Shown here: piece after piece, positions 1-64,000 of the stretch
Numbering within the stretch: position 1 is the first letter of the stretch
How the letters are laid out: each line of letters begins with the position of its first letter
From: Bdellovibrionales bacterium
GTDB lineage: Bacteria; Myxococcota; XYA12-FULL-58-9; SYDY01
Direction of reading: 5' to 3'
Assembly (NCBI GenBank): GCA_005801425.1
Contig: SYDY01000115.1
Location: 1-64,000 of the forward strand
DNA: 64,000 nucleotides
Notes under the pieces: model-generated
What the model was told of the DNA's origin: nothing
The model's input: only the letters and a program-made list of their open reading frames with translations
Database searches by the model: none
Position numbers and translations under genes: made by a program

Positions 1-731
1 GTATGCACGCCCATCGGATCGATATTTTCAATGGAACAAATCACCACAACGTTGTCATTGAGATCGCGCATGACCTCAAGTTCGTATTCTTTCCATCCAA
101 GCAACGATTCATCGACCTGCACCTGAGTCGTCGGTGAAGCATCCAAACCACGTTGCATAATTTCCAAACACTCATCGCGATTGTACGCAATGCCACCACC
201 GCTTCCGCCCAACGTAAATGACGGACGGATCACCACGGGATAACCGCTCTCATCCGCAAATGCCATGCCATCTTCAAGCGTGTTCACAATGGCGCACTTA
301 GGTACTTCAAGACCGATATCTAACATCGCATCCCGAAATTCACTGCGATCTTCGGCAATGCGAATGGCTTCTGCACTCGCACCGATAAGCTTCACATTGT
401 ACTTTTCCAAAATACCGCGATTGGACAATTCGAGCGCAAGATTCAGCGCGGTTTGTCCACCTACCGTCGGCAGAATTGCATCCGGTTTTTCTTTGGCAAT
501 AATCGCTTCGGCATACTCAACAGTGAGCGGCTCGATGTATGTACGATCAGCCAATTCTGGATCAGTCATGATCGTCGCAGGATTGGAGTTGATCAAGATG
601 ACGAAAAAACCCTCATCCTTCAACGCTTTGATCGCCTGGGTTCCGGAATAATCAAATTCACATGCTTGGCCGATCACAATAGGACCTGAACCAATCACCA
701 TGATCCGCTGGATATCATTTCGACGTGGCAT
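1..731 (-). CDS. carB: Carbamoyl-phosphate synthase large subunit, N-terminal part (cut by window edge)
   Basis: This is the first ~243 residues of the large subunit, which makes carbamoyl phosphate for arginine and pyrimidine synthesis from bicarbonate, ATP and ammonia delivered by CarA. Reading leftward from ATG at 731, the protein opens [20 protein letters not shown], followed by [10 protein letters not shown], the ATP-grasp preamble typical of CarB. Further on come [23 protein letters not shown] and [12 protein letters not shown], all CarB hallmarks. The start codon lies 17 bases inside the end of carA, so the two subunits are probably translationally coupled. The remaining ~800 residues lie beyond the left edge. 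The plus-strand open frames across this stretch are shadows. Confidence 0.97.
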
Positions 732-1869
732 AGCCTGCAACTCCTTCACGCATCATTATTGCAAATCGTTCAAACAAATGCCCTGCATCCTGGGGGCCAG
801 GAGCCGCTTCAGGATGGTATTGGATGCCAAACGCTGGCGCGTTTTTTAAGCGGATCCCCGCAACCGTATGGTCATTCAAATTAACATGGGTGACGTAGGC
901 CACCGCTGGATCCAATGTTGCAGGATCAATCGCAAAACCATGATTTTGCGCTGTGATATTTACTTTGCGTGTCGACAATTCCATCACCGGGTGATTGCCA
1001 CCACGATGCCCAAATTTAAGTTTGTAACTTTTGGCACCACAAGCAATCGCCAACAGCTGATGCCCCAAGCAAATGCCAAAAATAGGGACTTTTCCGATCA
1101 GCTTTTTGATGTTTGCGACAGCATATGTCACAGGTTCTGGATCCCCAGGACCGTTGGAGAGAAACACACCATCGGGTTTCATCGCCAACACCACTTCAGC
1201 CGTTGTATCTGCAGGAACAACCGTCACCTGACATCCCACATCCACCAAACGACGCAGAATATTGCGCTTCAAACCAAAATCATAAGCGACGACACGAAAT
1301 GTCGATGATGATGTGACCCTAAGGCCACCCGGTGCTGCTGCCAACACATCGCTTCCGCGTGTCCAAGCATACGACTCGCGGGTACTTACTACTTTGGCCA
1401 AATCGCATCCGGCCATCTCAGGTGATGAAAGTGCCTTCGCACGCAAAGATTCATCGGTTTCATCGGCGCTGCCAATATAACCGCGCATAGCACCTGCGGT
1501 ACGCAAGTGACGAACAAGGGCGCGGGTATCAAACCCTGACAGCCCCACCACACCGACTTCTTTTAAGTATTGCTGCAACGACATGCGATGACGCCAATTG
1601 CTCGCCATACGGCTGCACTCTTTCACGAGCATCGCCGTCAAATAGGATTTGGGAGATTCGAAATCTTCAGGAACAATGCCGTAATTGCCTATCATCGGAT
1701 AAGTCATCACAACCATTTGTTGGGCATATGAAGGATCACCCAAGATCTCCTGATAACCCATCATCGATGTGTTAAAAACAACTTCACCGGCAATATCGCG
1801 CTCAGCGCCAAAACGCTCGCCCGTAAATACCGTTCCATCTTCCAACACAAGCTTTGCGCGGCAGCCCAT
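715..1869 (-). CDS. carA: Carbamoyl-phosphate synthase small (glutamine amidotransferase) subunit
   Basis: CarA hydrolyses glutamine and passes ammonia to CarB. The 384-residue length is normal. The N-terminal CPSase small-chain domain begins with [17 protein letters not shown]. The C-terminal half is a class I amidotransferase with the nucleophile Cys in [10 protein letters not shown] and the His/Glu pair in [19 protein letters not shown] is also characteristic of CarA. The ATG at 1869 follows argH by 34 bases, and the 3' end overlaps carB. Its position after argH suggests co-expression with the arginine genes, so this enzyme is probably regulated with arginine although it also serves pyrimidines. 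Confidence 0.97.
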
Positions 1870-1903
1870 GGTTTACCTCATCATCATCCGTACGTTGACA
1901 TCA

Positions 1904-3313
1904 TTACCCGTGCGTTACACTTAAGAGCACTTTGGCGCGTGTGATCTGTCTCTCCACAGCGATCCTTGCGGTTCCACCGATACTGTCACGGCGTTCCACG
2001 GCATCTTCATGAGAAAGCCCAGAGAGCATTTGCGCTGTGATCGGTGCCGGAAGCGAACATCCTGGATGCTGCGCCACATCCCGCAATCCAATGCCATGCG
2101 CACGCGCTTGCGCCGCAATATTTGCAACCACGCTATGCGCATCACGAAATGGGATCCCTTGCACAACAAGAAGATCTGCAATTTCAGTGGCCAACAGATC
2201 GTCACTCAAGGCTGCAAGTAAACGCGGATGATTGAACACAATACCCGCAATGGCAGCGCTCATGGCCTGCACACCCGTTGCAGCAAGCCATGTAGAACGC
2301 CACACAGGGGGTTTGTCTTCTTGCAAGTCGCGCTGATATCCAAGCGCAAGACCCTTCACCAACGTCAGTAAACTTACCAAATCACCGATACCACCTGCAC
2401 ATCGCCCACGCACAAGTTCTACGAGATCCGGATTTTTTTTGTTGGGCATCAAACTTGAGCCTGTCGCAAGTGAATCAGGCCACGTGATAAATCCGTACTC
2501 AGCCGAACTAAACAACGAAAGCTCTTCGGCAAAACGCGACAAATGAACATTTAACATCGTGCATGCAAACACGGCTTCAACCGCAAAATCGCGATCACCG
2601 ACCGTATCAATGCTATTTTGCGTCACGCTTTCAAAGCCAAGTTCATCGGCGATCCATTCGCGATCAATACCAAAGGGATGACCGCTGATGGCACCAACAC
2701 CCAAAGGCGATTCCAGTGCACGCGCACGCGCTTGCAGCAAGCGTTCAATATCGCGTTGCAGCGGCCAAAACATCGACATACACCAGTGTGCCAAACGCAC
2801 CGGTTGTGCACGTTGCAAATGCGTATACGCAGGCATTAACGTGTCCATATCGGCCGATGCACGATTCACAATTTCAGATTGCAGCGTTCGAACATCATCA
2901 AGAATGCCCGTAAGCCTATCAGCCACCGTCATACGAAAAGCGGTATTCACCTGATCATTGCGACTTCTTCCAGTATGCAATTTTTTTGCAACATCGCCCA
3001 AACGCGCCGTGAGCTCGGCTTCGATGGCGGTATGAATATCTTCTGCATTTGCATCGGGGATCCACGCACCCGATTGAAAATCGGCAAGCAATGCAGCAAG
3101 CCCTGTGTCCAACTCGGATGCTTCAAGATCCGAAAGAACACCACATTGTGCAAGCGCGCGCGCGTAAACACCGGAAGCAATTAAATCAGCAATGGCGAGG
3201 GGTAAATCTTGGGTCATGGAGAAAGAAATGCGTTGAAGTGCTGGGTGCATGTTTTCGGAAAAACCACCCCCCCAAAGTGCTTTTCCGCCATCGCTATGTT
3301 CGCCAGATGTCAC
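1904..3313 (-). CDS. argH: Argininosuccinate lyase
   Basis: Splits argininosuccinate into arginine and fumarate, the last step of arginine synthesis. The protein has 469 residues. HTGRSRNDQVNTAFRM, AYTHLQRAQPVRLAHW and the signature loop TGSSLMPNKKNPDLVELVRG (with the catalytic Ser) place it in the fumarase/aspartase superfamily as ArgH. The start is GTG at 3313, preceded by GAGGTG; it gives the expected KALWGGGFS N-terminus, though most family members read WGGRF. The following segment (SENMHPALQRISFSMTQDL) is less conserved than usual. It begins 16 bases after argD, in the same operon. Confidence 0.95.
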   Translation of the reverse strand: MTSGEHSDGGKALWGGGFSENMHPALQRISFSMTQDLPLAIADLIASGVYARALAQCGVLSDLEASELDTGLAALLADFQSGAWIPDANAEDIHTAIEAELTARLGDVAKKLHTGRSRNDQVNTAFRMTVADRLTGILDDVRTLQSEIVNRASADMDTLMPAYTHLQRAQPVRLAHWCMSMFWPLQRDIERLLQARARALESPLGVGAISGHPFGIDREWIADELGFESVTQNSIDTVGDRDFAVEAVFACTMLNVHLSRFAEELSLFSSAEYGFITWPDSLATGSSLMPNKKNPDLVELVRGRCAGGIGDLVSLLTLVKGLALGYQRDLQEDKPPVWRSTWLAATGVQAMSAAIAGIVFNHPRLLAALSDDLLATEIADLLVVQGIPFRDAHSVVANIAAQARAHGIGLRDVAQHPGCSLPAPITAQMLSGLSHEDAVERRDSIGGTARIAVERQITRAKVLLSVTHG

Positions 3314-3329
3314 GCTTCACCTCGCTTTT

Positions 3330-4499
3330 TTACATCGTCTCTAGAATCGCCAAGGCCTCATCAATTTCTTCACGGGTACAATTCAGAGGCGGCAAAATTC
3401 GCACCGCATCATTGCCAGCACGTGTAAGCAACAAACCTCGCTCTGCCGCAAGCTGCACCACCGATGCCGGTGTCAGCTTTTCAGGATCTCGAATAACCAA
3501 TGCCCGCATTAAGCCGAGGCCGCGTTGATCCATGAAGCTAGAACCACGAGATGCAATCGCTTGCAAGCCCTCTTCAAGATATTGCCCATGAGATTGCACA
3601 TTGGCCAAAAATTCTGGTGTGGAAATCAGCTCGAATACCTTACACCCCACCGCCGTGGTCAAGGGCCCGCCGGCAAACGTGGAACCATGAAATCCTGGCT
3701 TCAGCAGCCGCGAGACCTTCTCATTGGCCAAAATAGCGCCCAGTGGCAAGCCACCTGCCAACGGCTTTGCCAGTGCCATCAAATCAGGGATCACACCCGA
3801 ATGTTCGTATGCAAACATTTTGCCCGTGCGTCCCATCCCACATTGGATCTCATCAAACACCAACAGTGCGTCATGGCGGTCACATAAAGCCCGAAGCCCT
3901 TGCAAAAATTCATGGGTTGCAACGTGCACACCACCTTCGCCCTGAATGGGTTCGACAAAGATCGCGCAAACATCGTCGTCCATGAGCGCTGCGACAGTCT
4001 CAAGTTGATTAAATTCAGCAAATAAAACATCCGAAAGAAGTTCACCAAACGGCTCGCGATAGGCGGGCTGATAGGTAATCGACACCGCACCGGTCGTGCG
4101 CCCGTGAAAGCCGCCTTTGAATGCAATGATCTTCTTTTTGCTAACTCGCTGCGTGTGGCCATGCAAACGCACAAATTTGAGCGCGGCCTCAATAGATTCG
4201 GTGCCACTGTTTGTAAACCACAAGCGATGAGCAAATGAAGCTGTTTTAAGCATTTCAGCCAAACGCACCACGGGTTCTGTGACATAAAGATTGGAGCAAT
4301 GAACAAGCGTTGCCGCCTGTTCTGCAATCACTTGGGTGACCGCAGGATGGGAATGTCCAAGGGCGAGCACAGCGATGCCCGATGTAAAATCAAGATAGCG
4401 CTTGCCGTGATCATCCCAAACATATGAGCCAGCACCACGCACAAGCATGGTACGCGGAAGTGCTAAAATAGGTAAAAAGAGTTCAGATTCAGAGGCCAC
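3330..4499 (-). CDS. argD: Acetylornithine aminotransferase
   Basis: Class III PLP aminotransferase that converts N-acetylglutamate semialdehyde to N-acetylornithine (may also serve lysine synthesis). The chosen start is GTG at 4499, giving 389 residues (VASESELFLPILALPRTMLV), the normal family length. It is preceded at 7 bases by GGGAG and overlaps the end of argB by 11 bases. The open frame continues upstream to 4691, but that extension lies wholly inside argB and has no family-like sequence. Motifs include YLDFTSGIAVLALGHSHP, FTNSGTESIEAALK, FKGGFHGRTTGAVS and LLVFDEIQCGMGRTGK, where the Asp binds the PLP pyridine nitrogen; the PLP lysine is in DLMALAKPLAGG. Confidence 0.95.
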   Translation of the reverse strand: MASESELFLPILALPRTMLVRGAGSYVWDDHGKRYLDFTSGIAVLALGHSHPAVTQVIAEQAATLVHCSNLYVTEPVVRLAEMLKTASFAHRLWFTNSGTESIEAALKFVRLHGHTQRVSKKKIIAFKGGFHGRTTGAVSITYQPAYREPFGELLSDVLFAEFNQLETVAALMDDDVCAIFVEPIQGEGGVHVATHEFLQGLRALCDRHDALLVFDEIQCGMGRTGKMFAYEHSGVIPDLMALAKPLAGGLPLGAILANEKVSRLLKPGFHGSTFAGGPLTTAVGCKVFELISTPEFLANVQSHGQYLEEGLQAIASRGSSFMDQRGLGLMRALVIRDPEKLTPASVVQLAAERGLLLTRAGNDAVRILPPLNCTREEIDEALAILETM

Positions 4500-5331
4500 C
4501 TTTGATCTCCCGCAAGAGCGGCCGCACATTCGATGGACGAAGACGGCGGGCGCGAATACTCGTCCCCCCAATAGCATCGAGAGGTTCCCCTTCAAACCCC
4601 GCAATGCGCACTTCGTCAACACCCAATGCAGTCGCAGCTTGGGAAGATCGCAGTTTTGGTACCATTCCGCCGGTAATTTCTCCGGCAGCAATCAGATCTT
4701 CGATATCAGCATCCCAAATTTCGCACTGAACTTCGCCTGCAACACGCACACCCGGCACATCGGACAGCAAAAGCAAACGCTCTGCTTCCAAAGCCGCTGC
4801 CACGGCGCAGGCCAATTCATCGGCATTGACGTTCACCGGCAATCCATCGGCCGCCATGCACACCGATGAGATCACAGGAATAAAATCGGCCGCAAGCAAC
4901 GTTTCTAAAAGTTCGGTGTGTACACGTGTTGGCGTCCCAACAGCACCGAGGCTTGCTATGCGCTCACATGTCACCATGCGTGCATCACAACCGGACATTC
5001 CGACAGCATGAGCACCCTCTTGCAGCAAAGCGCGCACGACCATCGGATTGACCATACCATTCAAGGCCATTTCAACGATTGCCATTTCTTCAGGTGGCGT
5101 AAATCTTCGGCCCTCTACAAACTTGGCTTCGATCCCAAATTTTTCCTGCAAAGCGGTAACCTGCGCACCGCCTCCATGGATAACCACCAAAGGGCGCTCT
5201 GCGTCGGCACATGCACGGGCCAATTGCGCAAGAATGGAGGGATCGTCCACCAGACGACCGCCCACTTTAACGACCCATGGACGTGGCTTTCGCGTGCCCT
5301 TGGAGAAATTATCGAGATTGTAAACGCTCAT
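4489..5331 (-). CDS. argB: Acetylglutamate kinase
   Basis: Phosphorylates N-acetylglutamate, the second step of arginine synthesis. It belongs to the amino-acid kinase fold: PWVVKVGGRLVDD, PLVVIHGGGAQV (glycine-rich phosphate loop), VNVNADELACAVAAALEAE and LLLLSDVPGV, with AGEITGGMVPKL near the C-terminus. ATG at 5331 gives 280 residues starting MSVYNLDNF. The frame stays open to an upstream ATG at 5385, but that extension is encoded by a GTAGGGGCGG-type palindrome at the end of argC, so the shorter form is more likely; neither start has a strong ribosome-binding site. The 3' end overlaps argD by 11 bases. Confidence 0.93.
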   Translation of the reverse strand: MSVYNLDNFSKGTRKPRPWVVKVGGRLVDDPSILAQLARACADAERPLVVIHGGGAQVTALQEKFGIEAKFVEGRRFTPPEEMAIVEMALNGMVNPMVVRALLQEGAHAVGMSGCDARMVTCERIASLGAVGTPTRVHTELLETLLAADFIPVISSVCMAADGLPVNVNADELACAVAAALEAERLLLLSDVPGVRVAGEVQCEIWDADIEDLIAAGEITGGMVPKLRSSQAATALGVDEVRIAGFEGEPLDAIGGTSIRARRLRPSNVRPLLREIKGGL

Positions 5332-5350
5332 TGAAAATGCCAATCGCACG

Positions 5351-5373
5351 GCCGGTTCGCAAACCGCCCCTAC
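5351..5373 (-). repeat. Short GTAGGGGCGG-type palindrome at the argC 3' end
   Basis: On the minus strand this reads GTAGGGGCGGTTTGCGAACC, then GGCC. CGGTT and AACCG pair around a TGCG loop. The TAG inside the repeat is the argC stop codon. Related palindromes occur at 28320-28344 and 35571-35602. This copy is partly decayed: the right arm lacks the full CGCCCC. Confidence 0.6.
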
Positions 5374-6467
5374 ACAAATGTCCATGCATCACGAGACAGC
5401 CCCAGATCTTCGGGCCAGCCTTCGCTTGCGTTCCAATTTTGTACGGCTTGTCCAGCCGCACCTTTCAGCAAATTATCGATGACTGAATACACCTGCAGCA
5501 TGCGTCCACCGTCCACCACGCGCACTGCGATATCGCAACGATTGGAGCCACGAACATACCGCGTATGCGGTAATTTCTCGCCCGACAACACACGCACAAA
5601 TGCCGCATCACCATAACACTCGGAATAAATCCCATGTGCATCGGCCTGGGAAATTGGGCCAGTAAGTGGAATCGAAATCATCGCGAGGATCCCACGTGCT
5701 GTAGGTACCAACACCGGGTTAAAAACCAATGAAAACGATGGCACACCCGTATGGCGTGCTATGGTTTCTTCAATTTCACCACGATGTTGATGCACTTCAC
5801 CCACTTTGTACGGTCCCAGATCACCCGAAGACTCGACAAAATGTGTTTCCAATTTTGCCACACGCCCCGCTCCGGTCACCCCAGACATGGCATTGATAAC
5901 AATTGCGCCGCCAGACCAAAGTCCCGCTTGCGCAATGGGCAAAATACCAAGCAACGACGCTGTAGGATAACAGCCCGGATTGGCAATCAAACGTGCATTG
6001 GCAAGTTCATCGCTTGCCCATTCGGTAAGTCCATAAACCGCTTGCGGCAACAAGGCTTCATCCGGATGAGCAAGATTGTAAAAACGCGGGTATGCGCCCT
6101 CAGCATGCAAACGAAAATCCGCAGAGAGATCAATCACACGCATGCCTGCATCAAGAAATGCTCTGGCACGCGATGCAAAAGCCCCATGGGGAAGTGCCGC
6201 AAAGACCACATCGACCCCTTGTGATTTCCACCACAAAGGGTCTTCCTGGGCAGTGAATGCAAGATCGATGGAATCAAGTTCAGGAAATGCTTCCGAAACA
6301 GGACGTTCCGCGAAACTTCGCGATCCAACTGCCAACAACGTTGCTTGAGGGTGCCTTCTAAGGATCCGGACCGCTTCACAGCCTACATAGCCGCTGGCGC
6401 CGATCACGCCGACCCCAACAGTACTAGACCGGCTCAAGCATGCATTGATTGTTTTTGGCTGAGTCAT
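5370..6467 (-). CDS. argC: N-acetyl-gamma-glutamyl-phosphate reductase
   Basis: Reduces N-acetylglutamyl-5-phosphate to the semialdehyde with NADPH. VGVGVIGASGYVGCEAVRIL is the N-terminal Rossmann motif, and ANPGCYPTASLLGILPI holds the catalytic Cys. HRGEIEETIARH is also family-typical. ATG at 6467 gives 365 residues; an in-frame TTG at 6491 is a weaker alternative. The first 14 codons (MTQPKTINACLSRS) come from a 161-bp palindromic repeat (6426-6586) whose second copy near 43700 would encode a closely related MTQPKAINECLKRS. No alternative start exists between the repeat edge and the Rossmann strand, so the repeat appears to provide the functional start. argC follows argR. Confidence 0.94.
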   Translation of the reverse strand: MTQPKTINACLSRSSTVGVGVIGASGYVGCEAVRILRRHPQATLLAVGSRSFAERPVSEAFPELDSIDLAFTAQEDPLWWKSQGVDVVFAALPHGAFASRARAFLDAGMRVIDLSADFRLHAEGAYPRFYNLAHPDEALLPQAVYGLTEWASDELANARLIANPGCYPTASLLGILPIAQAGLWSGGAIVINAMSGVTGAGRVAKLETHFVESSGDLGPYKVGEVHQHRGEIEETIARHTGVPSFSLVFNPVLVPTARGILAMISIPLTGPISQADAHGIYSECYGDAAFVRVLSGEKLPHTRYVRGSNRCDIAVRVVDGGRMLQVYSVIDNLLKGAAGQAVQNWNASEGWPEDLGLSRDAWTFV

Positions 6468-6586
6468 TTCGTTTTTCTCTTCGTCGCTCAAGCTCGGTAT
6501 ATATCACATATAGCCTCGCTTTCGCTCCTCGATAAGAACGAAAGCACCTGCGCCAAAACTCAATCAATGCATATGTAAGCCGGTCT
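6426..6586. repeat. 161-bp palindromic repeat element, copy A (argR-argC junction)
   Basis: Imperfect inverted repeat spanning nearly the whole argR-argC junction. Its ends are AGACCGGCT (6426-6434) and AGCCGGTCT (6578-6586), a perfect 9-bp pair. Inside lies a perfect 11-bp pair, TGCATTGATTG (6441-6451) and CAATCAATGCA (6561-6571), then TTTTGGC/GCCAAAA, TTTCGTT/AACGAAA, and an AT-rich centre near 6500. It aligns without gaps to 43695-43855 with 26 mismatches. Length and shape resemble a MITE or a Rickettsia-type palindromic element; there is no transposase here. It contains the argC start codon. Confidence 0.9.
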
Positions 6587-6594
6587 GCAAGTTA

Positions 6595-7092
6595 TCATGC
6601 GGACGCACCGACGATTTGATTCAATCGGTTACGAACACGCTCTGCTTCAATGGTGCTTGCTGTCACGACCATGACAGTATCGTCACCCGAAACCGTACCA
6701 GCCACACCTTCAACATCCATGTCGTCGAGTGCACGGGCCACGCCCTTTGCAGCACCGCGGGGTGTGCGCACCAAAACCAAATTACCCACGCATTTTACTT
6801 CACGCACAAATGCACCTAGCGATCCCGACGTCATACTCGTCTCCTCTGTTTCCACTGAATGATTAGGAAGAACATACACGTAGCCGTGATCCGCAGCCGG
6901 CACTTTGCCAATGCCTAACGCTTTGAGATCGCGCGACAGCGTCGCTTGGGTCACATTGAACCCACGCTGCGATAAATGATCCGCCAATTCAGCTTGGCTG
7001 CTCACCTGCTGTGACGCGATCAGATCAACCATCGTTGTTCGTCGCGTTACTGCCCGAGCACCATCACGTCTATTATCTAGATTTGTTTCCAT
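6595..7092 (-). CDS. argR: Arginine repressor ArgR
   Basis: Arginine-responsive regulator of arginine metabolism, 165 residues from ATG at 7092, preceded by GTGGGA (an in-frame GTG at 7107 is less likely). The N-terminal winged-helix DNA-binding domain covers roughly residues 17-75 (VSSQAELADHL, VTQATLSRDLKALGI; the SR pair in the recognition helix is diagnostic). The C-terminal domain has GNLVLVRTPRGAAKGVARAL and VEGVAGTVSGDDTVMVV, where GTxxGDDT contributes the arginine-binding Asp residues. It is the first gene of the cluster and probably regulates it. The 156-base gap upstream (7093-7248) is AT-rich, but I could not find a convincing ARG box. Confidence 0.95.
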   Translation of the reverse strand: METNLDNRRDGARAVTRRTTMVDLIASQQVSSQAELADHLSQRGFNVTQATLSRDLKALGIGKVPAADHGYVYVLPNHSVETEETSMTSGSLGAFVREVKCVGNLVLVRTPRGAAKGVARALDDMDVEGVAGTVSGDDTVMVVTASTIEAERVRNRLNQIVGASA

Positions 7093-7248
7093 TCTATTTA
7101 ATCCCACAGGAAAATCGTGCAGGCTTGTCGAAGGCCCACACTCTATTCAAAACAAATCCGTCGTTGAGTACTGTATGATTATCGTCGCGAAGTATAAAAT
7201 GTTGTCTGAATATACAGGATATATTTACAAAGAAAGTAACACAAAAAC

Positions 7249-7818
7249 TTACATAGTTACTGCCATGACACCGAGAAACACCAGCCAGCTTAGATCCATA
7301 AAGTGCCAATACCATGCACAAGGGCCAATCCAGACAGAAAAATGTGAGTTTTTTCCATACACACGCCACAAGATCAGCGTTCCCAGAACACCTGCAATCA
7401 CATGCAAAGCGTGAAGGCCGGTAAGCATGTAAAATGTAAACGCCACCATGTTTTTGGCGGCCGGCGACAGCAAGCGTGCAGTAAGAAGCATCCAAGCCAG
7501 GGCCTGAACTAGCAAAAAAGCGATACCGAGCAGAACCAAGCGCAGCAAACCTCTCTGCAGGACGCCTGAGCTTTTACCTGCACGCTCTGCGGTAGAAAGC
7601 TTGGCTGCTGCCAGGCTACCGCAGAGTAAAATACCGGTCGCCACATAGACCGGCCACGGCAATCCACCGCCCTCACCAAGATGCCACGCACCCTTGGAAA
7701 TATTCCAAACAACAGCATAGCTGATCAGAGCAGTAATAAAGAAAATCGAGAATGAAACGATGGTAATGGCCATCGCCAAACGAGCACTGCGACGCTGTGG
7801 GATTAAATTACTTTCCAT
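7249..7818 (-). CDS. Second heme-copper oxidase subunit III-like protein
   Basis: Membrane protein of 189 residues in the cytochrome oxidase subunit III family, shorter than the canonical subunit encoded at 8203-8916. About five membrane spans are visible. The C-terminal half has the subunit III pattern FTFYMLTGLHALHVIAGVLG, then WYWHFMDLSWLVFLGVM. The ATG at 7818 overlaps the end of ctaF by 11 bases. It is the last gene of the respiratory operon. Two subunit III-type proteins in one operon may reflect a split or duplicated subunit; whether both enter the same oxidase cannot be told from sequence. Confidence 0.85.
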   Translation of the reverse strand: MESNLIPQRRSARLAMAITIVSFSIFFITALISYAVVWNISKGAWHLGEGGGLPWPVYVATGILLCGSLAAAKLSTAERAGKSSGVLQRGLLRLVLLGIAFLLVQALAWMLLTARLLSPAAKNMVAFTFYMLTGLHALHVIAGVLGTLILWRVYGKNSHFSVWIGPCAWYWHFMDLSWLVFLGVMAVTM

Positions 7819-8191
7819 GGTCCGCAGCGGACCCCTCAGTAGGAACCTTTGCTTTCAAGGTTTCATGCCATTGAATAGTATCTTGATATTCAGAGGTATC
7901 CAACAATGCAAATCCCAGGAATAATCCCATAAAAATAATGGACGCGAAAAATGCCACACGAATAAAACCACCATCGTAAGCAAGGTGCATGAAGTAGGCT
8001 GCGACCAGCCCTGCTTTGATGGTGGCAATCATCATAGCAATCATGATGTTCATGCTACCGAGATCAATTGACCGCACCACGACCGTGACAACGGTCAACA
8101 CAAGAAGTGCGATAAATGTCCCCATCAGCGTACTTATAGGGGCTATATGCGCATGGGTCGCGCCGGGTGTCTCATTGTCATGCGAAGACAT
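7808..8191 (-). CDS. ctaF: Cytochrome c oxidase subunit IV-type membrane protein
   Basis: Small oxidase accessory subunit, 127 residues, with three predicted membrane helices (STLMGTFIALLVLTVVTVVV, MIAMMIATIKAGLVAAYFMH, VAFFASIIFMGLFLGFALLD). The AxxKAxLVxxYFMHL pattern is typical of bacterial subunit IV (CtaF/CyoD-like). ATG at 8191 is chosen because AGGAG lies 9 bases upstream; a longer frame would overlap ctaE. The N-terminus is His-rich and cytoplasmic. It sits between the two subunit III genes. Confidence 0.85.
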   Translation of the reverse strand: MSSHDNETPGATHAHIAPISTLMGTFIALLVLTVVTVVVRSIDLGSMNIMIAMMIATIKAGLVAAYFMHLAYDGGFIRVAFFASIIFMGLFLGFALLDTSEYQDTIQWHETLKAKVPTEGSAADHGK

Positions 8192-8202
8192 AACACGCAC
8201 TC

Positions 8203-8916
8203 CTAATCGATGAGATAAAGCAAAGGAAACAGAAAGATCCACACAAGATCCACAATGTGCCAATACAAAGCTGTGTATTCCACCGGACCAAAATACTCAG
8301 ATGAAAAATCACCGCGCGCCGTTCGAACAATCATCCAAATAATGACGCCAATACCTGCCAGCACGTGAATACCGTGCAAACCCGTCATACAAAAATAGAT
8401 GCTAAAAAATAAATGGAGGTTGGCAGGTTTTTCCAAAACCTCACCGTGCGCCTCACCGAGAACTTCTCGAAGCGCTTCAGCAGACGGCGCAAATGATTCA
8501 CCCCACGTAAGCCCCATATGAAACTTATGGGTATACTCAATGTACTTGATGACCATAAACGCCGCAGCGCAGAGCAGGGTGACCACCAACATGCCCACCG
8601 CCAAACGGCGCTGATTGAGCTGCACCGCGCGAACAGCCCAGGCGATGGTTAAACTACTCAGGATAAGCACCACCGTATTGATGGCGCCCATCGTGGTATC
8701 TAAGAAAAAATGCGCGTATCGAAAAATTTCAGGGTGATTGAAACGATACACCGCATAAGCACAAAACAATCCGCTGAAAAACAATACTTCGGTAACCAGA
8801 AACAACCAGATACCCAGTTTTCCTGCATCGTATTGCTGTTGTGGCGAACTAAAGTGATGCGCCAGAAACGACGGATGGCCGCCGTGATCATTCTCATTGT
8901 GATGATTGTTGGACAT
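8203..8916 (-). CDS. ctaE: Cytochrome c oxidase subunit III
   Basis: Canonical subunit III, 237 residues with seven membrane spans. Hallmarks are KLGIWLFLVTEVLFFSGLFC (with the conserved Glu), AYAVYRFNHPE, FSIYFCMTGLHGIHVLAG and YTALYWHIVDLVWIFLFPLL. The N-terminus is His-rich (MSNNHHNENDHGGHPSFLAH). It follows ctaD after 38 bases and precedes ctaF by 11. It stabilises the catalytic core and lies in the inner membrane. Confidence 0.95.
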   Translation of the reverse strand: MSNNHHNENDHGGHPSFLAHHFSSPQQQYDAGKLGIWLFLVTEVLFFSGLFCAYAVYRFNHPEIFRYAHFFLDTTMGAINTVVLILSSLTIAWAVRAVQLNQRRLAVGMLVVTLLCAAAFMVIKYIEYTHKFHMGLTWGESFAPSAEALREVLGEAHGEVLEKPANLHLFFSIYFCMTGLHGIHVLAGIGVIIWMIVRTARGDFSSEYFGPVEYTALYWHIVDLVWIFLFPLLYLID

Positions 8917-8954
8917 TGCTGTCTCGCCTGCCTCTTCTTGCTTCGAAGTTCAAA

Positions 8955-10586
8955 TCAGCTATTAATAACCTGTTTTGCGCGATAGCCACCGAGTTTTTCA
9001 TCAAACACCAAATTTGTATGGTCGTACGGGTTTTCCATTGGTGGTGGCACATCAAAGTTGTTGAAAGGTGGTGGTGATGAACACTTCCATTCGTTGGTAT
9101 TCGCACCCCATGGATTCATCGGCGCAGGCTTACCCCGTACCAAGGAATGTAGCAGGTATGAAAACATCACAAAAAATGTGATAAACAACATCACAGCACC
9201 TATCGTAGAAAGCTGATGCAAGAATTGAAAACGTTCAGGATAGTCAAAATAGCGCCGTGGCATACCACGCGTGCCGAGCACAAACTGCGGGAGAAATGTC
9301 AGGTTGAAGCCAATGAAAACAAACAGGCAGCACACGCGTGCCAGTGCTTCATTGTACATTTTGCCAAACATCTTAGGCCACCAGTAGTGCAAGCCCCCCA
9401 TGAAAGCCACGGCAGTGCTGCCCATCATCACGTAGTGAAAATGCGCGACTATAAAGTAGGTATCGTGCAAGTGGATATCAACGGACAAGGTTCCCAAGAA
9501 AAGCCCCGTCAAACCACCAATGCCAAACAAACTGATAAATGACAGCCCATAACACATGGGCGTATTGAGCACGATAGCGCCCTTGTACATGGTTGAAAGC
9601 CAGTTAAAGACCTTAATGGCCGACGGGATCGCGACAGTAAAAGTAAGCGCGCTAAACACCACGCTCGCCGCAACCGACTGGCCCGATGTAAACATATGGT
9701 GGCCCCAAACCAGGAACCCAAGGATCGCAATAGCGATACTGCTGAAAGCAATGAAACGATAGCCAAAAATTTCTTTGCGACTCCCCGCAGCGATCAATTC
9801 CGAGACAATCCCCATCGCTGGAAGAATCATGATGTAGACCGCTGGGTGCGAATAAAACCAAAAGAAATGCTGAAACAAAACAGGATCGCCACCAAGAGCT
9901 GGGTCAAAAACACCGATGTGGGCGACACGTTCAACGATAAGCAACAAACCCGTGATGCCTAGCACTGGCGTTGCCAAAACCTGAATCAGCGCAGTGCCAT
10001 AAATGGCCCACAAAAACAGCGGCATCTTAAACCAGGTCATCCCTTTCGGACGCATCTGATGGATTGTCACAATAAAATTCATGCCAGTAAAAATAGAGCT
10101 AAATCCAAGCACGAAAACGCCCATCAATGCGGAGACCACCGACGAGTCTGCGGTAGTCGTTGAATAGGGTGTATAAAATGTCCAGCCCGTTTCGATACCG
10201 CCACCTAAAAGCGAAACCAAAAAGAAAACGGCACCAGCCATCCATAGATAAAATGACGCCAAATTCAAACGTGGAAATGCGACGTCCTGAGCACCCAGCA
10301 TAATAGGTAGCACAAAATTACCAAATGCCGCTGGAATGCTTGGAATGATAAAGAGAAAAACCATCACCGCACCGTGCAAAGTAAACATACGGTTGTAGGT
10401 GGTCGGATCCATAAACTGCTGCCCCGGCTGAAACAGCTCCAAACGAACCGCAAGCGCAAACAAACCGCCGAGTGCAAAAGAACTTAATACCGCCGTCAGA
10501 TACATCACGCCTATGCGTTTATGATCCAGCGTCAAAAACCATGATTTCCAGCCCTTGCTACAGGTAAGGTAATTTGTAGTACTCAT
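8955..10586 (-). CDS. ctaD: Cytochrome c oxidase subunit I
   Basis: Catalytic subunit of an aa3/caa3-type heme-copper oxidase, 543 residues and 12 membrane spans. Visible ligands are the low-spin heme His in [15 protein letters not shown], the CuB His and cross-linked Tyr in [14 protein letters not shown], the CuB His pair in WGHHMFTSG, and the heme a3/low-spin His residues in [16 protein letters not shown]. This is an A-family (mitochondrial-like) subunit I. The ATG overlaps the ctaC stop (ATGA), so subunits II and I are coupled. No fused subunit III is present; ctaE follows. Confidence 0.98.
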
Positions 10587-11584
10587 GGCGCCGCGCCTCC
10601 TTGCGCTGAGAGGCTCTTCATATATGCAAAAAGAACGCGCATCTGCTCTGCATTCATTTTACCTTCATATGTAGGCATGACCGGATTGTAGCCAGCCACA
10701 ACCTTGGCCTTGGGTTCATATATCGATTCACGAATAAAATTCTCTTCAGCGACAATTTTGGATCCATCGGACAAGGTCACTGTTGAACCAAAAAGATCTT
10801 TAAATGTTGGACCAATGCCCTTGGAACCATCGACCGAATGGCATTGTTTGCAGCCGCTTGTTTCAAATACTTTTTTGCCCGCTTCTTCTGGCGGCAATTT
10901 CGCAATATAATCCGACGCCTCAGCAAGCCACTTGTCAAACTCAGCTTGCTCGTGAACCACCACCTGTGCCCGCATCATGGAGTGATTTTGTCCGCAATAC
11001 TCGGCGCAAAAGATATCAAATGTTCCTGTTTGGGTCGCGTTAAACCAAAGGCTGGTATAACGCCCCGGAACCACATCCATTTTTGTTCGAAATGATGGGA
11101 TAAACATGCTATGCAGCACATCTTCCGACTGCATCATCAAGCGCACATTACGATCTTTAGGAACATGTAATGCCGCATCGGTATAACCGTTGGGGTACTC
11201 AAAACTCCAACTCCACTTGCGACCTGTAACATAAATATCATACGTGTCTGCAGGCGATTCTCGCATGTCTATATATTTTACAGCACCCACGTAAAATAAA
11301 ACAACCAAGACAATCGATGGGATCACTGTCCACGAGATCTCAAGAATATCGTTATGCGTCGGTGATGGCTGCGGGACTAACACTTTCGATTTTCGAAACC
11401 GAACCACCAAAATAAGCATCGCCAGCATGATGCCAACAAACGCAATGGTGCAAATCCACAGGATGAGGTCGTAGACAAAGTCCACGCTCCCCGCCACCGT
11501 AGAGGCCTGTTCTGGAAACCAAAATCCTTCGCCCGTCGTTGCAGCAACCACTGCATTCGCCAGCGTTAACATCTGTACTAACAT
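10583..11584 (-). CDS. ctaC: Cytochrome c oxidase subunit II with fused cytochrome c domain (caa3 type)
   Basis: Subunit II that accepts electrons and houses CuA, 333 residues. A signal/anchor region is followed by two membrane helices (about 37-62 and 82-102). The cupredoxin domain has the CuA ligands His158, Cys193, Cys197, His201 and Met204 ([12 protein letters not shown]). A C-terminal cytochrome c domain follows, with CKQCH at residues 245-249 and a Met ligand probably in NPVMPTYEG. The fused heme domain marks the enzyme as caa3-like, able to receive electrons directly from the mono-heme subunit of the neighbouring complex III. It starts 6 bases after sco and overlaps ctaD. Confidence 0.97.
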
Positions 11585-11590
11585 TGCCGC

Positions 11591-12427
11591 CTACCCATCT
11601 GTTCCGTGGGGTTGCTTAACACGCCGACGTCGACCCCAAAGCCATCCGCCACTGATATACAATCCCAGGGTGAGCACGGTAAGTGCCCCCCCCACTCTCA
11701 TGATATTCTGCACCACAGGGGTGTATTTGCCCTGCTGTGGATCATAGTGAAAACAATAAAGAAGGATTTGGTCGAGGGGTGTTCCCAATCGTCCTGCAGC
11801 GGCTTCCACAAGCGACAAACGCAGCGTTTTAGGATCGTATGCCACACCATATAGATAGCGTGAAACAATGCCTTCCGGTGTCACCACCATGACTGCCGGT
11901 GCGTGTGCATATTCACCCGTCTCTTTCACGAGGCCATAGCCAAAACCGACGCTGTTCGCCAAAGCCCTGACGTTCACTTCATCCCCCGTAAAAAAGCGCC
12001 AACCACGACCGGTGTCAGGACGCTCGTATTGCATCAAATAACGGGTTTTGGTTGCCTGGATTTTTTCGGGTGTTTCTTTGGGATCAAGACCGATCGTCAC
12101 TATATTAAATTCTTTGCCGATGCTCCATTTGAGTTCCTTCAGGCCATCCAGAAAGCCATTGAGCTGAACGCTGCAAAGCATAGGACAATCTGAATAATTG
12201 AACGTAAGCAATACTGGCTTGCCGTCAAACACTTCGCGCAATCGCACTTCAGAACCATCCTCAGCGCGGAAAGGCAAATCCAAATTAATTTTATCGCCAC
12301 GTTTCTCATCAATACGAATTGCTTCAATCGCTCCAGGCATGGCGGGATCGGCAGCACGCAATGCACCATGATCGGCTGCACCAGCGCCAACCAAGGAAAG
12401 CACCGTCATGAAGCTCATCCAACTCAT
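11591..12427 (-). CDS. SCO1/SenC-family copper chaperone for CuA assembly
   Basis: Thioredoxin-fold copper protein of 278 residues that delivers copper to CuA of subunit II, encoded next door. The metal-binding CxxxC is CPMLC (Cys81, Cys85), and His175 in EYAHAPAVMVV is the probable third ligand. An N-terminal signal segment targets the protein outside the membrane. Unusually, a C-terminal membrane helix is present (about residues 247-267), followed by a basic tail RRRRVK; most SCO proteins are anchored at the N-terminus. Its ATG overlaps the stop of orf97 (ATGA) and ctaC follows after 6 bases. Confidence 0.92.
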   Translation of the reverse strand: MSWMSFMTVLSLVGAGAADHGALRAADPAMPGAIEAIRIDEKRGDKINLDLPFRAEDGSEVRLREVFDGKPVLLTFNYSDCPMLCSVQLNGFLDGLKELKWSIGKEFNIVTIGLDPKETPEKIQATKTRYLMQYERPDTGRGWRFFTGDEVNVRALANSVGFGYGLVKETGEYAHAPAVMVVTPEGIVSRYLYGVAYDPKTLRLSLVEAAAGRLGTPLDQILLYCFHYDPQQGKYTPVVQNIMRVGGALTVLTLGLYISGGWLWGRRRRVKQPHGTDG

Positions 12428-12717
12428 TGCGACTTTGTCATCTCCCGAACAACCAAATGCTTGGCTTCTTCGATAGGAATGCTCACCCTGCCTACTTCGC
12501 GATCAATAAAACGATAACCAGGCATAGATGCCTGCTGCACAGCGGCACGTTCTGAGGCCTGTTTGTTTGCCTTTGCTGTACGCGATGCCACATCGAATTC
12601 CATCACGATCATGTTAGAAAACGCCCAGGTGGCGAAAATAGACGCCACAACGATTGCCGTACCGCCTGCGAAAACCCAACCCAAAATACGGGTGTTAATG
12701 GATTCGTGTTCGACCAT
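12424..12717 (-). CDS. Small membrane protein in the oxidase operon, function unknown
   Basis: 97 residues with one predicted membrane helix near the N-terminus (LGWVFAGGTAIVVASIFATW), a charged middle, and a C-terminal segment with GYRFIDREVGRVSIPIEEAK. I do not recognise a named family. A short IDxExGxVxIPIxxA stretch is, from memory, shared with other small proteins in bacterial cytochrome operons. It sits between actF and sco and overlaps sco by an ATGA, which argues for a part in oxidase or complex III assembly. Confidence 0.75.
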   Translation of the reverse strand: MVEHESINTRILGWVFAGGTAIVVASIFATWAFSNMIVMEFDVASRTAKANKQASERAAVQQASMPGYRFIDREVGRVSIPIEEAKHLVVREMTKSQ

Positions 12718-12761
12718 CTCGCAATTCCTTTAATATGCACATGGTGCAGCAAGCTGCATCT

Positions 12762-13991
12762 CTACTGGTTCTGCAACGACAACGATTCCGACAGCATCGG
12801 GTCATTGGCTGCAACCAATGACACATTGCGACCCGCATGGGCAAAACATGCAATCAGCACACCAACAAACCCAATCGTGCTGCCAAGCTCCGCGGCACCA
12901 AATACGGGTGTTTCCGCGTCATAAGCTGGCATCACCAGCCAATACAAATCAAGCCAATGCATCAACAGCATATAGCCTGCCCAAAACGTTAAGACCTTGC
13001 GATTACGTTTCGCATGGCGCGACATCAAACCCACGAAAGGGATAATGAAGTGGCCAAAAAGTAAAGCCAATGAGGCGTAGGCCCATCCGTGATTTAATCG
13101 GTGCAAAAACCATTCTGTTTCTTCAGGAATATTGGCGTACCAAATGAGCATAAATTGGGAAAATGCGATGTATCCCCAGAAAAATGTAAACGCGAAAAGA
13201 AACTTCCCAAGATCGTGAAAACGCTCGATCGTAACATATGCAGTCAGACGACCCGAAGCCTGCAAGGACACCATCAACAAGATCGCCGTCGCAAAGAAGC
13301 TCACAAGACAACCTGCGAAAAAATAAATCCCAAAGATGGTGCTGAACCATGTGGGCGTAAGCGACATAATAAAATCAAAGGCCGCAAACGTCGTTGTCAG
13401 TGCAAAAGCGATCATTCCCGGCGCGCTAACCCGCTGCATGCTCAAGGACAATTCTGCACTTGGTGCCGCATCCTGGGCAATTGACTTTTTGCGAAAGTAG
13501 ACAGCGAGAAGGGTCCAAAGACCAAAATAAATAGCGGCACGTACTGCAAAAAAATTAGCGTTCAAATAAGCAATTTTTTTATGGAGAAGATGGTCATCGT
13601 GCATCAATTGCACATCGGCCCATGGGAATAAAACAGGTTTCCCCGCCATCACTGATCCGAGAATCGGTAGAAACAGAATAAATAGAACAGGGAATGCGGC
13701 AGTCAGAAGCTCTGCAATGCGACGAACAGTTGTACTCCAGCCTGCGCGAACAAGGTGGTGCAAAAGAACAAAGAACAGCGCCCCAAGCGTAATGCTCAAA
13801 GCGTAGGAAAATGCCAAAAGATAGGCGTGCATAAAATGCCGCACACCGTTTTCAGCGCCCAAAGTCACGAAAGCGGCTACGCCAATGCCAATCACGGCAA
13901 GCAATGCACCCACATTGCGCAGTTTCGAAGCTGCACATCCCAGATGCACATCATTGGCGCTGCCTGGGGTCTCCGTATGCTGAGCTATCAT
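12762..13991 (-). CDS. actF: Alternative complex III subunit ActF (quinol:cytochrome c oxidoreductase)
   Basis: Polytopic membrane subunit of alternative complex III, an NrfD-like protein, 409 residues with ten predicted helices. FFWGYIAFSQFMLIWYANIPEE and FIIPFVGLMSRHAKRN are typical of ActF. The start is taken as ATG 13991, with GGAG six bases upstream; ATG 13994 and TTG 14003 are alternatives. ActF pairs with ActC in the membrane; both resemble each other. It follows the actDE fusion after 18 bases. Confidence 0.92.
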   Translation of the reverse strand: MIAQHTETPGSANDVHLGCAASKLRNVGALLAVIGIGVAAFVTLGAENGVRHFMHAYLLAFSYALSITLGALFFVLLHHLVRAGWSTTVRRIAELLTAAFPVLFILFLPILGSVMAGKPVLFPWADVQLMHDDHLLHKKIAYLNANFFAVRAAIYFGLWTLLAVYFRKKSIAQDAAPSAELSLSMQRVSAPGMIAFALTTTFAAFDFIMSLTPTWFSTIFGIYFFAGCLVSFFATAILLMVSLQASGRLTAYVTIERFHDLGKFLFAFTFFWGYIAFSQFMLIWYANIPEETEWFLHRLNHGWAYASLALLFGHFIIPFVGLMSRHAKRNRKVLTFWAGYMLLMHWLDLYWLVMPAYDAETPVFGAAELGSTIGFVGVLIACFAHAGRNVSLVAANDPMLSESLSLQNQ

Positions 13992-14009
13992 CATCTGCTC
14001 CAAGTCTCG

Positions 14010-15245
14010 TTAGTTCAATTGCGGCAACGCACGGGCTGGTACGTCGCTCACACCCGTTTCATGGCTTTTCTGCAATGCGCGGAGGTACAAAATAATCGCC
14101 CATCGATCTTGGGGCGGAATTTGTGCACCATACGCCGGCATATTTCGGATCCCGTGCGTGATGGTATTGAAGAGCTGACCCTCAGGCTGCACAATAACAT
14201 GCGGCTCGGTCACCTTCGTCGGCGCAACCCACGTGCCTTCAGCAAGCTTCTCGGCACGCTGCGCGACAGTTCCATCACTTAAACCGCTCACACCATGACA
14301 AGGTGCACAATACACACCAAAGCGCTGTTGACCGCGATCCATCAATGCATCCGAAATCGTCAGCTGCGCAGGAAATCCCTTAAGCCAGGCGTCGCCCTGT
14401 TTGCCCTGATAAAAAGCCACGTCCTCTTGCAAGTCACCCATGGCAATCGTTCCTTCCACAGGAAGACGCGATGCACGACCATCAGCAAAAAGAGCATTGG
14501 CTGTTTGGGCACGCGACTTCGGCTGATTGTCCATGTCAGGAACGATGTGAATACGCGGCTTCGAAGAGGTACTAAAACGCGCTTTCGCCGCCAAAGAAAG
14601 CGGAATCAGTCCAAAAGCAAAGACCGAAGATGCCGCAATCACAAGCCAACCAGGAAATTTGGTTGCACTAGGCTTCGGACCCATCACAGTCTCGATATGC
14701 CCTGCACCCGCCGCCTGCAAAAGCGCGATAGTTGCACTTGCATTAAACTTAGGATCTTTCGCTTCGATGGAAATAAAAAATTTGTCGTTGGTCGCCCGTC
14801 CAAAACGCGAGACTGTAAGCAACGGGTGAAAAAGCATTGGCAAACGATTGAGCCCCAGCACAGCAAAGAATGTTGTGAAGGCCGCGAACAAAACACCGAG
14901 TTCAAAGGTCACCGGAATATTGGCGGGCAAACTGAAAAATGGTTTACCGCTGATATTCAACTTGTAGTCGTATGCATTGGTCCACCACTGCAACAGAAGC
15001 GCACAGGCAACACCCGCTAACCCCATCCCAAGCGTGAGCCAGGGCAAGCGTGTTGGACGAATGCCCATCGCATCATCAAGGCCGTGTATAGGAAATGGCG
15101 TGTGGCAATCCCACTTGCGGTACCCAGCATCACGCACCTTACGTGCAGCTGCAATAACACCATTTACGTCATCAAACTCCGCCAGGACGCCATAGGTCGG
15201 GGCTGTCTCGTTGGCGTGCATGTCATTGTGTGTATCGGAACTCAT
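14010..15245 (-). CDS. actDE: Alternative complex III ActD-ActE fusion (DUF3341 plus mono-heme cytochrome c)
   Basis: One 411-residue protein combines two subunits that are separate in the Rhodothermus complex. Residues ~15-170 match ActD (YGVLAEFDDVNGVIAAARKV, WDCHTPFPIHGLDDAMGI, two helices). A further helix follows (about 199-219), then a periplasmic cytochrome c domain with CAPCH at 313-317 and a Met ligand in GIRNMPAYGAQI. The ActE domain would pass electrons to the oxidase. ATG 15245 is preferred (GGGGACC upstream); the longer ATG 15278 overlaps actC and has no ribosome-binding site. Confidence 0.92.
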   Translation of the reverse strand: MSSDTHNDMHANETAPTYGVLAEFDDVNGVIAAARKVRDAGYRKWDCHTPFPIHGLDDAMGIRPTRLPWLTLGMGLAGVACALLLQWWTNAYDYKLNISGKPFFSLPANIPVTFELGVLFAAFTTFFAVLGLNRLPMLFHPLLTVSRFGRATNDKFFISIEAKDPKFNASATIALLQAAGAGHIETVMGPKPSATKFPGWLVIAASSVFAFGLIPLSLAAKARFSTSSKPRIHIVPDMDNQPKSRAQTANALFADGRASRLPVEGTIAMGDLQEDVAFYQGKQGDAWLKGFPAQLTISDALMDRGQQRFGVYCAPCHGVSGLSDGTVAQRAEKLAEGTWVAPTKVTEPHVIVQPEGQLFNTITHGIRNMPAYGAQIPPQDRWAIILYLRALQKSHETGVSDVPARALPQLN

Positions 15246-15264
15246 GATCGGGTCCCCGGCTCGG

Positions 15265-16680
15265 TCAATGATCGCCATGGGCGTGGGCTTGAGGCATAAT
15301 TGCCTTCACCTCAGCCATGGCAATCATGGGTAGAAAACGACAGAACAACAAGAACAACGTTAAGAACAATCCGCAGCTACCGGCGAACATCCCAAAGTCC
15401 ACAAGTGTAGGCTCAAAATAGCCCCAGCTTCCAGGCAAATAATCCCGGCTAAGCGATGTAACGACAATCACGAAACGTTCAAACCACATGCCGATGGTCA
15501 CGAAGAGACCTACGATCCACATCATGATGGGCGATGTTCGCGCACGTCGTGACCAAAACAGCTGCGGCGAAATCACATTGCACGAAATCATAATCCAATA
15601 TGCCCAAGCATAGGGGCCCAAAGCACGGTTCATGAAAGCGAAACGCTCATAACCATTGCCGCCATACCAGGCAACAAAAAATTCCACTGCATAGGCATAG
15701 CCGACCATGCAGCCCGTCGCCAAAATAACTTTGTTCATATTCTCAAGGTGACGGGTGGTCACCAAATGCTTGAATCCAAAATAGGCACGCGCTGGCACCA
15801 CAAGCAGAATCACCATGGCAAAGCCACCAAAAATAGCACCCGCCACAAAGTACGGCGGAAATATCGTGGTATGCCAACCGGGGACCTGGGATACAGCAAA
15901 GTCAAAACTAACCACCGAGTGAACGCTCAACACCAGCGGCGTGGAAATAGCGGCAAGCAGCAGATAGGCGCGCTCGTACCGGTGCCATTGTCGATTTGAA
16001 CCGCGCCACCCTAATGCAAAAATGCCGTAAACAAATTTCTTGGTATGCGTTTTTGCGCGATCACGAAATGTCGCCAAATCGGGGATCATACCCATATACC
16101 AAAACAACAGCGATACCGATGCGTATGTGCCTACAGCAAAAACGTCCCACAAAAGTGGACTTCGAAAGTTTGGCCACATGCTCATCTGATTGGGCAGCGG
16201 GAACAGCCAGTACGCCAACCAAATACGACCTACGTGCACGCCGGGAAAAAGCGCCGCACATATGACCGCAAAAATGGTCATCGCCTCAGCAAAACGGTTG
16301 ATACTCGTTCGCCATTTTTGCCGGAGCAAAAAGAGAATCGCAGAAATCAATGTTCCTGCGTGACCAATACCGACCCAAAATACGAAGTTAACAATGTCCC
16401 ACGCCCAAAAAACAGGACTTCGATTGCCCCAAACACCAACACCGGTCACGATCAAATAACCGATCAAGGTGAAGAGCAAGCCGGTAAGACATGCCGTAAA
16501 TCCAAACAACCACCAAAATCCCGGTGGTGCTGTCGGTCGTTCAGCGATACCGCACACAGTTTCTGTAACCGCTGAAAAGGTCTGCTCGCCTTGCACCAAA
16601 TGGGGCCTTTCAGTGGCCTCAAGAAGTGCTGACGCATGCGAATTAAGTGCTACAGTATTCATCTCGTCAGCCATCCCCAT
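15265..16680 (-). CDS. actC: Alternative complex III subunit ActC (NrfD-like)
   Basis: Integral membrane quinol-site subunit of alternative complex III, 471 residues with ten predicted helices. NrfD/PsrC-type features include [54 protein letters not shown] and [16 protein letters not shown]. It resembles ActF but is longer at the N-terminus. Its ATG lies within the last codons of actB (14-base overlap), so translation is probably coupled. Confidence 0.95.
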
Positions 16681-19600
16681 TCAATTCGGGATTCGGATTG
16701 GTGATCTTCGCAAGGAACCGAGTACGCGGTTTGATATTAAGCTCGCCCAACATAGCATACGCCCTCGCGTTGCCATGATCTGCACGAACCACACTCTTGG
16801 GATCATTAAGATCGCCAAAAGAGATCGCGCCCGACGGACATGCCTGCTGGCATGCCGTTTTGATGTCGCCATCAATAAGCGCACGCCGCTCTGTCTTAGC
16901 CACCGTGCTTACATTGCGAATGCGTTGCACACAAAACGAACATTTTTCCATCACACCACGATGTCGAACGGTCACCTCAGGATTAAACTTGAGACGTTCC
17001 ACCGCATGTTTTGGATCATTGTCTATTTTTTTGTTGTAATTAAAATAATTAAAACGACGCACTTTGTAGGGACAGTTATTCGCGCAATACCGAGTTCCAA
17101 TACAGCGATTGTAGGCCATATCGCTTAAGCCTTCGGCGCTATGGACCGTGGCTGCCACAGGACACACCTGCTCACAAGGCGCCAGTTCGCAGTGCATGCA
17201 TGTCACGGGCTGATGTACGATACGCGGATCAGTAGGATCCCCCGCAAAGTAGCGATCAATCCGAATCCAATGCATCACACGGCCTTGCATGACACGCTCT
17301 TTACCCACCACGGGGATATTATTTTCCGCCTGACATGCAACAACACAGGTACCACATCCAGTGCACGCGTTAAGATCGATAGCCATTCCCCAACGATGGC
17401 CTTCGTCGTACTTGTGCTCATTCCAAAGGGATGTGAGCGGCGGATGATGCACTTTGTGCTGCGCAAAATCAGGCTGCTTGCGATATTCGTCCAGTGTTGC
17501 AGAACGAATCAGTTCGCCAACACGCTCTGCGATCCCTTTTTGGCCGACAGTGTCAATGGCAAACTGATCTTGGGTCGTTGCGATCGGATAGGTTTTGCCT
17601 AATTTTTCAATGGTGATGCCACCGAAGAAATTACCTTCGACAGCTGACACCACCATAGGGCCAACATCGAAACCTGCAGATGCTACATCGGCGCTTTTAA
17701 GCCCACCGATATGTCCTGCATGGGTACGACCATAACCACGGGCGACTGCGATAGAACCAGGACATTGGCCTGGCATCACATAAACAGGCATGTCGATCTT
17801 GCGATCCCCACGCTTAATGCGCACCATATCGCCGCTTTTCACATGAAGTTCGGCAGCGGTCGCAACAGCCATCAATGCGGCGTTGTCCCAAACCATCTTG
17901 GTCGCGAAATCAGGCAGTTCTTGCAACCAACCATTGTTGGCAAAACGTCCATCGTACACCGATGAAGATGGAAAGAGAGCAAGCTCCATGCCATCGGCCA
18001 CAACAGCCTGCTCTGCTGGCAATTCCGACACCGGCCCCGTGAATACAGCAAGCGCAGAATTCGCCACACGGCCATCATGAACAGATTTACGCCAATCGCC
18101 TGGCGTTTTAAAAGCAGCCCGAACAGCTGTCTCAGACGATTCCGCTTCACCCAGCATCATCTGCAAGATTTCAAGGTCGTTTTTGGTATCGTACAACGGG
18201 TTAATCGTCGGTTGCGCGAGAAGCACCGATCCATCGTAACCACGACCGTCACCCCACGCCTCAAGTTCATGAGAACGCGGTACATGCCAACCACACAAGG
18301 CCGATGTTTCGTCTTCGTAAATTCCCAGACGGGCTGCAAATGGAACGGATTTGATTAGATTGCCCAGGCCGAGATCTGCCGGTGCATCGTAGACAGGATT
18401 GCCACCCACAATGATCAGCGTTTTGACGAGGCTGGCATCCATGTCCTTGGCCAAAGCAATCAATGCTTCACGATGCGATGGACGATCCCCATCATCTACC
18501 GCATGATACGACACGGTATTACCTCGGGCACCCAGTGCAACATTGATCTGATGTGCCACTGCATGAACATAGGAAGGCTGCCCTGCACCCACGGTAATAA
18601 GTGCTTTCGCCTTGCTTACGTTTAGCTCTTTGGCAAGCACCTTGATCATTTTTTCAGTGGGCGCATCGAACTTCGTGCCAGAAAAAGAACCCGTTCCAAG
18701 GCCAGCAACGCCGAGTTTGCCAAGCTCTGAACGCAAGGCCAACACAAAGTCCTGAATTTTAGCAGACTTAAGTTGCAAACGATGATCTGCGGCCGCACCT
18801 GTTTGCGATACACGGCTTTCCACCGCATACAAACGCACCATGCCGCCGGACTCCGGCTTACGCCGTGATGCAAATTGAACACTGTGCGCCACACCACCGG
18901 GATGAAGGGCCAACAGATCATCATCAAGACATAGGATCGTATCGGCCTTATTCAAGGCATAAATGGGCTGCACAGAGCGACCAAAAAGTCGTTTAAGTCC
19001 GGCGCGCTGATTGTCCCATGAAATCGATTCGTATTCGACGACCTGAAGCTTGGCATACTTCGCCTTAAGCCGCTGCAACAAATCCGCGCGCGCAGGCGAC
19101 GAAGATGCCTCAACCAAAAGCCGGACTCCAGCGCCCGCATCGGCACTCGCCGTGAGCATCTGTAGTTTCAGCGCTTCACGAAAATCCTGCCAAGTCTTGG
19201 CAACGACGTTATTTCCGCGCCGCTCATGCAATGTTCGGCTGCGATCGGGATCGTACATGCCTAGGATGCTTGCTTGCGCATACGCATCGGTGCCACCGCC
19301 GGTCAACGGATCCGACGGATTGCCTTCGATTTTCACCGGCCGGCCTTCGTACACCGTTGCGACCAACGACGACGCAACACCACCCATGTGACTGGCAGTC
19401 GCATAACGTTTTGGGACACCATGAACATAGCCGGCAGGTGTTCGCGCAAAAGGAAGAATTTTTTCTTCCGGCCAGCGACATGCTGTACCACTTGCCAGCG
19501 CAAGCGACGCACCCATCAGCTGAATAAAACGTCGGCGATCGAATGTTCCAGGGCTGCTTGGATCGCTGCTTGGAAACTCGCGCGCCAAAAAGTCTTGAAA

Positions 19601-19681
19601 TTCTGGTTCATCAGCGAATTCAGAGAGACTTCGCCAATAGGCCTTATTAGAACTGTCGGATTTTTTATTTAGCGATGGCAT
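16667..19681 (-). CDS. actB: Alternative complex III subunit ActB (molybdopterin-oxidoreductase-like, iron-sulfur)
   Basis: Large periplasmic subunit, 1004 residues. A Tat motif, [15 protein letters not shown], lies at about 49-63 after a ~45-residue leader ([20 protein letters not shown]) typical of ActB. The N-terminal two-thirds resembles molybdopterin oxidoreductases; the family is not thought to bind molybdenum. The C-terminal third is a ferredoxin-like subunit with cysteine clusters near residues 770 ([12 protein letters not shown]), 830 ([14 protein letters not shown]), 865 ([12 protein letters not shown]), 915 (CSFC) and 945 (CQQACP), enough for three 4Fe-4S and one 3Fe-4S clusters. 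It overlaps actC at its 3' end. Confidence 0.96.
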
Positions 19682-20313
19682 GTCGAGCAGTCCGTCGGTG
19701 GGTTGACATGGTTATCTTGCGCGAGACGCTCTCCCAGTTCCTTGGCATCACCGTGAGGTGCCCAGGTCATGGAGGTCACTTGATCCAAGGGTCGCAAATT
19801 GGGTTCCGGGTTTCGGTGGCACTCAAGACACCAGCCCATGCTGAGTGGCTGTACTTGACGCACAACATCCATCGTATCCACGCGCCCATGGCAGGAAACA
19901 CAGCCAACACCACGCGTCACGTGGGCGCTGTGATTAAAGTAAACGTAGTCAGGCAAATCATGAACACGTGTCCACTGCACGGCCCTACCCGTTTCGTAGC
20001 TCTCACGGATCAACGCCAGTTTATCACTGGTGGCCTTAATGCGTTTATGACAATTCATACAGGTTTCTGCCGAAGGGATCGCGGCACGCGCGGCAACGTC
20101 AACCGTATTATGACAATAACGGCAGTCAATCCCGAGCTCACCCGCATGCAAAGCATGACTGTATGGAACGGGCTGCTTGGGCGCATAGCCCACATCAAGC
20201 GCCTGGGGTGACGCGCCGTACCAAAAGAGGCCGACCAGGTACACGAGCGCACCCGTCGCTATTGCGGGAAGAAGCGGCCCAAGCCGAGCGGTCCATGGTG
20301 GGAATGGGATCAT
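19669..20313 (-). CDS. actA: Alternative complex III pentaheme cytochrome c ActA
   Basis: Membrane-anchored multiheme cytochrome c, 214 residues. A single N-terminal helix (LLPAIATGALVYLVGLFWYG) precedes five CxxCH sites at residues 64-68, 85-89, 138-142, 162-166 and 209-213. This matches ActA, the pentaheme subunit. It is the first gene of the respiratory operon and overlaps actB by 13 bases. The ~200-base stretch upstream (20314-20515) must hold the operon promoter; I see no clear sigma-70 site there. Confidence 0.95.
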   Translation of the reverse strand: MIPFPPWTARLGPLLPAIATGALVYLVGLFWYGASPQALDVGYAPKQPVPYSHALHAGELGIDCRYCHNTVDVAARAAIPSAETCMNCHKRIKATSDKLALIRESYETGRAVQWTRVHDLPDYVYFNHSAHVTRGVGCVSCHGRVDTMDVVRQVQPLSMGWCLECHRNPEPNLRPLDQVTSMTWAPHGDAKELGERLAQDNHVNPPTDCSTCHR

Positions 20314-20515
20314 CGCACGCCATCTCGCTGTTTCTGCACTGGTTCAATCGCTGCCGTATGGGACACAATCAGTGCAAACAAGATTAAGCTCTCGTTATGC
20401 ACTGAGCAACTCTACGGCGACGGTTCAACACGGTTATGAACCAAGGGTCAATGCGGCAAAATGCCGCGTCGATGGTTTACCACGTCACGCGAAGATCGCA
20501 ATAGTTAGGTCATTT

Positions 20516-23119
20516 TCAGTGCAAGGATTCTTGGACGGAATCAGCCGATGAGGCAACACCAAAATGCAGCGCATCATCTTGCATGGAAACTTCAAGCGTA
20601 TCCCCCGCCACAAATTTACCGGCAAGCAAGAGAGACGCCAATGGATTTTGTACCTCACGCTGAAGCACACGACGCAAAGGGCGCGCACCAAAAACAGGGT
20701 CATAACCCACACGCGCGAGATAGCGCTTTGCGTCGTCATCCACACGCAAACCAAGATCACGGACTTCAAGCATCTTCGTAATATTCTCAAGCTGCAGATC
20801 CAGGATCTTGGTGATGTCCTGCTCACGCAATGCGCCAAAAATAACCGTCTCATCGATACGGTTCAAAAACTCCGGTCTGAAATGCTTGCGCAATGCTTCT
20901 TCTGCTTGGTCACGCATGCGCTGATCATCTTTGCCCGCATAATGCTGAATGACATCGGATCCAATGTTCGATGTCATGATTAAAATGGTATTGCGGAAAT
21001 CGACCGTACGGCCCTGCCCATCGGTAAGCCGTCCATCGTCGAGCACCTGCAACAGGACATTAAAAACGTCAGAATGTGCCTTTTCAACTTCATCAAGCAG
21101 CACCACGGAATAAGGCCTGCGTCGCACAGCTTCCGTGAGTTGGCCACCCTCGTCGTACCCCACATAACCAGGGGGCGCACCAATCAGACGCGAGACGGAA
21201 TGCTTCTCCATGTCTTCGCTCATGTCGATGCGGATCATGGCCTGCTCGTTATCAAACAAAAAGTCCGCAAGTGCGCGAGCCGTTTCTGTTTTGCCCACGC
21301 CCGTAGGCCCCATAAACAAAAATGTCCCCGCAGGCCTTTTGGGATCCGCGAGTCCTGCACGACTGCGACGAATGGCGTCGGAGACTGCGCGAAGCGCCTC
21401 TTCTTGCCCAATGACACGTTGGCGCAAGTTGTCTTCCATGTGCAGTAATTTTTCAACTTCACTTTCCAGCATTTTTGAGACGGGAATACCGGTCCAACGT
21501 GAAACCACGGTGGCAATTTCTTCTTCGGTCACCTCTTCGTTCAACATGCGATCCGGAGACGCTTTTGCAACTTTAAGCGCTTCTTTCAGTTCATTTTCAA
21601 GCGTTGGTATTTTTCCAAATTTAAGCTCAGCCGCAAGCTCAAGTTTGCCTTGCCGTTCGGCTTCTGCCTGCTGATGCCGCAATTGATCCAACTGCTCTTT
21701 GATGTTCCGAGTCTTTTTGAGAGACGCCACTTCTTCCTGCCATTTGGCCTTGAGTGCGCCCTCCTGCTCTTTAAGCTCTGCAAGCTCTTGATTCACGGTC
21801 CCCAAACGATTTTTGCTGGCATCCGTAGATTCGCGAAGCAATGCCTGCTTTTCCACCTCAAGCTGCACAATTTTGCGTGAGTACTGATCAACCTCTGTAG
21901 GAACACTGTCGATTTGCAGACGCAAAAAGCTTGCTGCTTCATCAATCAGATCGATGGCTTTGTCTGGGAGAAATCGGTCGGTAATGTAACGGTCAGAAAA
22001 TTTTGCCGCCGCAACAATGGCCGCGTCTTGGATCCTTACACCGTGATGGATCTCATAACGGTCTTTTAATCCACGCAATACTGCAATGGTATCTTCAACA
22101 CTTGGAGGATTGACGATGACCGGTGCAAAACGACGCTCAAGGGCCGGATCTTTTTCAACATACTTGCGATATTCATCCAGTGTCGTCGCACCCACACAAT
22201 GCAATTCACCACGCGCAAGAGCCGGCTTGAGCATGTTCGATGCATCCATGGCACCTTCACCTGCCCCAGCACCCACCAATGTATGCAACTCGTCGATAAA
22301 GAGAATCACCTCGCCGTTGGATTCTGAGACTTCTTTCAAAACAGCTTTAAGACGATCCTCAAATTCACCACGATATTTCGCACCCGCAATCATCGCACCC
22401 AAATCAAGCGCGATCAGTTTTTTATTACGCATGCTCGATGGCACATCGCCATCCACAATACGTTTTGCAAGCCCCTCAACAATCGCGGTTTTGCCTACGC
22501 CTGGCTCACCAATAAGCACCGGATTGTTTTTGGTACGCCGCGACAAGACCTGCAGCACACGACGGATCTCTTCATCGCGGCCAATCACCGGATCGGTTTT
22601 TCCCTTGCGGGCTGCATCGATAAGATCGCGACCGTATTTAAGCAAAGCCTGATAACGATTTTCGGGATCTTTGTCGCTCACACGATGTGAACCACGTACA
22701 TCTTTCAGCGCATGCAACAATGATGCCTCTTTAAGCCCCAACGCGCGCAGATCAGAACCCGCGTCGCCCTTATCGGCTGATGCGGCCATAAGAACATGTT
22801 CGGTTGAGACATAGTCATCGCGCATGCTGTCTGCACGGATCTGGGCATCGGTAAGAATGCGGCGCAACTCTTCGGTGTAAAAAGGCTCACCCCCCGATAC
22901 CTTGGGCGTGCTCTCAAGCCTTTGCGTTAGCTTGGCCTTAAGCTGCGCCGGAGCAACACCCACTTTCGCCACCAAAGGCGCAACGATACCGCCCTCCTGC
23001 TGGAGCATAGCGAGCAATAGATGGGATGCGCCTATCCCTTGATGGCCCTCTGAAGCAGCCATTTGATGGGCGTCGTTAAGTGCTTCTTGGGTTTTATTGG
23101 TGAGCTTGTCTAAACGCAT
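20516..23119 (-). CDS. clpB: ATP-dependent disaggregase ClpB
   Basis: Hsp100 chaperone that rescues aggregated proteins with DnaK. Length 867 is normal. It has the N-terminal Clp_N repeats ([20 protein letters not shown], then [10 protein letters not shown]), a first AAA+ domain with [15 protein letters not shown] and [15 protein letters not shown], a coiled-coil middle domain (about 410-530, rich in Glu/Lys) that separates ClpB from ClpA/C, and a second AAA+ domain with [19 protein letters not shown] and [16 protein letters not shown] lies just before the ATG. A heat-shock-like promoter candidate lies 21-48 bases upstream. Confidence 0.98.
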
Positions 23120-23139
23120 ACGGTCCTCCGCGTAGCATT

Positions 23140-23167
23140 AAGCTAGGGGCGGAAACGTTGGCGTCAA
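23140..23167 (-). promoter_or_regulatory. Candidate clpB promoter
   Basis: On the minus strand TTGACG (23167-23162) is followed after 16 bases by TAGCTT (23145-23140). The same site contains TTGACG, 12 bases, then CCCCTAGCT, which also resembles a sigma-32 heat-shock promoter (TTGAA, 13-15 bases, CCCATnT). It is correctly placed for clpB. Which sigma factor uses it cannot be settled here. Confidence 0.4.
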
Positions 23168-23182
23168 TGTGGAGAATTAGGT

Positions 23183-23353
23183 TTAGTTGCGGTTGCTGCT
23201 TTGAGCCACATCCGTTTTGGTTGGCTCAGTTTCAAGATCGATGAGTTTATCTTTCCATTCTTCAAGCTGCTTGCGGGTAATCAAGCCTTGTCGAATAAAT
23301 CGCTCTTGAAGACGCGTATCAAACAAAATTTCCTGAGGAATGTTTTCGGTCAT
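23183..23353 (-). CDS. Small conserved-looking protein, 56 residues, unknown function
   Basis: A 57-codon frame from ATG 23353 to TAA 23183 with AGAGGAC 9 bases upstream. The product begins MTENIPQEILFDTRLQERFI, followed by RQGLITRKQLEEWKDKL and a polar tail ending SNRN. It is acidic/basic mixed, probably helical (two amphipathic segments), cytosolic, with no Cys or membrane segment. It sits alone between phoH and clpB on the same strand. Codon use and the good ribosome-binding site favour a real gene. I do not recognise a family. Confidence 0.7.
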   Translation of the reverse strand: MTENIPQEILFDTRLQERFIRQGLITRKQLEEWKDKLIDLETEPTKTDVAQSSNRN

Positions 23354-23466
23354 AATTTTTATGTCCTCTGGAGGCTATCCATCGAAAAATTGGAAACGGC
23401 CACGCAGTATGCCGAAAAAAACAAAGCTAGGCAAGATTCGCCCAAAGGAGCATGTGCGCTAATAGC

Positions 23467-24780
23467 CTACAGCATATTGGCAGCGAGTTCTGCCAGTTCG
23501 CTGCGCTCGCCCTTCAGTAAAGTAATATGACCCGCGATCCGTTCACCCGCAAAACGATTCACAACATGGCAAAGACCATTGTTGGTGGAATCCACATAGG
23601 GGTTATCGATCTGATAAGGATCTCCGGATAGGATCACTTTGGTATTTTCACCCGCGCGGGTGATGATCGTTTTAACCTCATGAGGCGTTAGATTTTGTGC
23701 CTCATCAATGATCATAATCTGATGGGGCAAACTTCGCCCACGGATGTACATCAATGGTTCAATTTGAATAATCCCAAGATCCAGCAACTCTTTGTAGCTT
23801 CGTCCCGTACGACGTTCGTCGGTTTTGGAAAATCCCATCAAAAATTCGACGTTGTCGAAGATAGGTTGCATCCACGGATTTAATTTTTCTTCCATACTTC
23901 CTGGCAAGTAACCAATATCTTTGCCTAAGGGCAAAATCGGTCGTGACACCAAAAGCCGCTGATAAACGCCTTCTTCGGTCACTTTTTGCAAACCCGCGGC
24001 CAATGCAAGCAACGTTTTGCCTGTGCCTGCTTTGCCCACCAAAGTCACAACTTTAATATTATCGTTGAGCAACAGATCGAGCGCAAAAGCCTGTTCTTTA
24101 TTGCGAGGCCGGATCCCCCAAATACCGCGTTTGGCATCAATGAGAGGCTCCACGGACTGTGTTTCGATATTAAATTTTCCCAGCGCCGTATGCGATGGAT
24201 TCATTGCATCCCGTAAAATAATAAACTGATTGGGGTGATAATAAGGATCATCCAGCTGATACGAACCCTGGGAATAAAACGTATCTACGGCACTTCCGCT
24301 GACTTCTACTTCAGCAACCCCCGAATACAGCTCACTGATATCGGTGCGTTCAGAATCAAAATCTTCAACCTGCAAGCCCAGTGCATGACCACGAATACGA
24401 AGGTTAATGTCTTTGGTCACGAAAATAGTCGGACCATCGGTATGGTGCTCTGAACAATCGAGGGCTGTGGCCAAAATACGATTATCGACTGAATTCCCCG
24501 AGGCAAGTTCAACGGGAAGCTCACGACGGGTCACGGCCACCTTAAGCAGCCCAGTGCCGTTGATCGTTACACCATCGTTGAGATGCCCTTCTGTGCGTAA
24601 TTCATCAAGCGTTCTTCCAATCTGACGTGCATTACGACCTAATTCGGAAAGATCTTTTTTGAAATTATCAATTTCTTCGATGACGTAAATAGGAATGACG
24701 ACAATATTATCTTCAAAGGCAAACAACGAACGGGCGTCGTAAAGAAGCACGTTGGTATCAAGCACAAACAACTTTTGCAT
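23467..24780 (-). CDS. PIN domain-PhoH ATPase fusion (YlaK/PhoH2-like)
   Basis: 437 residues from ATG 24780. The N-terminal PIN RNase domain (MQKLFVLDTNVLLYDARSLF; later Asp/Glu in VIEEIDNFK, DNRILATAL and FVTKDINLR) carries the acidic metal-binding residues. The C-terminal PhoH domain has Walker A in LVGKAGTGKTLLALAAGL and Walker B in IMIIDEAQNLTPHEVK, with SGDPYQIDNPYVD. Related PhoH2 proteins are RNA helicase-RNases. No antitoxin gene of the VapB/PhoAT type is next to it, so a housekeeping RNA-processing role is more likely than a toxin role (inference). Confidence 0.92.
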   Translation of the reverse strand: MQKLFVLDTNVLLYDARSLFAFEDNIVVIPIYVIEEIDNFKKDLSELGRNARQIGRTLDELRTEGHLNDGVTINGTGLLKVAVTRRELPVELASGNSVDNRILATALDCSEHHTDGPTIFVTKDINLRIRGHALGLQVEDFDSERTDISELYSGVAEVEVSGSAVDTFYSQGSYQLDDPYYHPNQFIILRDAMNPSHTALGKFNIETQSVEPLIDAKRGIWGIRPRNKEQAFALDLLLNDNIKVVTLVGKAGTGKTLLALAAGLQKVTEEGVYQRLLVSRPILPLGKDIGYLPGSMEEKLNPWMQPIFDNVEFLMGFSKTDERRTGRSYKELLDLGIIQIEPLMYIRGRSLPHQIMIIDEAQNLTPHEVKTIITRAGENTKVILSGDPYQIDNPYVDSTNNGLCHVVNRFAGERIAGHITLLKGERSELAELAANML

Positions 24781-25081
24781 CAGCCTCGCCTTCACAAAGA
24801 GGATAAAAACATACCCAAGCGTTGGCTGCGCTTAGGTGGAGTCGTCAAGGGTTTAATCCTTTCTTGTAGAAATTTTGTCGGTTTAGATAAAGACTTTGAG
24901 CGTTCGAAATCTGGGATCGCCGCATTGATCTGCAACCCTAACAAAAAGCAGCTTAAAGAAAAAATAACCGGAACATAAAATTCTTATGGCGCTAATTTTG
25001 CGAGGAAAATTGCATTCAGGTCACAAAAGGGTTGCAAAGACCAACCACAAACAGGTAGCTAGTGACTTCTTTTGGTGGTGT

Positions 25082-25157
25082 GGGGCTGTAGCTCAACTGG
25101 GAGAGCGCCTGGATGGCATTCAGGAGGTCGTCGGTTCGATCCCGATCAGCTCCACCA
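25082..25157 (+). tRNA. tRNA-Ala (anticodon GGC)
   Basis: 76 bases including an encoded CCA. Acceptor arms GGGGCTG and CAGCTCC pair (one G-T). The D arm is GCTC...GAGC; anticodon stem CCTGG/TCAGG encloses the loop ATGGCAT with anticodon GGC and the A32-U38 pair characteristic of this tRNA-Ala isoacceptor. The T arm is GTCGG-TTCGATC-CCGAT. It reads GCC codons. The 300-base stretch before it (24781-25081) shows no gene. The next gene on the opposite strand ends 15 bases after it. Confidence 0.98.
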
Positions 25158-25172
25158 TTATTTTTCTATCTC

Positions 25173-26225
25173 CTATTTCAACAACAATTTTCGAATATCT
25201 GAGTTCTGCATCAGAACATGAGAAACACGTACCGTGCCTGCGTTGTTCAGGTGAAGACGATCCGCAAATTCCGTGGCCGGGAAATGATCAGAACTCAAAT
25301 CAACCCACAACACATTCTGCGAACGTGCCATCGCTTCAACCTTCATGCGAATATGTGTTAAATCGCGCAGGAACTGCACTTGATTCATCCCTTGCCCGAC
25401 ATACCATTCAATGTTGACAGGCAACCACACCACAGCGGCCTTTTGAGGCCGGCGACCCAGGGCATGAATCACATCTTCGGATCCAAGCATACTCGGACTC
25501 TCATTGCTTGTATTCACATCGCACTGCTGGAATAAACGACACATCATCCAAAGTCGCTTCTGATCCCATTGTGTCCCTGCGGAGAGCACCGCTTTATGAG
25601 GATCACATCCTCCCAATGCCGGAGACATCGCAACTCCCGTCGTATACTGCTCAGCAGTACGCCCCATCGCAGCCCGTATTTTTTGCTGCATCAAGATCAC
25701 AGGCCATAGCATGTTGTACCACTTCAAATGTGAGATAAGCAGCGTACTCGTTTTGGGTGCCAACGTAGGAAGCTGTGATTTAATTGCCAAGGCGGCGTTA
25801 CGATCTCCAATAAGATCATAAATCCACATCCACTCCATACGACTTTGGGCTTCAAGAAAATAGACAGGATTCAAAAGCCAAATCATTGGAATATCGCTTT
25901 TCAGTGCATTCACTATTTTAGGAACGAGAAGCGCATAAGAAAACGGTCCCATGCCTGATCGTGCGAGCAAATGGGCAGGTCGTAGGCTTTGATCACTTAT
26001 CGAATTGATCGCAGATGGCACATTGCATGAATCGCAGGATTCCGAGCTTCCCAAGAAAACAGCAGCGTTCTGTTCGTGAGCCAAAGCAAGCGCGGTATCA
26101 ATATCTCCATAATAAGATAAAACGGGCTTTCGTTTTCCAAGCTCCACGGATGGCCAGAAAATGACTGTCATCACAACGCCGACACAAGAAAGCGCCAGCA
26201 CCCACGTCGGGTTAAAACGTCGCAT
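25173..26225 (-). CDS. DltD-like SGNH acyltransferase, membrane-anchored (terminal transferase of acyl-shuttle module)
   Basis: 350 residues from ATG 26225. An N-terminal helix (WVLALSCVGVVMTVIFW) anchors an extracytoplasmic domain. AVFLGSSESCDS (Ser60/Ser61) is the DltD/SGNH nucleophile block, and FADRLHLNNAGT near the C-terminus supplies Asp322 and His325, giving a plausible Ser-Asp-His triad. By analogy with DltD it would move an acyl group onto a cell-envelope polymer. The start overlaps the end of the 38-residue microprotein by 14 bases. The frame extends upstream to a TTG at 26294 inside the microprotein, but that is less likely. The acceptor polymer is unknown. Confidence 0.75.
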   Translation of the reverse strand: MRRFNPTWVLALSCVGVVMTVIFWPSVELGKRKPVLSYYGDIDTALALAHEQNAAVFLGSSESCDSCNVPSAINSISDQSLRPAHLLARSGMGPFSYALLVPKIVNALKSDIPMIWLLNPVYFLEAQSRMEWMWIYDLIGDRNAALAIKSQLPTLAPKTSTLLISHLKWYNMLWPVILMQQKIRAAMGRTAEQYTTGVAMSPALGGCDPHKAVLSAGTQWDQKRLWMMCRLFQQCDVNTSNESPSMLGSEDVIHALGRRPQKAAVVWLPVNIEWYVGQGMNQVQFLRDLTHIRMKVEAMARSQNVLWVDLSSDHFPATEFADRLHLNNAGTVRVSHVLMQNSDIRKLLLK

Positions 26226-26328
26226 ACACAAACTCTGCCCGTGATGACCCTGTGGCAAGGAACAAATAAGTGCACCACAAAGACGTGACCACAATCATCC
26301 AGCCCATAGATATCAAAAAAGGCTTCAT
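26212..26328 (-). CDS. DltX-like membrane microprotein with C-terminal acyl-shuttle motif FVYATF
   Basis: A 38-residue frame, easily missed. ATG at 26328 overlaps the MBOAT stop codon (ATGA), and TAA at 26212 lies inside the start of the DltD-like gene. The product starts MKPFLISMGWMIVVTSLWCT, then YLFLATGSSRAE, and ends FVYATF. It has one membrane helix, with the C-terminus predicted outside. In the Dlt pathway the microprotein DltX carries a C-terminal hexapeptide of the form FxYxxF whose Tyr receives the acyl group from the MBOAT and hands it to DltD. Motif, topology, position at the very C-terminus and gene order all match. Confidence 0.75.
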   Translation of the reverse strand: MKPFLISMGWMIVVTSLWCTYLFLATGSSRAEFVYATF

Positions 26329-27404
26329 GCGAACATCCGAAGGATGGAATTCCAGGCTTGCGGCAACGGATATGAGAAAAGTATCCACCCCAACGTAACG
26401 GACAAAAATGTCATCACGATAGAAAGAATATTCCACACCGACCCTTGAAAAAAGAATTTACCCAAAAAGAGACGTTTGCAAATGCTATGAACAACAAGAA
26501 GCATGCCGTGATAAAAACCCCATGCTAAAAAATTCCAAGCAAGGCCATGCCATACACCACAAATGGACATGCTCACGATCAACAGCACGATCTTATATGC
26601 AAAACCTCGGCGACTCCCGCCCAATGGAATATATAAAAAATCACGGATCCAAAACGAGAGTGACATATGCCAACGACGCCAAAATACTGAGATGTTTGGG
26701 GACATATAGGGATTGTCAAAATTTTCAGGCAACGTGAAGCCACACAAGCAACCCAGTCCAATCACAAGATCGGTATAACCTGCGAAATCACAATACAATT
26801 TGATACTGTTGGTGACCGCTGAACGCCAAAGAAACAATGAAGGTGCCACTTGCAAATCGTAGACACTTAAAACCCATGGCGCAACGCCATATCCAATCAA
26901 CAAAAAGACAAGGCCTGATATCAAACGACGCATCGCTTGAGCTGCATCAGGCACATGCCACGCAAAATGCTCTGGTCGTGTGATGGGCCCCATCACCACG
27001 ATGGGAAAAAATAACATTTGTAACATACGCTGCTGCAAGGACATCAGAGGAATTTTTTGAACTTCGACAGCAAGCGCCACTGCACGAAAACCAAAATAAG
27101 ATAAACTGGGCAAAAATGGCGCAACAAGCATCATGTCGTTGCGTAAGGCAGTATACGCAATAACAAGCAATGAGGAAGCCACTACAAGGGGCACTTGGCA
27201 CCATGGAACATACGACAACAACGCAATGAGCGTGCCTAAACCTATGTAAATAAAACCCGTTTTAGGACCACAAAAAGCAAAAAGAATATACAGCGAAGCT
27301 GCTAAAGCGGGTATACCACGCCATGGCGGAACAAGCCGTCCTTCTACCAACCCCACGGTCAAAAACAGAAGCCACACGACAGGGTTGGTAAGAAGTTCTA
27401 ACAT
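26325..27404 (-). CDS. MBOAT-family membrane O-acyltransferase (DltB/AlgI-like)
   Basis: 359 residues, about ten to eleven membrane helices. The MBOAT signature region is ISVFWRRWHMSLSFWIRDFL followed by YIPLGGSRRG. The catalytic His is His286 in CGVWHGLAWNF, and a second conserved His is at 299 (FYHG). Such proteins take an acyl group from a cytoplasmic thioester and present it outside. It is shorter than many AlgI proteins and has no C-terminal shuttle motif of its own (it ends ILRMFA); the motif is on the overlapping microprotein. No dltA/dltC-like ligase or carrier gene is nearby, so the acyl donor is unknown. Confidence 0.88.
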   Translation of the reverse strand: MLELLTNPVVWLLFLTVGLVEGRLVPPWRGIPALAASLYILFAFCGPKTGFIYIGLGTLIALLSYVPWCQVPLVVASSLLVIAYTALRNDMMLVAPFLPSLSYFGFRAVALAVEVQKIPLMSLQQRMLQMLFFPIVVMGPITRPEHFAWHVPDAAQAMRRLISGLVFLLIGYGVAPWVLSVYDLQVAPSLFLWRSAVTNSIKLYCDFAGYTDLVIGLGCLCGFTLPENFDNPYMSPNISVFWRRWHMSLSFWIRDFLYIPLGGSRRGFAYKIVLLIVSMSICGVWHGLAWNFLAWGFYHGMLLVVHSICKRLFLGKFFFQGSVWNILSIVMTFLSVTLGWILFSYPLPQAWNSILRMFA

Positions 27405-27514
27405 CGTCGTCGTATGGCGGGCATACCATCGGCATCACCCCAATAGCAATTTACACACTTCGGTATTTCTAGTTTCCTCCATAACCGCTATCGTGTGTAG
27501 GGGAGAGGGAAGAC

Positions 27515-28318
27515 ATGATTAAAACAATATTTACAGTGAGCCTTGCCATCATTTTAGGATGCGGAGATCGAGGTGCATCCAACGTCACCACACGCTTAGG
27601 TTGGACTTTGGACTATGCGGATTGGACCCAAGCGGGTATCACCCAGCCTGACGTCCGAGGATGCAGCAATCAACCCAGTGATGGCGGCAATGGGACACCC
27701 TATCCAGCAGTCACGCAAGTCCATGTTCAACTTATGGATGCAAGCCAACAAACAGCGCCTATCGATGCCATGTTTGCATGCGACGAAGGGATCGGTGGGC
27801 AACGCGTGCCACTGACCAATCTTGAGGCCGAAACCTATGTGTTAAAGGTAACGGCATTGGCAAGTGACAACTCGGCACTGTACGCCTACCACGACAATGC
27901 ATTTCATCCAAACACAGCTTCTGTTGAACAGGATATCACGCTGCGCGCGGCTGTGGGTGAATTACGATTTTTTCCGCGGTTTGGATCACAAGGGCTGACG
28001 TGTCCCAATGATGTTGAAAATATCAGCTATAAAATAATATCGCATTCCGATCTCATTGCTCAAGGCACGATGGCTGCATGCCGCGATGGCTTCGCCAATG
28101 AAATCAATATTCGTAATATTCCCGTAGAACCCAAACCTGGTGCCAATGGAAGCTATATCGCAGACCAATTTGATTTACTTATTGAAGCGAAGAATTCGGC
28201 TGGAAATGTGTTGTATTGCAATCAATCACAGCGCACCGTGAAACCTGGAAACAAAAACCTCACCAACGATGTCGTACTGCAAGCAGGCAGTGCCTGTGGT
28301 GCCAGTGCTCCACTTTGA
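27515..28318 (+). CDS. Lipoprotein of unknown function
   Basis: 267 residues. A lipoprotein signal peptide (IFTVSLAIILGCGDRG) places the lipidated Cys at 16. The mature protein has no recognised domain. It is likely beta-rich, with six or more further Cys (RGCSNQP, FACDEGIGG, TCPNDVEN, MAACRDG, YCNQSQ, SACGAS) that could form disulfides. The start has GGGGAGAGGGAAG immediately upstream. It is divergent from the MBOAT gene across ~110 bases and convergent with the NtrC-type gene, with a palindromic repeat between the stop codons. It may be surface exposed. Confidence 0.8.
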   Translation: MIKTIFTVSLAIILGCGDRGASNVTTRLGWTLDYADWTQAGITQPDVRGCSNQPSDGGNGTPYPAVTQVHVQLMDASQQTAPIDAMFACDEGIGGQRVPLTNLEAETYVLKVTALASDNSALYAYHDNAFHPNTASVEQDITLRAAVGELRFFPRFGSQGLTCPNDVENISYKIISHSDLIAQGTMAACRDGFANEINIRNIPVEPKPGANGSYIADQFDLLIEAKNSAGNVLYCNQSQRTVKPGNKNLTNDVVLQAGSACGASAPL

Positions 28319-28319
28319 A

Positions 28320-28344
28320 GGGCGGCTCAAGAACCGCCCCTATC
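28320..28344. repeat. GTAGGGGCGG-type palindrome between convergent genes
   Basis: Plus strand GGGCGGCTC-AA-GAACCGCCCC; arms match 8 of 9. Read on the minus strand it begins TAGGGGCGGTTC, and that TAG (28342-28340) is the stop codon of the NtrC-type gene. It starts right after the stop of the lipoprotein on the plus strand. There is no T-run on either side, so it is not a classical intrinsic terminator, although it could block transcription from both sides. Confidence 0.7.
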
Positions 28345-29761
28345 GGATTTCATATTCTTTGATTTTGTATAAAAGCGCACGATGAGAAATTTCGAGTAGA
28401 CGGGCCGCTTGGGTACGATTACCACTTGTTTTTGCAAGACTTCGTCGAATTAAATCTTGTTCGATCATTTGTGTGGCTTTTTTGATCGAGAGATCATCAC
28501 CAAATAGAGACACATGCGGCATGCTGGCCATGCCGGTCACACGATCGGGAAGATCTTCCAAATCGATCACGTTGTGATCTGCCAAAACCAAAGCACGTTC
28601 CATAGCATTTTCAAGCTCTCGAATATTGCCCGGCCAGTGATAATCGTAAAGAACTTGCATCGCTTGTTTTGATACCGTCACCGAGGGCGATCCCATACGT
28701 TCACCGTATTCCCGTAAGAAATGGTGAACCAATTCAGGAATATCATCACGACGTTGGCGCAAGGGTGGCACTTTGATCGTTACCACATTGAGACGATAGT
28801 AAAGATCTTCCCGAAATGTTCCTGCTTGTACCATGGCAGGAACATCGCGACTTGTGGCCGCAACCACCCGTACATCCACTTGACGCCCCTGGCTTTCCCC
28901 CACACGGCGGATCTCGCCTTCTTGCAAAAATCGCAAAAGCTTCACCTGCATGGACACTGGCAAATCACCGATCTCATCCAAAAACAGCGTTCCGCCATGG
29001 GCCTCTTCTATAAGTCCTCCTCGGTCGCGTTGCGCATCGGTAAATGCACCTTTGGCATGCCCAAAAAGTTCACTTTCGATCAAATGTTCTGGGATAGCCC
29101 CGCAATTGATGGGAACCCATGACCCTTGTGACCGTGTGGATTCATCATGCAATGCCCGGGCGATCAACTCTTTTCCAGTACCCGATTCACCCAAAATCAA
29201 CACCGTGGACTTGTAGGGTGCAACTTTTTGAATGGTACGAAACACACGGCGCATTTTCAAACTTTGGCCAATAATGCCGCCGGGGATCTCAATGCCAGCC
29301 ATCCCTTCTTTAAGACGCGCATTTTCGGCCTTAAGCCTGGCTTCTTCTTCTTCAAGTCGAAGTCTTTCGCAAGCCGTTGTAACCTTGAGAAGTACTTCAT
29401 CTTCACGCACCGGCTTACAGACATAATCACCAGCACCCAGTTTCATCGCCTCAATGGCGGTATCAATATCATCAAAAGGACTCATCATAATCACATGGAC
29501 TGGAAGCTTGCGATCACGAATAGCACGCAACAGATCAAGCCCATCCATATTCGGCATGGAAACACCACTGAGCACAATGTCACCACCACCATCCGAAAGA
29601 TGCTCAAGCGCCTCCACGCCATCGCCAGCTTCGGATACCGTAAATGCAAACTTTTCAAGTAAATTCCGTAAAAGATGACGAACGGGCACATCGTCATCCA
29701 CAAGAAGGACGCGACGCCCACGACGCTCACGAAGATCTGTTGTATTATTCTCTGATGACAT
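28340..29761 (-). CDS. NtrC-family sigma-54 activator with degenerate receiver domain
   Basis: 473 residues from ATG 29761 (AGGA upstream; in-frame ATGs at 29779 and 29794 are possible). Receiver domain residues 17-125: acidic pocket Asp22-24, Ser94 and Lys116 are kept, but the phospho-acceptor site reads IVLSGVSMPNMDG, with Gly66 where Asp is expected. The AAA+ domain has Walker A GESGTGKE (191-198) and Walker B LFLDEIGD (259-266). The sigma-54 contact loop is GAFTDA (238-243), not GAFTGA. A C-terminal Fis-type helix-turn-helix ends KTSGNRTQAARLLEISHRAL. It probably works without classical phosphorylation. Targets may include the divergent lipoprotein genes. Confidence 0.93.
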   Translation of the reverse strand: MSSENNTTDLRERRGRRVLLVDDDVPVRHLLRNLLEKFAFTVSEAGDGVEALEHLSDGGGDIVLSGVSMPNMDGLDLLRAIRDRKLPVHVIMMSPFDDIDTAIEAMKLGAGDYVCKPVREDEVLLKVTTACERLRLEEEEARLKAENARLKEGMAGIEIPGGIIGQSLKMRRVFRTIQKVAPYKSTVLILGESGTGKELIARALHDESTRSQGSWVPINCGAIPEHLIESELFGHAKGAFTDAQRDRGGLIEEAHGGTLFLDEIGDLPVSMQVKLLRFLQEGEIRRVGESQGRQVDVRVVAATSRDVPAMVQAGTFREDLYYRLNVVTIKVPPLRQRRDDIPELVHHFLREYGERMGSPSVTVSKQAMQVLYDYHWPGNIRELENAMERALVLADHNVIDLEDLPDRVTGMASMPHVSLFGDDLSIKKATQMIEQDLIRRSLAKTSGNRTQAARLLEISHRALLYKIKEYEIR

Positions 29762-29836
29762 AGGCGCTGATCCTAACATTTTGATCTCTCGCATACGACC
29801 CCCGTTGAATGCGAGTAAGCTGCACCCTACTTTTGT

Positions 29837-29850
29837 GGCCCCCGCAAAGC
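29837..29850 (+). promoter_or_regulatory. Possible sigma-54 promoter before the lipoprotein pair
   Basis: TGTGGCCCCCGCAAAGC contains GG (29837-29838), ten bases, then GC (29849-29850), the invariant spacing of sigma-54 promoters. The rest of the consensus is weak (AAGC in place of TTGC). It lies 45 bases before the start at 29895 and beside the divergent NtrC-type activator, which makes it plausible but unproven. Confidence 0.25.
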
Positions 29851-29894
29851 TGATACATTCATGCGATAACCACGATTGGGTCTGGGGGGACGCC

Positions 29895-31439
29895 ATGATA
29901 ACCACCCGTTTATTAAAATCTCGCACTGCGATCATTGTCGCGTATTGTGTATTAGCCGCCTGTAGTGATCGTTCGCTACGACCCTTAAACCCACAATTGC
30001 TTGTTTGCCAGTCGGCCAGCGATGAGGTGTGTGAATCTCCACTAACGTACGCGTCTTATGCTGCTGGCATCACAACAACACTGGAAATTGTGCTACGTAA
30101 TACCGGCGAAATTCCATTACGCATCACGCATCTGGAAGCGGTTTCTGGGAATACCATCGGCATAGGTGTGTTTCCTTCCGTGCTTGCCCCCAATGCCCAA
30201 GCATCAGTGCTTCTCACCGTAACACCACGCTTAGGAGCCAACCGATCCACGCTTCAAATACAAAGCAATGATACACAACGACCCATTTATCGATTTGACG
30301 TGGTCTACGAGGGACATGGCCCCGAGCTTATGTTTTGCAGTGAGAACCACAGAGACACATGCAATATCAATCTGACGATTCGTCCTGAACCCGTCAAGCT
30401 TACGCGTGCATCCGAAATTGTCATTTACGCATTAAATGTATCGCCCGAATCGGTTAAACTCAACGAAAGTGTTGCAGATCTCAGTGAAAGCGTTGCCGAT
30501 GAAATCGAAATTTTAACATCCCTGAATGCCGGGACCATCAAAGCCGGTGAATTTTTACCCATCGTCATAGGCTACCGTCCTCAAGATCAGATCAATGACA
30601 CAATTCATATTTCTCTGGTACCCGAGCGTCCCTTCACTGTCCCTGCAAGCGCAATGGTCACATTGACCACCCCGAGCAATCTTCCACCTATTGCTGAAAT
30701 TTCAGCCCTGGAATCGGCACATCAGAATGGGAGTATTGAAATTGAGCACGTCCTATGGCTTGACGGTCGTGCTTCCCATGATCCTGAAGGCGACCCATTG
30801 CAATTCACGTGGACACTTTCTGAGAAGCCACTTCAAAGTGCATCGCTGCTATCTGCCAGCAATACGACGATGGTATCGCTTATCCCTGATGTGTTAGGAG
30901 ATTATCGTGTCGACTTGATTGTTACCGACTCATTGAACAATACCGCAAGCACATCATTTCAAATCCACGTAACACCCCATCATGCTTTGAGCATTAAGTT
31001 AGAATGGAACACTTCTACCGATCTCGATTTACATCTTATTCGCAATCATGGATCTCTTTTTGGTGCGGATGACTGCTACTTTCAGAATCCATCACCCGAC
31101 TGGGGAATACCGTACGAGATTTTCGATGACCCCCTCTTGCTTCGAGACGAAGAGACCGGGGGAAGTTTTGAAAAGATCATCATTAAGCAGCCCAGTGATG
31201 GCGAGTACAACGTTATTGTCCATGCCTTTAACGTCCATGAAACGCCCACCGCTGCAGTGGTCCATATTTTCGCCAACGATGAAACGCAAACATTGGCAGT
31301 TCAAACTCGCGAGATACAACGAGACTGTCAAGGATGGCTCGTGGGGACGGTTTCTTGGCCAAGCGCGATATTCACACCTGCAAGCACACGACCTTCTTTG
31401 ATTTGTTTGCCACCTGCCAATCATGGAGAAGCCCTATGA
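29895..31439 (+). CDS. Multidomain lipoprotein with PKD-like domain
   Basis: 514 residues from ATG 29895 (GGGGGGA upstream; the frame is open further left but without a signal sequence). The lipoprotein signal ends VLAACSD. An N-terminal Ig-like/ASH-type domain (LEIVLRNTGEIPLRITHL, VLAPNAQASVLLTVTP) is followed by a second beta domain, a PKD-like domain with WLDGRASHDPEGDPLQFTWT and YRVDLIVTDSLNN, and a C-terminal domain with LEWNTSTDLDLHLIRNHG. These are adhesion or surface-structure modules. It overlaps the next gene by ATGA, so the two lipoproteins are made together. Confidence 0.82.
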   Translation: MITTRLLKSRTAIIVAYCVLAACSDRSLRPLNPQLLVCQSASDEVCESPLTYASYAAGITTTLEIVLRNTGEIPLRITHLEAVSGNTIGIGVFPSVLAPNAQASVLLTVTPRLGANRSTLQIQSNDTQRPIYRFDVVYEGHGPELMFCSENHRDTCNINLTIRPEPVKLTRASEIVIYALNVSPESVKLNESVADLSESVADEIEILTSLNAGTIKAGEFLPIVIGYRPQDQINDTIHISLVPERPFTVPASAMVTLTTPSNLPPIAEISALESAHQNGSIEIEHVLWLDGRASHDPEGDPLQFTWTLSEKPLQSASLLSASNTTMVSLIPDVLGDYRVDLIVTDSLNNTASTSFQIHVTPHHALSIKLEWNTSTDLDLHLIRNHGSLFGADDCYFQNPSPDWGIPYEIFDDPLLLRDEETGGSFEKIIIKQPSDGEYNVIVHAFNVHETPTAAVVHIFANDETQTLAVQTREIQRDCQGWLVGTVSWPSAIFTPASTRPSLICLPPANHGEAL

Positions 31440-34400
31440 TTCGGATCACACGACTTTTTTTCCTCTTGCTTTTAGGTACTGCAGCCTGCAGCGAAACATC
31501 AACCCGTGACACGACTGTGATACCTCCACCCGACAACATCGATGAGGGATCTTCGCCTCATGCATGCACAACAACATCCGATTGCCCGTTTGGGCATCGC
31601 TGTCGAAATAGCATATGCGTTCCTGATGCGACGACATTTCAAAGCCCTGGATGCGCAAGCAACAACGATTGCACCGCACCGCTGGTATGTGCCATCGCAA
31701 TAGGAGAATGCATCAATCCAAGCGAAACACCCAACCCATCTTTATCCTCTGATACATCCTGCACGCCGGGCGAAACACGCACCTGCGGAAGTAAAATTGG
31801 TGCATGCAATTACGGAGAAATGCATTGTGATGATGGGGGACAATGGACGACATGCTTAGGCGGTATTGGACCCATACCAGAAATGTGCAATGGCATCGAC
31901 GATGATTGCGACGGAACCATATTACCCTCAGAACTTGATGCGGACGGAGATGGTTTTCGTAACTGCAATGGCGATTGCGATGACGCCAATACTGCACGAT
32001 TTCCTGGCGCAATCGACCTCTGCGATGGCCAAGACAATAATTGCGACGGCTATATCGATGAACAAGGAAACCGTTTGTGCAATGATGACCTTTATTGCAA
32101 CGGTGAAGAAACATGTTCTGCGGGAACGTGTCTCTCCGGTATTTCTCCCAACTGCAACGACCTCGACAGCGCATGTACCATAGGGTCATGCGATGAAGAC
32201 AACGACAGTTGCCTTTCTACAAATAGACCTGATGCCACAAATTGCAGTGATGGATTATTTTGTACGCAGGGCGACACATGCAATGCAGGTGTTTGCCAAG
32301 GAATAACACGCGATTGTTCATCATCGTCCGATGCCTGCAACACTGGGACTTGTGATGAAACCCAAGATCAATGTGTAGCGTCTCCGAAACCCAACGAAAC
32401 GTCATGCGATGATGGCATGTTTTGTACCGATATTGATCGTTGCCAATCGGGTGTCTGCACAGGCCATGAACGATCTTGCGACGCTCTCAACGATAGCTGC
32501 AATCGGGGTACCTGCGACGAAAACGCGAATTCCTGTGTTGCTACCCCCGTCAGTGATGGGACGGGTTGTAATGATGCGCTGTTTTGTACTTTGGAAGATC
32601 ACTGTGTTGCGGGGCTTTGTTTAGGAAATACACCGAGAGATTGTTCCTCTGTCTCAGATCAATGCAACAGCGGTGGATGCGATGAAACGGCTGATCGATG
32701 CGTTGCGCATCCTGTAGCCAACACGACACCATGCAACGATAATTTGTTTTGTACCGTAGGCGAACAGTGTCAATCTGGTTCGTGTACAGCGGGTTTACCG
32801 CGAGATTGCAGTGCTTCGGGGGGGTCATGCAGAACAGGAACATGCGACGAATCGGCTGACCAGTGCACAGGGTCACCACAACCTGATGGCACATCATGCG
32901 ATGATACCCGTTTCTGCACGGTACAAGATCATTGCCAGGCTGGGTCATGCATAGGATCTTCGCGTGATTGTTCCGCCTCTGGAAATGACTGCAACGATGG
33001 GACATGTTCAGACACCCTGCAAAGCTGTATTGCAACGGCAAAACTTGATGGAACACTTTGTGATGACGGACGTTTTTGTACTGTCACCGACATGTGCAGT
33101 GCCGGATCATGTGCGGGACTTGCCCGTGACTGCTCGGCAGCATCTGACACATGCAATACGGGTGTGTGCAATGAAACCGGTTCGCGTTGCGAGCCCTCGT
33201 CTTCCCATGAAGGCCAAAGTTGCAATGACGGCCGCAATTGCACAATCACCGACCATTGTTCTTCCGGCGCATGTCGTGGTGAAACCAACCCCTGCAACAG
33301 CATGGATACCTCATGTCTCGATGGCTTTTGTGATGTAGGTACCGACCAATGTACAGCACGTCCACTTAGCAATGGGATATCCTGCGACGATGGGAAATTC
33401 TGCACCATCGGAGATGCCTGCAACAATGGGACATGCGGCGGATCACCCAATCCATGCAGCAACACCCCCGGTGGAGGCGCATGCACAACGCCCATTTGCG
33501 ATACTTCCGCAGATCATTGTACCAATCAAACACTGCCCAACGGAACATCATGTACCGATAGTCAGTTTTGCACGGTCGGTGATCATTGCATCAACGGCTC
33601 CTGCAACGGGTCACCACGAGATTGCTCAATATTGACAAGTGCATGCACAACAGGGTCGTGTTCTAATGTTTCGCAGGCGTGTATTTCATCGCCATTATCA
33701 TCAACAACAACGTGCTCGGATAACAACCTATGCACGCAAAATGACCATTGCCTTGATGGAGGATGCCATTCGGGTACGCCCGTTGATTGTTCGCATTTAA
33801 CCGATCGTTGCCATGTTGGACAATGTGACCCGACCGGCGCATGTCTGCGCGTTAATTCCGGTGCATGCGATTGCGATGACCAGATCAATGCCGATTTTGA
33901 TGGGTACAATCAGTGCGATGATTGCGACGACACCAACGGTGCTATTTTCCCAGGCGCCACAGAACGTTGCAACAGCAAAGATGATAACTGCAATGGTCAG
34001 ATCGACGAAGGTTTCGATGTTGACCATGATGGGTATTTTCAGTGCTCATTGGATGATGGTCTCGTGGACTGCAATGACAACAACGCATCCGTTCATCCCG
34101 GTGCTTTGGAAAACTGCAATACGCCTGATGATGACAACTGCAATGGCGTGGTCAACGAGGGGTGTATCCATTGCGATCCTATTGATCACGATCATGATGG
34201 GTTCAGCGAATGCACGGGTGATTGCAGCGACAACGACAATGCCGTCTATCCAGGTGCTTATGAGCTATGCGACGGCAAAGACAACGACTGCAACAAAAAC
34301 ACAATCAAAAATTGCGATGTTTCTGAACGTTGTGATTGGCCAACCGAAGAAGTTGATATCTGCAAGGACCAATTGATGTGCGCCTGCATTCTCGAAAATG

Positions 34401-35299
34401 GTGTTTGCAAAAAACGAGTTTGCACAGTGACCTGTAATACAAGTCGCACGGGTGCGCTGGAGGATGGGTGCGATTATGATGAGTCCTGCTATTACGATGT
34501 GTATGGAACATCCAATTTGCACGCATGTGCCCAAATCAACACGCTTGGGTTGTTACCAAGCGGATCAACATGCACGGGAGACTCTGATTGCAGAAGTGGG
34601 CAATGTCGATTCGTGTCTGGACGAACAAGTTCATCCTATGTGTGCACTGATTATTGTACCGAAGATCGATACTGCGATGTGGGGACCCGTTGTGTGATCC
34701 TTGATACAGGGAGCAACATAGATGGACGTTGTCTACCCACATGGGCGTTGCAAGTCGGTACGGGAGTCACGGGACAACGATGCACAAGTCATCCCGCTTG
34801 TGCCCACGGATTTTGCTTTGATGCCAGCAGCGACTATTGCACCGAAGCGTGCTGCGATGACGATGAGTGCCCCTCTGGAATGCATTGTGCACTTAATACA
34901 GTCACACGACGACATATTCTCGCGCCTGCTGGAACGCCCACATGCACCAGCGATCGTGAATGCCGTGACCTCTATGCGGATGATGGTATGAGTTGCGTTC
35001 TCAACAGCGATGGCATTTATCGCTGCGGGCGTTCGATGCTCGAAAGCGCCCCCATGTGCCTATTCGACGTGAGCAGCCAAGCTTCAAGGCCTGCTGGCGC
35101 AGCCTGTGCGCAAAATCGTGATTGCCAGAGCAATTTCTGTTCTGGAAATCTCGGTGTTTGCGTCTCGCCTTGCTGCACCGATTATTCATGTCCTGAAGGA
35201 CTTGCATGTGAAATGCAACTCATCAATGCAGGACAAGGGTTGGTTGATGCCAGGGTGTGTGTGAGTCAATCGACCGATGAAGTCATTCAAAGATTGTAA
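31436..35299 (+). CDS. Giant cysteine-rich repeat lipoprotein with MopE-like motifs
   Basis: 1287 residues from ATG 31436 (GGAGAAG upstream). The lipobox is LLLLGTAACSE. Domain order: a Cys-rich start; MopE-type metal-binding-like motifs (MCNGIDDDCDG, DADGDGFRNCNGDCDD, LCDGQDNNCDGYIDE, about 150-210); about eleven tandem ~54-residue repeats (about 215-810) built on C-D-x-x-F-C-T-x-x-D-x-C-x-x-G-x-C and R-D-C-S-x-x-x-D-x-C-x-x-G-x-C-D-E; three more CNxxDDNCNG/DxDHDGY blocks (about 810-960); and a C-terminal Cys-rich part with CTGDSDCRSGQCRF-type units. It is probably disulfide-bonded and on the cell surface. Calcium or metal binding is inferred from the Asp-rich loops. Confidence 0.85.
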   Translation: MIRITRLFFLLLLGTAACSETSTRDTTVIPPPDNIDEGSSPHACTTTSDCPFGHRCRNSICVPDATTFQSPGCASNNDCTAPLVCAIAIGECINPSETPNPSLSSDTSCTPGETRTCGSKIGACNYGEMHCDDGGQWTTCLGGIGPIPEMCNGIDDDCDGTILPSELDADGDGFRNCNGDCDDANTARFPGAIDLCDGQDNNCDGYIDEQGNRLCNDDLYCNGEETCSAGTCLSGISPNCNDLDSACTIGSCDEDNDSCLSTNRPDATNCSDGLFCTQGDTCNAGVCQGITRDCSSSSDACNTGTCDETQDQCVASPKPNETSCDDGMFCTDIDRCQSGVCTGHERSCDALNDSCNRGTCDENANSCVATPVSDGTGCNDALFCTLEDHCVAGLCLGNTPRDCSSVSDQCNSGGCDETADRCVAHPVANTTPCNDNLFCTVGEQCQSGSCTAGLPRDCSASGGSCRTGTCDESADQCTGSPQPDGTSCDDTRFCTVQDHCQAGSCIGSSRDCSASGNDCNDGTCSDTLQSCIATAKLDGTLCDDGRFCTVTDMCSAGSCAGLARDCSAASDTCNTGVCNETGSRCEPSSSHEGQSCNDGRNCTITDHCSSGACRGETNPCNSMDTSCLDGFCDVGTDQCTARPLSNGISCDDGKFCTIGDACNNGTCGGSPNPCSNTPGGGACTTPICDTSADHCTNQTLPNGTSCTDSQFCTVGDHCINGSCNGSPRDCSILTSACTTGSCSNVSQACISSPLSSTTTCSDNNLCTQNDHCLDGGCHSGTPVDCSHLTDRCHVGQCDPTGACLRVNSGACDCDDQINADFDGYNQCDDCDDTNGAIFPGATERCNSKDDNCNGQIDEGFDVDHDGYFQCSLDDGLVDCNDNNASVHPGALENCNTPDDDNCNGVVNEGCIHCDPIDHDHDGFSECTGDCSDNDNAVYPGAYELCDGKDNDCNKNTIKNCDVSERCDWPTEEVDICKDQLMCACILENGVCKKRVCTVTCNTSRTGALEDGCDYDESCYYDVYGTSNLHACAQINTLGLLPSGSTCTGDSDCRSGQCRFVSGRTSSSYVCTDYCTEDRYCDVGTRCVILDTGSNIDGRCLPTWALQVGTGVTGQRCTSHPACAHGFCFDASSDYCTEACCDDDECPSGMHCALNTVTRRHILAPAGTPTCTSDRECRDLYADDGMSCVLNSDGIYRCGRSMLESAPMCLFDVSSQASRPAGAACAQNRDCQSNFCSGNLGVCVSPCCTDYSCPEGLACEMQLINAGQGLVDARVCVSQSTDEVIQRL
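32078..33869 (+). repeat. Tandem ~162-bp coding repeats within the giant lipoprotein
   Basis: About eleven in-frame units of ~54 codons. Successive units start, for example, CNDDLYCNGEETC, CSDGLFCTQGDTC, CDDGMFCTDIDRC, CNDALFCTLEDHC, CNDNLFCTVGEQC, CDDTRFCTVQDHC, CDDGRFCTVTDMC, CNDGRNCTITDHC, CDDGKFCTIGDAC, CTDSQFCTVGDHC and CSDNNLCTQNDHC. Cysteine spacing is conserved while the DNA has diverged, so the array is old and selected at protein level. It is not a CRISPR array. Confidence 0.85.
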
Positions 35300-35607
35300 C
35301 TGATGTTACGTGGGGGAATTGGTTTGCCATGCTGGGCCTCTCTGCCTCGCCATGCCGTGTAAACGGACCGGACCGCATTCCCACAAAAGCGTTGTGACGC
35401 GTTCAAAAAAGACAATCAAATCCCAAACATCATGCGCGTCACGTGGCTTTTGTGGAAGGCGGGAGGAAACTGCACGCGCAATGGCGAAAGAACGATAATC
35501 GATTCAATTTTCATGATGAATATGCAGTTTGTTCGATGTGTGACCGCGTAAGTCAGATTGTAAATCAAACGTAGGGGACGGGTTTTAAACCCGCGCCCCT
35601 ACATAAT
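35300..35607. other. Intergenic region with GTAGGGGCGG-type palindrome
   Basis: No convincing gene between the giant lipoprotein and aceA (convergent). At 35571-35602 there is a palindrome, GTAGGGGACGGGTTT and AAACCCGCGCCCCTAC, six bases beyond the aceA stop codon. It is the most complete of three related copies in the window. The rest (35300-35570) shows nothing I can name. Confidence 0.65.
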
Positions 35608-36888
35608 TTAAAACTGCTCTTCTTCCGTTGAATTCACCAAAGCCAGCGTAGACAAAACACCGTCGGCCAAGGTTTGACCAACCAAGTCAAAATATCCTGT
35701 GCCCACTTCACGTTGGTGACGTGTTGCTGTGTAGCCTTCAGACTCCGCTGCAAATTCACGTTGTTGGAGTTCAGAATATGCACCCATGCCACGGTCACGA
35801 TAAGCTGTTGCCAATTCAAACATTCCGTAATTAAGCGAATGAAAACCTGCCAATGTTACAAATTGAAATTTGTAACCCATCGCACCAATTTTTTGTTGGA
35901 AATGCTCAATCACTGAAGCATCAAGATGTTTACGCCAATTGAACGATGGCGAACAATTGTAAGCCAACATTTTACCTGGGTAACGGGCATGGATAGCTTT
36001 GGCAAATTGTTGTGCTTCGTCAAGATCGGGCTTGCTTGTTTCAAACCAAATCAGATCGCAATAGGGCGCAAAGGCCAAACCACGGGCAATGCACATATCC
36101 AGCCCACCGGTGATCTCATAGAACCCTTCAACCGTACGCGTTCCCGTCATGAAAGGTCGATCGTGAGGATCGACATCCGATGTCAAAAGGCGTGCACTGC
36201 CTGCATCGGTTCGTGCAATCAAAAGTGTTGGAACATCCATCACATCGGCGGCAAGACGCGCTGCAACCAACGTTCGTATAAATTGCGATGTTGGCACAAG
36301 CACCTTTCCACCCAAGTGACCGCATTTTTTTTCTGACGAAAGTTGATCTTCAAAATGAACACCCGCAGCACCGGCCTCAATCATCCCCTTCATCAATTCA
36401 AAGGCATTGAGCGGTCCGCCAAATCCTGCTTCTGCATCAGCCACAATAGGCAAGTACCAATCGCGCTTTGCAGCATCTTCGGCATGTTCAATTTGGTCTG
36501 CGCGCTGCAAAGCTTGGTTTAATTTTTTCACCAGCTGCGGCACACTGTTTGATGGATACAAACTTTGATCAGGGTACATATTTCCCGATGAGTTGGCATC
36601 GGCCGCCACTTGCCAACCGCTGCAATAAATCGCTTTGAGCCCTGCCCTGGCCATTTGCATGGCTTGATTACCCGAAAGCGCACCCAAGGCGTGCACGTAA
36701 TCTTCGGTATGAAGAAGCTCCCACAATCGCATGCTCCCACGACGGGCAAGCGTATGCTCGATATGCAGTGAACCCCGTAATCGTTCAACATCACTTTTGC
36801 TGTATGGCCGTTCAACACCCTCAAAACGACGGGCATGAATGACATCTCGATTTTCAGCTTGGCTTACACGTTCTTTAAGAATGGCCAT
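35608..36888 (-). CDS. aceA: Isocitrate lyase
   Basis: First enzyme of the glyoxylate shunt, cleaving isocitrate to glyoxylate and succinate. 426 residues, the usual length of the bacterial class. [20 protein letters not shown], the metal-binding [12 protein letters not shown], the catalytic-Cys loop [14 protein letters not shown] and [12 protein letters not shown] are all present. ATG 36888 is preceded by GGAG. It follows aceB by 36 bases; the pair allows growth on acetate or fatty acids. Confidence 0.98.
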
Positions 36889-36924
36889 GGATGGTCTCCT
36901 TTAAAGGGGGTTCATTGCTATTAT

Positions 36925-38526
36925 TCATCCTAAGCGATTGTATGCATACGACGTAAGAAAATCGATCAACGGCTCACGTGTTGCAATTTCAACGAATAAA
37001 CGACGTGCTGATTCAAGTGCTCCTGCAACCAACGTATCTTTTCCCAAATTTTCTTGGATTGCATGAACTTCTTGATCCACGGTAGAAAGAAATCGTTTCA
37101 TGGTCAAAGGCGATCCACCCACCACCGCATGATACTTAAGCCACTGCCAAACCTGTGTTCGTGAAATCTCTGCGGTCGCAGCATCTTCCATGAGATTATT
37201 AATTGGAACGCAACCCGATCCTGAGATCCAAGAAGCAAGATAACGGATCCCAACGTTGATATTCTGTCGCAACCCTTCTTCAGTACGGTCACCTTCAGGA
37301 ACTTGCAAAAGCAATGCACGCGTCACGTGGGATACATCGGGAATTTTATCCATTTGATGATCGCCAGTGCACTGCGAGTCAAAAGCATGACGCGCTATAT
37401 CGATAAGTCCTGGATGCGCCACCCATGTTCCATCATGCCCATCCCCGGCTTCACGCTTTTTGTCAGCACGCACTTTCTCAAGGGCCGCTTCATTGGCCTC
37501 TGGATTGTTTGTGATTGGAATTTGGGCGGCCATCCCACCCATGGCGTAGGCGCCACGACGATGGCATGTGGCAATCGTAAGAAGCGCATAAGCACGCATC
37601 ATCGGCTGAGTCATCGTGACCAAAGAACGATCAGGTGTGATCCAATCGGCATGTGCACGGAGCGTTTTGATCGCACTAAACATATAGTCCCAACGGCCAC
37701 AGTTGAGTCCCACAATATGGTGCCGCAAAGCATGCAATATTTCGTTCAATTGAAACACCGCAGGAAGGGTTTCAATCAATACCGTCACTTTGATCGTCCC
37801 CACAGGCAGCCCCAACGATGCTTCTGCATCCGACATCACATCGCTCCACCAGCGCGCTTCCGCATAGTGTTCGAGCTTCGGAATGTAAAAGTAGGGCCCC
37901 TTGCCCTGGGCCAATAAACGGTGATGATTATGGTAGAGAAACATGGCGAAATCAAAGAGACATCCCGGAATAGGCCGACCGTCCACTTCCACATGGGCTT
38001 CAGGAAGATGCAAGCCACGAGGACGCACCAATAACACGGCGGTTTTCTCTTTAAGCGCGTAACTCTTTCCTTTTGCCGGATCGTCGTAGGTGATGGTCCC
38101 CGCCACGGCATCACGCAAGTTCACTTGTCCATTCATCATCGCTTGCCAAGTCGGGGATGATGAATCTTCAAAGTCTGCCATGAATGCATCTGCGCCCGAA
38201 TTGAGGGCATTGATGATCATCTTACGTTCGACAGGTCCGGTAATTTCCACATGACGTTTACGCAAAGCAGAGGGAATAGCCCCAACATGCCAATCGCCTT
38301 CGCGAATATCACGGGTTTCCGGCAAATAGTCGGGTGCTTCACCCGCATCGTATGCTGCTTGGCGCCGAGCGCGATGGTACAAGAGATCATCAAGTCGGGG
38401 ACTAAATCGACGAACCAAGGTATCAAGAAATGCCAGTGCCTCGTCATTAAGGATCGCACGATACGATGGCGTTTGTTCGCCCACAACGCGTAAGGTCGAT
38501 ACAGATCGCATGGGCACATTCGTCAC
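36925..38526 (-). CDS. aceB: Malate synthase A
   Basis: Condenses glyoxylate with acetyl-CoA to malate. The start is taken as GTG 38526, with AAGGAG six bases before it, giving 533 residues; the open frame reaches TTG 38541 and an ATG lies at 38511. Motifs are DFEDSSSPTWQAMMNGQ, LLVRPRGLHLPE, TVLIETLPAVFQLNEILHAL, LNCGRWDYMFS and GMAAQIPITNN, all typical of the A isoform. It heads the aceBA pair. Confidence 0.97.
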   Translation of the reverse strand: MTNVPMRSVSTLRVVGEQTPSYRAILNDEALAFLDTLVRRFSPRLDDLLYHRARRQAAYDAGEAPDYLPETRDIREGDWHVGAIPSALRKRHVEITGPVERKMIINALNSGADAFMADFEDSSSPTWQAMMNGQVNLRDAVAGTITYDDPAKGKSYALKEKTAVLLVRPRGLHLPEAHVEVDGRPIPGCLFDFAMFLYHNHHRLLAQGKGPYFYIPKLEHYAEARWWSDVMSDAEASLGLPVGTIKVTVLIETLPAVFQLNEILHALRHHIVGLNCGRWDYMFSAIKTLRAHADWITPDRSLVTMTQPMMRAYALLTIATCHRRGAYAMGGMAAQIPITNNPEANEAALEKVRADKKREAGDGHDGTWVAHPGLIDIARHAFDSQCTGDHQMDKIPDVSHVTRALLLQVPEGDRTEEGLRQNINVGIRYLASWISGSGCVPINNLMEDAATAEISRTQVWQWLKYHAVVGGSPLTMKRFLSTVDQEVHAIQENLGKDTLVAGALESARRLFVEIATREPLIDFLTSYAYNRLG

Positions 38527-38629
38527 GGGGAACTCCTTCAATACGAATCACAGGATCACCCACAAAACGCATAACGGTCAAGCAAATGTCATACGATGCA
38601 TGGAATATATTGTGACGAATGAGATCTTA

Positions 38630-39937
38630 TTATTTTCCGTGTTGAATATCCAAAATAAGTGCTTCGGATTTCGGTGGATCATCAGAAAAAGAGAATGCGT
38701 TTAAACAGGATCGGGCAATATTTGTGCTCTGTGGGTCACCACGATGATGCACATGCACAAGTGGCTCTCCCTTATCGATATGCGCCCCTGATTTTTTTAA
38801 AAAGATCATACCCACTTCAGGATCAATCACATCATCCACGCGCATACGCCCTGCACCCAAGGCACGGGCAATTTCGCCCACGGTAAGCGCGTCGATATGA
38901 GAAATAAAACCCGCGCGAGGCGCATATAATACATCAAGATGCGCACTAATTCCCCAATTTGGATCCTCCAACACGCTTGGATCGCCACCTTGCGCTTGAA
39001 ACAATCCATTCATACGCGCAAGTCCCGAGCCATCGCTTATCGCTTGTTGCAATAGCGCACGTCCATGTTCTGAAGAATCTGCACGGCCTCCAAGCATTAA
39101 CATTTCCGATCCCAACACCAACGTGAGCTCCGTTGTATCGGGCGGACCCTTGCCTTGGAGAATGTCAAATACCTCACGCATTTCGAGTGCATTTCCCACG
39201 TGAGTTCCTAGAGGCTCGTTCATATTCGTTAAGAATGCCGACACCCAAAGCCCCGCATCGCGCCCAACCCCAACCAACCAATCGCGTAAAATTTCCGCTC
39301 GATCCCGTGTTTGAAAAAATGCCCCGCGCCCTACTTTGATATCCAAAACCAACGCCGATGCACCCGCCGCAAGTTTTTTGGATAAAATAGAAGCCGTAAC
39401 CAATGGATACGAATCAATGGTTCCTGTCACATCGCGAAGTGCATAAAAAATACCATCAACGGGTGCAAAATCATCGGTTTGTGCGCCAATACAAACACCA
39501 AGCGTCTCTACCTGCTCTTGAAATCGCGCAGGTGACAAATGAGTTTGTGTCCCTGGAATGGCTTCCATTTTATCAATGGTCCCGCCGGTATGGCCCAAGC
39601 CCCGTCCTGCAAGCATAGGAACGGGCACACCGCACGCTGCAACCAGCGGCGCGAGAGCCAGCGTAATCTTATCCCCCACGCCGCCTGTGGAATGCTTATC
39701 AACGGCTGGGCCTGACAGATGATTGTAGTGGATCACAGCCCCCGAATCACGCAAGGCTTGGGTAAAAATCACGGCGCTGTCTCGATCGATTCCTTTGAGA
39801 TACACCGCCATCAAAAAAGCACTCACCAAATAATCTGGCACGCGATGCGTGGCCACAGCAGCAACAAAATCATAGATCTCTTTTCTTGATATTTTTTTCC
39901 CATCACGCGCAGCCACGATCACATCAAGAGGCGTCAT
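38630..39937 (-). CDS. deoA: Pyrimidine-nucleoside (thymidine) phosphorylase
   Basis: Splits pyrimidine nucleosides to base and (deoxy)ribose-1-phosphate. 435 residues. The family N-terminus PLDVIVAARDGKKISRKEI, VDKHSTGGVGDKITLALAPL (phosphate site), MLAGRGLGHTGGTIDKMEAI and LDIKVGRGAF are diagnostic of the thymidine/pyrimidine phosphorylase family. Substrate range (thymidine only or also uridine) cannot be fixed from sequence, so the gene could be named pdp. It is the first of several salvage genes in the region. Confidence 0.95.
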   Translation of the reverse strand: MTPLDVIVAARDGKKISRKEIYDFVAAVATHRVPDYLVSAFLMAVYLKGIDRDSAVIFTQALRDSGAVIHYNHLSGPAVDKHSTGGVGDKITLALAPLVAACGVPVPMLAGRGLGHTGGTIDKMEAIPGTQTHLSPARFQEQVETLGVCIGAQTDDFAPVDGIFYALRDVTGTIDSYPLVTASILSKKLAAGASALVLDIKVGRGAFFQTRDRAEILRDWLVGVGRDAGLWVSAFLTNMNEPLGTHVGNALEMREVFDILQGKGPPDTTELTLVLGSEMLMLGGRADSSEHGRALLQQAISDGSGLARMNGLFQAQGGDPSVLEDPNWGISAHLDVLYAPRAGFISHIDALTVGEIARALGAGRMRVDDVIDPEVGMIFLKKSGAHIDKGEPLVHVHHRGDPQSTNIARSCLNAFSFSDDPPKSEALILDIQHGK

Positions 39938-39968
39938 GGAATGAATCTATGGCCTAGGACTCCAGCAA

Positions 39969-40571
39969 TCAATTCAATTCCAAGCTGACATAGGCACTGC
40001 ATGCGGCGGCTACCGCAGCATTTTGTTCCTGATAACGCATGGCCAAAGCCATAAAAGCAGGCAAAGTGTCCGGAGAAAAATCAATCTGAAATCCTAATGC
40101 CTTAGGATTTTCTGCAAGCAATTGGAGCGCAGCCACGGTTTCCCGAAGCGCATCACCCGAGAGATGCAATGCGTCTTCGGCTTGGTCTAAGCGCCCCACA
40201 CAAGAAAAAATATGGGCTAAACACAGTGCTGCATCGATTTGAATAAGACCATTGCCGAAAAGTCTTCCGAGATCATGGATCCGATCATCTCGATTTATCG
40301 TCTGTTTTGAACCATACAGCAGCGCCGTCGCACTGTCGCGATCCAAGACACCATCAGCTTGCGTAAGATCCATGGTGTGTTCAAAAGCGACGCGCGCATC
40401 CGAATAGGAATGCCGCTCAAGCAATGTCATGCCCTCGTTCAGCCATCGCAATGGCTCATCAAAAAATGTCAACGATGAGCGCTTAATCAGGTCAAATACC
40501 GACGATTCTTCTAAGTGCCATGCCTCGTCGAGTATATGCAGATCTTCTTTTCTTACTTGGTTACCCGTCAC
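39969..40571 (-). CDS. Hypothetical helical protein
   Basis: 200 residues from GTG 40571, with GAGG eight bases upstream. No signal peptide or membrane span. The sequence is mostly helical with TPR-like stretches (WLNEGMTLLERHSYSDARVA, FEHTMDL, CLAHIFSCVGRLDQAEDALH). I do not recognise a family. It lies 31 bases before deoA on the same strand, so they are probably co-transcribed. Downstream of nupC there is a 162-base gap without features. Confidence 0.75.
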   Translation of the reverse strand: MTGNQVRKEDLHILDEAWHLEESSVFDLIKRSSLTFFDEPLRWLNEGMTLLERHSYSDARVAFEHTMDLTQADGVLDRDSATALLYGSKQTINRDDRIHDLGRLFGNGLIQIDAALCLAHIFSCVGRLDQAEDALHLSGDALRETVAALQLLAENPKALGFQIDFSPDTLPAFMALAMRYQEQNAAVAAACSAYVSLELN

Positions 40572-40733
40572 GCGATGAACCTCATGTTATCAGTCTACCA
40601 TGCCGACTTATGAGCAAGACGTATAAATACGAAAAACAAGAATAATTTCGGACACTTAGACGCACATTTGCGCAGAACGTAGGCAAGGTATTTTATGCGA
40701 TTTCAATGAGTTATCGGTGGGTATTCCAAGACA

Positions 40734-42413
40734 TTACAGAAGAATACCAGCAACACATGCGGTCAACCACGACGCCATGGCACCGGCAAACATGGCGCGC
40801 ATGCCAAGCTTTGCGAGATCACCACGACGCTCGGGAGCAACAGCACCAATGCCACCGATTTGAACGCCAATAGATGCAAAATTGGCAAACCCGCACAATG
40901 CATAGGTACCAATAAGGATTGTTCGTGGCGATGCGGTTGCTTGCATCTGACCCAGCTCAACATACGCAACAAATTCGTTGATAGAGATCTTGGTACCAAG
41001 CACATTGCCAAACGCCATGACGTCGGCGGGATCCACACCCATGATATAGGACAACGGCGCAAAGAGGATCCCAAACACTTTGGCCAATGACAATCCGACA
41101 AATCCCAAGCCTGCATTTAACATCGCAATCAACGCAATAAAGGCCAAAAGCATCGCACCAACATTCAAGGCCAAATGCAGCCCATCGCTTGCACCTCGGG
41201 CTGCCGCATCAACCGCATTCACGGACAATGGTGCATCTTCCTTGACATCGCCATTCATGGTTTTGGGTGTCTCTGTTTCGGGAACCATCAGCTTTGCCAT
41301 CACAAGCGCAGCCGGTGCACTCATCACACTTGCCGCAAGCAAGTGACCTGCATCCAAGCCAAAACGCACATACGCGGCGAGAACCCCACCCGCAACTGTT
41401 GCAAAACCGCCGGTCATCACGGCCATCAATTCTGATCGCGTCATGTCTTTGACATAAGGCCTGATCAAAAGAGGTGCTTCGGTTTGGCCCACAAAAATAT
41501 TCCCTGCGGCTGATAACGACTCTGCACCACTTGTACCCATGGTTCGGCGCATCACCCAAGCGATTGCACCCACCACACGCTGCAAAATCCCAAAATGGTA
41601 CAAAAGACTCATCAGAGCTCCGAAAAAAACAATCGTCGGTAAAATATGGAAGGCAAAAATCAAACCGAGATCCACAAAACCTTCGGTGTTTCCATCAAGC
41701 ACTTGGATGGGCTTCCCATGGGCACCTGGGACACCATCGTAGAGTTTACCGAACAAAAACGATGCGCCATCGTTGGTAAACGAAAGGGTTTTTTCGATAG
41801 CAATCCGTGCTGCATCAAAGATAAAGCGGCCTGGTGCTGTCCATAAAATCAACACCGCAAAAACAATTTGCAGGGCCATTCCCCACACCACAACACGCCA
41901 TTGAATGCGTTTTCGATCGGTCGAGACCAAATAGCCGATGGCAATAAATACTAAAATTCCGAAAGCACTGCGCATGCGTGATGTCCACGGTGTTTCGTGG
42001 GCTTTCGTTCGCCGAGCCACTTCAGCCTCGATGCCCTGACGTAACAACGGAAGATCGGGGTGATCCGGAACAAGCGTTTCCAAGTCAGCCAGAGCCCCAC
42101 GCGCTGACTCAAGATCACCTGCCGCAGTGCGAAGCGAGACAAGACGGCCCAACACACGAGGCAATTCATCCGTACCATGCGATCCCACCAATGCAGCCCG
42201 TAATCGTTCCCACACCTCTGGGTTTTCAGGATTTTCGGCAGCCAATTGCCACAAGAGTTTCTCTGCTTGGTCGCCAGCACCTATTCGGCTCAACGCACGA
42301 CTGCGGTCAAAACCTGTTTGGAGATCAAGTGTCGGCGCAACCTCTTCGGCTGATAGTCGAAAAGGACAAAGCAACACCAACAGCAGGGCCCAACATTTTG
42401 CATAGCGCACCAT
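40734..42413 (-). CDS. CNT-family nucleoside transporter with extra N-terminal secreted domain
   Basis: 559 residues against ~400 for a usual NupC. A signal-like segment (WALLLVLLCPFRLSAEE) is followed by ~115 residues with TPR character (DQAEKLLWQLAAENPENPEV, RGALADLETLVPDHPDLPLL), then the concentrative nucleoside transporter core from about residue 145. Core motifs include GFVDLGLIFAFHILPTIVFF, AESLSAAGNIFVGQTEAPLL, FATVAGGVLAAYVRFG, LGTKISINEFVAYVEL and CGFANFASIGVQIGGIGAVAP. ATG 42413 has AAGGAG nine bases upstream. It is divergent from punA-cdd. The N-terminal domain is probably periplasmic. Confidence 0.9.
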   Translation of the reverse strand: MVRYAKCWALLLVLLCPFRLSAEEVAPTLDLQTGFDRSRALSRIGAGDQAEKLLWQLAAENPENPEVWERLRAALVGSHGTDELPRVLGRLVSLRTAAGDLESARGALADLETLVPDHPDLPLLRQGIEAEVARRTKAHETPWTSRMRSAFGILVFIAIGYLVSTDRKRIQWRVVVWGMALQIVFAVLILWTAPGRFIFDAARIAIEKTLSFTNDGASFLFGKLYDGVPGAHGKPIQVLDGNTEGFVDLGLIFAFHILPTIVFFGALMSLLYHFGILQRVVGAIAWVMRRTMGTSGAESLSAAGNIFVGQTEAPLLIRPYVKDMTRSELMAVMTGGFATVAGGVLAAYVRFGLDAGHLLAASVMSAPAALVMAKLMVPETETPKTMNGDVKEDAPLSVNAVDAAARGASDGLHLALNVGAMLLAFIALIAMLNAGLGFVGLSLAKVFGILFAPLSYIMGVDPADVMAFGNVLGTKISINEFVAYVELGQMQATASPRTILIGTYALCGFANFASIGVQIGGIGAVAPERRGDLAKLGMRAMFAGAMASWLTACVAGILL

Positions 42414-42465
42414 AGGTGTATTCTCCTTGCCAGCAGAGCGGCCTGCGATACATAGTCAGAATATC

Positions 42466-43290
42466 GTGGATATAAAAGAGATTGACGCCGCCGCCCTATT
42501 GATTCGTTCCCAAACCACCCTCGTGCCTCAGATTGGCATTGTATTGGGTTCGGGCCTCTCTGCTTTAACCGATCACATGACGGATTCGGTCTGTATTAAA
42601 TATGCAGATATCCCATCATTTCCCTTAAGCAGTATCGCCGGCCATGCGGGAAGTCTCCACATTGGATTATTGCAGGGCGTGCCGTGCGCAGTCATGTCCG
42701 GCCGCGTGCACGGATATGAAGGCTACAGCGCCGATCAAGTGGCCTTTCCAGTCCGCGTATTGGGGCGTTTGGGTGTCAAAAAACTCATTCTCACCAATGC
42801 AAGCGGCGCGATAAATCCGACATTTTCTCCCGGCGACATCATGCTGATCCGAGACCAGATCAACCTCACGGGACAAAATCCTTTGCGTGGTCCGAATATC
42901 CCCGAACTAGGGCCACGATTTCCCGATATGTCCCATACATTCTGTGTACAAGCCGCAAACATTGTGCATCGCCACGCCGCAATCTTAGGCATTTCACTTA
43001 AAAACGGTATTTACACAGGCGTTTGTGGCCCTTCTTACGAAACTCCCGCAGAAATCCGCATGCTACGTTTGCTTGGCGGTGATGCAGTCGGCATGTCGAC
43101 GATCTATGAAGTCATCGCGGGAGCACATATGGGCCTGCCCATCATCGGCCTCGCCGTGCTCACCAATCACGCAGCAGGCATGCAAGCCACGCCTTTGTCC
43201 CATGAAGAAGTCACCCATGCTGCGCGCAATGCGGCCAATAAGCTGATATCATTGATAGAAAACAGCCTGGGGGATTTGATTGAGCCTTAA
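42466..43290 (+). CDS. punA: Purine nucleoside phosphorylase (PNP-I)
   Basis: Phosphorolysis of inosine and guanosine for purine salvage. GTG 42466 gives 274 residues with normal spacing to IGIVLGSGLSALTD; an in-frame TTG at 42427 (AGGTG upstream) would add 13 residues but lies only 14 bases from the divergent nupC start. Motifs are GHAGSLHIGLLQG, MSGRVHGYEGYS, LTNASGAINPTF, VCGPSYETPAEIRMLR and AVGMSTIYEVIAGAHMG (usually MSTVPEV), with the purine-binding Asn in VLTNHAAGM. It overlaps cdd by 11 bases. Confidence 0.93.
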   Translation: MDIKEIDAAALLIRSQTTLVPQIGIVLGSGLSALTDHMTDSVCIKYADIPSFPLSSIAGHAGSLHIGLLQGVPCAVMSGRVHGYEGYSADQVAFPVRVLGRLGVKKLILTNASGAINPTFSPGDIMLIRDQINLTGQNPLRGPNIPELGPRFPDMSHTFCVQAANIVHRHAAILGISLKNGIYTGVCGPSYETPAEIRMLRLLGGDAVGMSTIYEVIAGAHMGLPIIGLAVLTNHAAGMQATPLSHEEVTHAARNAANKLISLIENSLGDLIEP

Positions 43291-43696
43291 AGCCACGTTG
43301 ATTGAAGCCGCAGTTCAAGTTCGTGACCACGCCTACGCGCCCTACTCACGGTTTTACGTTGGTGCAGCCGTCCAGACACGCAGCGGCGAAATACATACCG
43401 GCACCAACGTAGAAAATGCTTCGTATGGGCTCACGATATGCGCGGAACGATCTGCCATTTCAGCAGCAATCGCCCATGGCGCGCAATCTGGTGACATCAC
43501 CCAAGTCGCCATCGCCATTGCGGCCAAGCACAACGGCACGCCATGTGGTGCATGCAGACAGGTCATTTCCGAATTTGCATCGCCCGATTGTCAAATTGTG
43601 ATCATGAATCTCACGAGCAATACCGTGACAGAATATTCCCTACGTACGCTGCTTCCAGATGCCTTTTCGGGGCATAGTCTGAGCAATCAGGGCTAG
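43280..43696 (+). CDS. cdd: Cytidine deaminase
   Basis: Deaminates cytidine and deoxycytidine to uridines. 138 residues from TTG 43280, with GGGGG six bases upstream. The zinc site is complete: TGTNVENASYGLTICAERSA (Cys and catalytic Glu) and CGACRQVISEF (two Cys). YAPYSRFYVGAA is the usual N-terminal motif. Its TAG stop codon (43694-43696) overlaps the first bases of the palindromic repeat copy B. It is coupled to punA. Confidence 0.96.
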   Translation: MSLKATLIEAAVQVRDHAYAPYSRFYVGAAVQTRSGEIHTGTNVENASYGLTICAERSAISAAIAHGAQSGDITQVAIAIAAKHNGTPCGACRQVISEFASPDCQIVIMNLTSNTVTEYSLRTLLPDAFSGHSLSNQG

Positions 43697-43855
43697 ACCT
43701 CTTTAAACATTCATTGATTGCTTTTGGCTGGGTCATTGCGCGCTTATCTTTGTCGCTCAAGCTCGGCATATATCACATATTACCTCGCTTTCGCTCCTCG
43801 ATAAGCACGCAAGCACCTGCGCCAAAACTCAATCAACGAAAATTTAAAAAGGTCT
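43695..43855. repeat. 161-bp palindromic repeat element, copy B (after cdd)
   Basis: Second copy of the element at 6426-6586, same length, 26 mismatches. Ends AGACCTCTTTAAA (43695-43707) and TTTAAAAAGGTCT (43843-43855) pair at 12 of 13 positions although the sequence differs from copy A. TTGCGCGCTT (43736-43745) pairs with AAGCACGCAA (43803-43812) at 9 of 10, where copy A has TTTCGTT/AACGAAA. It fills the space between two convergent genes (cdd and the gene ending at 43868) and may stop transcription from both sides. Confidence 0.9.
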
Positions 43856-43867
43856 AAGAAAAATTGG

Positions 43868-44926
43868 TCACAGATCCCCAGCTCTCATCTTCACTTCAAC
43901 TTTTTTGCCCGCCACATGCACGATGGCCGCATGCTGAAAGGCATCGCCTTCCATGAACATTTCTTCGATATTGGAAACGTTCTTAACCAAATCAGCGATG
44001 GCCAAACACAAACACTCTGCGAACGCAAAGTCCTGCGGTGTTCTCTCGCGTAAGCTTAAATTTTCATCCACGCACAACACATTAGGATAGGCTGCTTCAT
44101 TGGCAACAACCCATTTGTGATCTGCAATTTCTTGACGCACATCGGCACCGAAATTTTCGCTTTTGTCAAAATCAACGGCCATGTGCGGGGGAAGCTGAGG
44201 CTCCTCTCCTTCGCCCATATATGATGCCGCCTCTTGAAACATTTCAAAAGCATCCACATCAGGAAATACGATAAAGCCCAAGCTTTCATCCAATTGACCA
44301 ATGACCGAAACAACCGCATCACTAACATTGTACGCGGGAATATCAATCATCAAGACATCTTCGTCATCGGGGAAATGCTTCCACGGCGCTGCCTTGTATA
44401 ATTTGGCTGCTGCTTCAAAAAATGACCCCACAACGGCAGGCGTTACATCACCATCCAGATACGACATATCTGAAGGACCCATGCTCATTTCGTTCAAGTG
44501 TCCTGCCATGCCTTCGATAAAAGCATCCAATTCAGGCGTAGGACCACACACGACTTCAATACTTTCATCCAAAGCATCGCTGAGTGTCTTCACGAGATCT
44601 TGTGAATTCACACGGATCCGAGAAGGAATGTGGGGCTGGCCAATCTCAGGATTTTCGGTGACATCATAAAAATGATCTACGATTTGTTCTGACGATGACA
44701 CGGCGGGATCCAAAAGTGTCGCGCCCAGCATCCTTCCATCTGACATCGCCCACATCAAAACATGTGGACGAAACAGTATGCCATCGTGCCCAGGGACTTC
44801 CGTTGGCGAAAGCATACAACCCGCGATCCACTCGACACCTTTTTTTGATTCTTTGCGTGTTTTCATCATGCGCGGACTTATACGCCGTTCAGAAGCCGGC
44901 GCAAAGCCATACACAGCACAAAACAT
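43868..44926 (-). CDS. Hypothetical protein
   Basis: 352 residues from ATG 44926, which overlaps the upstream stop (TGATG) with GCGGGA before it; a start at the later MMKTRKE (44866) is possible. Acidic, no signal peptide or membrane span. Recognisable stretches include FRPHVLMWAMSDGRMLGATL, SQDLVKTLSDALDESIEVVC, PWKHFPDDEDVLMIDIPAY and LCVDENLSLRERTPQDFAFA. I cannot name the family with certainty. It is coupled to the GltJ/AgmX-like gene upstream, which hints at a shared role. Confidence 0.8.
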   Translation of the reverse strand: MFCAVYGFAPASERRISPRMMKTRKESKKGVEWIAGCMLSPTEVPGHDGILFRPHVLMWAMSDGRMLGATLLDPAVSSSEQIVDHFYDVTENPEIGQPHIPSRIRVNSQDLVKTLSDALDESIEVVCGPTPELDAFIEGMAGHLNEMSMGPSDMSYLDGDVTPAVVGSFFEAAAKLYKAAPWKHFPDDEDVLMIDIPAYNVSDAVVSVIGQLDESLGFIVFPDVDAFEMFQEAASYMGEGEEPQLPPHMAVDFDKSENFGADVRQEIADHKWVVANEAAYPNVLCVDENLSLRERTPQDFAFAECLCLAIADLVKNVSNIEEMFMEGDAFQHAAIVHVAGKKVEVKMRAGDL

Positions 44927-46302
44927 CACATTCCCGCCGACAATACATACGGGAACACCACGGTCACCGGATCGCCATCAAAGCGCGGGAAACGCCAATT
45001 CAAGACACGGCGGACAGTGCATGAACCAAATGACGAGCGTGCATAATCGGGATCTTTGATAGTAGCTTCGGTGACACGACCTTTGGCATCAATGGTCAAT
45101 TCAACGTCCATACGACCTTTGAGCGATTCGCCTTTGCGCATCGCTTCGGCCAAGCACAAGCTCATGGACCGATTATTATCCGAGATCACTTTATAAATTG
45201 CCTCCGCTGTAAGACCTTCGGGCAAATTGGGAACTTCAAGCTCTTCTGGACTTGGAAGTGCAAGTGCTGCAGGTTGCTTGTCTTGATCACTGTAAACACT
45301 CACCGCCAATTTTCGCGCATCGTTTTCAATGATTTTTTCTTTTTCAATACCTGATGTTACCGCTGCAACAGGCGTAGCGCCAGGCACACGTTTTTTGATA
45401 CCCAAAAGTTGAGCTTGCAATTGCTTGCGCTTTTCAGGGTCAAGATCTGGACGACTCAATTTTTCTTGCACACGCTCCACAGCACGTTCCACGTTAGGAT
45501 CTTCACGACCTGCAATCTCGTAGACGTAACCAAAACCTGGAATGGCGATAACACCTGTCACATCAGCAACAATGAGCAACGTCAACAATACCGACACACA
45601 AATACCAACAATGGCCGCAACCCTGTGCATCCTACGCCTTTTGTACAAACCCGCCGTCTGAAAAAACTGACGCGTCTGCTCACCTGCGCCCGTTCCGAAA
45701 TCATCTTCATGGGGTGTATTTCCCGATTTTTCCCACGCCGCAGAGTCTGCGTTTGCCTCACCGTCGCGTTTTGATTGTTTTGAAAATGCCGACGCAAGAA
45801 ACGATGCTGTCGACTCCGCACGTTCGGCGTGTTCACCGTCTTCCTCATTTTGCATATCATATGCATCACTAAATTCTGATGATGGCATTTCCAATTCAGG
45901 CTCGTTCCTGCTGCTTGCCACCACAGCGCCTGTACCGGACGTCCACGGCCCAAATTCTTCCAATTCATTGGCACGTTGCCATTCAGGCATCGGAGCCGCC
46001 CACACAAAAACATCCGCACGCGTTTCACCACGCGTGATGAGATCACCGATATGCTCGCGGGTAAACGGCCCCTGTTGGGTTCCACCGATCATCGCGTACC
46101 ACACTTCATCATCCGAAAAATCCGGAGACAAAGATTCTGTACCTTGCACATCGCCCAGAAGCTCTACAGCATCTGCATCGACCCGGCGCAAGCGCATACG
46201 GTGCGAACATTTTTTACACGTAAAGCGAAAAACATTGGCCGACGGTAACTTCACATCGGCTACCACAAAATTTGTAGAACATTTAGGACATTGGAATTTC
46301 AC
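44926..46302 (-). CDS. Zinc-ribbon/GYF/TonB-type protein, AgmX/GltJ-like
   Basis: 458 residues from GTG 46302 (GAGGAGG upstream). Order: zinc ribbon with Cys5, Cys8, Cys29 and Cys32; a GYF-type domain at ~67-118 (WYAMIGGTQQGPFTREHIGD, FVWAAPMPEWQRANELEEF); an acidic linker; one membrane helix (~227-252); a charged helical region; and a C-terminal TonB/AgmX-type domain (~360-458) with paired Cys (SLCLAEAM, GSCTVRRVLNW) and RFPRFDGDPVTVVFPYVL. Myxococcus GltJ/AgmX, part of the gliding motor that contacts MglA, has the same zinc ribbon-GYF-TM-TonB plan. No other glt/agl genes are in the window, so motility is inference. Confidence 0.85.
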   Translation of the reverse strand: MKFQCPKCSTNFVVADVKLPSANVFRFTCKKCSHRMRLRRVDADAVELLGDVQGTESLSPDFSDDEVWYAMIGGTQQGPFTREHIGDLITRGETRADVFVWAAPMPEWQRANELEEFGPWTSGTGAVVASSRNEPELEMPSSEFSDAYDMQNEEDGEHAERAESTASFLASAFSKQSKRDGEANADSAAWEKSGNTPHEDDFGTGAGEQTRQFFQTAGLYKRRRMHRVAAIVGICVSVLLTLLIVADVTGVIAIPGFGYVYEIAGREDPNVERAVERVQEKLSRPDLDPEKRKQLQAQLLGIKKRVPGATPVAAVTSGIEKEKIIENDARKLAVSVYSDQDKQPAALALPSPEELEVPNLPEGLTAEAIYKVISDNNRSMSLCLAEAMRKGESLKGRMDVELTIDAKGRVTEATIKDPDYARSSFGSCTVRRVLNWRFPRFDGDPVTVVFPYVLSAGM

Positions 46303-46385
46303 CCCTGCCTCCTCAAGGCACGCAAGAGCGGCAGCGAGCCTGGATATGAACTTATCACAACATCACCCACATAAGCTAAAAGACG

Positions 46386-47039
46386 TTACTCAAAAACAAA
46401 CGGATCAGGACGGCCTTTGGTTGAAAATCGTTTATCCTCACCGCCCTCATCCGAAGCGCCTGGAACTGCGATTGTCTTCGGCGTTAAAGCACCCACTGGT
46501 TTAAATGTTGTATAAAACAACTCCATGTCTTTGCTCACATGGGCTGCTATTTCCGCGGGACACTCCACATGCAATAAAAAAGCCTTCCCACCACCCACCA
46601 TCACCACAGCTTCTTCGATCGAGATCAGGTACTGCAAATTACCTTGAAATGCGTAAGACCCAGAAATAATGGCCGCAGGATATCCCGCTATCATGACATC
46701 TCGGCGATCAATCACCTTAAACAAGGGCTTTTTCCCAATGCGTTGATCCAAGCTCACCGATAAAAAGTGCCGAGGTATGGCTGCTGGATTGACATCAAGT
46801 CTCTGGATCCAGAACACCGTGTTCCCGCCATATTTTGCCCCACGAAACTCATACAAATCTGGGATCTTGGGGTTAAAATAAGGCAACCAACCCTGCGCAA
46901 TTTGAATCGTGAAAATACCATTAAGGGCCGTAAAAACATCCCCCTGAGCTTTATCGGACCCGTCCATAAGGCTATCGCCAAAGCCAGCATCCCCGAGAAG
47001 TACGCCAGCCCAAAGAACAATCGAAAATAATCCCGCCAT
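46386..47039 (-). CDS. Hypothetical exported protein
   Basis: 217 residues from ATG 47039, which overlaps the birA stop by one base. A hydrophobic N-terminus (MAGLFSIVLWAGVLLGDAG) looks like a signal peptide. The body resembles proteins in which a fold such as PsbP/DcrB is used (GIFTIQIAQGWLPYF; AAIISGSYAFQGNLQYLISI; ELFYTTFKPVG), but I cannot assign it firmly. The C-terminus is charged. It lies downstream of birA in the nadC-birA run. Confidence 0.75.
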   Translation of the reverse strand: MAGLFSIVLWAGVLLGDAGFGDSLMDGSDKAQGDVFTALNGIFTIQIAQGWLPYFNPKIPDLYEFRGAKYGGNTVFWIQRLDVNPAAIPRHFLSVSLDQRIGKKPLFKVIDRRDVMIAGYPAAIISGSYAFQGNLQYLISIEEAVVMVGGGKAFLLHVECPAEIAAHVSKDMELFYTTFKPVGALTPKTIAVPGASDEGGEDKRFSTKGRPDPFVFE

Positions 47040-47776
47040 CAATATCTCACTTTGTTGACTTCACCGGCCATCACTACCATTTCAACTCCAGCGGTGTTCA
47101 CCCGAAGTGCGCCCGACGGCTCCACCCCCATCGCCACTCCCTCGATGCAACGTTCCCCCACGTCCAGATTAACACGATGCCCAAGCAATGCATCACGCGC
47201 AGTATAAGCAACCAAGATTTTTTCTGGGCCTTTATTCTGATAATCATTGTATGTGGATTGCAAAGCATCCAAAATTGAAAAGGCGACATCGCTAACCGAG
47301 ATAGGCGCAGTAAGAAGATCATTCACGCCAATATACGCTGCAGCAATCTCCGTGGGAACGCATGCCTCTTTTGCAGACATCACATTCACACCAAACCCAG
47401 CAAGCACCACACCCTGTGGATCGCCGCCATAGAGTAGAATGCCCGCAAGTTTTCGATCGCGCCATAGAATATCGTTGGGCCATTTGTAGACAAAATCCAC
47501 CACCCCACACGCTTGGAGACCAGCTCCAATCCCAACAGCCACCACCAGACTAAGCAATGGATCGTTCGCTCCATCTTTCGGACGTAAAATAGTGGTTGCC
47601 AGAACACTTCCGCCTGGCTGTGCAAACCAATACCGACCGCGCCGACCATGGCCATCGGTTTGTGCGTGTGCAATCACAGTGGTTCCCTCAGGTGCATTGG
47701 CACGTGCCAAAATCTTTGCACTGTCCATGGTGCTTGTCACTACATCCAGGTGCACCTCATGATCGCGCCAATTCAC
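47039..47776 (-). CDS. birA: Biotin--[acetyl-CoA-carboxylase] ligase
   Basis: Attaches biotin to biotin-dependent carboxylases. 245 residues from GTG 47776. DVVTSTMDSAKILARA, TDGHGRRGRYWFAQPGGSVL (biotin/ATP loop) and YKWPNDILWRDRKLAGILLY are the catalytic motifs, followed by the small C-terminal domain (ARDALLGHRVNLDVG). There is no N-terminal helix-turn-helix, so it is a monofunctional ligase without the repressor role of E. coli BirA. It overlaps nadC by 4 bases. Confidence 0.95.
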   Translation of the reverse strand: MNWRDHEVHLDVVTSTMDSAKILARANAPEGTTVIAHAQTDGHGRRGRYWFAQPGGSVLATTILRPKDGANDPLLSLVVAVGIGAGLQACGVVDFVYKWPNDILWRDRKLAGILLYGGDPQGVVLAGFGVNVMSAKEACVPTEIAAAYIGVNDLLTAPISVSDVAFSILDALQSTYNDYQNKGPEKILVAYTARDALLGHRVNLDVGERCIEGVAMGVEPSGALRVNTAGVEMVVMAGEVNKVRY

Positions 47777-48666
47777 GATAAAAATTCCATTGAAAGATCC
47801 AAGGGCTTCGCCGAATGCGTGATGGCCCCCACCGAAATGCGGTCAACCCCCGTACGTGCCACATCCGCAATACGAGATGCCTGCAAACCACCCGACGCTT
47901 CAAGCACCGCACGACCTGCAGTCATGCTAACAGCTTCCCGCAATTGTTCATCGGTAAAATTGTCGAGAAGAATTAAGGTTGCGCCTGCATCAAGGGCCTC
48001 ACGAAGTTGGGCACACGTATCCACTTCCACCTGGACCACAATCCCTGGGCGTGCATGAAGCGCTACCCGATGTAGGGCCTCACACACAGAACCTGCCGCG
48101 GCGATATGATTGTCTTTGATAAGCACTGCATCAAATAAACCCATGCGATGATTTTCACCGCCGCCCGCGCGCACTGCCGCTTTTTCAAGCAATCGCCACC
48201 AAGGTGTTGTTTTCCGTGTATCGTAGATCTTAGCAGCACATTCCTTTGGGATCATATCCACAAGGATCCGTGTTGCACTCGCCACACCCGATAAGTGCAT
48301 TAAAAAATTAAGCATACAGCGTTCAGCGGTCAACAACGCGCGAACATCTGCCCGCATCTGCATCACAACATCCCCTGCACAAAGCCGCGTTCCACATGGG
48401 CTGCCATTAATTTCTGCAGTGGGGTCAAAGCGTCGTAACAACTTCGTCGCAAGTGGCACACCGCACACCACGCCTTCCACCCGCGAAATCACATGCGCCG
48501 TAGCAGATCGCGCCTCTGGAAAAATTGCAGCGGTCGTCACATCGCCGTTTCCAATATCTTCATCCACAGCAAGATCGAGCAAACTCTGCACATGGGGCTT
48601 ACTTAAGAGATCTTCCCACTCAATGTAGGCAAAACACCCACTATGTACGCTGTTTATAATCGACAT
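47773..48666 (-). CDS. nadC: Nicotinate-nucleotide pyrophosphorylase (carboxylating)
   Basis: Makes nicotinate mononucleotide from quinolinate and PRPP in NAD synthesis. 297 residues. EDIGNGDVTTAAIF, LNFLMHLSGVASAT, YDTRKTTPWWRLLEKAAVRA (PRPP/quinolinate-binding residues), GGGENHRMGLFDAVLIKDNH, QVEVDTCAQLREAL and LEASGGLQ are the standard family motifs. It is divergent from rpsO and leads the nadC-birA run. Confidence 0.97.
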   Translation of the reverse strand: MSIINSVHSGCFAYIEWEDLLSKPHVQSLLDLAVDEDIGNGDVTTAAIFPEARSATAHVISRVEGVVCGVPLATKLLRRFDPTAEINGSPCGTRLCAGDVVMQMRADVRALLTAERCMLNFLMHLSGVASATRILVDMIPKECAAKIYDTRKTTPWWRLLEKAAVRAGGGENHRMGLFDAVLIKDNHIAAAGSVCEALHRVALHARPGIVVQVEVDTCAQLREALDAGATLILLDNFTDEQLREAVSMTAGRAVLEASGGLQASRIADVARTGVDRISVGAITHSAKPLDLSMEFLS

Positions 48667-48712
48667 AGATATGATTTAGCACCTTGCACACACGAGCGTC
48701 GATGCTTGCGCC

Positions 48713-48741
48713 TTGACGGCACCTCCTCGTACCGCTACCCT
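48713..48741 (+). promoter_or_regulatory. Candidate rpsO-pnp promoter
   Basis: TTGACG (48713-48718), a 17-base spacer, then TACCCT (48736-48741), a good sigma-70 match about 70 bases before the rpsO start. It lies in the 142-base gap between nadC and rpsO. Confidence 0.45.
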
Positions 48742-48808
48742 CCGGCTCCGAAACGCTCGCTCCACCACGCCGGGGCAGTGAGTATGTTGTAACGAATTGA
48801 GGTTTATC

Positions 48809-49078
48809 ATGGCGCTGGCTCAAGAAAAGAAGAATGAAATTGTTGAACGTTTTCGTACGCACGCAAGTGACACGGGTTCACCCGAAGTCCAAGTGGCGTT
48901 GCTTACTGAAAGAATCAACTCACTCACTGAGCACTTTCAAGCACACAAAAAAGATCATCACGGCCGACGTGGCTTGTTGATGTTGGTGAGTCAGCGCAAA
49001 GGCTTGCTCCAATACGTAAAAAACCAAGATCAAGAACGTTATCGGTCATTGATCCAAGCCTTGGGATTGCGCAAGTAA
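48809..49078 (+). CDS. rpsO: 30S ribosomal protein S15
   Basis: 89 residues from ATG 48809 with GAGG six bases upstream. [20 protein letters not shown], then [20 protein letters not shown], and a C-terminal [12 protein letters not shown] are S15 signatures. S15 binds 16S rRNA in the platform. The gene precedes pnp as in most bacteria. The 99-base gap to pnp has small inverted repeats (GCTTTGCC-CAAA-GGCAGC, CCACC-A-GGTGG, GGCG-GTCTGT-CGCC) that may form the RNase-processed hairpins usual in rpsO-pnp transcripts. Confidence 0.98.
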
Positions 49079-49177
49079 TTTCCGCGCTCCCCAAGCTATT
49101 CGGTAGGCTTTGCCCAAAGGCAGCTCACCGATTGCTCCCCACCAGGTGGCGGTCTGTCGCCAAAGGAAACCTAAATC

Positions 49178-51295
49178 ATGCAACAACCGTATGAGAAGTC
49201 CATCACCGTAGGCGAGACTTCCATCACTTTTCAAACCGGAAAAATCGCGAAACAAGCGTCAGGTTCGGTTTGGATTCAAGCAGGTGGAACTGTCGTTCTC
49301 GTTACCGCACAGGGCGCCAAAGAAGCCCGTGCTGGGATTGATTTTTTGCCACTCACCGTAGACTACCAAGAAAAGATGTCGGCTGCCGGCCGCATTCCAG
49401 GTGGTTTTTTCAAGCGTGAAGGCAAGCCGCGTGACGAGGAAACACTCACCTCACGCATTATCGATCGCTCGATCCGGCCTTTGTTCAAAGAAGGCTGGGC
49501 CTGTGAAACCCAAGTGATTGCCACTGTATTGTCCGCAGATCCCAAATATCCTGCAGACACTCTGGCACTCACCGGCGCATCGTTGGCGCTTGCATTGTCC
49601 GATATGCCATTTATGGGCCCTATTGCGGGTCTTCGTGTTTGCCGCCACCAGGGCAAACTCCTGGTGGATCCAAGTTATGAGATCCGCGAAGCCTCCGATC
49701 TCAATATCTTTGTTTCATGCAGCCGTGATGCCATCGTGATGGTTGAAGGCGGTGGCAAAGAAATCAGCGAAGCAGATGCCATTGACGCTTTGCTGTTTGC
49801 CCATACGCAAGCACAGCCGCTTTTGGATCTCCAAGAAGAGATGCAAAAAGCTGTCGGTAAAGCCAAGCGAGAGGTCACGCCTCCCTCCCACGACACTGCC
49901 CTTGAAACATTGGTGCGTGAAATCGCACTCCCCAAACTGCGCAGTGCCTATCAAATCCGCGAGAAGCTTCCCCGCTATATCGCGCTTGATGAAGCCAAAG
50001 CTTCGACCATGGCTACACTTATTGCACGCGATGCGACCCTCGCATCACGTTCAGGTGAAGTCGGCGCCATCATGTCGGATCTCAAATACAACTTGGTCCG
50101 TCAAACCATCATCAACGACAAGCGTCGTATCGATGGTCGTGGCCTTGCCGATATTCGCGATATCACATCCGAAGTGGGCATTTTGCCACGCACCCACGGA
50201 TCGTCGCTGTTTACACGCGGTGAAACCCAAGGTCTCGTCAGCATCACACTTGGCACACGCCAAGATGAGCAACGCATTGACGACCTCATGGGCGATCGTT
50301 TTCGTCGCTTTATGCTGCATTACAACTTTCCTCCCTACAGCGTAGGCGAGGTCAAATTCTTGCGCGGTCCAGGTCGACGCGAAATCGGTCACGGTGCATT
50401 GGCAGAACGCGCACTGATCAACCTGATCCCTGCATCGGAAAATTTCCCGTACACCATTCGTGTGGTCAGCGATATCACCGAATCCAACGGCTCATCATCG
50501 ATGGCAACCGTATGCGGTGGCTCGCTTGCACTTATGGATGCGGGTGTTCCTGTCAAAGCCGCTTGTGCTGGTATCGCCATGGGGCTCATCAAAGAGGGCG
50601 ACGATATTGCCATCCTCTCTGATATCCTTGGCGACGAAGATCATCTCGGCGACATGGACTTTAAAGTCGCGGGGACTGTCAATGGCATCACCGCCATTCA
50701 AATGGACATCAAAATTGGCGGTGTCAGCCGTGAAATTTTGACCAGCGCCCTTGAGCAAGCACGCCAAGGTCGGTTGCACATTCTGTCAAAAATGGCAGAA
50801 ACCATGACCCAGCATCGTGGCGATCTTTCTGCATTCGCACCACGGATCACCACGGTTCAGATCAGTATCGACAGAATCCGTGACATCATTGGACCCGGCG
50901 GCAAAGTCATCAAAGACATCATTGCACGCACCGGTTGCCAAATTAACGTGGAAGATGACGGCAAGATCCAAATTGCGAGCACCGATGGTGAAAGCACCAA
51001 GCGCGCATTGAAAATGATCGCCGACCTCACACAAGAAGCTGAGATCGGGAAAATTTACATCGGCAATGTTCGCAAAGTAACCGACTTTGGTGCCTTTGTT
51101 GAAATATTCCCAGGCGTTGAAGGATTGTGTCACATATCAGAGCTTGCTGATCGTCGTGTGAACAAAGTGGAAGATGTCGTCCAAGAAGGCGACGAAGTGG
51201 TTGTCAAAGTCATCGGTGTCGAGCGTGGAAAGATCAGACTTTCACGCAAAGAAGCCGTGGCCGATGAAGCCAAAAAAGAACAAGAAAACGGATAA
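49178..51295 (+). CDS. pnp: Polynucleotide phosphorylase
   Basis: 3'-5' phosphorolytic exoribonuclease, 705 residues. Two RNase PH-like domains (first with [20 protein letters not shown]; second, catalytic, with [40 protein letters not shown] and [17 protein letters not shown]), then a KH domain ([20 protein letters not shown]) and an S1 domain ([20 protein letters not shown]). All are intact. It forms an operon with rpsO upstream and rsmB four bases downstream. Confidence 0.98.
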
Positions 51296-51298
51296 ATA

Positions 51299-52663
51299 AT
51301 GAATAACCAACTGGCGGAGAATCAGCCGACTGCTTCCCGCCGGTTGGCACACAAGCTGCTCCTTCGCGTTTTTGAAGTCGACGCGTTTCTTGATCATCTC
51401 ATCGATGCTGCCTTTGCCAGAAGCGATTTTACACAACGCGATCGCGGTCTTGTCAGCGAGCTCTGCTATGGCGTCACACGCTACGCACTGTATCTCGATA
51501 GTCGTATTCAAAAGTATCTCAAGCAACCCATCAGCGACATGTTGCCACCTGCACGCATGGCTTTGCGTATGGGAGCCTATCAACTCCTGTTCATGCGAGT
51601 CCCTGCCCATAGCGCTGTCAACGAATCCGTGAACCTTATCAGGCAAACGCAACTGCGCGGCATGATCAACGCTGTCCTGCGAAAGCTGGCCGCCGAAACA
51701 GAACCCATGCCCGACAATGCCGACGTTCTTACCCTGCCATCGTGGATCACAGGCTTCGTGAAGTCGCTGCGTGGCACCGAAGGACTTGCTCTGTGGGCCA
51801 AGGCCATCAATCAACCTGCGCCTGTATCCATTCGTTGCAGACCCAATCGAAGCCCGCGCCATACCGTCGCACAAGACCTCTCACAGGAGGCACGCTCGAT
51901 TACCGAACGTTTAGATATCCCTGAGATCCTTGAAGCACCTGGGCTCCAGTCTCCGATCACACACCCCAGTTACCAGAATGGGACATGGACACTGCAAGAC
52001 GGGGCCGCAAGCTTGGTAAGCATGCTCTTGGATCCACAACCCCATGAGCGGATCCTCGATTTGTGCGAAGCAGCTGGAGGAAATACATGTCATTTTCTCG
52101 ATCTTGCAGGACCGACTGCATCTGTCGTTGCAGTCGATCAACATCCTTCGCGCTCTGCACTGATTCAAAACAATGCAAAACGCCTTGGGCTTGAGAAACA
52201 GCTTCAAATCGTCATCGCAGATGCAACCGATGAAGATGCCCTGCGTCAGCAGATCGATGGCCCATTTGATCGCGTTCTTTTGGATGCTCCATGTTCAGGA
52301 CTTGGGACCTTACGGCGACATCCTGAGATCCGGCATCGAAAGAGCCCAACCCCTGATGCAGCGTTGCTCGCCGTACAGCAGAAATTACTCCATGTCGCCG
52401 CAACCTTTGTAAAACCAGGCGGCACGCTGGTTTATTCGGTGTGTACAGTGACTTACGAAGAAGGCCCGGGGCAAATCAAACGCTTTTTAACCACGCATCC
52501 AGAATTCTCCATAAAATCAATACAAGAACCACTTATTCCGTTTTCTGAACCACTTCTCAATGGGCGTGCCATTCGTACATGGACCGATCTCCATGGCGTC
52601 GATGGCTTCTTTGCTGTCTCTATGACGCACACCCTTGTTGCGTCGAAGTCCGTGGTTGATTAG
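51299..52663 (+). CDS. rsmB: 16S rRNA (cytosine-C5)-methyltransferase RsmB
   Basis: 454 residues. An N-terminal NusB-like domain (ARRL-type ASRRLAHKLLLRVFEVDAFL, RGLVSELCYGVTRY) precedes the SAM-dependent methyltransferase. The two catalytic Cys are in LLDAPCSGLGTLRRHPEIRH and YSVCTVTYEE. The SAM motif reads DLCEAAGGNTCHFLDLAG, where the family usually has DxCAAPGGKT, so Pro and Lys are replaced by Ala and Asn; activity is still likely. It lies directly after pnp and ten bases before mltD. Confidence 0.93.
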   Translation: MNNQLAENQPTASRRLAHKLLLRVFEVDAFLDHLIDAAFARSDFTQRDRGLVSELCYGVTRYALYLDSRIQKYLKQPISDMLPPARMALRMGAYQLLFMRVPAHSAVNESVNLIRQTQLRGMINAVLRKLAAETEPMPDNADVLTLPSWITGFVKSLRGTEGLALWAKAINQPAPVSIRCRPNRSPRHTVAQDLSQEARSITERLDIPEILEAPGLQSPITHPSYQNGTWTLQDGAASLVSMLLDPQPHERILDLCEAAGGNTCHFLDLAGPTASVVAVDQHPSRSALIQNNAKRLGLEKQLQIVIADATDEDALRQQIDGPFDRVLLDAPCSGLGTLRRHPEIRHRKSPTPDAALLAVQQKLLHVAATFVKPGGTLVYSVCTVTYEEGPGQIKRFLTTHPEFSIKSIQEPLIPFSEPLLNGRAIRTWTDLHGVDGFFAVSMTHTLVASKSVVD

Positions 52664-52672
52664 GAAATAAGG

Positions 52673-54001
52673 ATGAGCGATCCAAAATCACCATGCGGTC
52701 GCTGGACACCCCTGATCGCTCCAGGCCTTATGTTACTTACCCTACTTTTCCCATGCACCGGATGGGCCGACGACGATCCTGTCGCTTTGATTATCGCTGG
52801 AGAAACCCATACCCAGCGCTCTCCCCATACCGACGTCGTCACGATACTCCCTTTATTGCAACAAGGACACGTACAAGAAGCAATCCCCATCACTGGGGCC
52901 GGCGACTCCAGCCAATGCGACACCTCCGAAATAGCCCAAACTGCAGTCGCACAAGAAGCACATTTGACGGCACTTCCTGCACTCAATCGGTTGCTTGCAG
53001 ATCTCATCGAACGTGATCCCACATCGGACGTGCCTTTGGCGTCGCATCCCTTGGTTGATTCATACATCGAATATTTTACAGGACGTGGACGCTGGATCTT
53101 TGGCAACTGGCTCGCACGCGCAGGGCAATACATACCACGCATGCGCGAAATTTTTCGCGACGAACAACTGCCTGAAGACTTGATCTATGTTGCCATGATC
53201 GAAAGTGGATTTGTTTCGAAAGCATTATCGCCCGTGGGTGCATCCGGTTTTTGGCAGTTTATGCACAAAACTGCACGTGCCTATGGACTGCGTATCGATC
53301 ATTGGGTCGATGAACGTCGTGATTTTGAATATGCGACCAGGGCCGCTGCCAAAGAACTCAAAACACTGTATCGACGATTCGGCGACTGGCATCTTGCACT
53401 CGCAAGCTACAACGCAGGGCAAGGACGCATCAGCCGTGCCATGAATACCCATGGTATTGAAAATTACTGGGGTCTCGTTGCGCACCCTGTGGCCGTATCT
53501 GAAGAAACACGCCACTACGTGCCCAAATTTATTGCAGCAGTTTTGATTGCCAAACAACCTGAACGCTATGGCTTTGGGGAGTTGGTATGTACACAACCTT
53601 TCACCTATAGCACCGTGGCCGTACGACAAGCCGTGAGTCTTGAATCCTTGGCACGACGCTTTAACTTTGATCTTGCACAGCTCAGACTTCTTAACCCAGC
53701 GCTTACGCGCGATATCACACCGCCCGATGGTACATTTGAATTGCGGATCCCAAGCAATAATACCGAAGAAATAAAACAATGGGTCGAAAATCAGCCTCCA
53801 TCTAAAATAAAGCAAAGCAAACAAACAACGCGGATTGCACGCAATAAAAGTTACAAAGTTCGCTCTGGCGATACATTGACCGCTATTGCGCGTAAATTCA
53901 GCATCACGGTCAAAGATCTTCAAAAATTAAATGCGCTATCTAGCGCGCGTAACTTGCGCGCCGGACAACGCATTATGGTACCAAGTGCAAACAAGGGCTG
54001 A
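52673..54001 (+). CDS. mltD: Membrane-bound lytic murein transglycosylase D-like protein with LysM
   Basis: 442 residues. A signal peptide (LIAPGLMLLTLLFPCTGWA) leads an exported protein. The SLT domain has the catalytic Glu177 in YVAMIESGF, followed by GASGFWQFMHKTARAYGL and LASYNAGQGRISRA. The C-terminus carries a degenerate and a good LysM domain (SYKVRSGDTLTAIARKFSIT, about 393-437) for peptidoglycan binding. It cleaves glycan strands in wall turnover. GGA lies just before the ATG, and the gene is four bases before the next lipoprotein. Confidence 0.94.
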   Translation: MSDPKSPCGRWTPLIAPGLMLLTLLFPCTGWADDDPVALIIAGETHTQRSPHTDVVTILPLLQQGHVQEAIPITGAGDSSQCDTSEIAQTAVAQEAHLTALPALNRLLADLIERDPTSDVPLASHPLVDSYIEYFTGRGRWIFGNWLARAGQYIPRMREIFRDEQLPEDLIYVAMIESGFVSKALSPVGASGFWQFMHKTARAYGLRIDHWVDERRDFEYATRAAAKELKTLYRRFGDWHLALASYNAGQGRISRAMNTHGIENYWGLVAHPVAVSEETRHYVPKFIAAVLIAKQPERYGFGELVCTQPFTYSTVAVRQAVSLESLARRFNFDLAQLRLLNPALTRDITPPDGTFELRIPSNNTEEIKQWVENQPPSKIKQSKQTTRIARNKSYKVRSGDTLTAIARKFSITVKDLQKLNALSSARNLRAGQRIMVPSANKG

Positions 54002-54005
54002 CCCT

Positions 54006-54725
54006 ATGCACAAACAATTAAGCACGCTGATTATCTCATTGCTATTCGCATCATGTGGCGGATCATCCCAAGATGCACTTTCATATCGCGTCGCCTGCAT
54101 GTCAGAATCGGCATGTGCCCATGGGTCGAGTTGTCTTGATGGCATCTGTGTTGAGCATGGAACGCGCACCCTCTCCTATGCATGCACCAACGACTTGCAG
54201 TGTGCGGAAGGACTCCACTGTGCCAATGGCACATGTGAACCAGGATGCGGAAAACCATACAGCGTACGTGGCTGCCCTCAGGGAAACTGGTGCACACTCA
54301 CAGAAAGTCGTACGGACACAGCGTGTGTCCCAAGTTCATGCGATGAATCTAACACACCCTGCAGCCAAGAACTTCAATGCGTATCGCTGGCTGACAACAC
54401 CGGAACTTGTGTACACTATTGCGATATCATTTTTATGGGTGACCAAGCCCATGACCCCTGCCCTGAAGTTCTACCCAACACTGCATGCGGCATACTCAAG
54501 AATCACAGCCGACTCATGTGCCTTGCTCAATCCAGCACTGCACGACCTTTGATGCGTGATGAACCTGGGTGCTCAACCTCTGTACCCTGTGAAAACGGAT
54601 TGGTCTGTGTAGATAATATCTGCCGAAAATGGTGCGATCCGAACAAACAAACAACCTGCCCATCAACTCACACGTGCGTGAATGATTGGGGCGGGCATAA
54701 CCTCAACATTTGTTTGCCGCGATGA
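54006..54725 (+). CDS. Cysteine-rich lipoprotein
   Basis: 239 residues from ATG 54006. The signal STLIISLLFASCGGSSQ gives a lipidated Cys at about 17. About 25 further Cys are arranged in short units (ACAHGSSCLDGICVE, LQCAEGLHCANGTCEPGC, CENGLVCVDNICRKWC) like those at the C-terminus of the giant lipoprotein at 31436-35299. It is probably disulfide-bonded on the outer membrane. Its last 63 bases overlap the 3' end of the convergent glycosyltransferase gene. Confidence 0.82.
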   Translation: MHKQLSTLIISLLFASCGGSSQDALSYRVACMSESACAHGSSCLDGICVEHGTRTLSYACTNDLQCAEGLHCANGTCEPGCGKPYSVRGCPQGNWCTLTESRTDTACVPSSCDESNTPCSQELQCVSLADNTGTCVHYCDIIFMGDQAHDPCPEVLPNTACGILKNHSRLMCLAQSSTARPLMRDEPGCSTSVPCENGLVCVDNICRKWCDPNKQTTCPSTHTCVNDWGGHNLNICLPR

Positions 54726-55943
54726 CGATTCTTCCAACAGTGTTCGATACATCGACTCAAATGCATCAATTTGTTTTTCAAGCGAAAAATTTTCTTTGAC
54801 ACGGGTTTGTCCATTGCCACCCATGCGCTCTCGCGTGTGAGGCTCGCAGATCAATGTTTCGACCGCATCGGCTATCGCTTTGGCTGATCGCCTAGGCACC
54901 ACATATCCCGTTTCATTGTGTGCAACATTTTCAGGCAAGCCTGCTGCATCACTGCATACCACAGGAAGCCCTGATGCTTGTGCTTCTAGAACCGCATTAC
55001 AAAATCCTTCGCTGACCGATGCCATGATAAAGATATCAGTTTCGAACAAATATTTTTTCACCTCAACTTTATTTTTTGAACCACACAATATCACACAATC
55101 ATGAACGTCGTAAAAATCAATGACCCATTTTAAATATTCGCGATAACTTCCCTCACCGATCACCTGATACATAACCTTGAAACCACGATTTTTTAACAAT
55201 GCAACGGCTTCGATGGCGTATTCAATTCCTTTTTTCCAATCAAGCCGTGCAACTGTTGTGAGTTGAATCACTTCGTTTTTATGAATCTTGAATGGTGCCT
55301 CGTACTCCGAAAAATTAATACCCGGTGGGATCTGAAATACGGCTGCATCCAAAGGCAATCCGCGCTTATCAGCGCGTCGTTTTAAATCGGCCCCAAGTAC
55401 ATGAAAAGCATCCGCATATTCCCATACTTGATTGTAAAAATGGGGATCATCAAGACCAACATATTCAATATCGTAACCGCGAAAACTTACGGCGTTTTTC
55501 CAAGAGGTGTCTCTCAATGATGTGATATTCTCTTGCGCCAACGTTCCAAACTCAAAATGAACAAGTGCAGGTCCAAGAGATGCCATGGCATGACGTCGCC
55601 ACGTCTGCCAAACATAGCGGCGTATATTCTGGCTGAACCGTAGGGGCGTACCCTGCTGCGCCCATGCCGCCAAACAGGAGACAAAAAGATTTATTAATAT
55701 CTTAGGCTTCCACATCCACAGCCCACGCCATGTAAACGGGTTCCAAACATGAATGCGATGTTTTGTGCCTATTAAAGTGTTTGGGTAATATGAGTGGGCC
55801 AACGATTTTTTATATTGATTGCACACCATATGCACATCAAAACCACGCTGCAAAAGTCCTACAAATTTATTGATAATAAATGTTTCTGAAATGGTCGGAA
55901 ATCGGCCGACCATCAGCACGATACGTGCATGTTCACGCCACAT
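54663..55943 (-). CDS. Glycosyltransferase family 4 protein
   Basis: 426 residues, GT-B fold. The N-terminus LMVGRFPTISETFIINKFVG is typical of colanic-acid/EPS-type GT4 enzymes. The C-terminal nucleotide-sugar domain has LTTVARLDWKKGIEYAIEAV and the E-x7-E motif in SEGFCNAVLEAQASGLPVVC. Retaining mechanism expected; sugar and acceptor unknown. The ATG overlaps the next gene's end by 11 bases. The last residues (RQTNVEVMPAPIIHARVS) are encoded antisense to the convergent lipoprotein. Confidence 0.92.
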   Translation of the reverse strand: MWREHARIVLMVGRFPTISETFIINKFVGLLQRGFDVHMVCNQYKKSLAHSYYPNTLIGTKHRIHVWNPFTWRGLWMWKPKILINLFVSCLAAWAQQGTPLRFSQNIRRYVWQTWRRHAMASLGPALVHFEFGTLAQENITSLRDTSWKNAVSFRGYDIEYVGLDDPHFYNQVWEYADAFHVLGADLKRRADKRGLPLDAAVFQIPPGINFSEYEAPFKIHKNEVIQLTTVARLDWKKGIEYAIEAVALLKNRGFKVMYQVIGEGSYREYLKWVIDFYDVHDCVILCGSKNKVEVKKYLFETDIFIMASVSEGFCNAVLEAQASGLPVVCSDAAGLPENVAHNETGYVVPRRSAKAIADAVETLICEPHTRERMGGNGQTRVKENFSLEKQIDAFESMYRTLLEESSSRQTNVEVMPAPIIHARVS

Positions 55944-57132
55944 TTTTTATCACACCTTGATAAAATTCTATCCATGAACGCGTACTCTTTTCGATAGTAA
56001 ATCGGCGTAAAAAGGTAAGACGTCCATGGTATGCCATGGATTTTGCATGCAGTGGGTTCTGGATCATGTGCATCATCGCATCTGCAATCGCCTGTGCGCT
56101 GTGACGCGGAACGAGAAGTCCATTGTAGCCCGAAACAATCACTTCATTCATGCCACCGCAATCTGTACTGATCACAGCGACCCCAAGAGCCATCGCCTCC
56201 AACACAACATTGGCAACACCTTCATGAATACTCGTCAAAATCAAACATCCCGAAGAAGCGATGTGCTCCATCGTTTTCGATGAATTCAACGCACCATGAA
56301 ATCGAACAGCATTTTGAATATTAAGGTCCATGGCAGCATATCGTAAACGTGCCATGTCAGTGCCATCACCAACAAGATCGAGTGTGCAATCATACCCTAA
56401 ATCTCGAACAATTTTTAATGCTTGAAGACCTAGTTCATGATCTTTGATCGCCGTAAGCCGACCTACGATACAAAATGAAAGTACATTTGAAATAATTGGC
56501 ATTTTGTGTGGATCGGGAACCCCTGAATAAATCGTAGTGACATCAGAATTTTTCTTCTCACGAATTTCTCGTGCCGTACGTGCAAAATTTTCGCATACGG
56601 CATGGATACCTGCAGGGCGCTTTAGTGTAGAAATAAACGAAGCATTGTTTTCTTGCGCATCTCTTCCATTCACAAATTGTGTCCCACGACAACTCACGAC
56701 CAATCGCGCATCGATACAATATTTAAGTGAGGTGAAACATTCCATCAAGCTTAACCATTCAATATGAATAATATCTTCCTTGCACAAAAAGAGACGCATA
56801 TGCGCAAGAAATCCCCGCAAATCCCAGGAGAAAGGCCTCATCAATACATGACCCACAAATCGTCCAACACGTATTGGATGAAGACATGCAATCCACAGTG
56901 CTTGAATACAATATCCAACAACCATCCAATGAGGAACCGATGAACTCATTACATCGCGCTTCCAAAGAACACCTTCATAAGCTGGAGGATGCGTTGTAGG
57001 AGCATAGCCTGCAATGAGCGTCACTTTGAACCCTCGTGCGGCCAGCGCACGATACCGTCGCAATAAAAAACTCTCCGGAGGATACTGCACACCCAATACA
57101 AGCAGTGATTTCATCGCTGGTACGTTAAGCAT
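55933..57132 (-). CDS. Glycosyltransferase family 4 protein
   Basis: 399 residues, GT-B fold, second GT4 of the locus. N-terminal LLVLGVQYPPESFLLRRYRA, C-terminal FCIVGRLTAIKDHELGLQAL and E-x7-E in HEGVANVVLEAMALGVAVIS, then TDCGGMNEVIVSGYNGLLVP. ATG 57132 is used; MKSLLVLG (57114) is possible. It is seven bases after the Wzy-like gene and overlaps the other GT4, so these form one transcription unit for glycan assembly. Confidence 0.92.
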   Translation of the reverse strand: MLNVPAMKSLLVLGVQYPPESFLLRRYRALAARGFKVTLIAGYAPTTHPPAYEGVLWKRDVMSSSVPHWMVVGYCIQALWIACLHPIRVGRFVGHVLMRPFSWDLRGFLAHMRLFLCKEDIIHIEWLSLMECFTSLKYCIDARLVVSCRGTQFVNGRDAQENNASFISTLKRPAGIHAVCENFARTAREIREKKNSDVTTIYSGVPDPHKMPIISNVLSFCIVGRLTAIKDHELGLQALKIVRDLGYDCTLDLVGDGTDMARLRYAAMDLNIQNAVRFHGALNSSKTMEHIASSGCLILTSIHEGVANVVLEAMALGVAVISTDCGGMNEVIVSGYNGLLVPRHSAQAIADAMMHMIQNPLHAKSMAYHGRLTFLRRFTIEKSTRSWIEFYQGVIKNVA

Positions 57133-57139
57133 ACTCTAC

Positions 57140-59428
57140 TCACTTTCCTGAGCCCCAACGTTCATCTATCTTTTTTTCTAAAAATTCCGTCATTTGATCA
57201 TGGTGCCCCATCCAACGCAAATGTTCACGTAATAGGCCATTCGCTTCTTCCCTGGAATTTGACCAATTCAGCGCATCACGATAGAATTTTTTCGCGCGAA
57301 TACTGTCTTTTAAAACTGAAGCAATGTGACCTTCTGAAGCATAGGCATAAAATCGCTCAGAGGGCTCAATCGCATTTTTAAGAAATTGATCGGCAATGCG
57401 TCGCGCTTCAACTATATCGTGATCGTAATCATACGCAAAACGAATGGCTTCAATATAAAATTGCCCAGCAGGTCGAGCCCATGCGATTGCACGGAGTAAT
57501 GCTTCGCGATATATAGATTCGGGTACTTTTGAATCGCGCAATATGCCAAGAAATTGACTATGCAAGTTTGCCTTTTCAGGCTGACGGCGGATCCAGTCAT
57601 CCAAAATGATACGCGCTTGAACAGGATGGCTTCTGCGGAGTGCTTCAAGCAAAAAATCAGGATACATGGTGTGGGAGCAGATGCTCTCTGCCTCTAACCA
57701 GGAGAATTGATTCAACTCTTTCGGGTCCTCCAATAAATCGACCACGCGCTTGCATACGGGCTGATCTGTGTGCCAAGGCGATCCTATTGGTGATACCCTT
57801 GGATCAATAGCACTCAAAAAACGTTTCCCAGTTTCCCAATCAGATGGTTTCAAACGTACAAAATTCAAATATTCCGAAAGAGCAAGACGACGATGGCCCT
57901 GCTTGGCTTCAATATAACCCGCCAAAAGGTGCGCATATGCGAAGGATGGTGCAGCATCCAGTACCACGTTAAGCTCTTGCTTCGCCGTATGCCATCGTCC
58001 GTCTATCACAAGCGATCTCGCGTACGATGTTCGTAAAACCGGTGATTCGGGATGCCACCACAGTGATTTTTGATAGAATTTTTCGTGATTAACCACCCCA
58101 AGCAATACCCCCAAATGCACTGCAAGTACCGTAATTATTCCTACCAACTTACGACGATGAAACGGAAATACTTCATTAAAGCGCTTGCCCACGACACCAC
58201 AGTGCGCCTCGATTAAAAGAAGCCAAGGAATCAAAATTCCCAACGTCCTCAGTGGGAAATCCATCATACCATGAAGGATCGGATGTGAAATCGCTGCCAT
58301 GATTGGCCACCGATATGCGTGATGCAAGCAGCGCCTGTAACCCTTCATCCATGCCATTGTAATGAGCGCTAGAAAAATACAGCCTCCGATAATTCCCCAA
58401 TCGATGATAAAATTAAGAGCTTCGCTCTCGAGCGCAAAAGCTTCTCCCCAATCGCGTTGGGTGACCTGCCATGCACTGATCGAAAAACCATCCGTTCCCA
58501 CACCGGTCCAAGGATAACGCGCTATGGAGGAAATTCCATCAAGAACAAATCGGATCTTTCGCAAAGGCCGAACATACCAATCCAGATCCGTCGCATTGTA
58601 TGGAATGACAAAAGGAAGAAGAATCAACGCAAATGCAGCAAGAACTATTGTCGCGCAAAGCCCAAAGCCCAAGGAATACCTTCCTGCGGGTGATCCCATC
58701 AAACTTGTTGCAGTCAAAAGGCATATGAATGCAATCTGACCGCCCATAGAACCCGTAAGAAAAATGGGACATGCGATTAAAACAAGAACGACAAGCCACA
58801 AAACACGTTTCGCAAACGTTGCATGCGTGTCCCTAAAAAACAAACTCAACCCACAAAAAAATCCAACTGCCAATGCCGAGCATTCATGATTGCTATTGAT
58901 AAATGGCCCTCGAAAATAACTACTCGGCATAAAAGGCCCGAAAATTCCATAAATTTTTACCAAATGCATATGCCGATGAAAAAAGCCCACTGCAGAAGTA
59001 AGACAACCAACACCGAAAGCAATCCAGCAGGCCGCCCTGCGCATACGATCGCGTGGAATAATGTGTGAAAACAACAAAATAACCCATGCTGCTGCAAGCC
59101 ATCGCAAACACCCCGCAAGAGTCCGTGTAAGACTAAGCGACAAAATGGACCATCCGCTGTTCGGCGGCCACGCTGTATCCGCAGAGATAGGCCGCAGCAT
59201 TGCAACAAAACCGATGGGCAAAGGAATTAATTGCAACAACGAAAAAAAAACCGCCATCATGGCTATCCAAAAGCCATAACCATGTTCCGTTTTTAGGTCC
59301 TTCCCTAAATAGATCAAGTACCCCGCCAAACCGATGACTGACATATGAACAACGCTGTGGGCACCTCCTAAAGCAAGGCATGTCCCAAAAACGATACCAT
59401 ATAAAATGAGAGTTCTATGTGATGACAA
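57140..59428 (-). CDS. O-antigen ligase/polymerase-like membrane protein with C-terminal TPR region
   Basis: 762 residues. The first ~460 hold about twelve membrane helices in a Wzy/WaaL-like arrangement. The large periplasmic loop region contains GVGTDGFSISAWQVTQRDWG and FALESEALNFIIDWGIIGGC, the pattern of Wzy_C proteins, with Asn/His in YFRGPFINSNHECSALAVG. The C-terminal ~300 residues are helical repeats (TAKQELNVVLDAAPSFAYAH, LLAGYIEAKQGHRRLALSEY). It is likely to polymerise or ligate the glycan made by its neighbours. It is divergent from the GT2 gene. Confidence 0.85.
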   Translation of the reverse strand: MSSHRTLILYGIVFGTCLALGGAHSVVHMSVIGLAGYLIYLGKDLKTEHGYGFWIAMMAVFFSLLQLIPLPIGFVAMLRPISADTAWPPNSGWSILSLSLTRTLAGCLRWLAAAWVILLFSHIIPRDRMRRAACWIAFGVGCLTSAVGFFHRHMHLVKIYGIFGPFMPSSYFRGPFINSNHECSALAVGFFCGLSLFFRDTHATFAKRVLWLVVLVLIACPIFLTGSMGGQIAFICLLTATSLMGSPAGRYSLGFGLCATIVLAAFALILLPFVIPYNATDLDWYVRPLRKIRFVLDGISSIARYPWTGVGTDGFSISAWQVTQRDWGEAFALESEALNFIIDWGIIGGCIFLALITMAWMKGYRRCLHHAYRWPIMAAISHPILHGMMDFPLRTLGILIPWLLLIEAHCGVVGKRFNEVFPFHRRKLVGIITVLAVHLGVLLGVVNHEKFYQKSLWWHPESPVLRTSYARSLVIDGRWHTAKQELNVVLDAAPSFAYAHLLAGYIEAKQGHRRLALSEYLNFVRLKPSDWETGKRFLSAIDPRVSPIGSPWHTDQPVCKRVVDLLEDPKELNQFSWLEAESICSHTMYPDFLLEALRRSHPVQARIILDDWIRRQPEKANLHSQFLGILRDSKVPESIYREALLRAIAWARPAGQFYIEAIRFAYDYDHDIVEARRIADQFLKNAIEPSERFYAYASEGHIASVLKDSIRAKKFYRDALNWSNSREEANGLLREHLRWMGHHDQMTEFLEKKIDERWGSGK

Positions 59429-59519
59429 AATTATTCCTCAAAGTGATTAAAACCTAACGCAACCGTCGGGAAATTTCACATTGCTCGCATTGAGTGCACA
59501 TTTTGTGTTCAGAAAAGAC

Positions 59520-61160
59520 ATGGATCTTCGTCTTGGATTGATCGCCTGCACAGACGGCACACGCATCATAAACCCAACATGGTCGCAAGAGAGTATTCAG
59601 CAGCTTAAAAATCCCACTATTCCAGAAATCAATATCGCAATTGAAAAGCTCATAAGAAGCGGTCACGCTTGGATTTTCTTTTGGGATAACACCACATGTG
59701 AATTGCCTGAAAAAAGTGCAATCATCGACATGATCAACAACACACGCGCGGATGTTCTTCACAATACACCGCACGCCTACTCTCATCAACTGCGTCAATT
59801 GTTGATTTCCATCGATCCATTGCATCTTTTTTACAGCCATGTTGACGACGCGATAAAAACTATTTCTTGGGAATCCACTTTTGGCCTAATGCTTATTCGC
59901 GCGTCACTATTTCACGATGTTGGAACATTTCTTCCACATTTTTCTTCACGTGCCGCCTCAACACTCGCCTGGGGGCGACAAGCTTCACGCCAAGGCGCGA
60001 TCATGGAAGAGGAACCCAAGCTACCGAAGCCCACACTTAACAAAGAGCTCACATACAGAGATATATTTAGTATTATTAAATATATATCCGGCCTAAAATG
60101 GATGATTTGGGCCGCAGTATACGCTTGCTTGCGTCATCCCATCCACATCTTCAAAATCGTATTTAGCCTCAGGGATATTCATCAGGAGATCCCAATTTCT
60201 TTTCATCGAGATCACCCATTACAAAGCACAAACAAAAATCAAGATACGATCGAAAATATGGGTATTTCAGTCGTGATACCCTCTTTGCATAGATACAAAA
60301 ATTTAGAAACAACGCTCATATGCATTGCGAATCAAACAGTGAAGGCGATTGAAATTATTATTGTAGACCAGGAAAGTGACCATGCTAAAGTCCGAGATAT
60401 TTTAAACAAGTTTTCAAACCTCCCACTCCGTATCATTTCCCTCGCAGATCCTGGCCAATGCAGATCACGCAATGCAGGAATAGTCTCTTCAACACAGCAA
60501 TTCATTATGCTCATGGACGATGACATTGAGGTTCCTGATAATCTTTTTGAAAATTTATCAAGGCGCCTGAAAGAAACCTCTGCTGATGCTGTCTGTGGAA
60601 TCCATCACGAAATAACAGCAGCTCCGTCCGGAAATCTTAGGGGCCAAATATTAGCATCCGACGTCATGCCAGGCGGTAACGTTCTGATACGCAGAAGCAT
60701 CCTTGAAAAATCTGGTCTTTTTGACTTAGCGTATGATCGATTATCTCGCGCAGATGCCGATCTCGCTTTTCGGATCCGTCAGCAAGGCGGATTAATTATT
60801 GTTGACCGAAATATAGCAATAATTCATCACCATGAAAGCCATGGAGGCCTACGTATTTTTGGAGCGCGCAATGTCACCAATGCCATATCACGAAGATCAT
60901 ATTTCAAAAGAAACTTACTTAGCCCTTCTGAGATTTATTTGGCTAAACGATTTTTTTTACAAAATGCTTCAAGATGCCTAATCATACAACGACTTCTTGC
61001 GACCTTGTATGTAACCAACCATCCTCATCCACTCCTACGCTGCCTTGCGGGTATTATATCTCTTCCTTTCTCAATTATTGCGACATGGCATACATGGTGG
61101 CTTGGGAAAAAACTCCTAAGCACCTATCCTAAGATCCCAATGCTTTCGAACCGGGCATAG
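59520..61160 (+). CDS. Glycosyltransferase with degenerate and canonical GT-A (GT2) domains
   Basis: 546 residues from ATG 59520 (TTG 59481 is an alternative). The C-terminal half is a standard GT2 domain: ISVVIPSLHRYKNLETTLIC, IIIVDQESD, RSRNAGIVSSTQQFIMLMDD-DIE with the metal-binding DDD, and RADADLAFRIRQQGG. The N-terminal ~190 residues look like a second, degenerate GT-A domain: WIFFWDNTTCELP where DxD would be, and GLMLIRASLFHDVGTF, then WGRQASRQG where the ED-x-x-R motif would be. It is the only plus-strand gene in the polysaccharide locus and overlaps the next convergent gene by 32 bases. Confidence 0.85.
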   Translation: MDLRLGLIACTDGTRIINPTWSQESIQQLKNPTIPEINIAIEKLIRSGHAWIFFWDNTTCELPEKSAIIDMINNTRADVLHNTPHAYSHQLRQLLISIDPLHLFYSHVDDAIKTISWESTFGLMLIRASLFHDVGTFLPHFSSRAASTLAWGRQASRQGAIMEEEPKLPKPTLNKELTYRDIFSIIKYISGLKWMIWAAVYACLRHPIHIFKIVFSLRDIHQEIPISFHRDHPLQSTNKNQDTIENMGISVVIPSLHRYKNLETTLICIANQTVKAIEIIIVDQESDHAKVRDILNKFSNLPLRIISLADPGQCRSRNAGIVSSTQQFIMLMDDDIEVPDNLFENLSRRLKETSADAVCGIHHEITAAPSGNLRGQILASDVMPGGNVLIRRSILEKSGLFDLAYDRLSRADADLAFRIRQQGGLIIVDRNIAIIHHHESHGGLRIFGARNVTNAISRRSYFKRNLLSPSEIYLAKRFFLQNASRCLIIQRLLATLYVTNHPHPLLRCLAGIISLPFSIIATWHTWWLGKKLLSTYPKIPMLSNRA

Positions 61161-62526
61161 GGCCTGTATTGAAAGTTTTTGCCATCGCAAAAGAAAAAGC
61201 AATCATGATCAGCGACAAGCGAATGCTATTATGCATTTGCGTTACAAAGCACCAGAAAAACAACGAAGAACGTATTGTAATCTCAAGCCACCCGACTGAT
61301 TTTCGAAGACGTGTCCATACCGAAACAACCAACAATAAAAGAGCAAAAGCACCAAAAAGCCCATGCTCTGCCAACATACGGGTAACTTCCGTATGTGAAG
61401 TCATGTCTACGGTCATGAACCAAGATCCACCCAATCCTGCTCCCGTTAGCCATGTGTTTTTTGCAATATGCAATTCTCGCTCAAAATTGTCGACACGCCC
61501 TGTTGTATTGGTGTTCGACCAACGATCTTGAACACCAGATCCTCCCTGCAAAACCGAAATAGTCGCAACAAGAAGTCCTAAAACAATCCAGCCAGTCAAC
61601 ATTCTGCGATGCTGCTTCTTGCCTGAAAATACAACATAGAAAAATACGGGGATAAGTGCAGCAGCCACACTATAAAGACCACCACGCGACATAGTGAGCA
61701 CAGTGCGCTCAAATAAAAATCCTGCGGTAACAAACCACATCCAAATCTCAACCCTTGTGAGCTCAAGAATCAAAGGCACAAGAAGTGCACAAAACCCGCC
61801 AAAACCTAAAACAGCAGAAACCTGATTCGGTGCAGAAATCGAAAGAAAAGAAGACTTTGAAGATACCAGCTCATGGACACCAAAAAATCCAAAATTAGAT
61901 GCAGCATAGGCACCAACAGTCAAAGCCCCTGCAGTGCACAGAACCAAGAATCGTGGCCAAAAATGGACACAAGGTTCCCAGCATGCCATCAAGCCCCAAG
62001 TCACCGCAAGCGTTAGATATGGCAGGAGATAAACACGGAGAAGTACGGGAGATATAATATCCACAAAAGAATGGGTGATATGCAATGAGCTTACCGTCAA
62101 CAACAGTAGAACAATCCACGGGATAATGGGAGAAGAAACAAAACGTCGCCTTCCCAAAAGGACCAATCCAAGTGCGATCGGAATATAATGGGCCTGTTTG
62201 TCTGAGAAATATGGCGCATAGAGACGCCACAGCACCTCACAAACAGAAAAAGAGCTAAACACAAAAAGCAACCACAAGGCATGAGAACGTCTCAACACAA
62301 TCTGCCGCAGACCAAACAAAGTAATCAAAGCATGATGCAAAAACAATATGGGTTTAAACTTGAATCCCAACACACCAATCATAAAATGTATGAGAAGAAA
62401 GCTTGCACGTCCTTTCGGTGTATCCAAAAACCATTCCAAAGACTGATCCCATTTGGATTGACTCGAAGCCATGGTCGAAGGGGAATGAGAAAGACCCCAT
62501 GGTTCTCCCCATACCTGGCTGCTCAT
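61129..62526 (-). CDS. O-antigen ligase/Wzy-like polymerase membrane protein
   Basis: 465 residues from ATG 62526, with GAGGAAG nine bases upstream. About eleven membrane helices. Wzy_C-like motifs include TVLTMSRGGLYSVAAALIPV, then NTWLTGAGLGGSWFMTVDMT and HTEVTRMLAEHGLFGAFALL, with Arg/Gly and His residues typical of ligases/polymerases. It is one base after the Wza-like gene. Together with 57140-59428 this gives the locus two Wzy/ligase-type proteins; one may be the polymerase and the other a ligase. Confidence 0.85.
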   Translation of the reverse strand: MSSQVWGEPWGLSHSPSTMASSQSKWDQSLEWFLDTPKGRASFLLIHFMIGVLGFKFKPILFLHHALITLFGLRQIVLRRSHALWLLFVFSSFSVCEVLWRLYAPYFSDKQAHYIPIALGLVLLGRRRFVSSPIIPWIVLLLLTVSSLHITHSFVDIISPVLLRVYLLPYLTLAVTWGLMACWEPCVHFWPRFLVLCTAGALTVGAYAASNFGFFGVHELVSSKSSFLSISAPNQVSAVLGFGGFCALLVPLILELTRVEIWMWFVTAGFLFERTVLTMSRGGLYSVAAALIPVFFYVVFSGKKQHRRMLTGWIVLGLLVATISVLQGGSGVQDRWSNTNTTGRVDNFERELHIAKNTWLTGAGLGGSWFMTVDMTSHTEVTRMLAEHGLFGAFALLLLVVSVWTRLRKSVGWLEITIRSSLFFWCFVTQMHNSIRLSLIMIAFSFAMAKTFNTGPMPGSKALGS

Positions 62527-62527
62527 A

Positions 62528-63133
62528 TCAAAACACTTCCTCAACAAAAACAATATCGCGTGGTTTTAAAGGATATGTCCCTATACGTGCATCTGCCATG
62601 CCTTCTATCTTGAGCAAAATTGGCTTCTCAACACCCAGACGCCGAATAAAAATTGTTGATTCATTGGCCGTTTCAGCGAGAGAACCTGCACTTAAAATGG
62701 CATGCAACAATGTCATTCCGGGCGCATAGGCATACACTCCAGGGGATCTCACCGCTCCATGAACATAAACAGGGCCGGTCGAACCCTCGTCCACAAACAG
62801 AGAAACCAAAGGGTCACGAATGTATTGCTGCAGGTGTGTAGTAATATGCTTATTCGCATCATCCACACTCAATCCAGCAACCATGACTTGGCCCATTCTT
62901 GGAAAACTAATAGTTCCATCTTCCGCAACACGATACATACCGCCTGGCAATGCCTCGCCATACACTTCCAGGCGCATCCGGTCGCCTACCTGAATCACCG
63001 TTAAATCCCGGCCCATTGCATTGGGTTCAACAGAAGCAGTCGACGACGATCTGCCCCTGCATGCATTGCCAAAGCATGTAAGACACAACATGCACACTAT
63101 GCTTAAAAAACAGCGATCCCATATCCGATGCAT
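62528..63133 (-). CDS. Short polysaccharide export (Wza/OPX-type) lipoprotein
   Basis: 201 residues from ATG 63133 (GAGAGGG upstream). A lipoprotein-like signal (IVCMLCLTCFGNAC) is followed by a Poly_export domain (IQVGDRMRLEVYGEALPGGM, YRVAEDGTISFPRMGQV) and one SLBB domain (VYVHGAVRSPGVYAYAPGMT). It lacks the C-terminal outer-membrane helix and extra domains of E. coli Wza. Short OPX proteins of this kind occur in myxobacteria, where a separate beta-barrel is believed to complete the channel; no such gene is in the window. Confidence 0.92.
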   Translation of the reverse strand: MHRIWDRCFLSIVCMLCLTCFGNACRGRSSSTASVEPNAMGRDLTVIQVGDRMRLEVYGEALPGGMYRVAEDGTISFPRMGQVMVAGLSVDDANKHITTHLQQYIRDPLVSLFVDEGSTGPVYVHGAVRSPGVYAYAPGMTLLHAILSAGSLAETANESTIFIRRLGVEKPILLKIEGMADARIGTYPLKPRDIVFVEEVF

Positions 63134-63154
63134 GCAAATACCCTCTCCCAGCAA

Positions 63155-64000
63155 TCAAGCGACTTTGACCGACTTTTCCTTGTGGCGCTTGCCTTTTGAA
63201 GGATAGCCATAACCATAGCGTGAGTAATAATAGTAACCACCCCCCTCATCGCCATTGTCGATAATTCCAACACACCGCACATTCGCTCTGCGCAATAGCT
63301 CACGAGACTCCAGAACCTCCGACAATCGTGAGACTGCACGGCGTACAACGAGCAATGTCGCATCACAACTTGTTGCCACCAACATGCCATCAGCGACAGG
63401 TAAAATAGGTGCCCCATCGATAATAATCACATCATAGATACGCCTGGCCACGCCAATCATGCTTTCAAAGCCATCACGCAAAAGGTCTGTTGGGTTGCCC
63501 ACGCTCCGCCCAGAAAGTAAGATATCAAAAGTTTCGATTTGTGTTTTCTCTACGGCCTCTGCCAGTGATTTTTTGCCCTGCAATACCGAACTCAAACCAA
63601 AGTCGGAACTTTCCGATGACGATGCACGCCGAAGATCGGCATCAACAAGAAGGACCCGGCGTCCAGAAGTTGCCATAATTTGTGCCAAAAATGAAGCGAT
63701 GGTGGTTTTACCTTCTCCCGATACCGCACTCGCGATTGCCCATACGGAAGTATTTTCTGCATCACCAATCAGCTCAAGCTGAGTGCTTAGCGACCGCATA
63801 CTTTCTGTAATAGCGTGATCTGGAATTGCAAAACCCAATTTTTTGTTAATAACCTGCAATGTATGGGTAATTGCCCTAACTTGCGGCAACTGCCCCAGGA
63901 TAGGCATTTGGGCATCACGTGCAAAAGACCGAACATCAAAAATACGACCACTCAATGCATCAATCATGACTGCTACAATAGCGCCTAATACTAGTCCTAA
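63155..64000 (-). CDS. Polysaccharide co-polymerase/tyrosine kinase (Wzc-type), 3' part, cut by window edge
   Basis: The reading frame stays open to the right edge; 281 C-terminal residues are visible. They start in the second membrane helix (LGLVLGAIVAVMIDALSGRI), then the BY-kinase domain: Walker A in ASAVSGEGKTTIASF, Walker A' in RVLLVDADLRRASSS, Walker B in IIIDGAPILPVADG. The C-terminal tail has a tyrosine cluster (GGGYYYYSRYGYGYPSKGK), the usual autophosphorylation site. The Wzz and first membrane segments lie beyond the edge. It controls chain length and export with the Wza-type protein 21 bases downstream. An internal ATG at 63967 is not the start. Confidence 0.95.
   Translation of the reverse strand, partial: LGLVLGAIVAVMIDALSGRIFDVRSFARDAQMPILGQLPQVRAITHTLQVINKKLGFAIPDHAITESMRSLSTQLELIGDAENTSVWAIASAVSGEGKTTIASFLAQIMATSGRRVLLVDADLRRASSSESSDFGLSSVLQGKKSLAEAVEKTQIETFDILLSGRSVGNPTDLLRDGFESMIGVARRIYDVIIIDGAPILPVADGMLVATSCDATLLVVRRAVSRLSEVLESRELLRRANVRCVGIIDNGDEGGGYYYYSRYGYGYPSKGKRHKEKSVKVA

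Follow-up and report, generated by a model that had tools for sequence, protein, structure and literature searches.

A three-gene MBOAT-microprotein-SGNH module with a candidate acyl-tyrosine shuttle on a separate DltX-like microprotein in a Bdellovibrionales bacterium

The minus strand of the analysed DNA (64,000 nucleotides of a Bdellovibrionales genome, here called the window) carries, from 27404 to 25173, three overlapping genes encoding an MBOAT acyltransferase, a microprotein with the C-terminus FVYATF, and an SGNH protein. The three products probably constitute a single membrane complex comparable to DltB-DltX-DltD, which would be fed by acyl-CoA and in which the tyrosine shuttle would be housed on a separate, DltX-like microprotein. 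Acyl-tyrosine chemistry and the shuttle built on it are established for DltX and PatA (PMC12148441).

The coordinates of the three genes (Table 1), re-checked by sequence and translation, agree with those of the initial annotation, and the gene order and overlaps bear out its description of a three-gene module. The ATG of the microprotein is located within an ATGA that also contains the stop codon of the MBOAT gene, while the ATG of the SGNH gene overlaps the Tyr35 codon of the microprotein (TATG), hence the overlap between the latter two genes. From this arrangement the genes look translationally coupled. A tRNA-Ala gene lies directly downstream of the module on the opposite strand, and no ligase or carrier gene is present within or adjoining the module.

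Table 1. Features of the module, in positions of the window.
Feature	Position	Strand	Details
MBOAT acyltransferase	26325..27404	-	359 aa; basis: PF03062, LTA_dltB, PDB DltB, AF2/Foldseek, invariant His
Microprotein	26212..26328	-	38 aa, MKPFLISMGWMIVVTSLWCTYLFLATGSSRAEFVYATF; basis: translation, chance test, recurrence of the C-terminal motif in other split loci
SGNH acyltransferase	25173..26225	-	350 aa from best start ATG 26225, stop at 25173
ATGA overlap (4 nt), MBOAT stop / microprotein start	26325..26328	-	
14-nt overlap, microprotein end / SGNH start	26212..26225	-	
PLGGSR stretch, MBOAT residues 260-265	26610..26627	-	position of DltB carrier-docking helix HC

The MBOAT protein scores 53.4 bits against PF03062 (gathering cut-off 27) and matches the DltB sequence in the PDB with an E value of 1e-26, its score against the LTA_dltB equivalog (TIGR04091) being 146.7 bits and thus under the cut-off of 375. 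The AF2 model (mean pLDDT 69) has DltB (6bug) as its best solved Foldseek match, with a TMq of 0.70, and the chain, whose C-terminus reads ILRMFA, ends at the same point as DltB. Two histidines, His246 (26669-26667) and His286 (26549-26547), are invariant in the MBOAT alignment.

The microprotein consists of a start with Lys2, one hydrophobic membrane helix and a tail terminating exactly in FVYATF, in which Tyr35 is the putative shuttle residue. It is the only one of 937 frames of at least 25 aa in the real window to end in F.Y..F. Forty first-order Markov shuffles of the window yielded two frames with this ending among 39,809 small ORFs, or 0.05 per window, and no hydrophobic helix in either. 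In addition, pN/pS values of 0.18-0.31 are obtained for the orthologous microproteins of three sister genomes (L051-L053). No Pfam or NCBIfam model matches the microprotein; against Pfam DltX (PF12459) there is no match at E values up to 10, and two canonical DltX controls match the same model at 6e-16 and 7e-8. Its description as DltX-like is nevertheless upheld by the single membrane helix, the C-terminal F-x-Y-x-x-F and its encoding together with MBOAT and SGNH genes, though the protein is outside Pfam DltX.

MBOAT matches occur in 132 of the 195 genomes of the phylum and, as had been noted for many Gram-negative systems, most of them are fused to the shuttle motif, among the matches listed. 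The window genes might be regarded as a fused MBOAT that was split by a recent frameshift, or only by a sequencing error, with the microprotein as the severed tail, and the microprotein frame does stay open upstream into the MBOAT gene, from 26436. The tail lengths speak against this: among 72 aligned MBOATs, the 55 of the fused type extend 68-95 residues past the end of the window MBOAT, against 0-8 for the 5 Dlt and 11 further split ones. With 68-95 residues added in fused relatives and only 38 in the microprotein, one helix is absent altogether and not just shifted into another frame; on these lengths a frameshifted fused MBOAT was rejected. Furthermore, the same genome has a second MBOAT (L061) of the fused type, which groups with the fused clade, whereas the window MBOAT lies outside it, and split genes recur with the break at the same point, all of which leaves a severed tail highly improbable. 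In the core-column tree the Dlt MBOATs form a clade (100/94) and 54 of the 55 fused MBOATs group together, the window MBOAT falling in neither group and having a single fused Butyrivibrio sequence as its neighbour, both on long branches. An AU test rejects neither a single fused clade (p 0.333) nor a position of the window MBOAT inside the DltB clade (p 0.233), and, the tree being unrooted, it does not settle whether a separate or a fused shuttle is ancestral.

Within the phylum, at least six further genomes have split triads, which in five of them (G117, G120, G121, G122 and G167) stand alone; the sixth (G006) is considered below. On the Bacillota side, the triads L091-L094 and those of G439 (L115, L117) have the order SGNH-MBOAT-microprotein, and in Vulcanimicrobiota (L032, L103-L107, L109-L111) the order is microprotein-SGNH-MBOAT, one further locus (L108) being incomplete at a contig end. 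The microproteins of the split triads end in F/Y-x-Y-x-x-F. A plasmid of Klebsiella electrica (L099:1981-6039) harbors a dlt-like operon flanked by transposase genes, in which a 40-aa “hypothetical protein” ending in FEYQKF is encoded between dltD and the MBOAT gene. Homologous loci without the small frame or its terminal motif had been named beforehand as counting against the proposal. The plasmid dlt operons L096 and L097 do lack an adjacent microprotein, with no such frame upstream either; no other case was seen, and all remaining complete split loci inspected have a motif-ending microprotein with the Tyr, a count that is not independent of the search because the microproteins were found by their motif.

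The SGNH protein contains an N-terminal helix, a GSSE motif (Ser60/Ser61) and a C-terminal D-x-x-H, the Asp322 and His325 of which are invariant in the SGNH alignments. Against Pfam DltD (PF04914) it scores 22.6 bits, with a cut-off of 22.7, and over its C-terminal part only. The AF2 model is poor (mean pLDDT 49.5), so its weak matches to GDSL/DltD folds, including DltD 6o93 at E 0.41, are not taken as proof. No PDB entry matches the sequence, and no relatives were found at E 0.001 among the 195 genomes of the phylum. The original label of a DltD-like SGNH protein is therefore too firm and counts as borderline: the score stays 0.1 bit short of the DltD cut-off, and in several other triads the SGNH partner matches GDSL/SGNH models or nothing.

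The cytoplasmic face of the MBOAT bears on the nature of the acyl donor. DltB docks DltC through helix HC, with Met302, Val305, Ile306, Met309 and Lys312, plus Arg317 on the next helix (PMC11035591). In place of this helix the window MBOAT has PLGGSRRG, and the longer carrier-docking segment of DltB-type MBOATs is absent. Of 21 stand-alone triads with a seen microprotein, 19 (the window and 18 of 20 others) have PLGG[SN] at the entrance on the cytoplasmic side; PLGG is likewise present in nearly all fused MBOATs, but in none of the six MBOATs sited with AMP-binding and carrier-protein genes. Since the sequences are related, this pattern is a correlation and not a set of independent counts. It is also imperfect as a guide to the donor, as the stand-alone triads L110 and L111 of Vulcanimicrobiota are without PLGG, and a strict rule tying PLGG to the lack of a carrier fails in both. 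A carrier-like ORF lies in the L111 region, at a distance of some 4.8 kb from the MBOAT gene and behind a mutase-like gene; none was seen near L110. Judged from sequence, the PLGGSR stretch may contribute to donor choice.

A genome devoid of dltA and dltC had been claimed initially, and the search is in accordance with this: outside 72 kb of masked sequence, the best dltC match has an E value of 0.15, and no dedicated dltA was found, all dltA-like matches being under the cut-off. The masking (N) affects contig C118, where a 24,653-aa “open frame” (G000:C118:14051-88009) is an artefact of it. The best dltA-like match, at 255.6 bits against a cut-off of 559.85, is an A-domain on contig C36 that adjoins an 85-aa carrier gene. 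The accompanying claim that acyl donor and acceptor are probably new was too strong, as the cytoplasmic entrance of the MBOAT resembles that of ordinary fused acyl-CoA-type MBOATs; owing to this resemblance an ordinary acyl-CoA, such as acetyl-CoA, would be the simplest donor.

The module could on the other hand be a true Dlt-type system whose aminoacyl carrier protein is encoded elsewhere in the genome, for example by the paired A-domain and 85-aa carrier genes of C36. A precedent exists within the same order, where G006 (L055:2130-6428) has a single operon for an amino-acid adenylation (AMP-binding) enzyme, an 85-aa carrier, an MBOAT, an FVYRGF microprotein and an SGNH protein, with a formyltransferase-like gene coming next. 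The C36 pair, however, belongs to a cluster (L062, G000:C36:3000-15000) with genes for an acyl-CoA dehydrogenase, a flavin monooxygenase/halogenase-like protein, KAS-III-like proteins and an aldehyde dehydrogenase, which, from its gene content read by eye, probably makes a halogenated pyrrole; as dedicated dltA and dltC these two genes were therefore rejected. With the best dltC match as weak as stated above, and with the window MBOAT lacking the docking segment and differing there from every one of the six carrier-linked MBOATs, a carrier-fed system is considered unlikely. An acyl-CoA donor is the best guess, because the PLGG pattern, the lack of a good dltC match outside the masked 72 kb and the position of the C36 pair in another cluster all point that way.

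With such a donor, acyl-CoA would deliver its acyl group (an acetyl group would be the simplest assumption) to the cytoplasmic tunnel of the MBOAT, and with the help of His286 the enzyme would transfer it to Tyr35 of the microprotein, in the FVYATF tail outside the cytoplasm. This tail would then swing to the SGNH protein, where Ser60 or Ser61 may take over the acyl group for esterification of an envelope or extracellular polysaccharide. Alternatively, the microprotein may have only a structural or regulatory role, and the MBOAT may transfer the acyl group without an intermediate, either to the SGNH protein or onto a lipid-linked sugar. A regulatory role has been proposed for DltX as well (PMC11035591). 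However, every split triad inspected retains the Tyr, with the motif placed exactly at the C-terminus, and PatA is acylated on this same motif (PMC12148441), which makes a purely accessory microprotein quite improbable and favours the shuttle.

The module shares with the Dlt core DltB-DltX-DltD, which carries out D-alanylation of teichoic acids, an MBOAT of DltB length and fold, a separate one-helix microprotein ending in FxYxxF and an SGNH partner with GSSE. It differs in having no adjacent or dedicated dltA/dltC, in the replacement of the carrier-docking helix by PLGGSR, in a microprotein outside Pfam DltX, in its non-Gram-positive host and in its gene order. With PatA-PatB (peptidoglycan O-acetylation) and the fused MBOAT-SGNH systems of AlgI/WssH type it has in common the PLGG[SN]R entrance, a presumed acyl-CoA donor, the FxYxxF Tyr shuttle and an SGNH partner, whereas in those systems the MBOAT itself carries the motif, on two additional helices. 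Gram-negative dlt-like operons (L099; G006/L055) also combine an MBOAT, an FxYxxF microprotein and an SGNH protein, but they contain AMP-binding and carrier genes and an MBOAT without PLGGSR. The best reading of these sequence comparisons is that the module would work in a Dlt-like manner at the outer face of the membrane and in a PatA/AlgI-like manner at the inner one. As it does not pass the defining tests of either, it is assigned neither to the Dlt systems nor to Pfam DltX.

In the open-licence literature a separate Tyr microprotein has so far been described only for the Dlt pathway, an earlier description elsewhere being possible. According to the 2025 PatAB paper, MBOAT/SGNH pathways other than Dlt have the shuttle motif fused to the MBOAT and are without a DltX-like microprotein (PMC12148441), a rule which the triads contradict in at least three phyla. 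They suggest that a separate shuttle needs no carrier-protein donor, hint at a group of small genes missed here by Pfam and NCBIfam models, and offer natural material for finding out where in the MBOAT the choice between carrier protein and acyl-CoA is made. That they represent a third, widespread way of building MBOAT-SGNH acylation systems, with MBOATs fed by acyl-CoA and the shuttle Tyr on an unannotated microprotein of its own, is put forward tentatively, as a possibility rated somewhat below even. Should the tree be rooted among such triads, the separate shuttle would be ancestral, and fusion as in PatA/AlgI and feeding by a carrier as in the Dlt pathway would both be derived states.

All three modules are joined in a one-chain SGNH-MBOAT-FVYFKF protein of Vulcanimicrobiota (L113, L128; G378:C25), which counts in favour of the proposed complex. 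The Vulcanimicrobiota frames at the MBOAT in L113 and L128 measure ~850-930 aa, and about 20 further frames of 850-1080 aa are listed, the one that was read having the composition just given. A separate MBOAT frame (L056:3790-4857) ends in APMFSRF, with Phe at the position of the shuttle Tyr.
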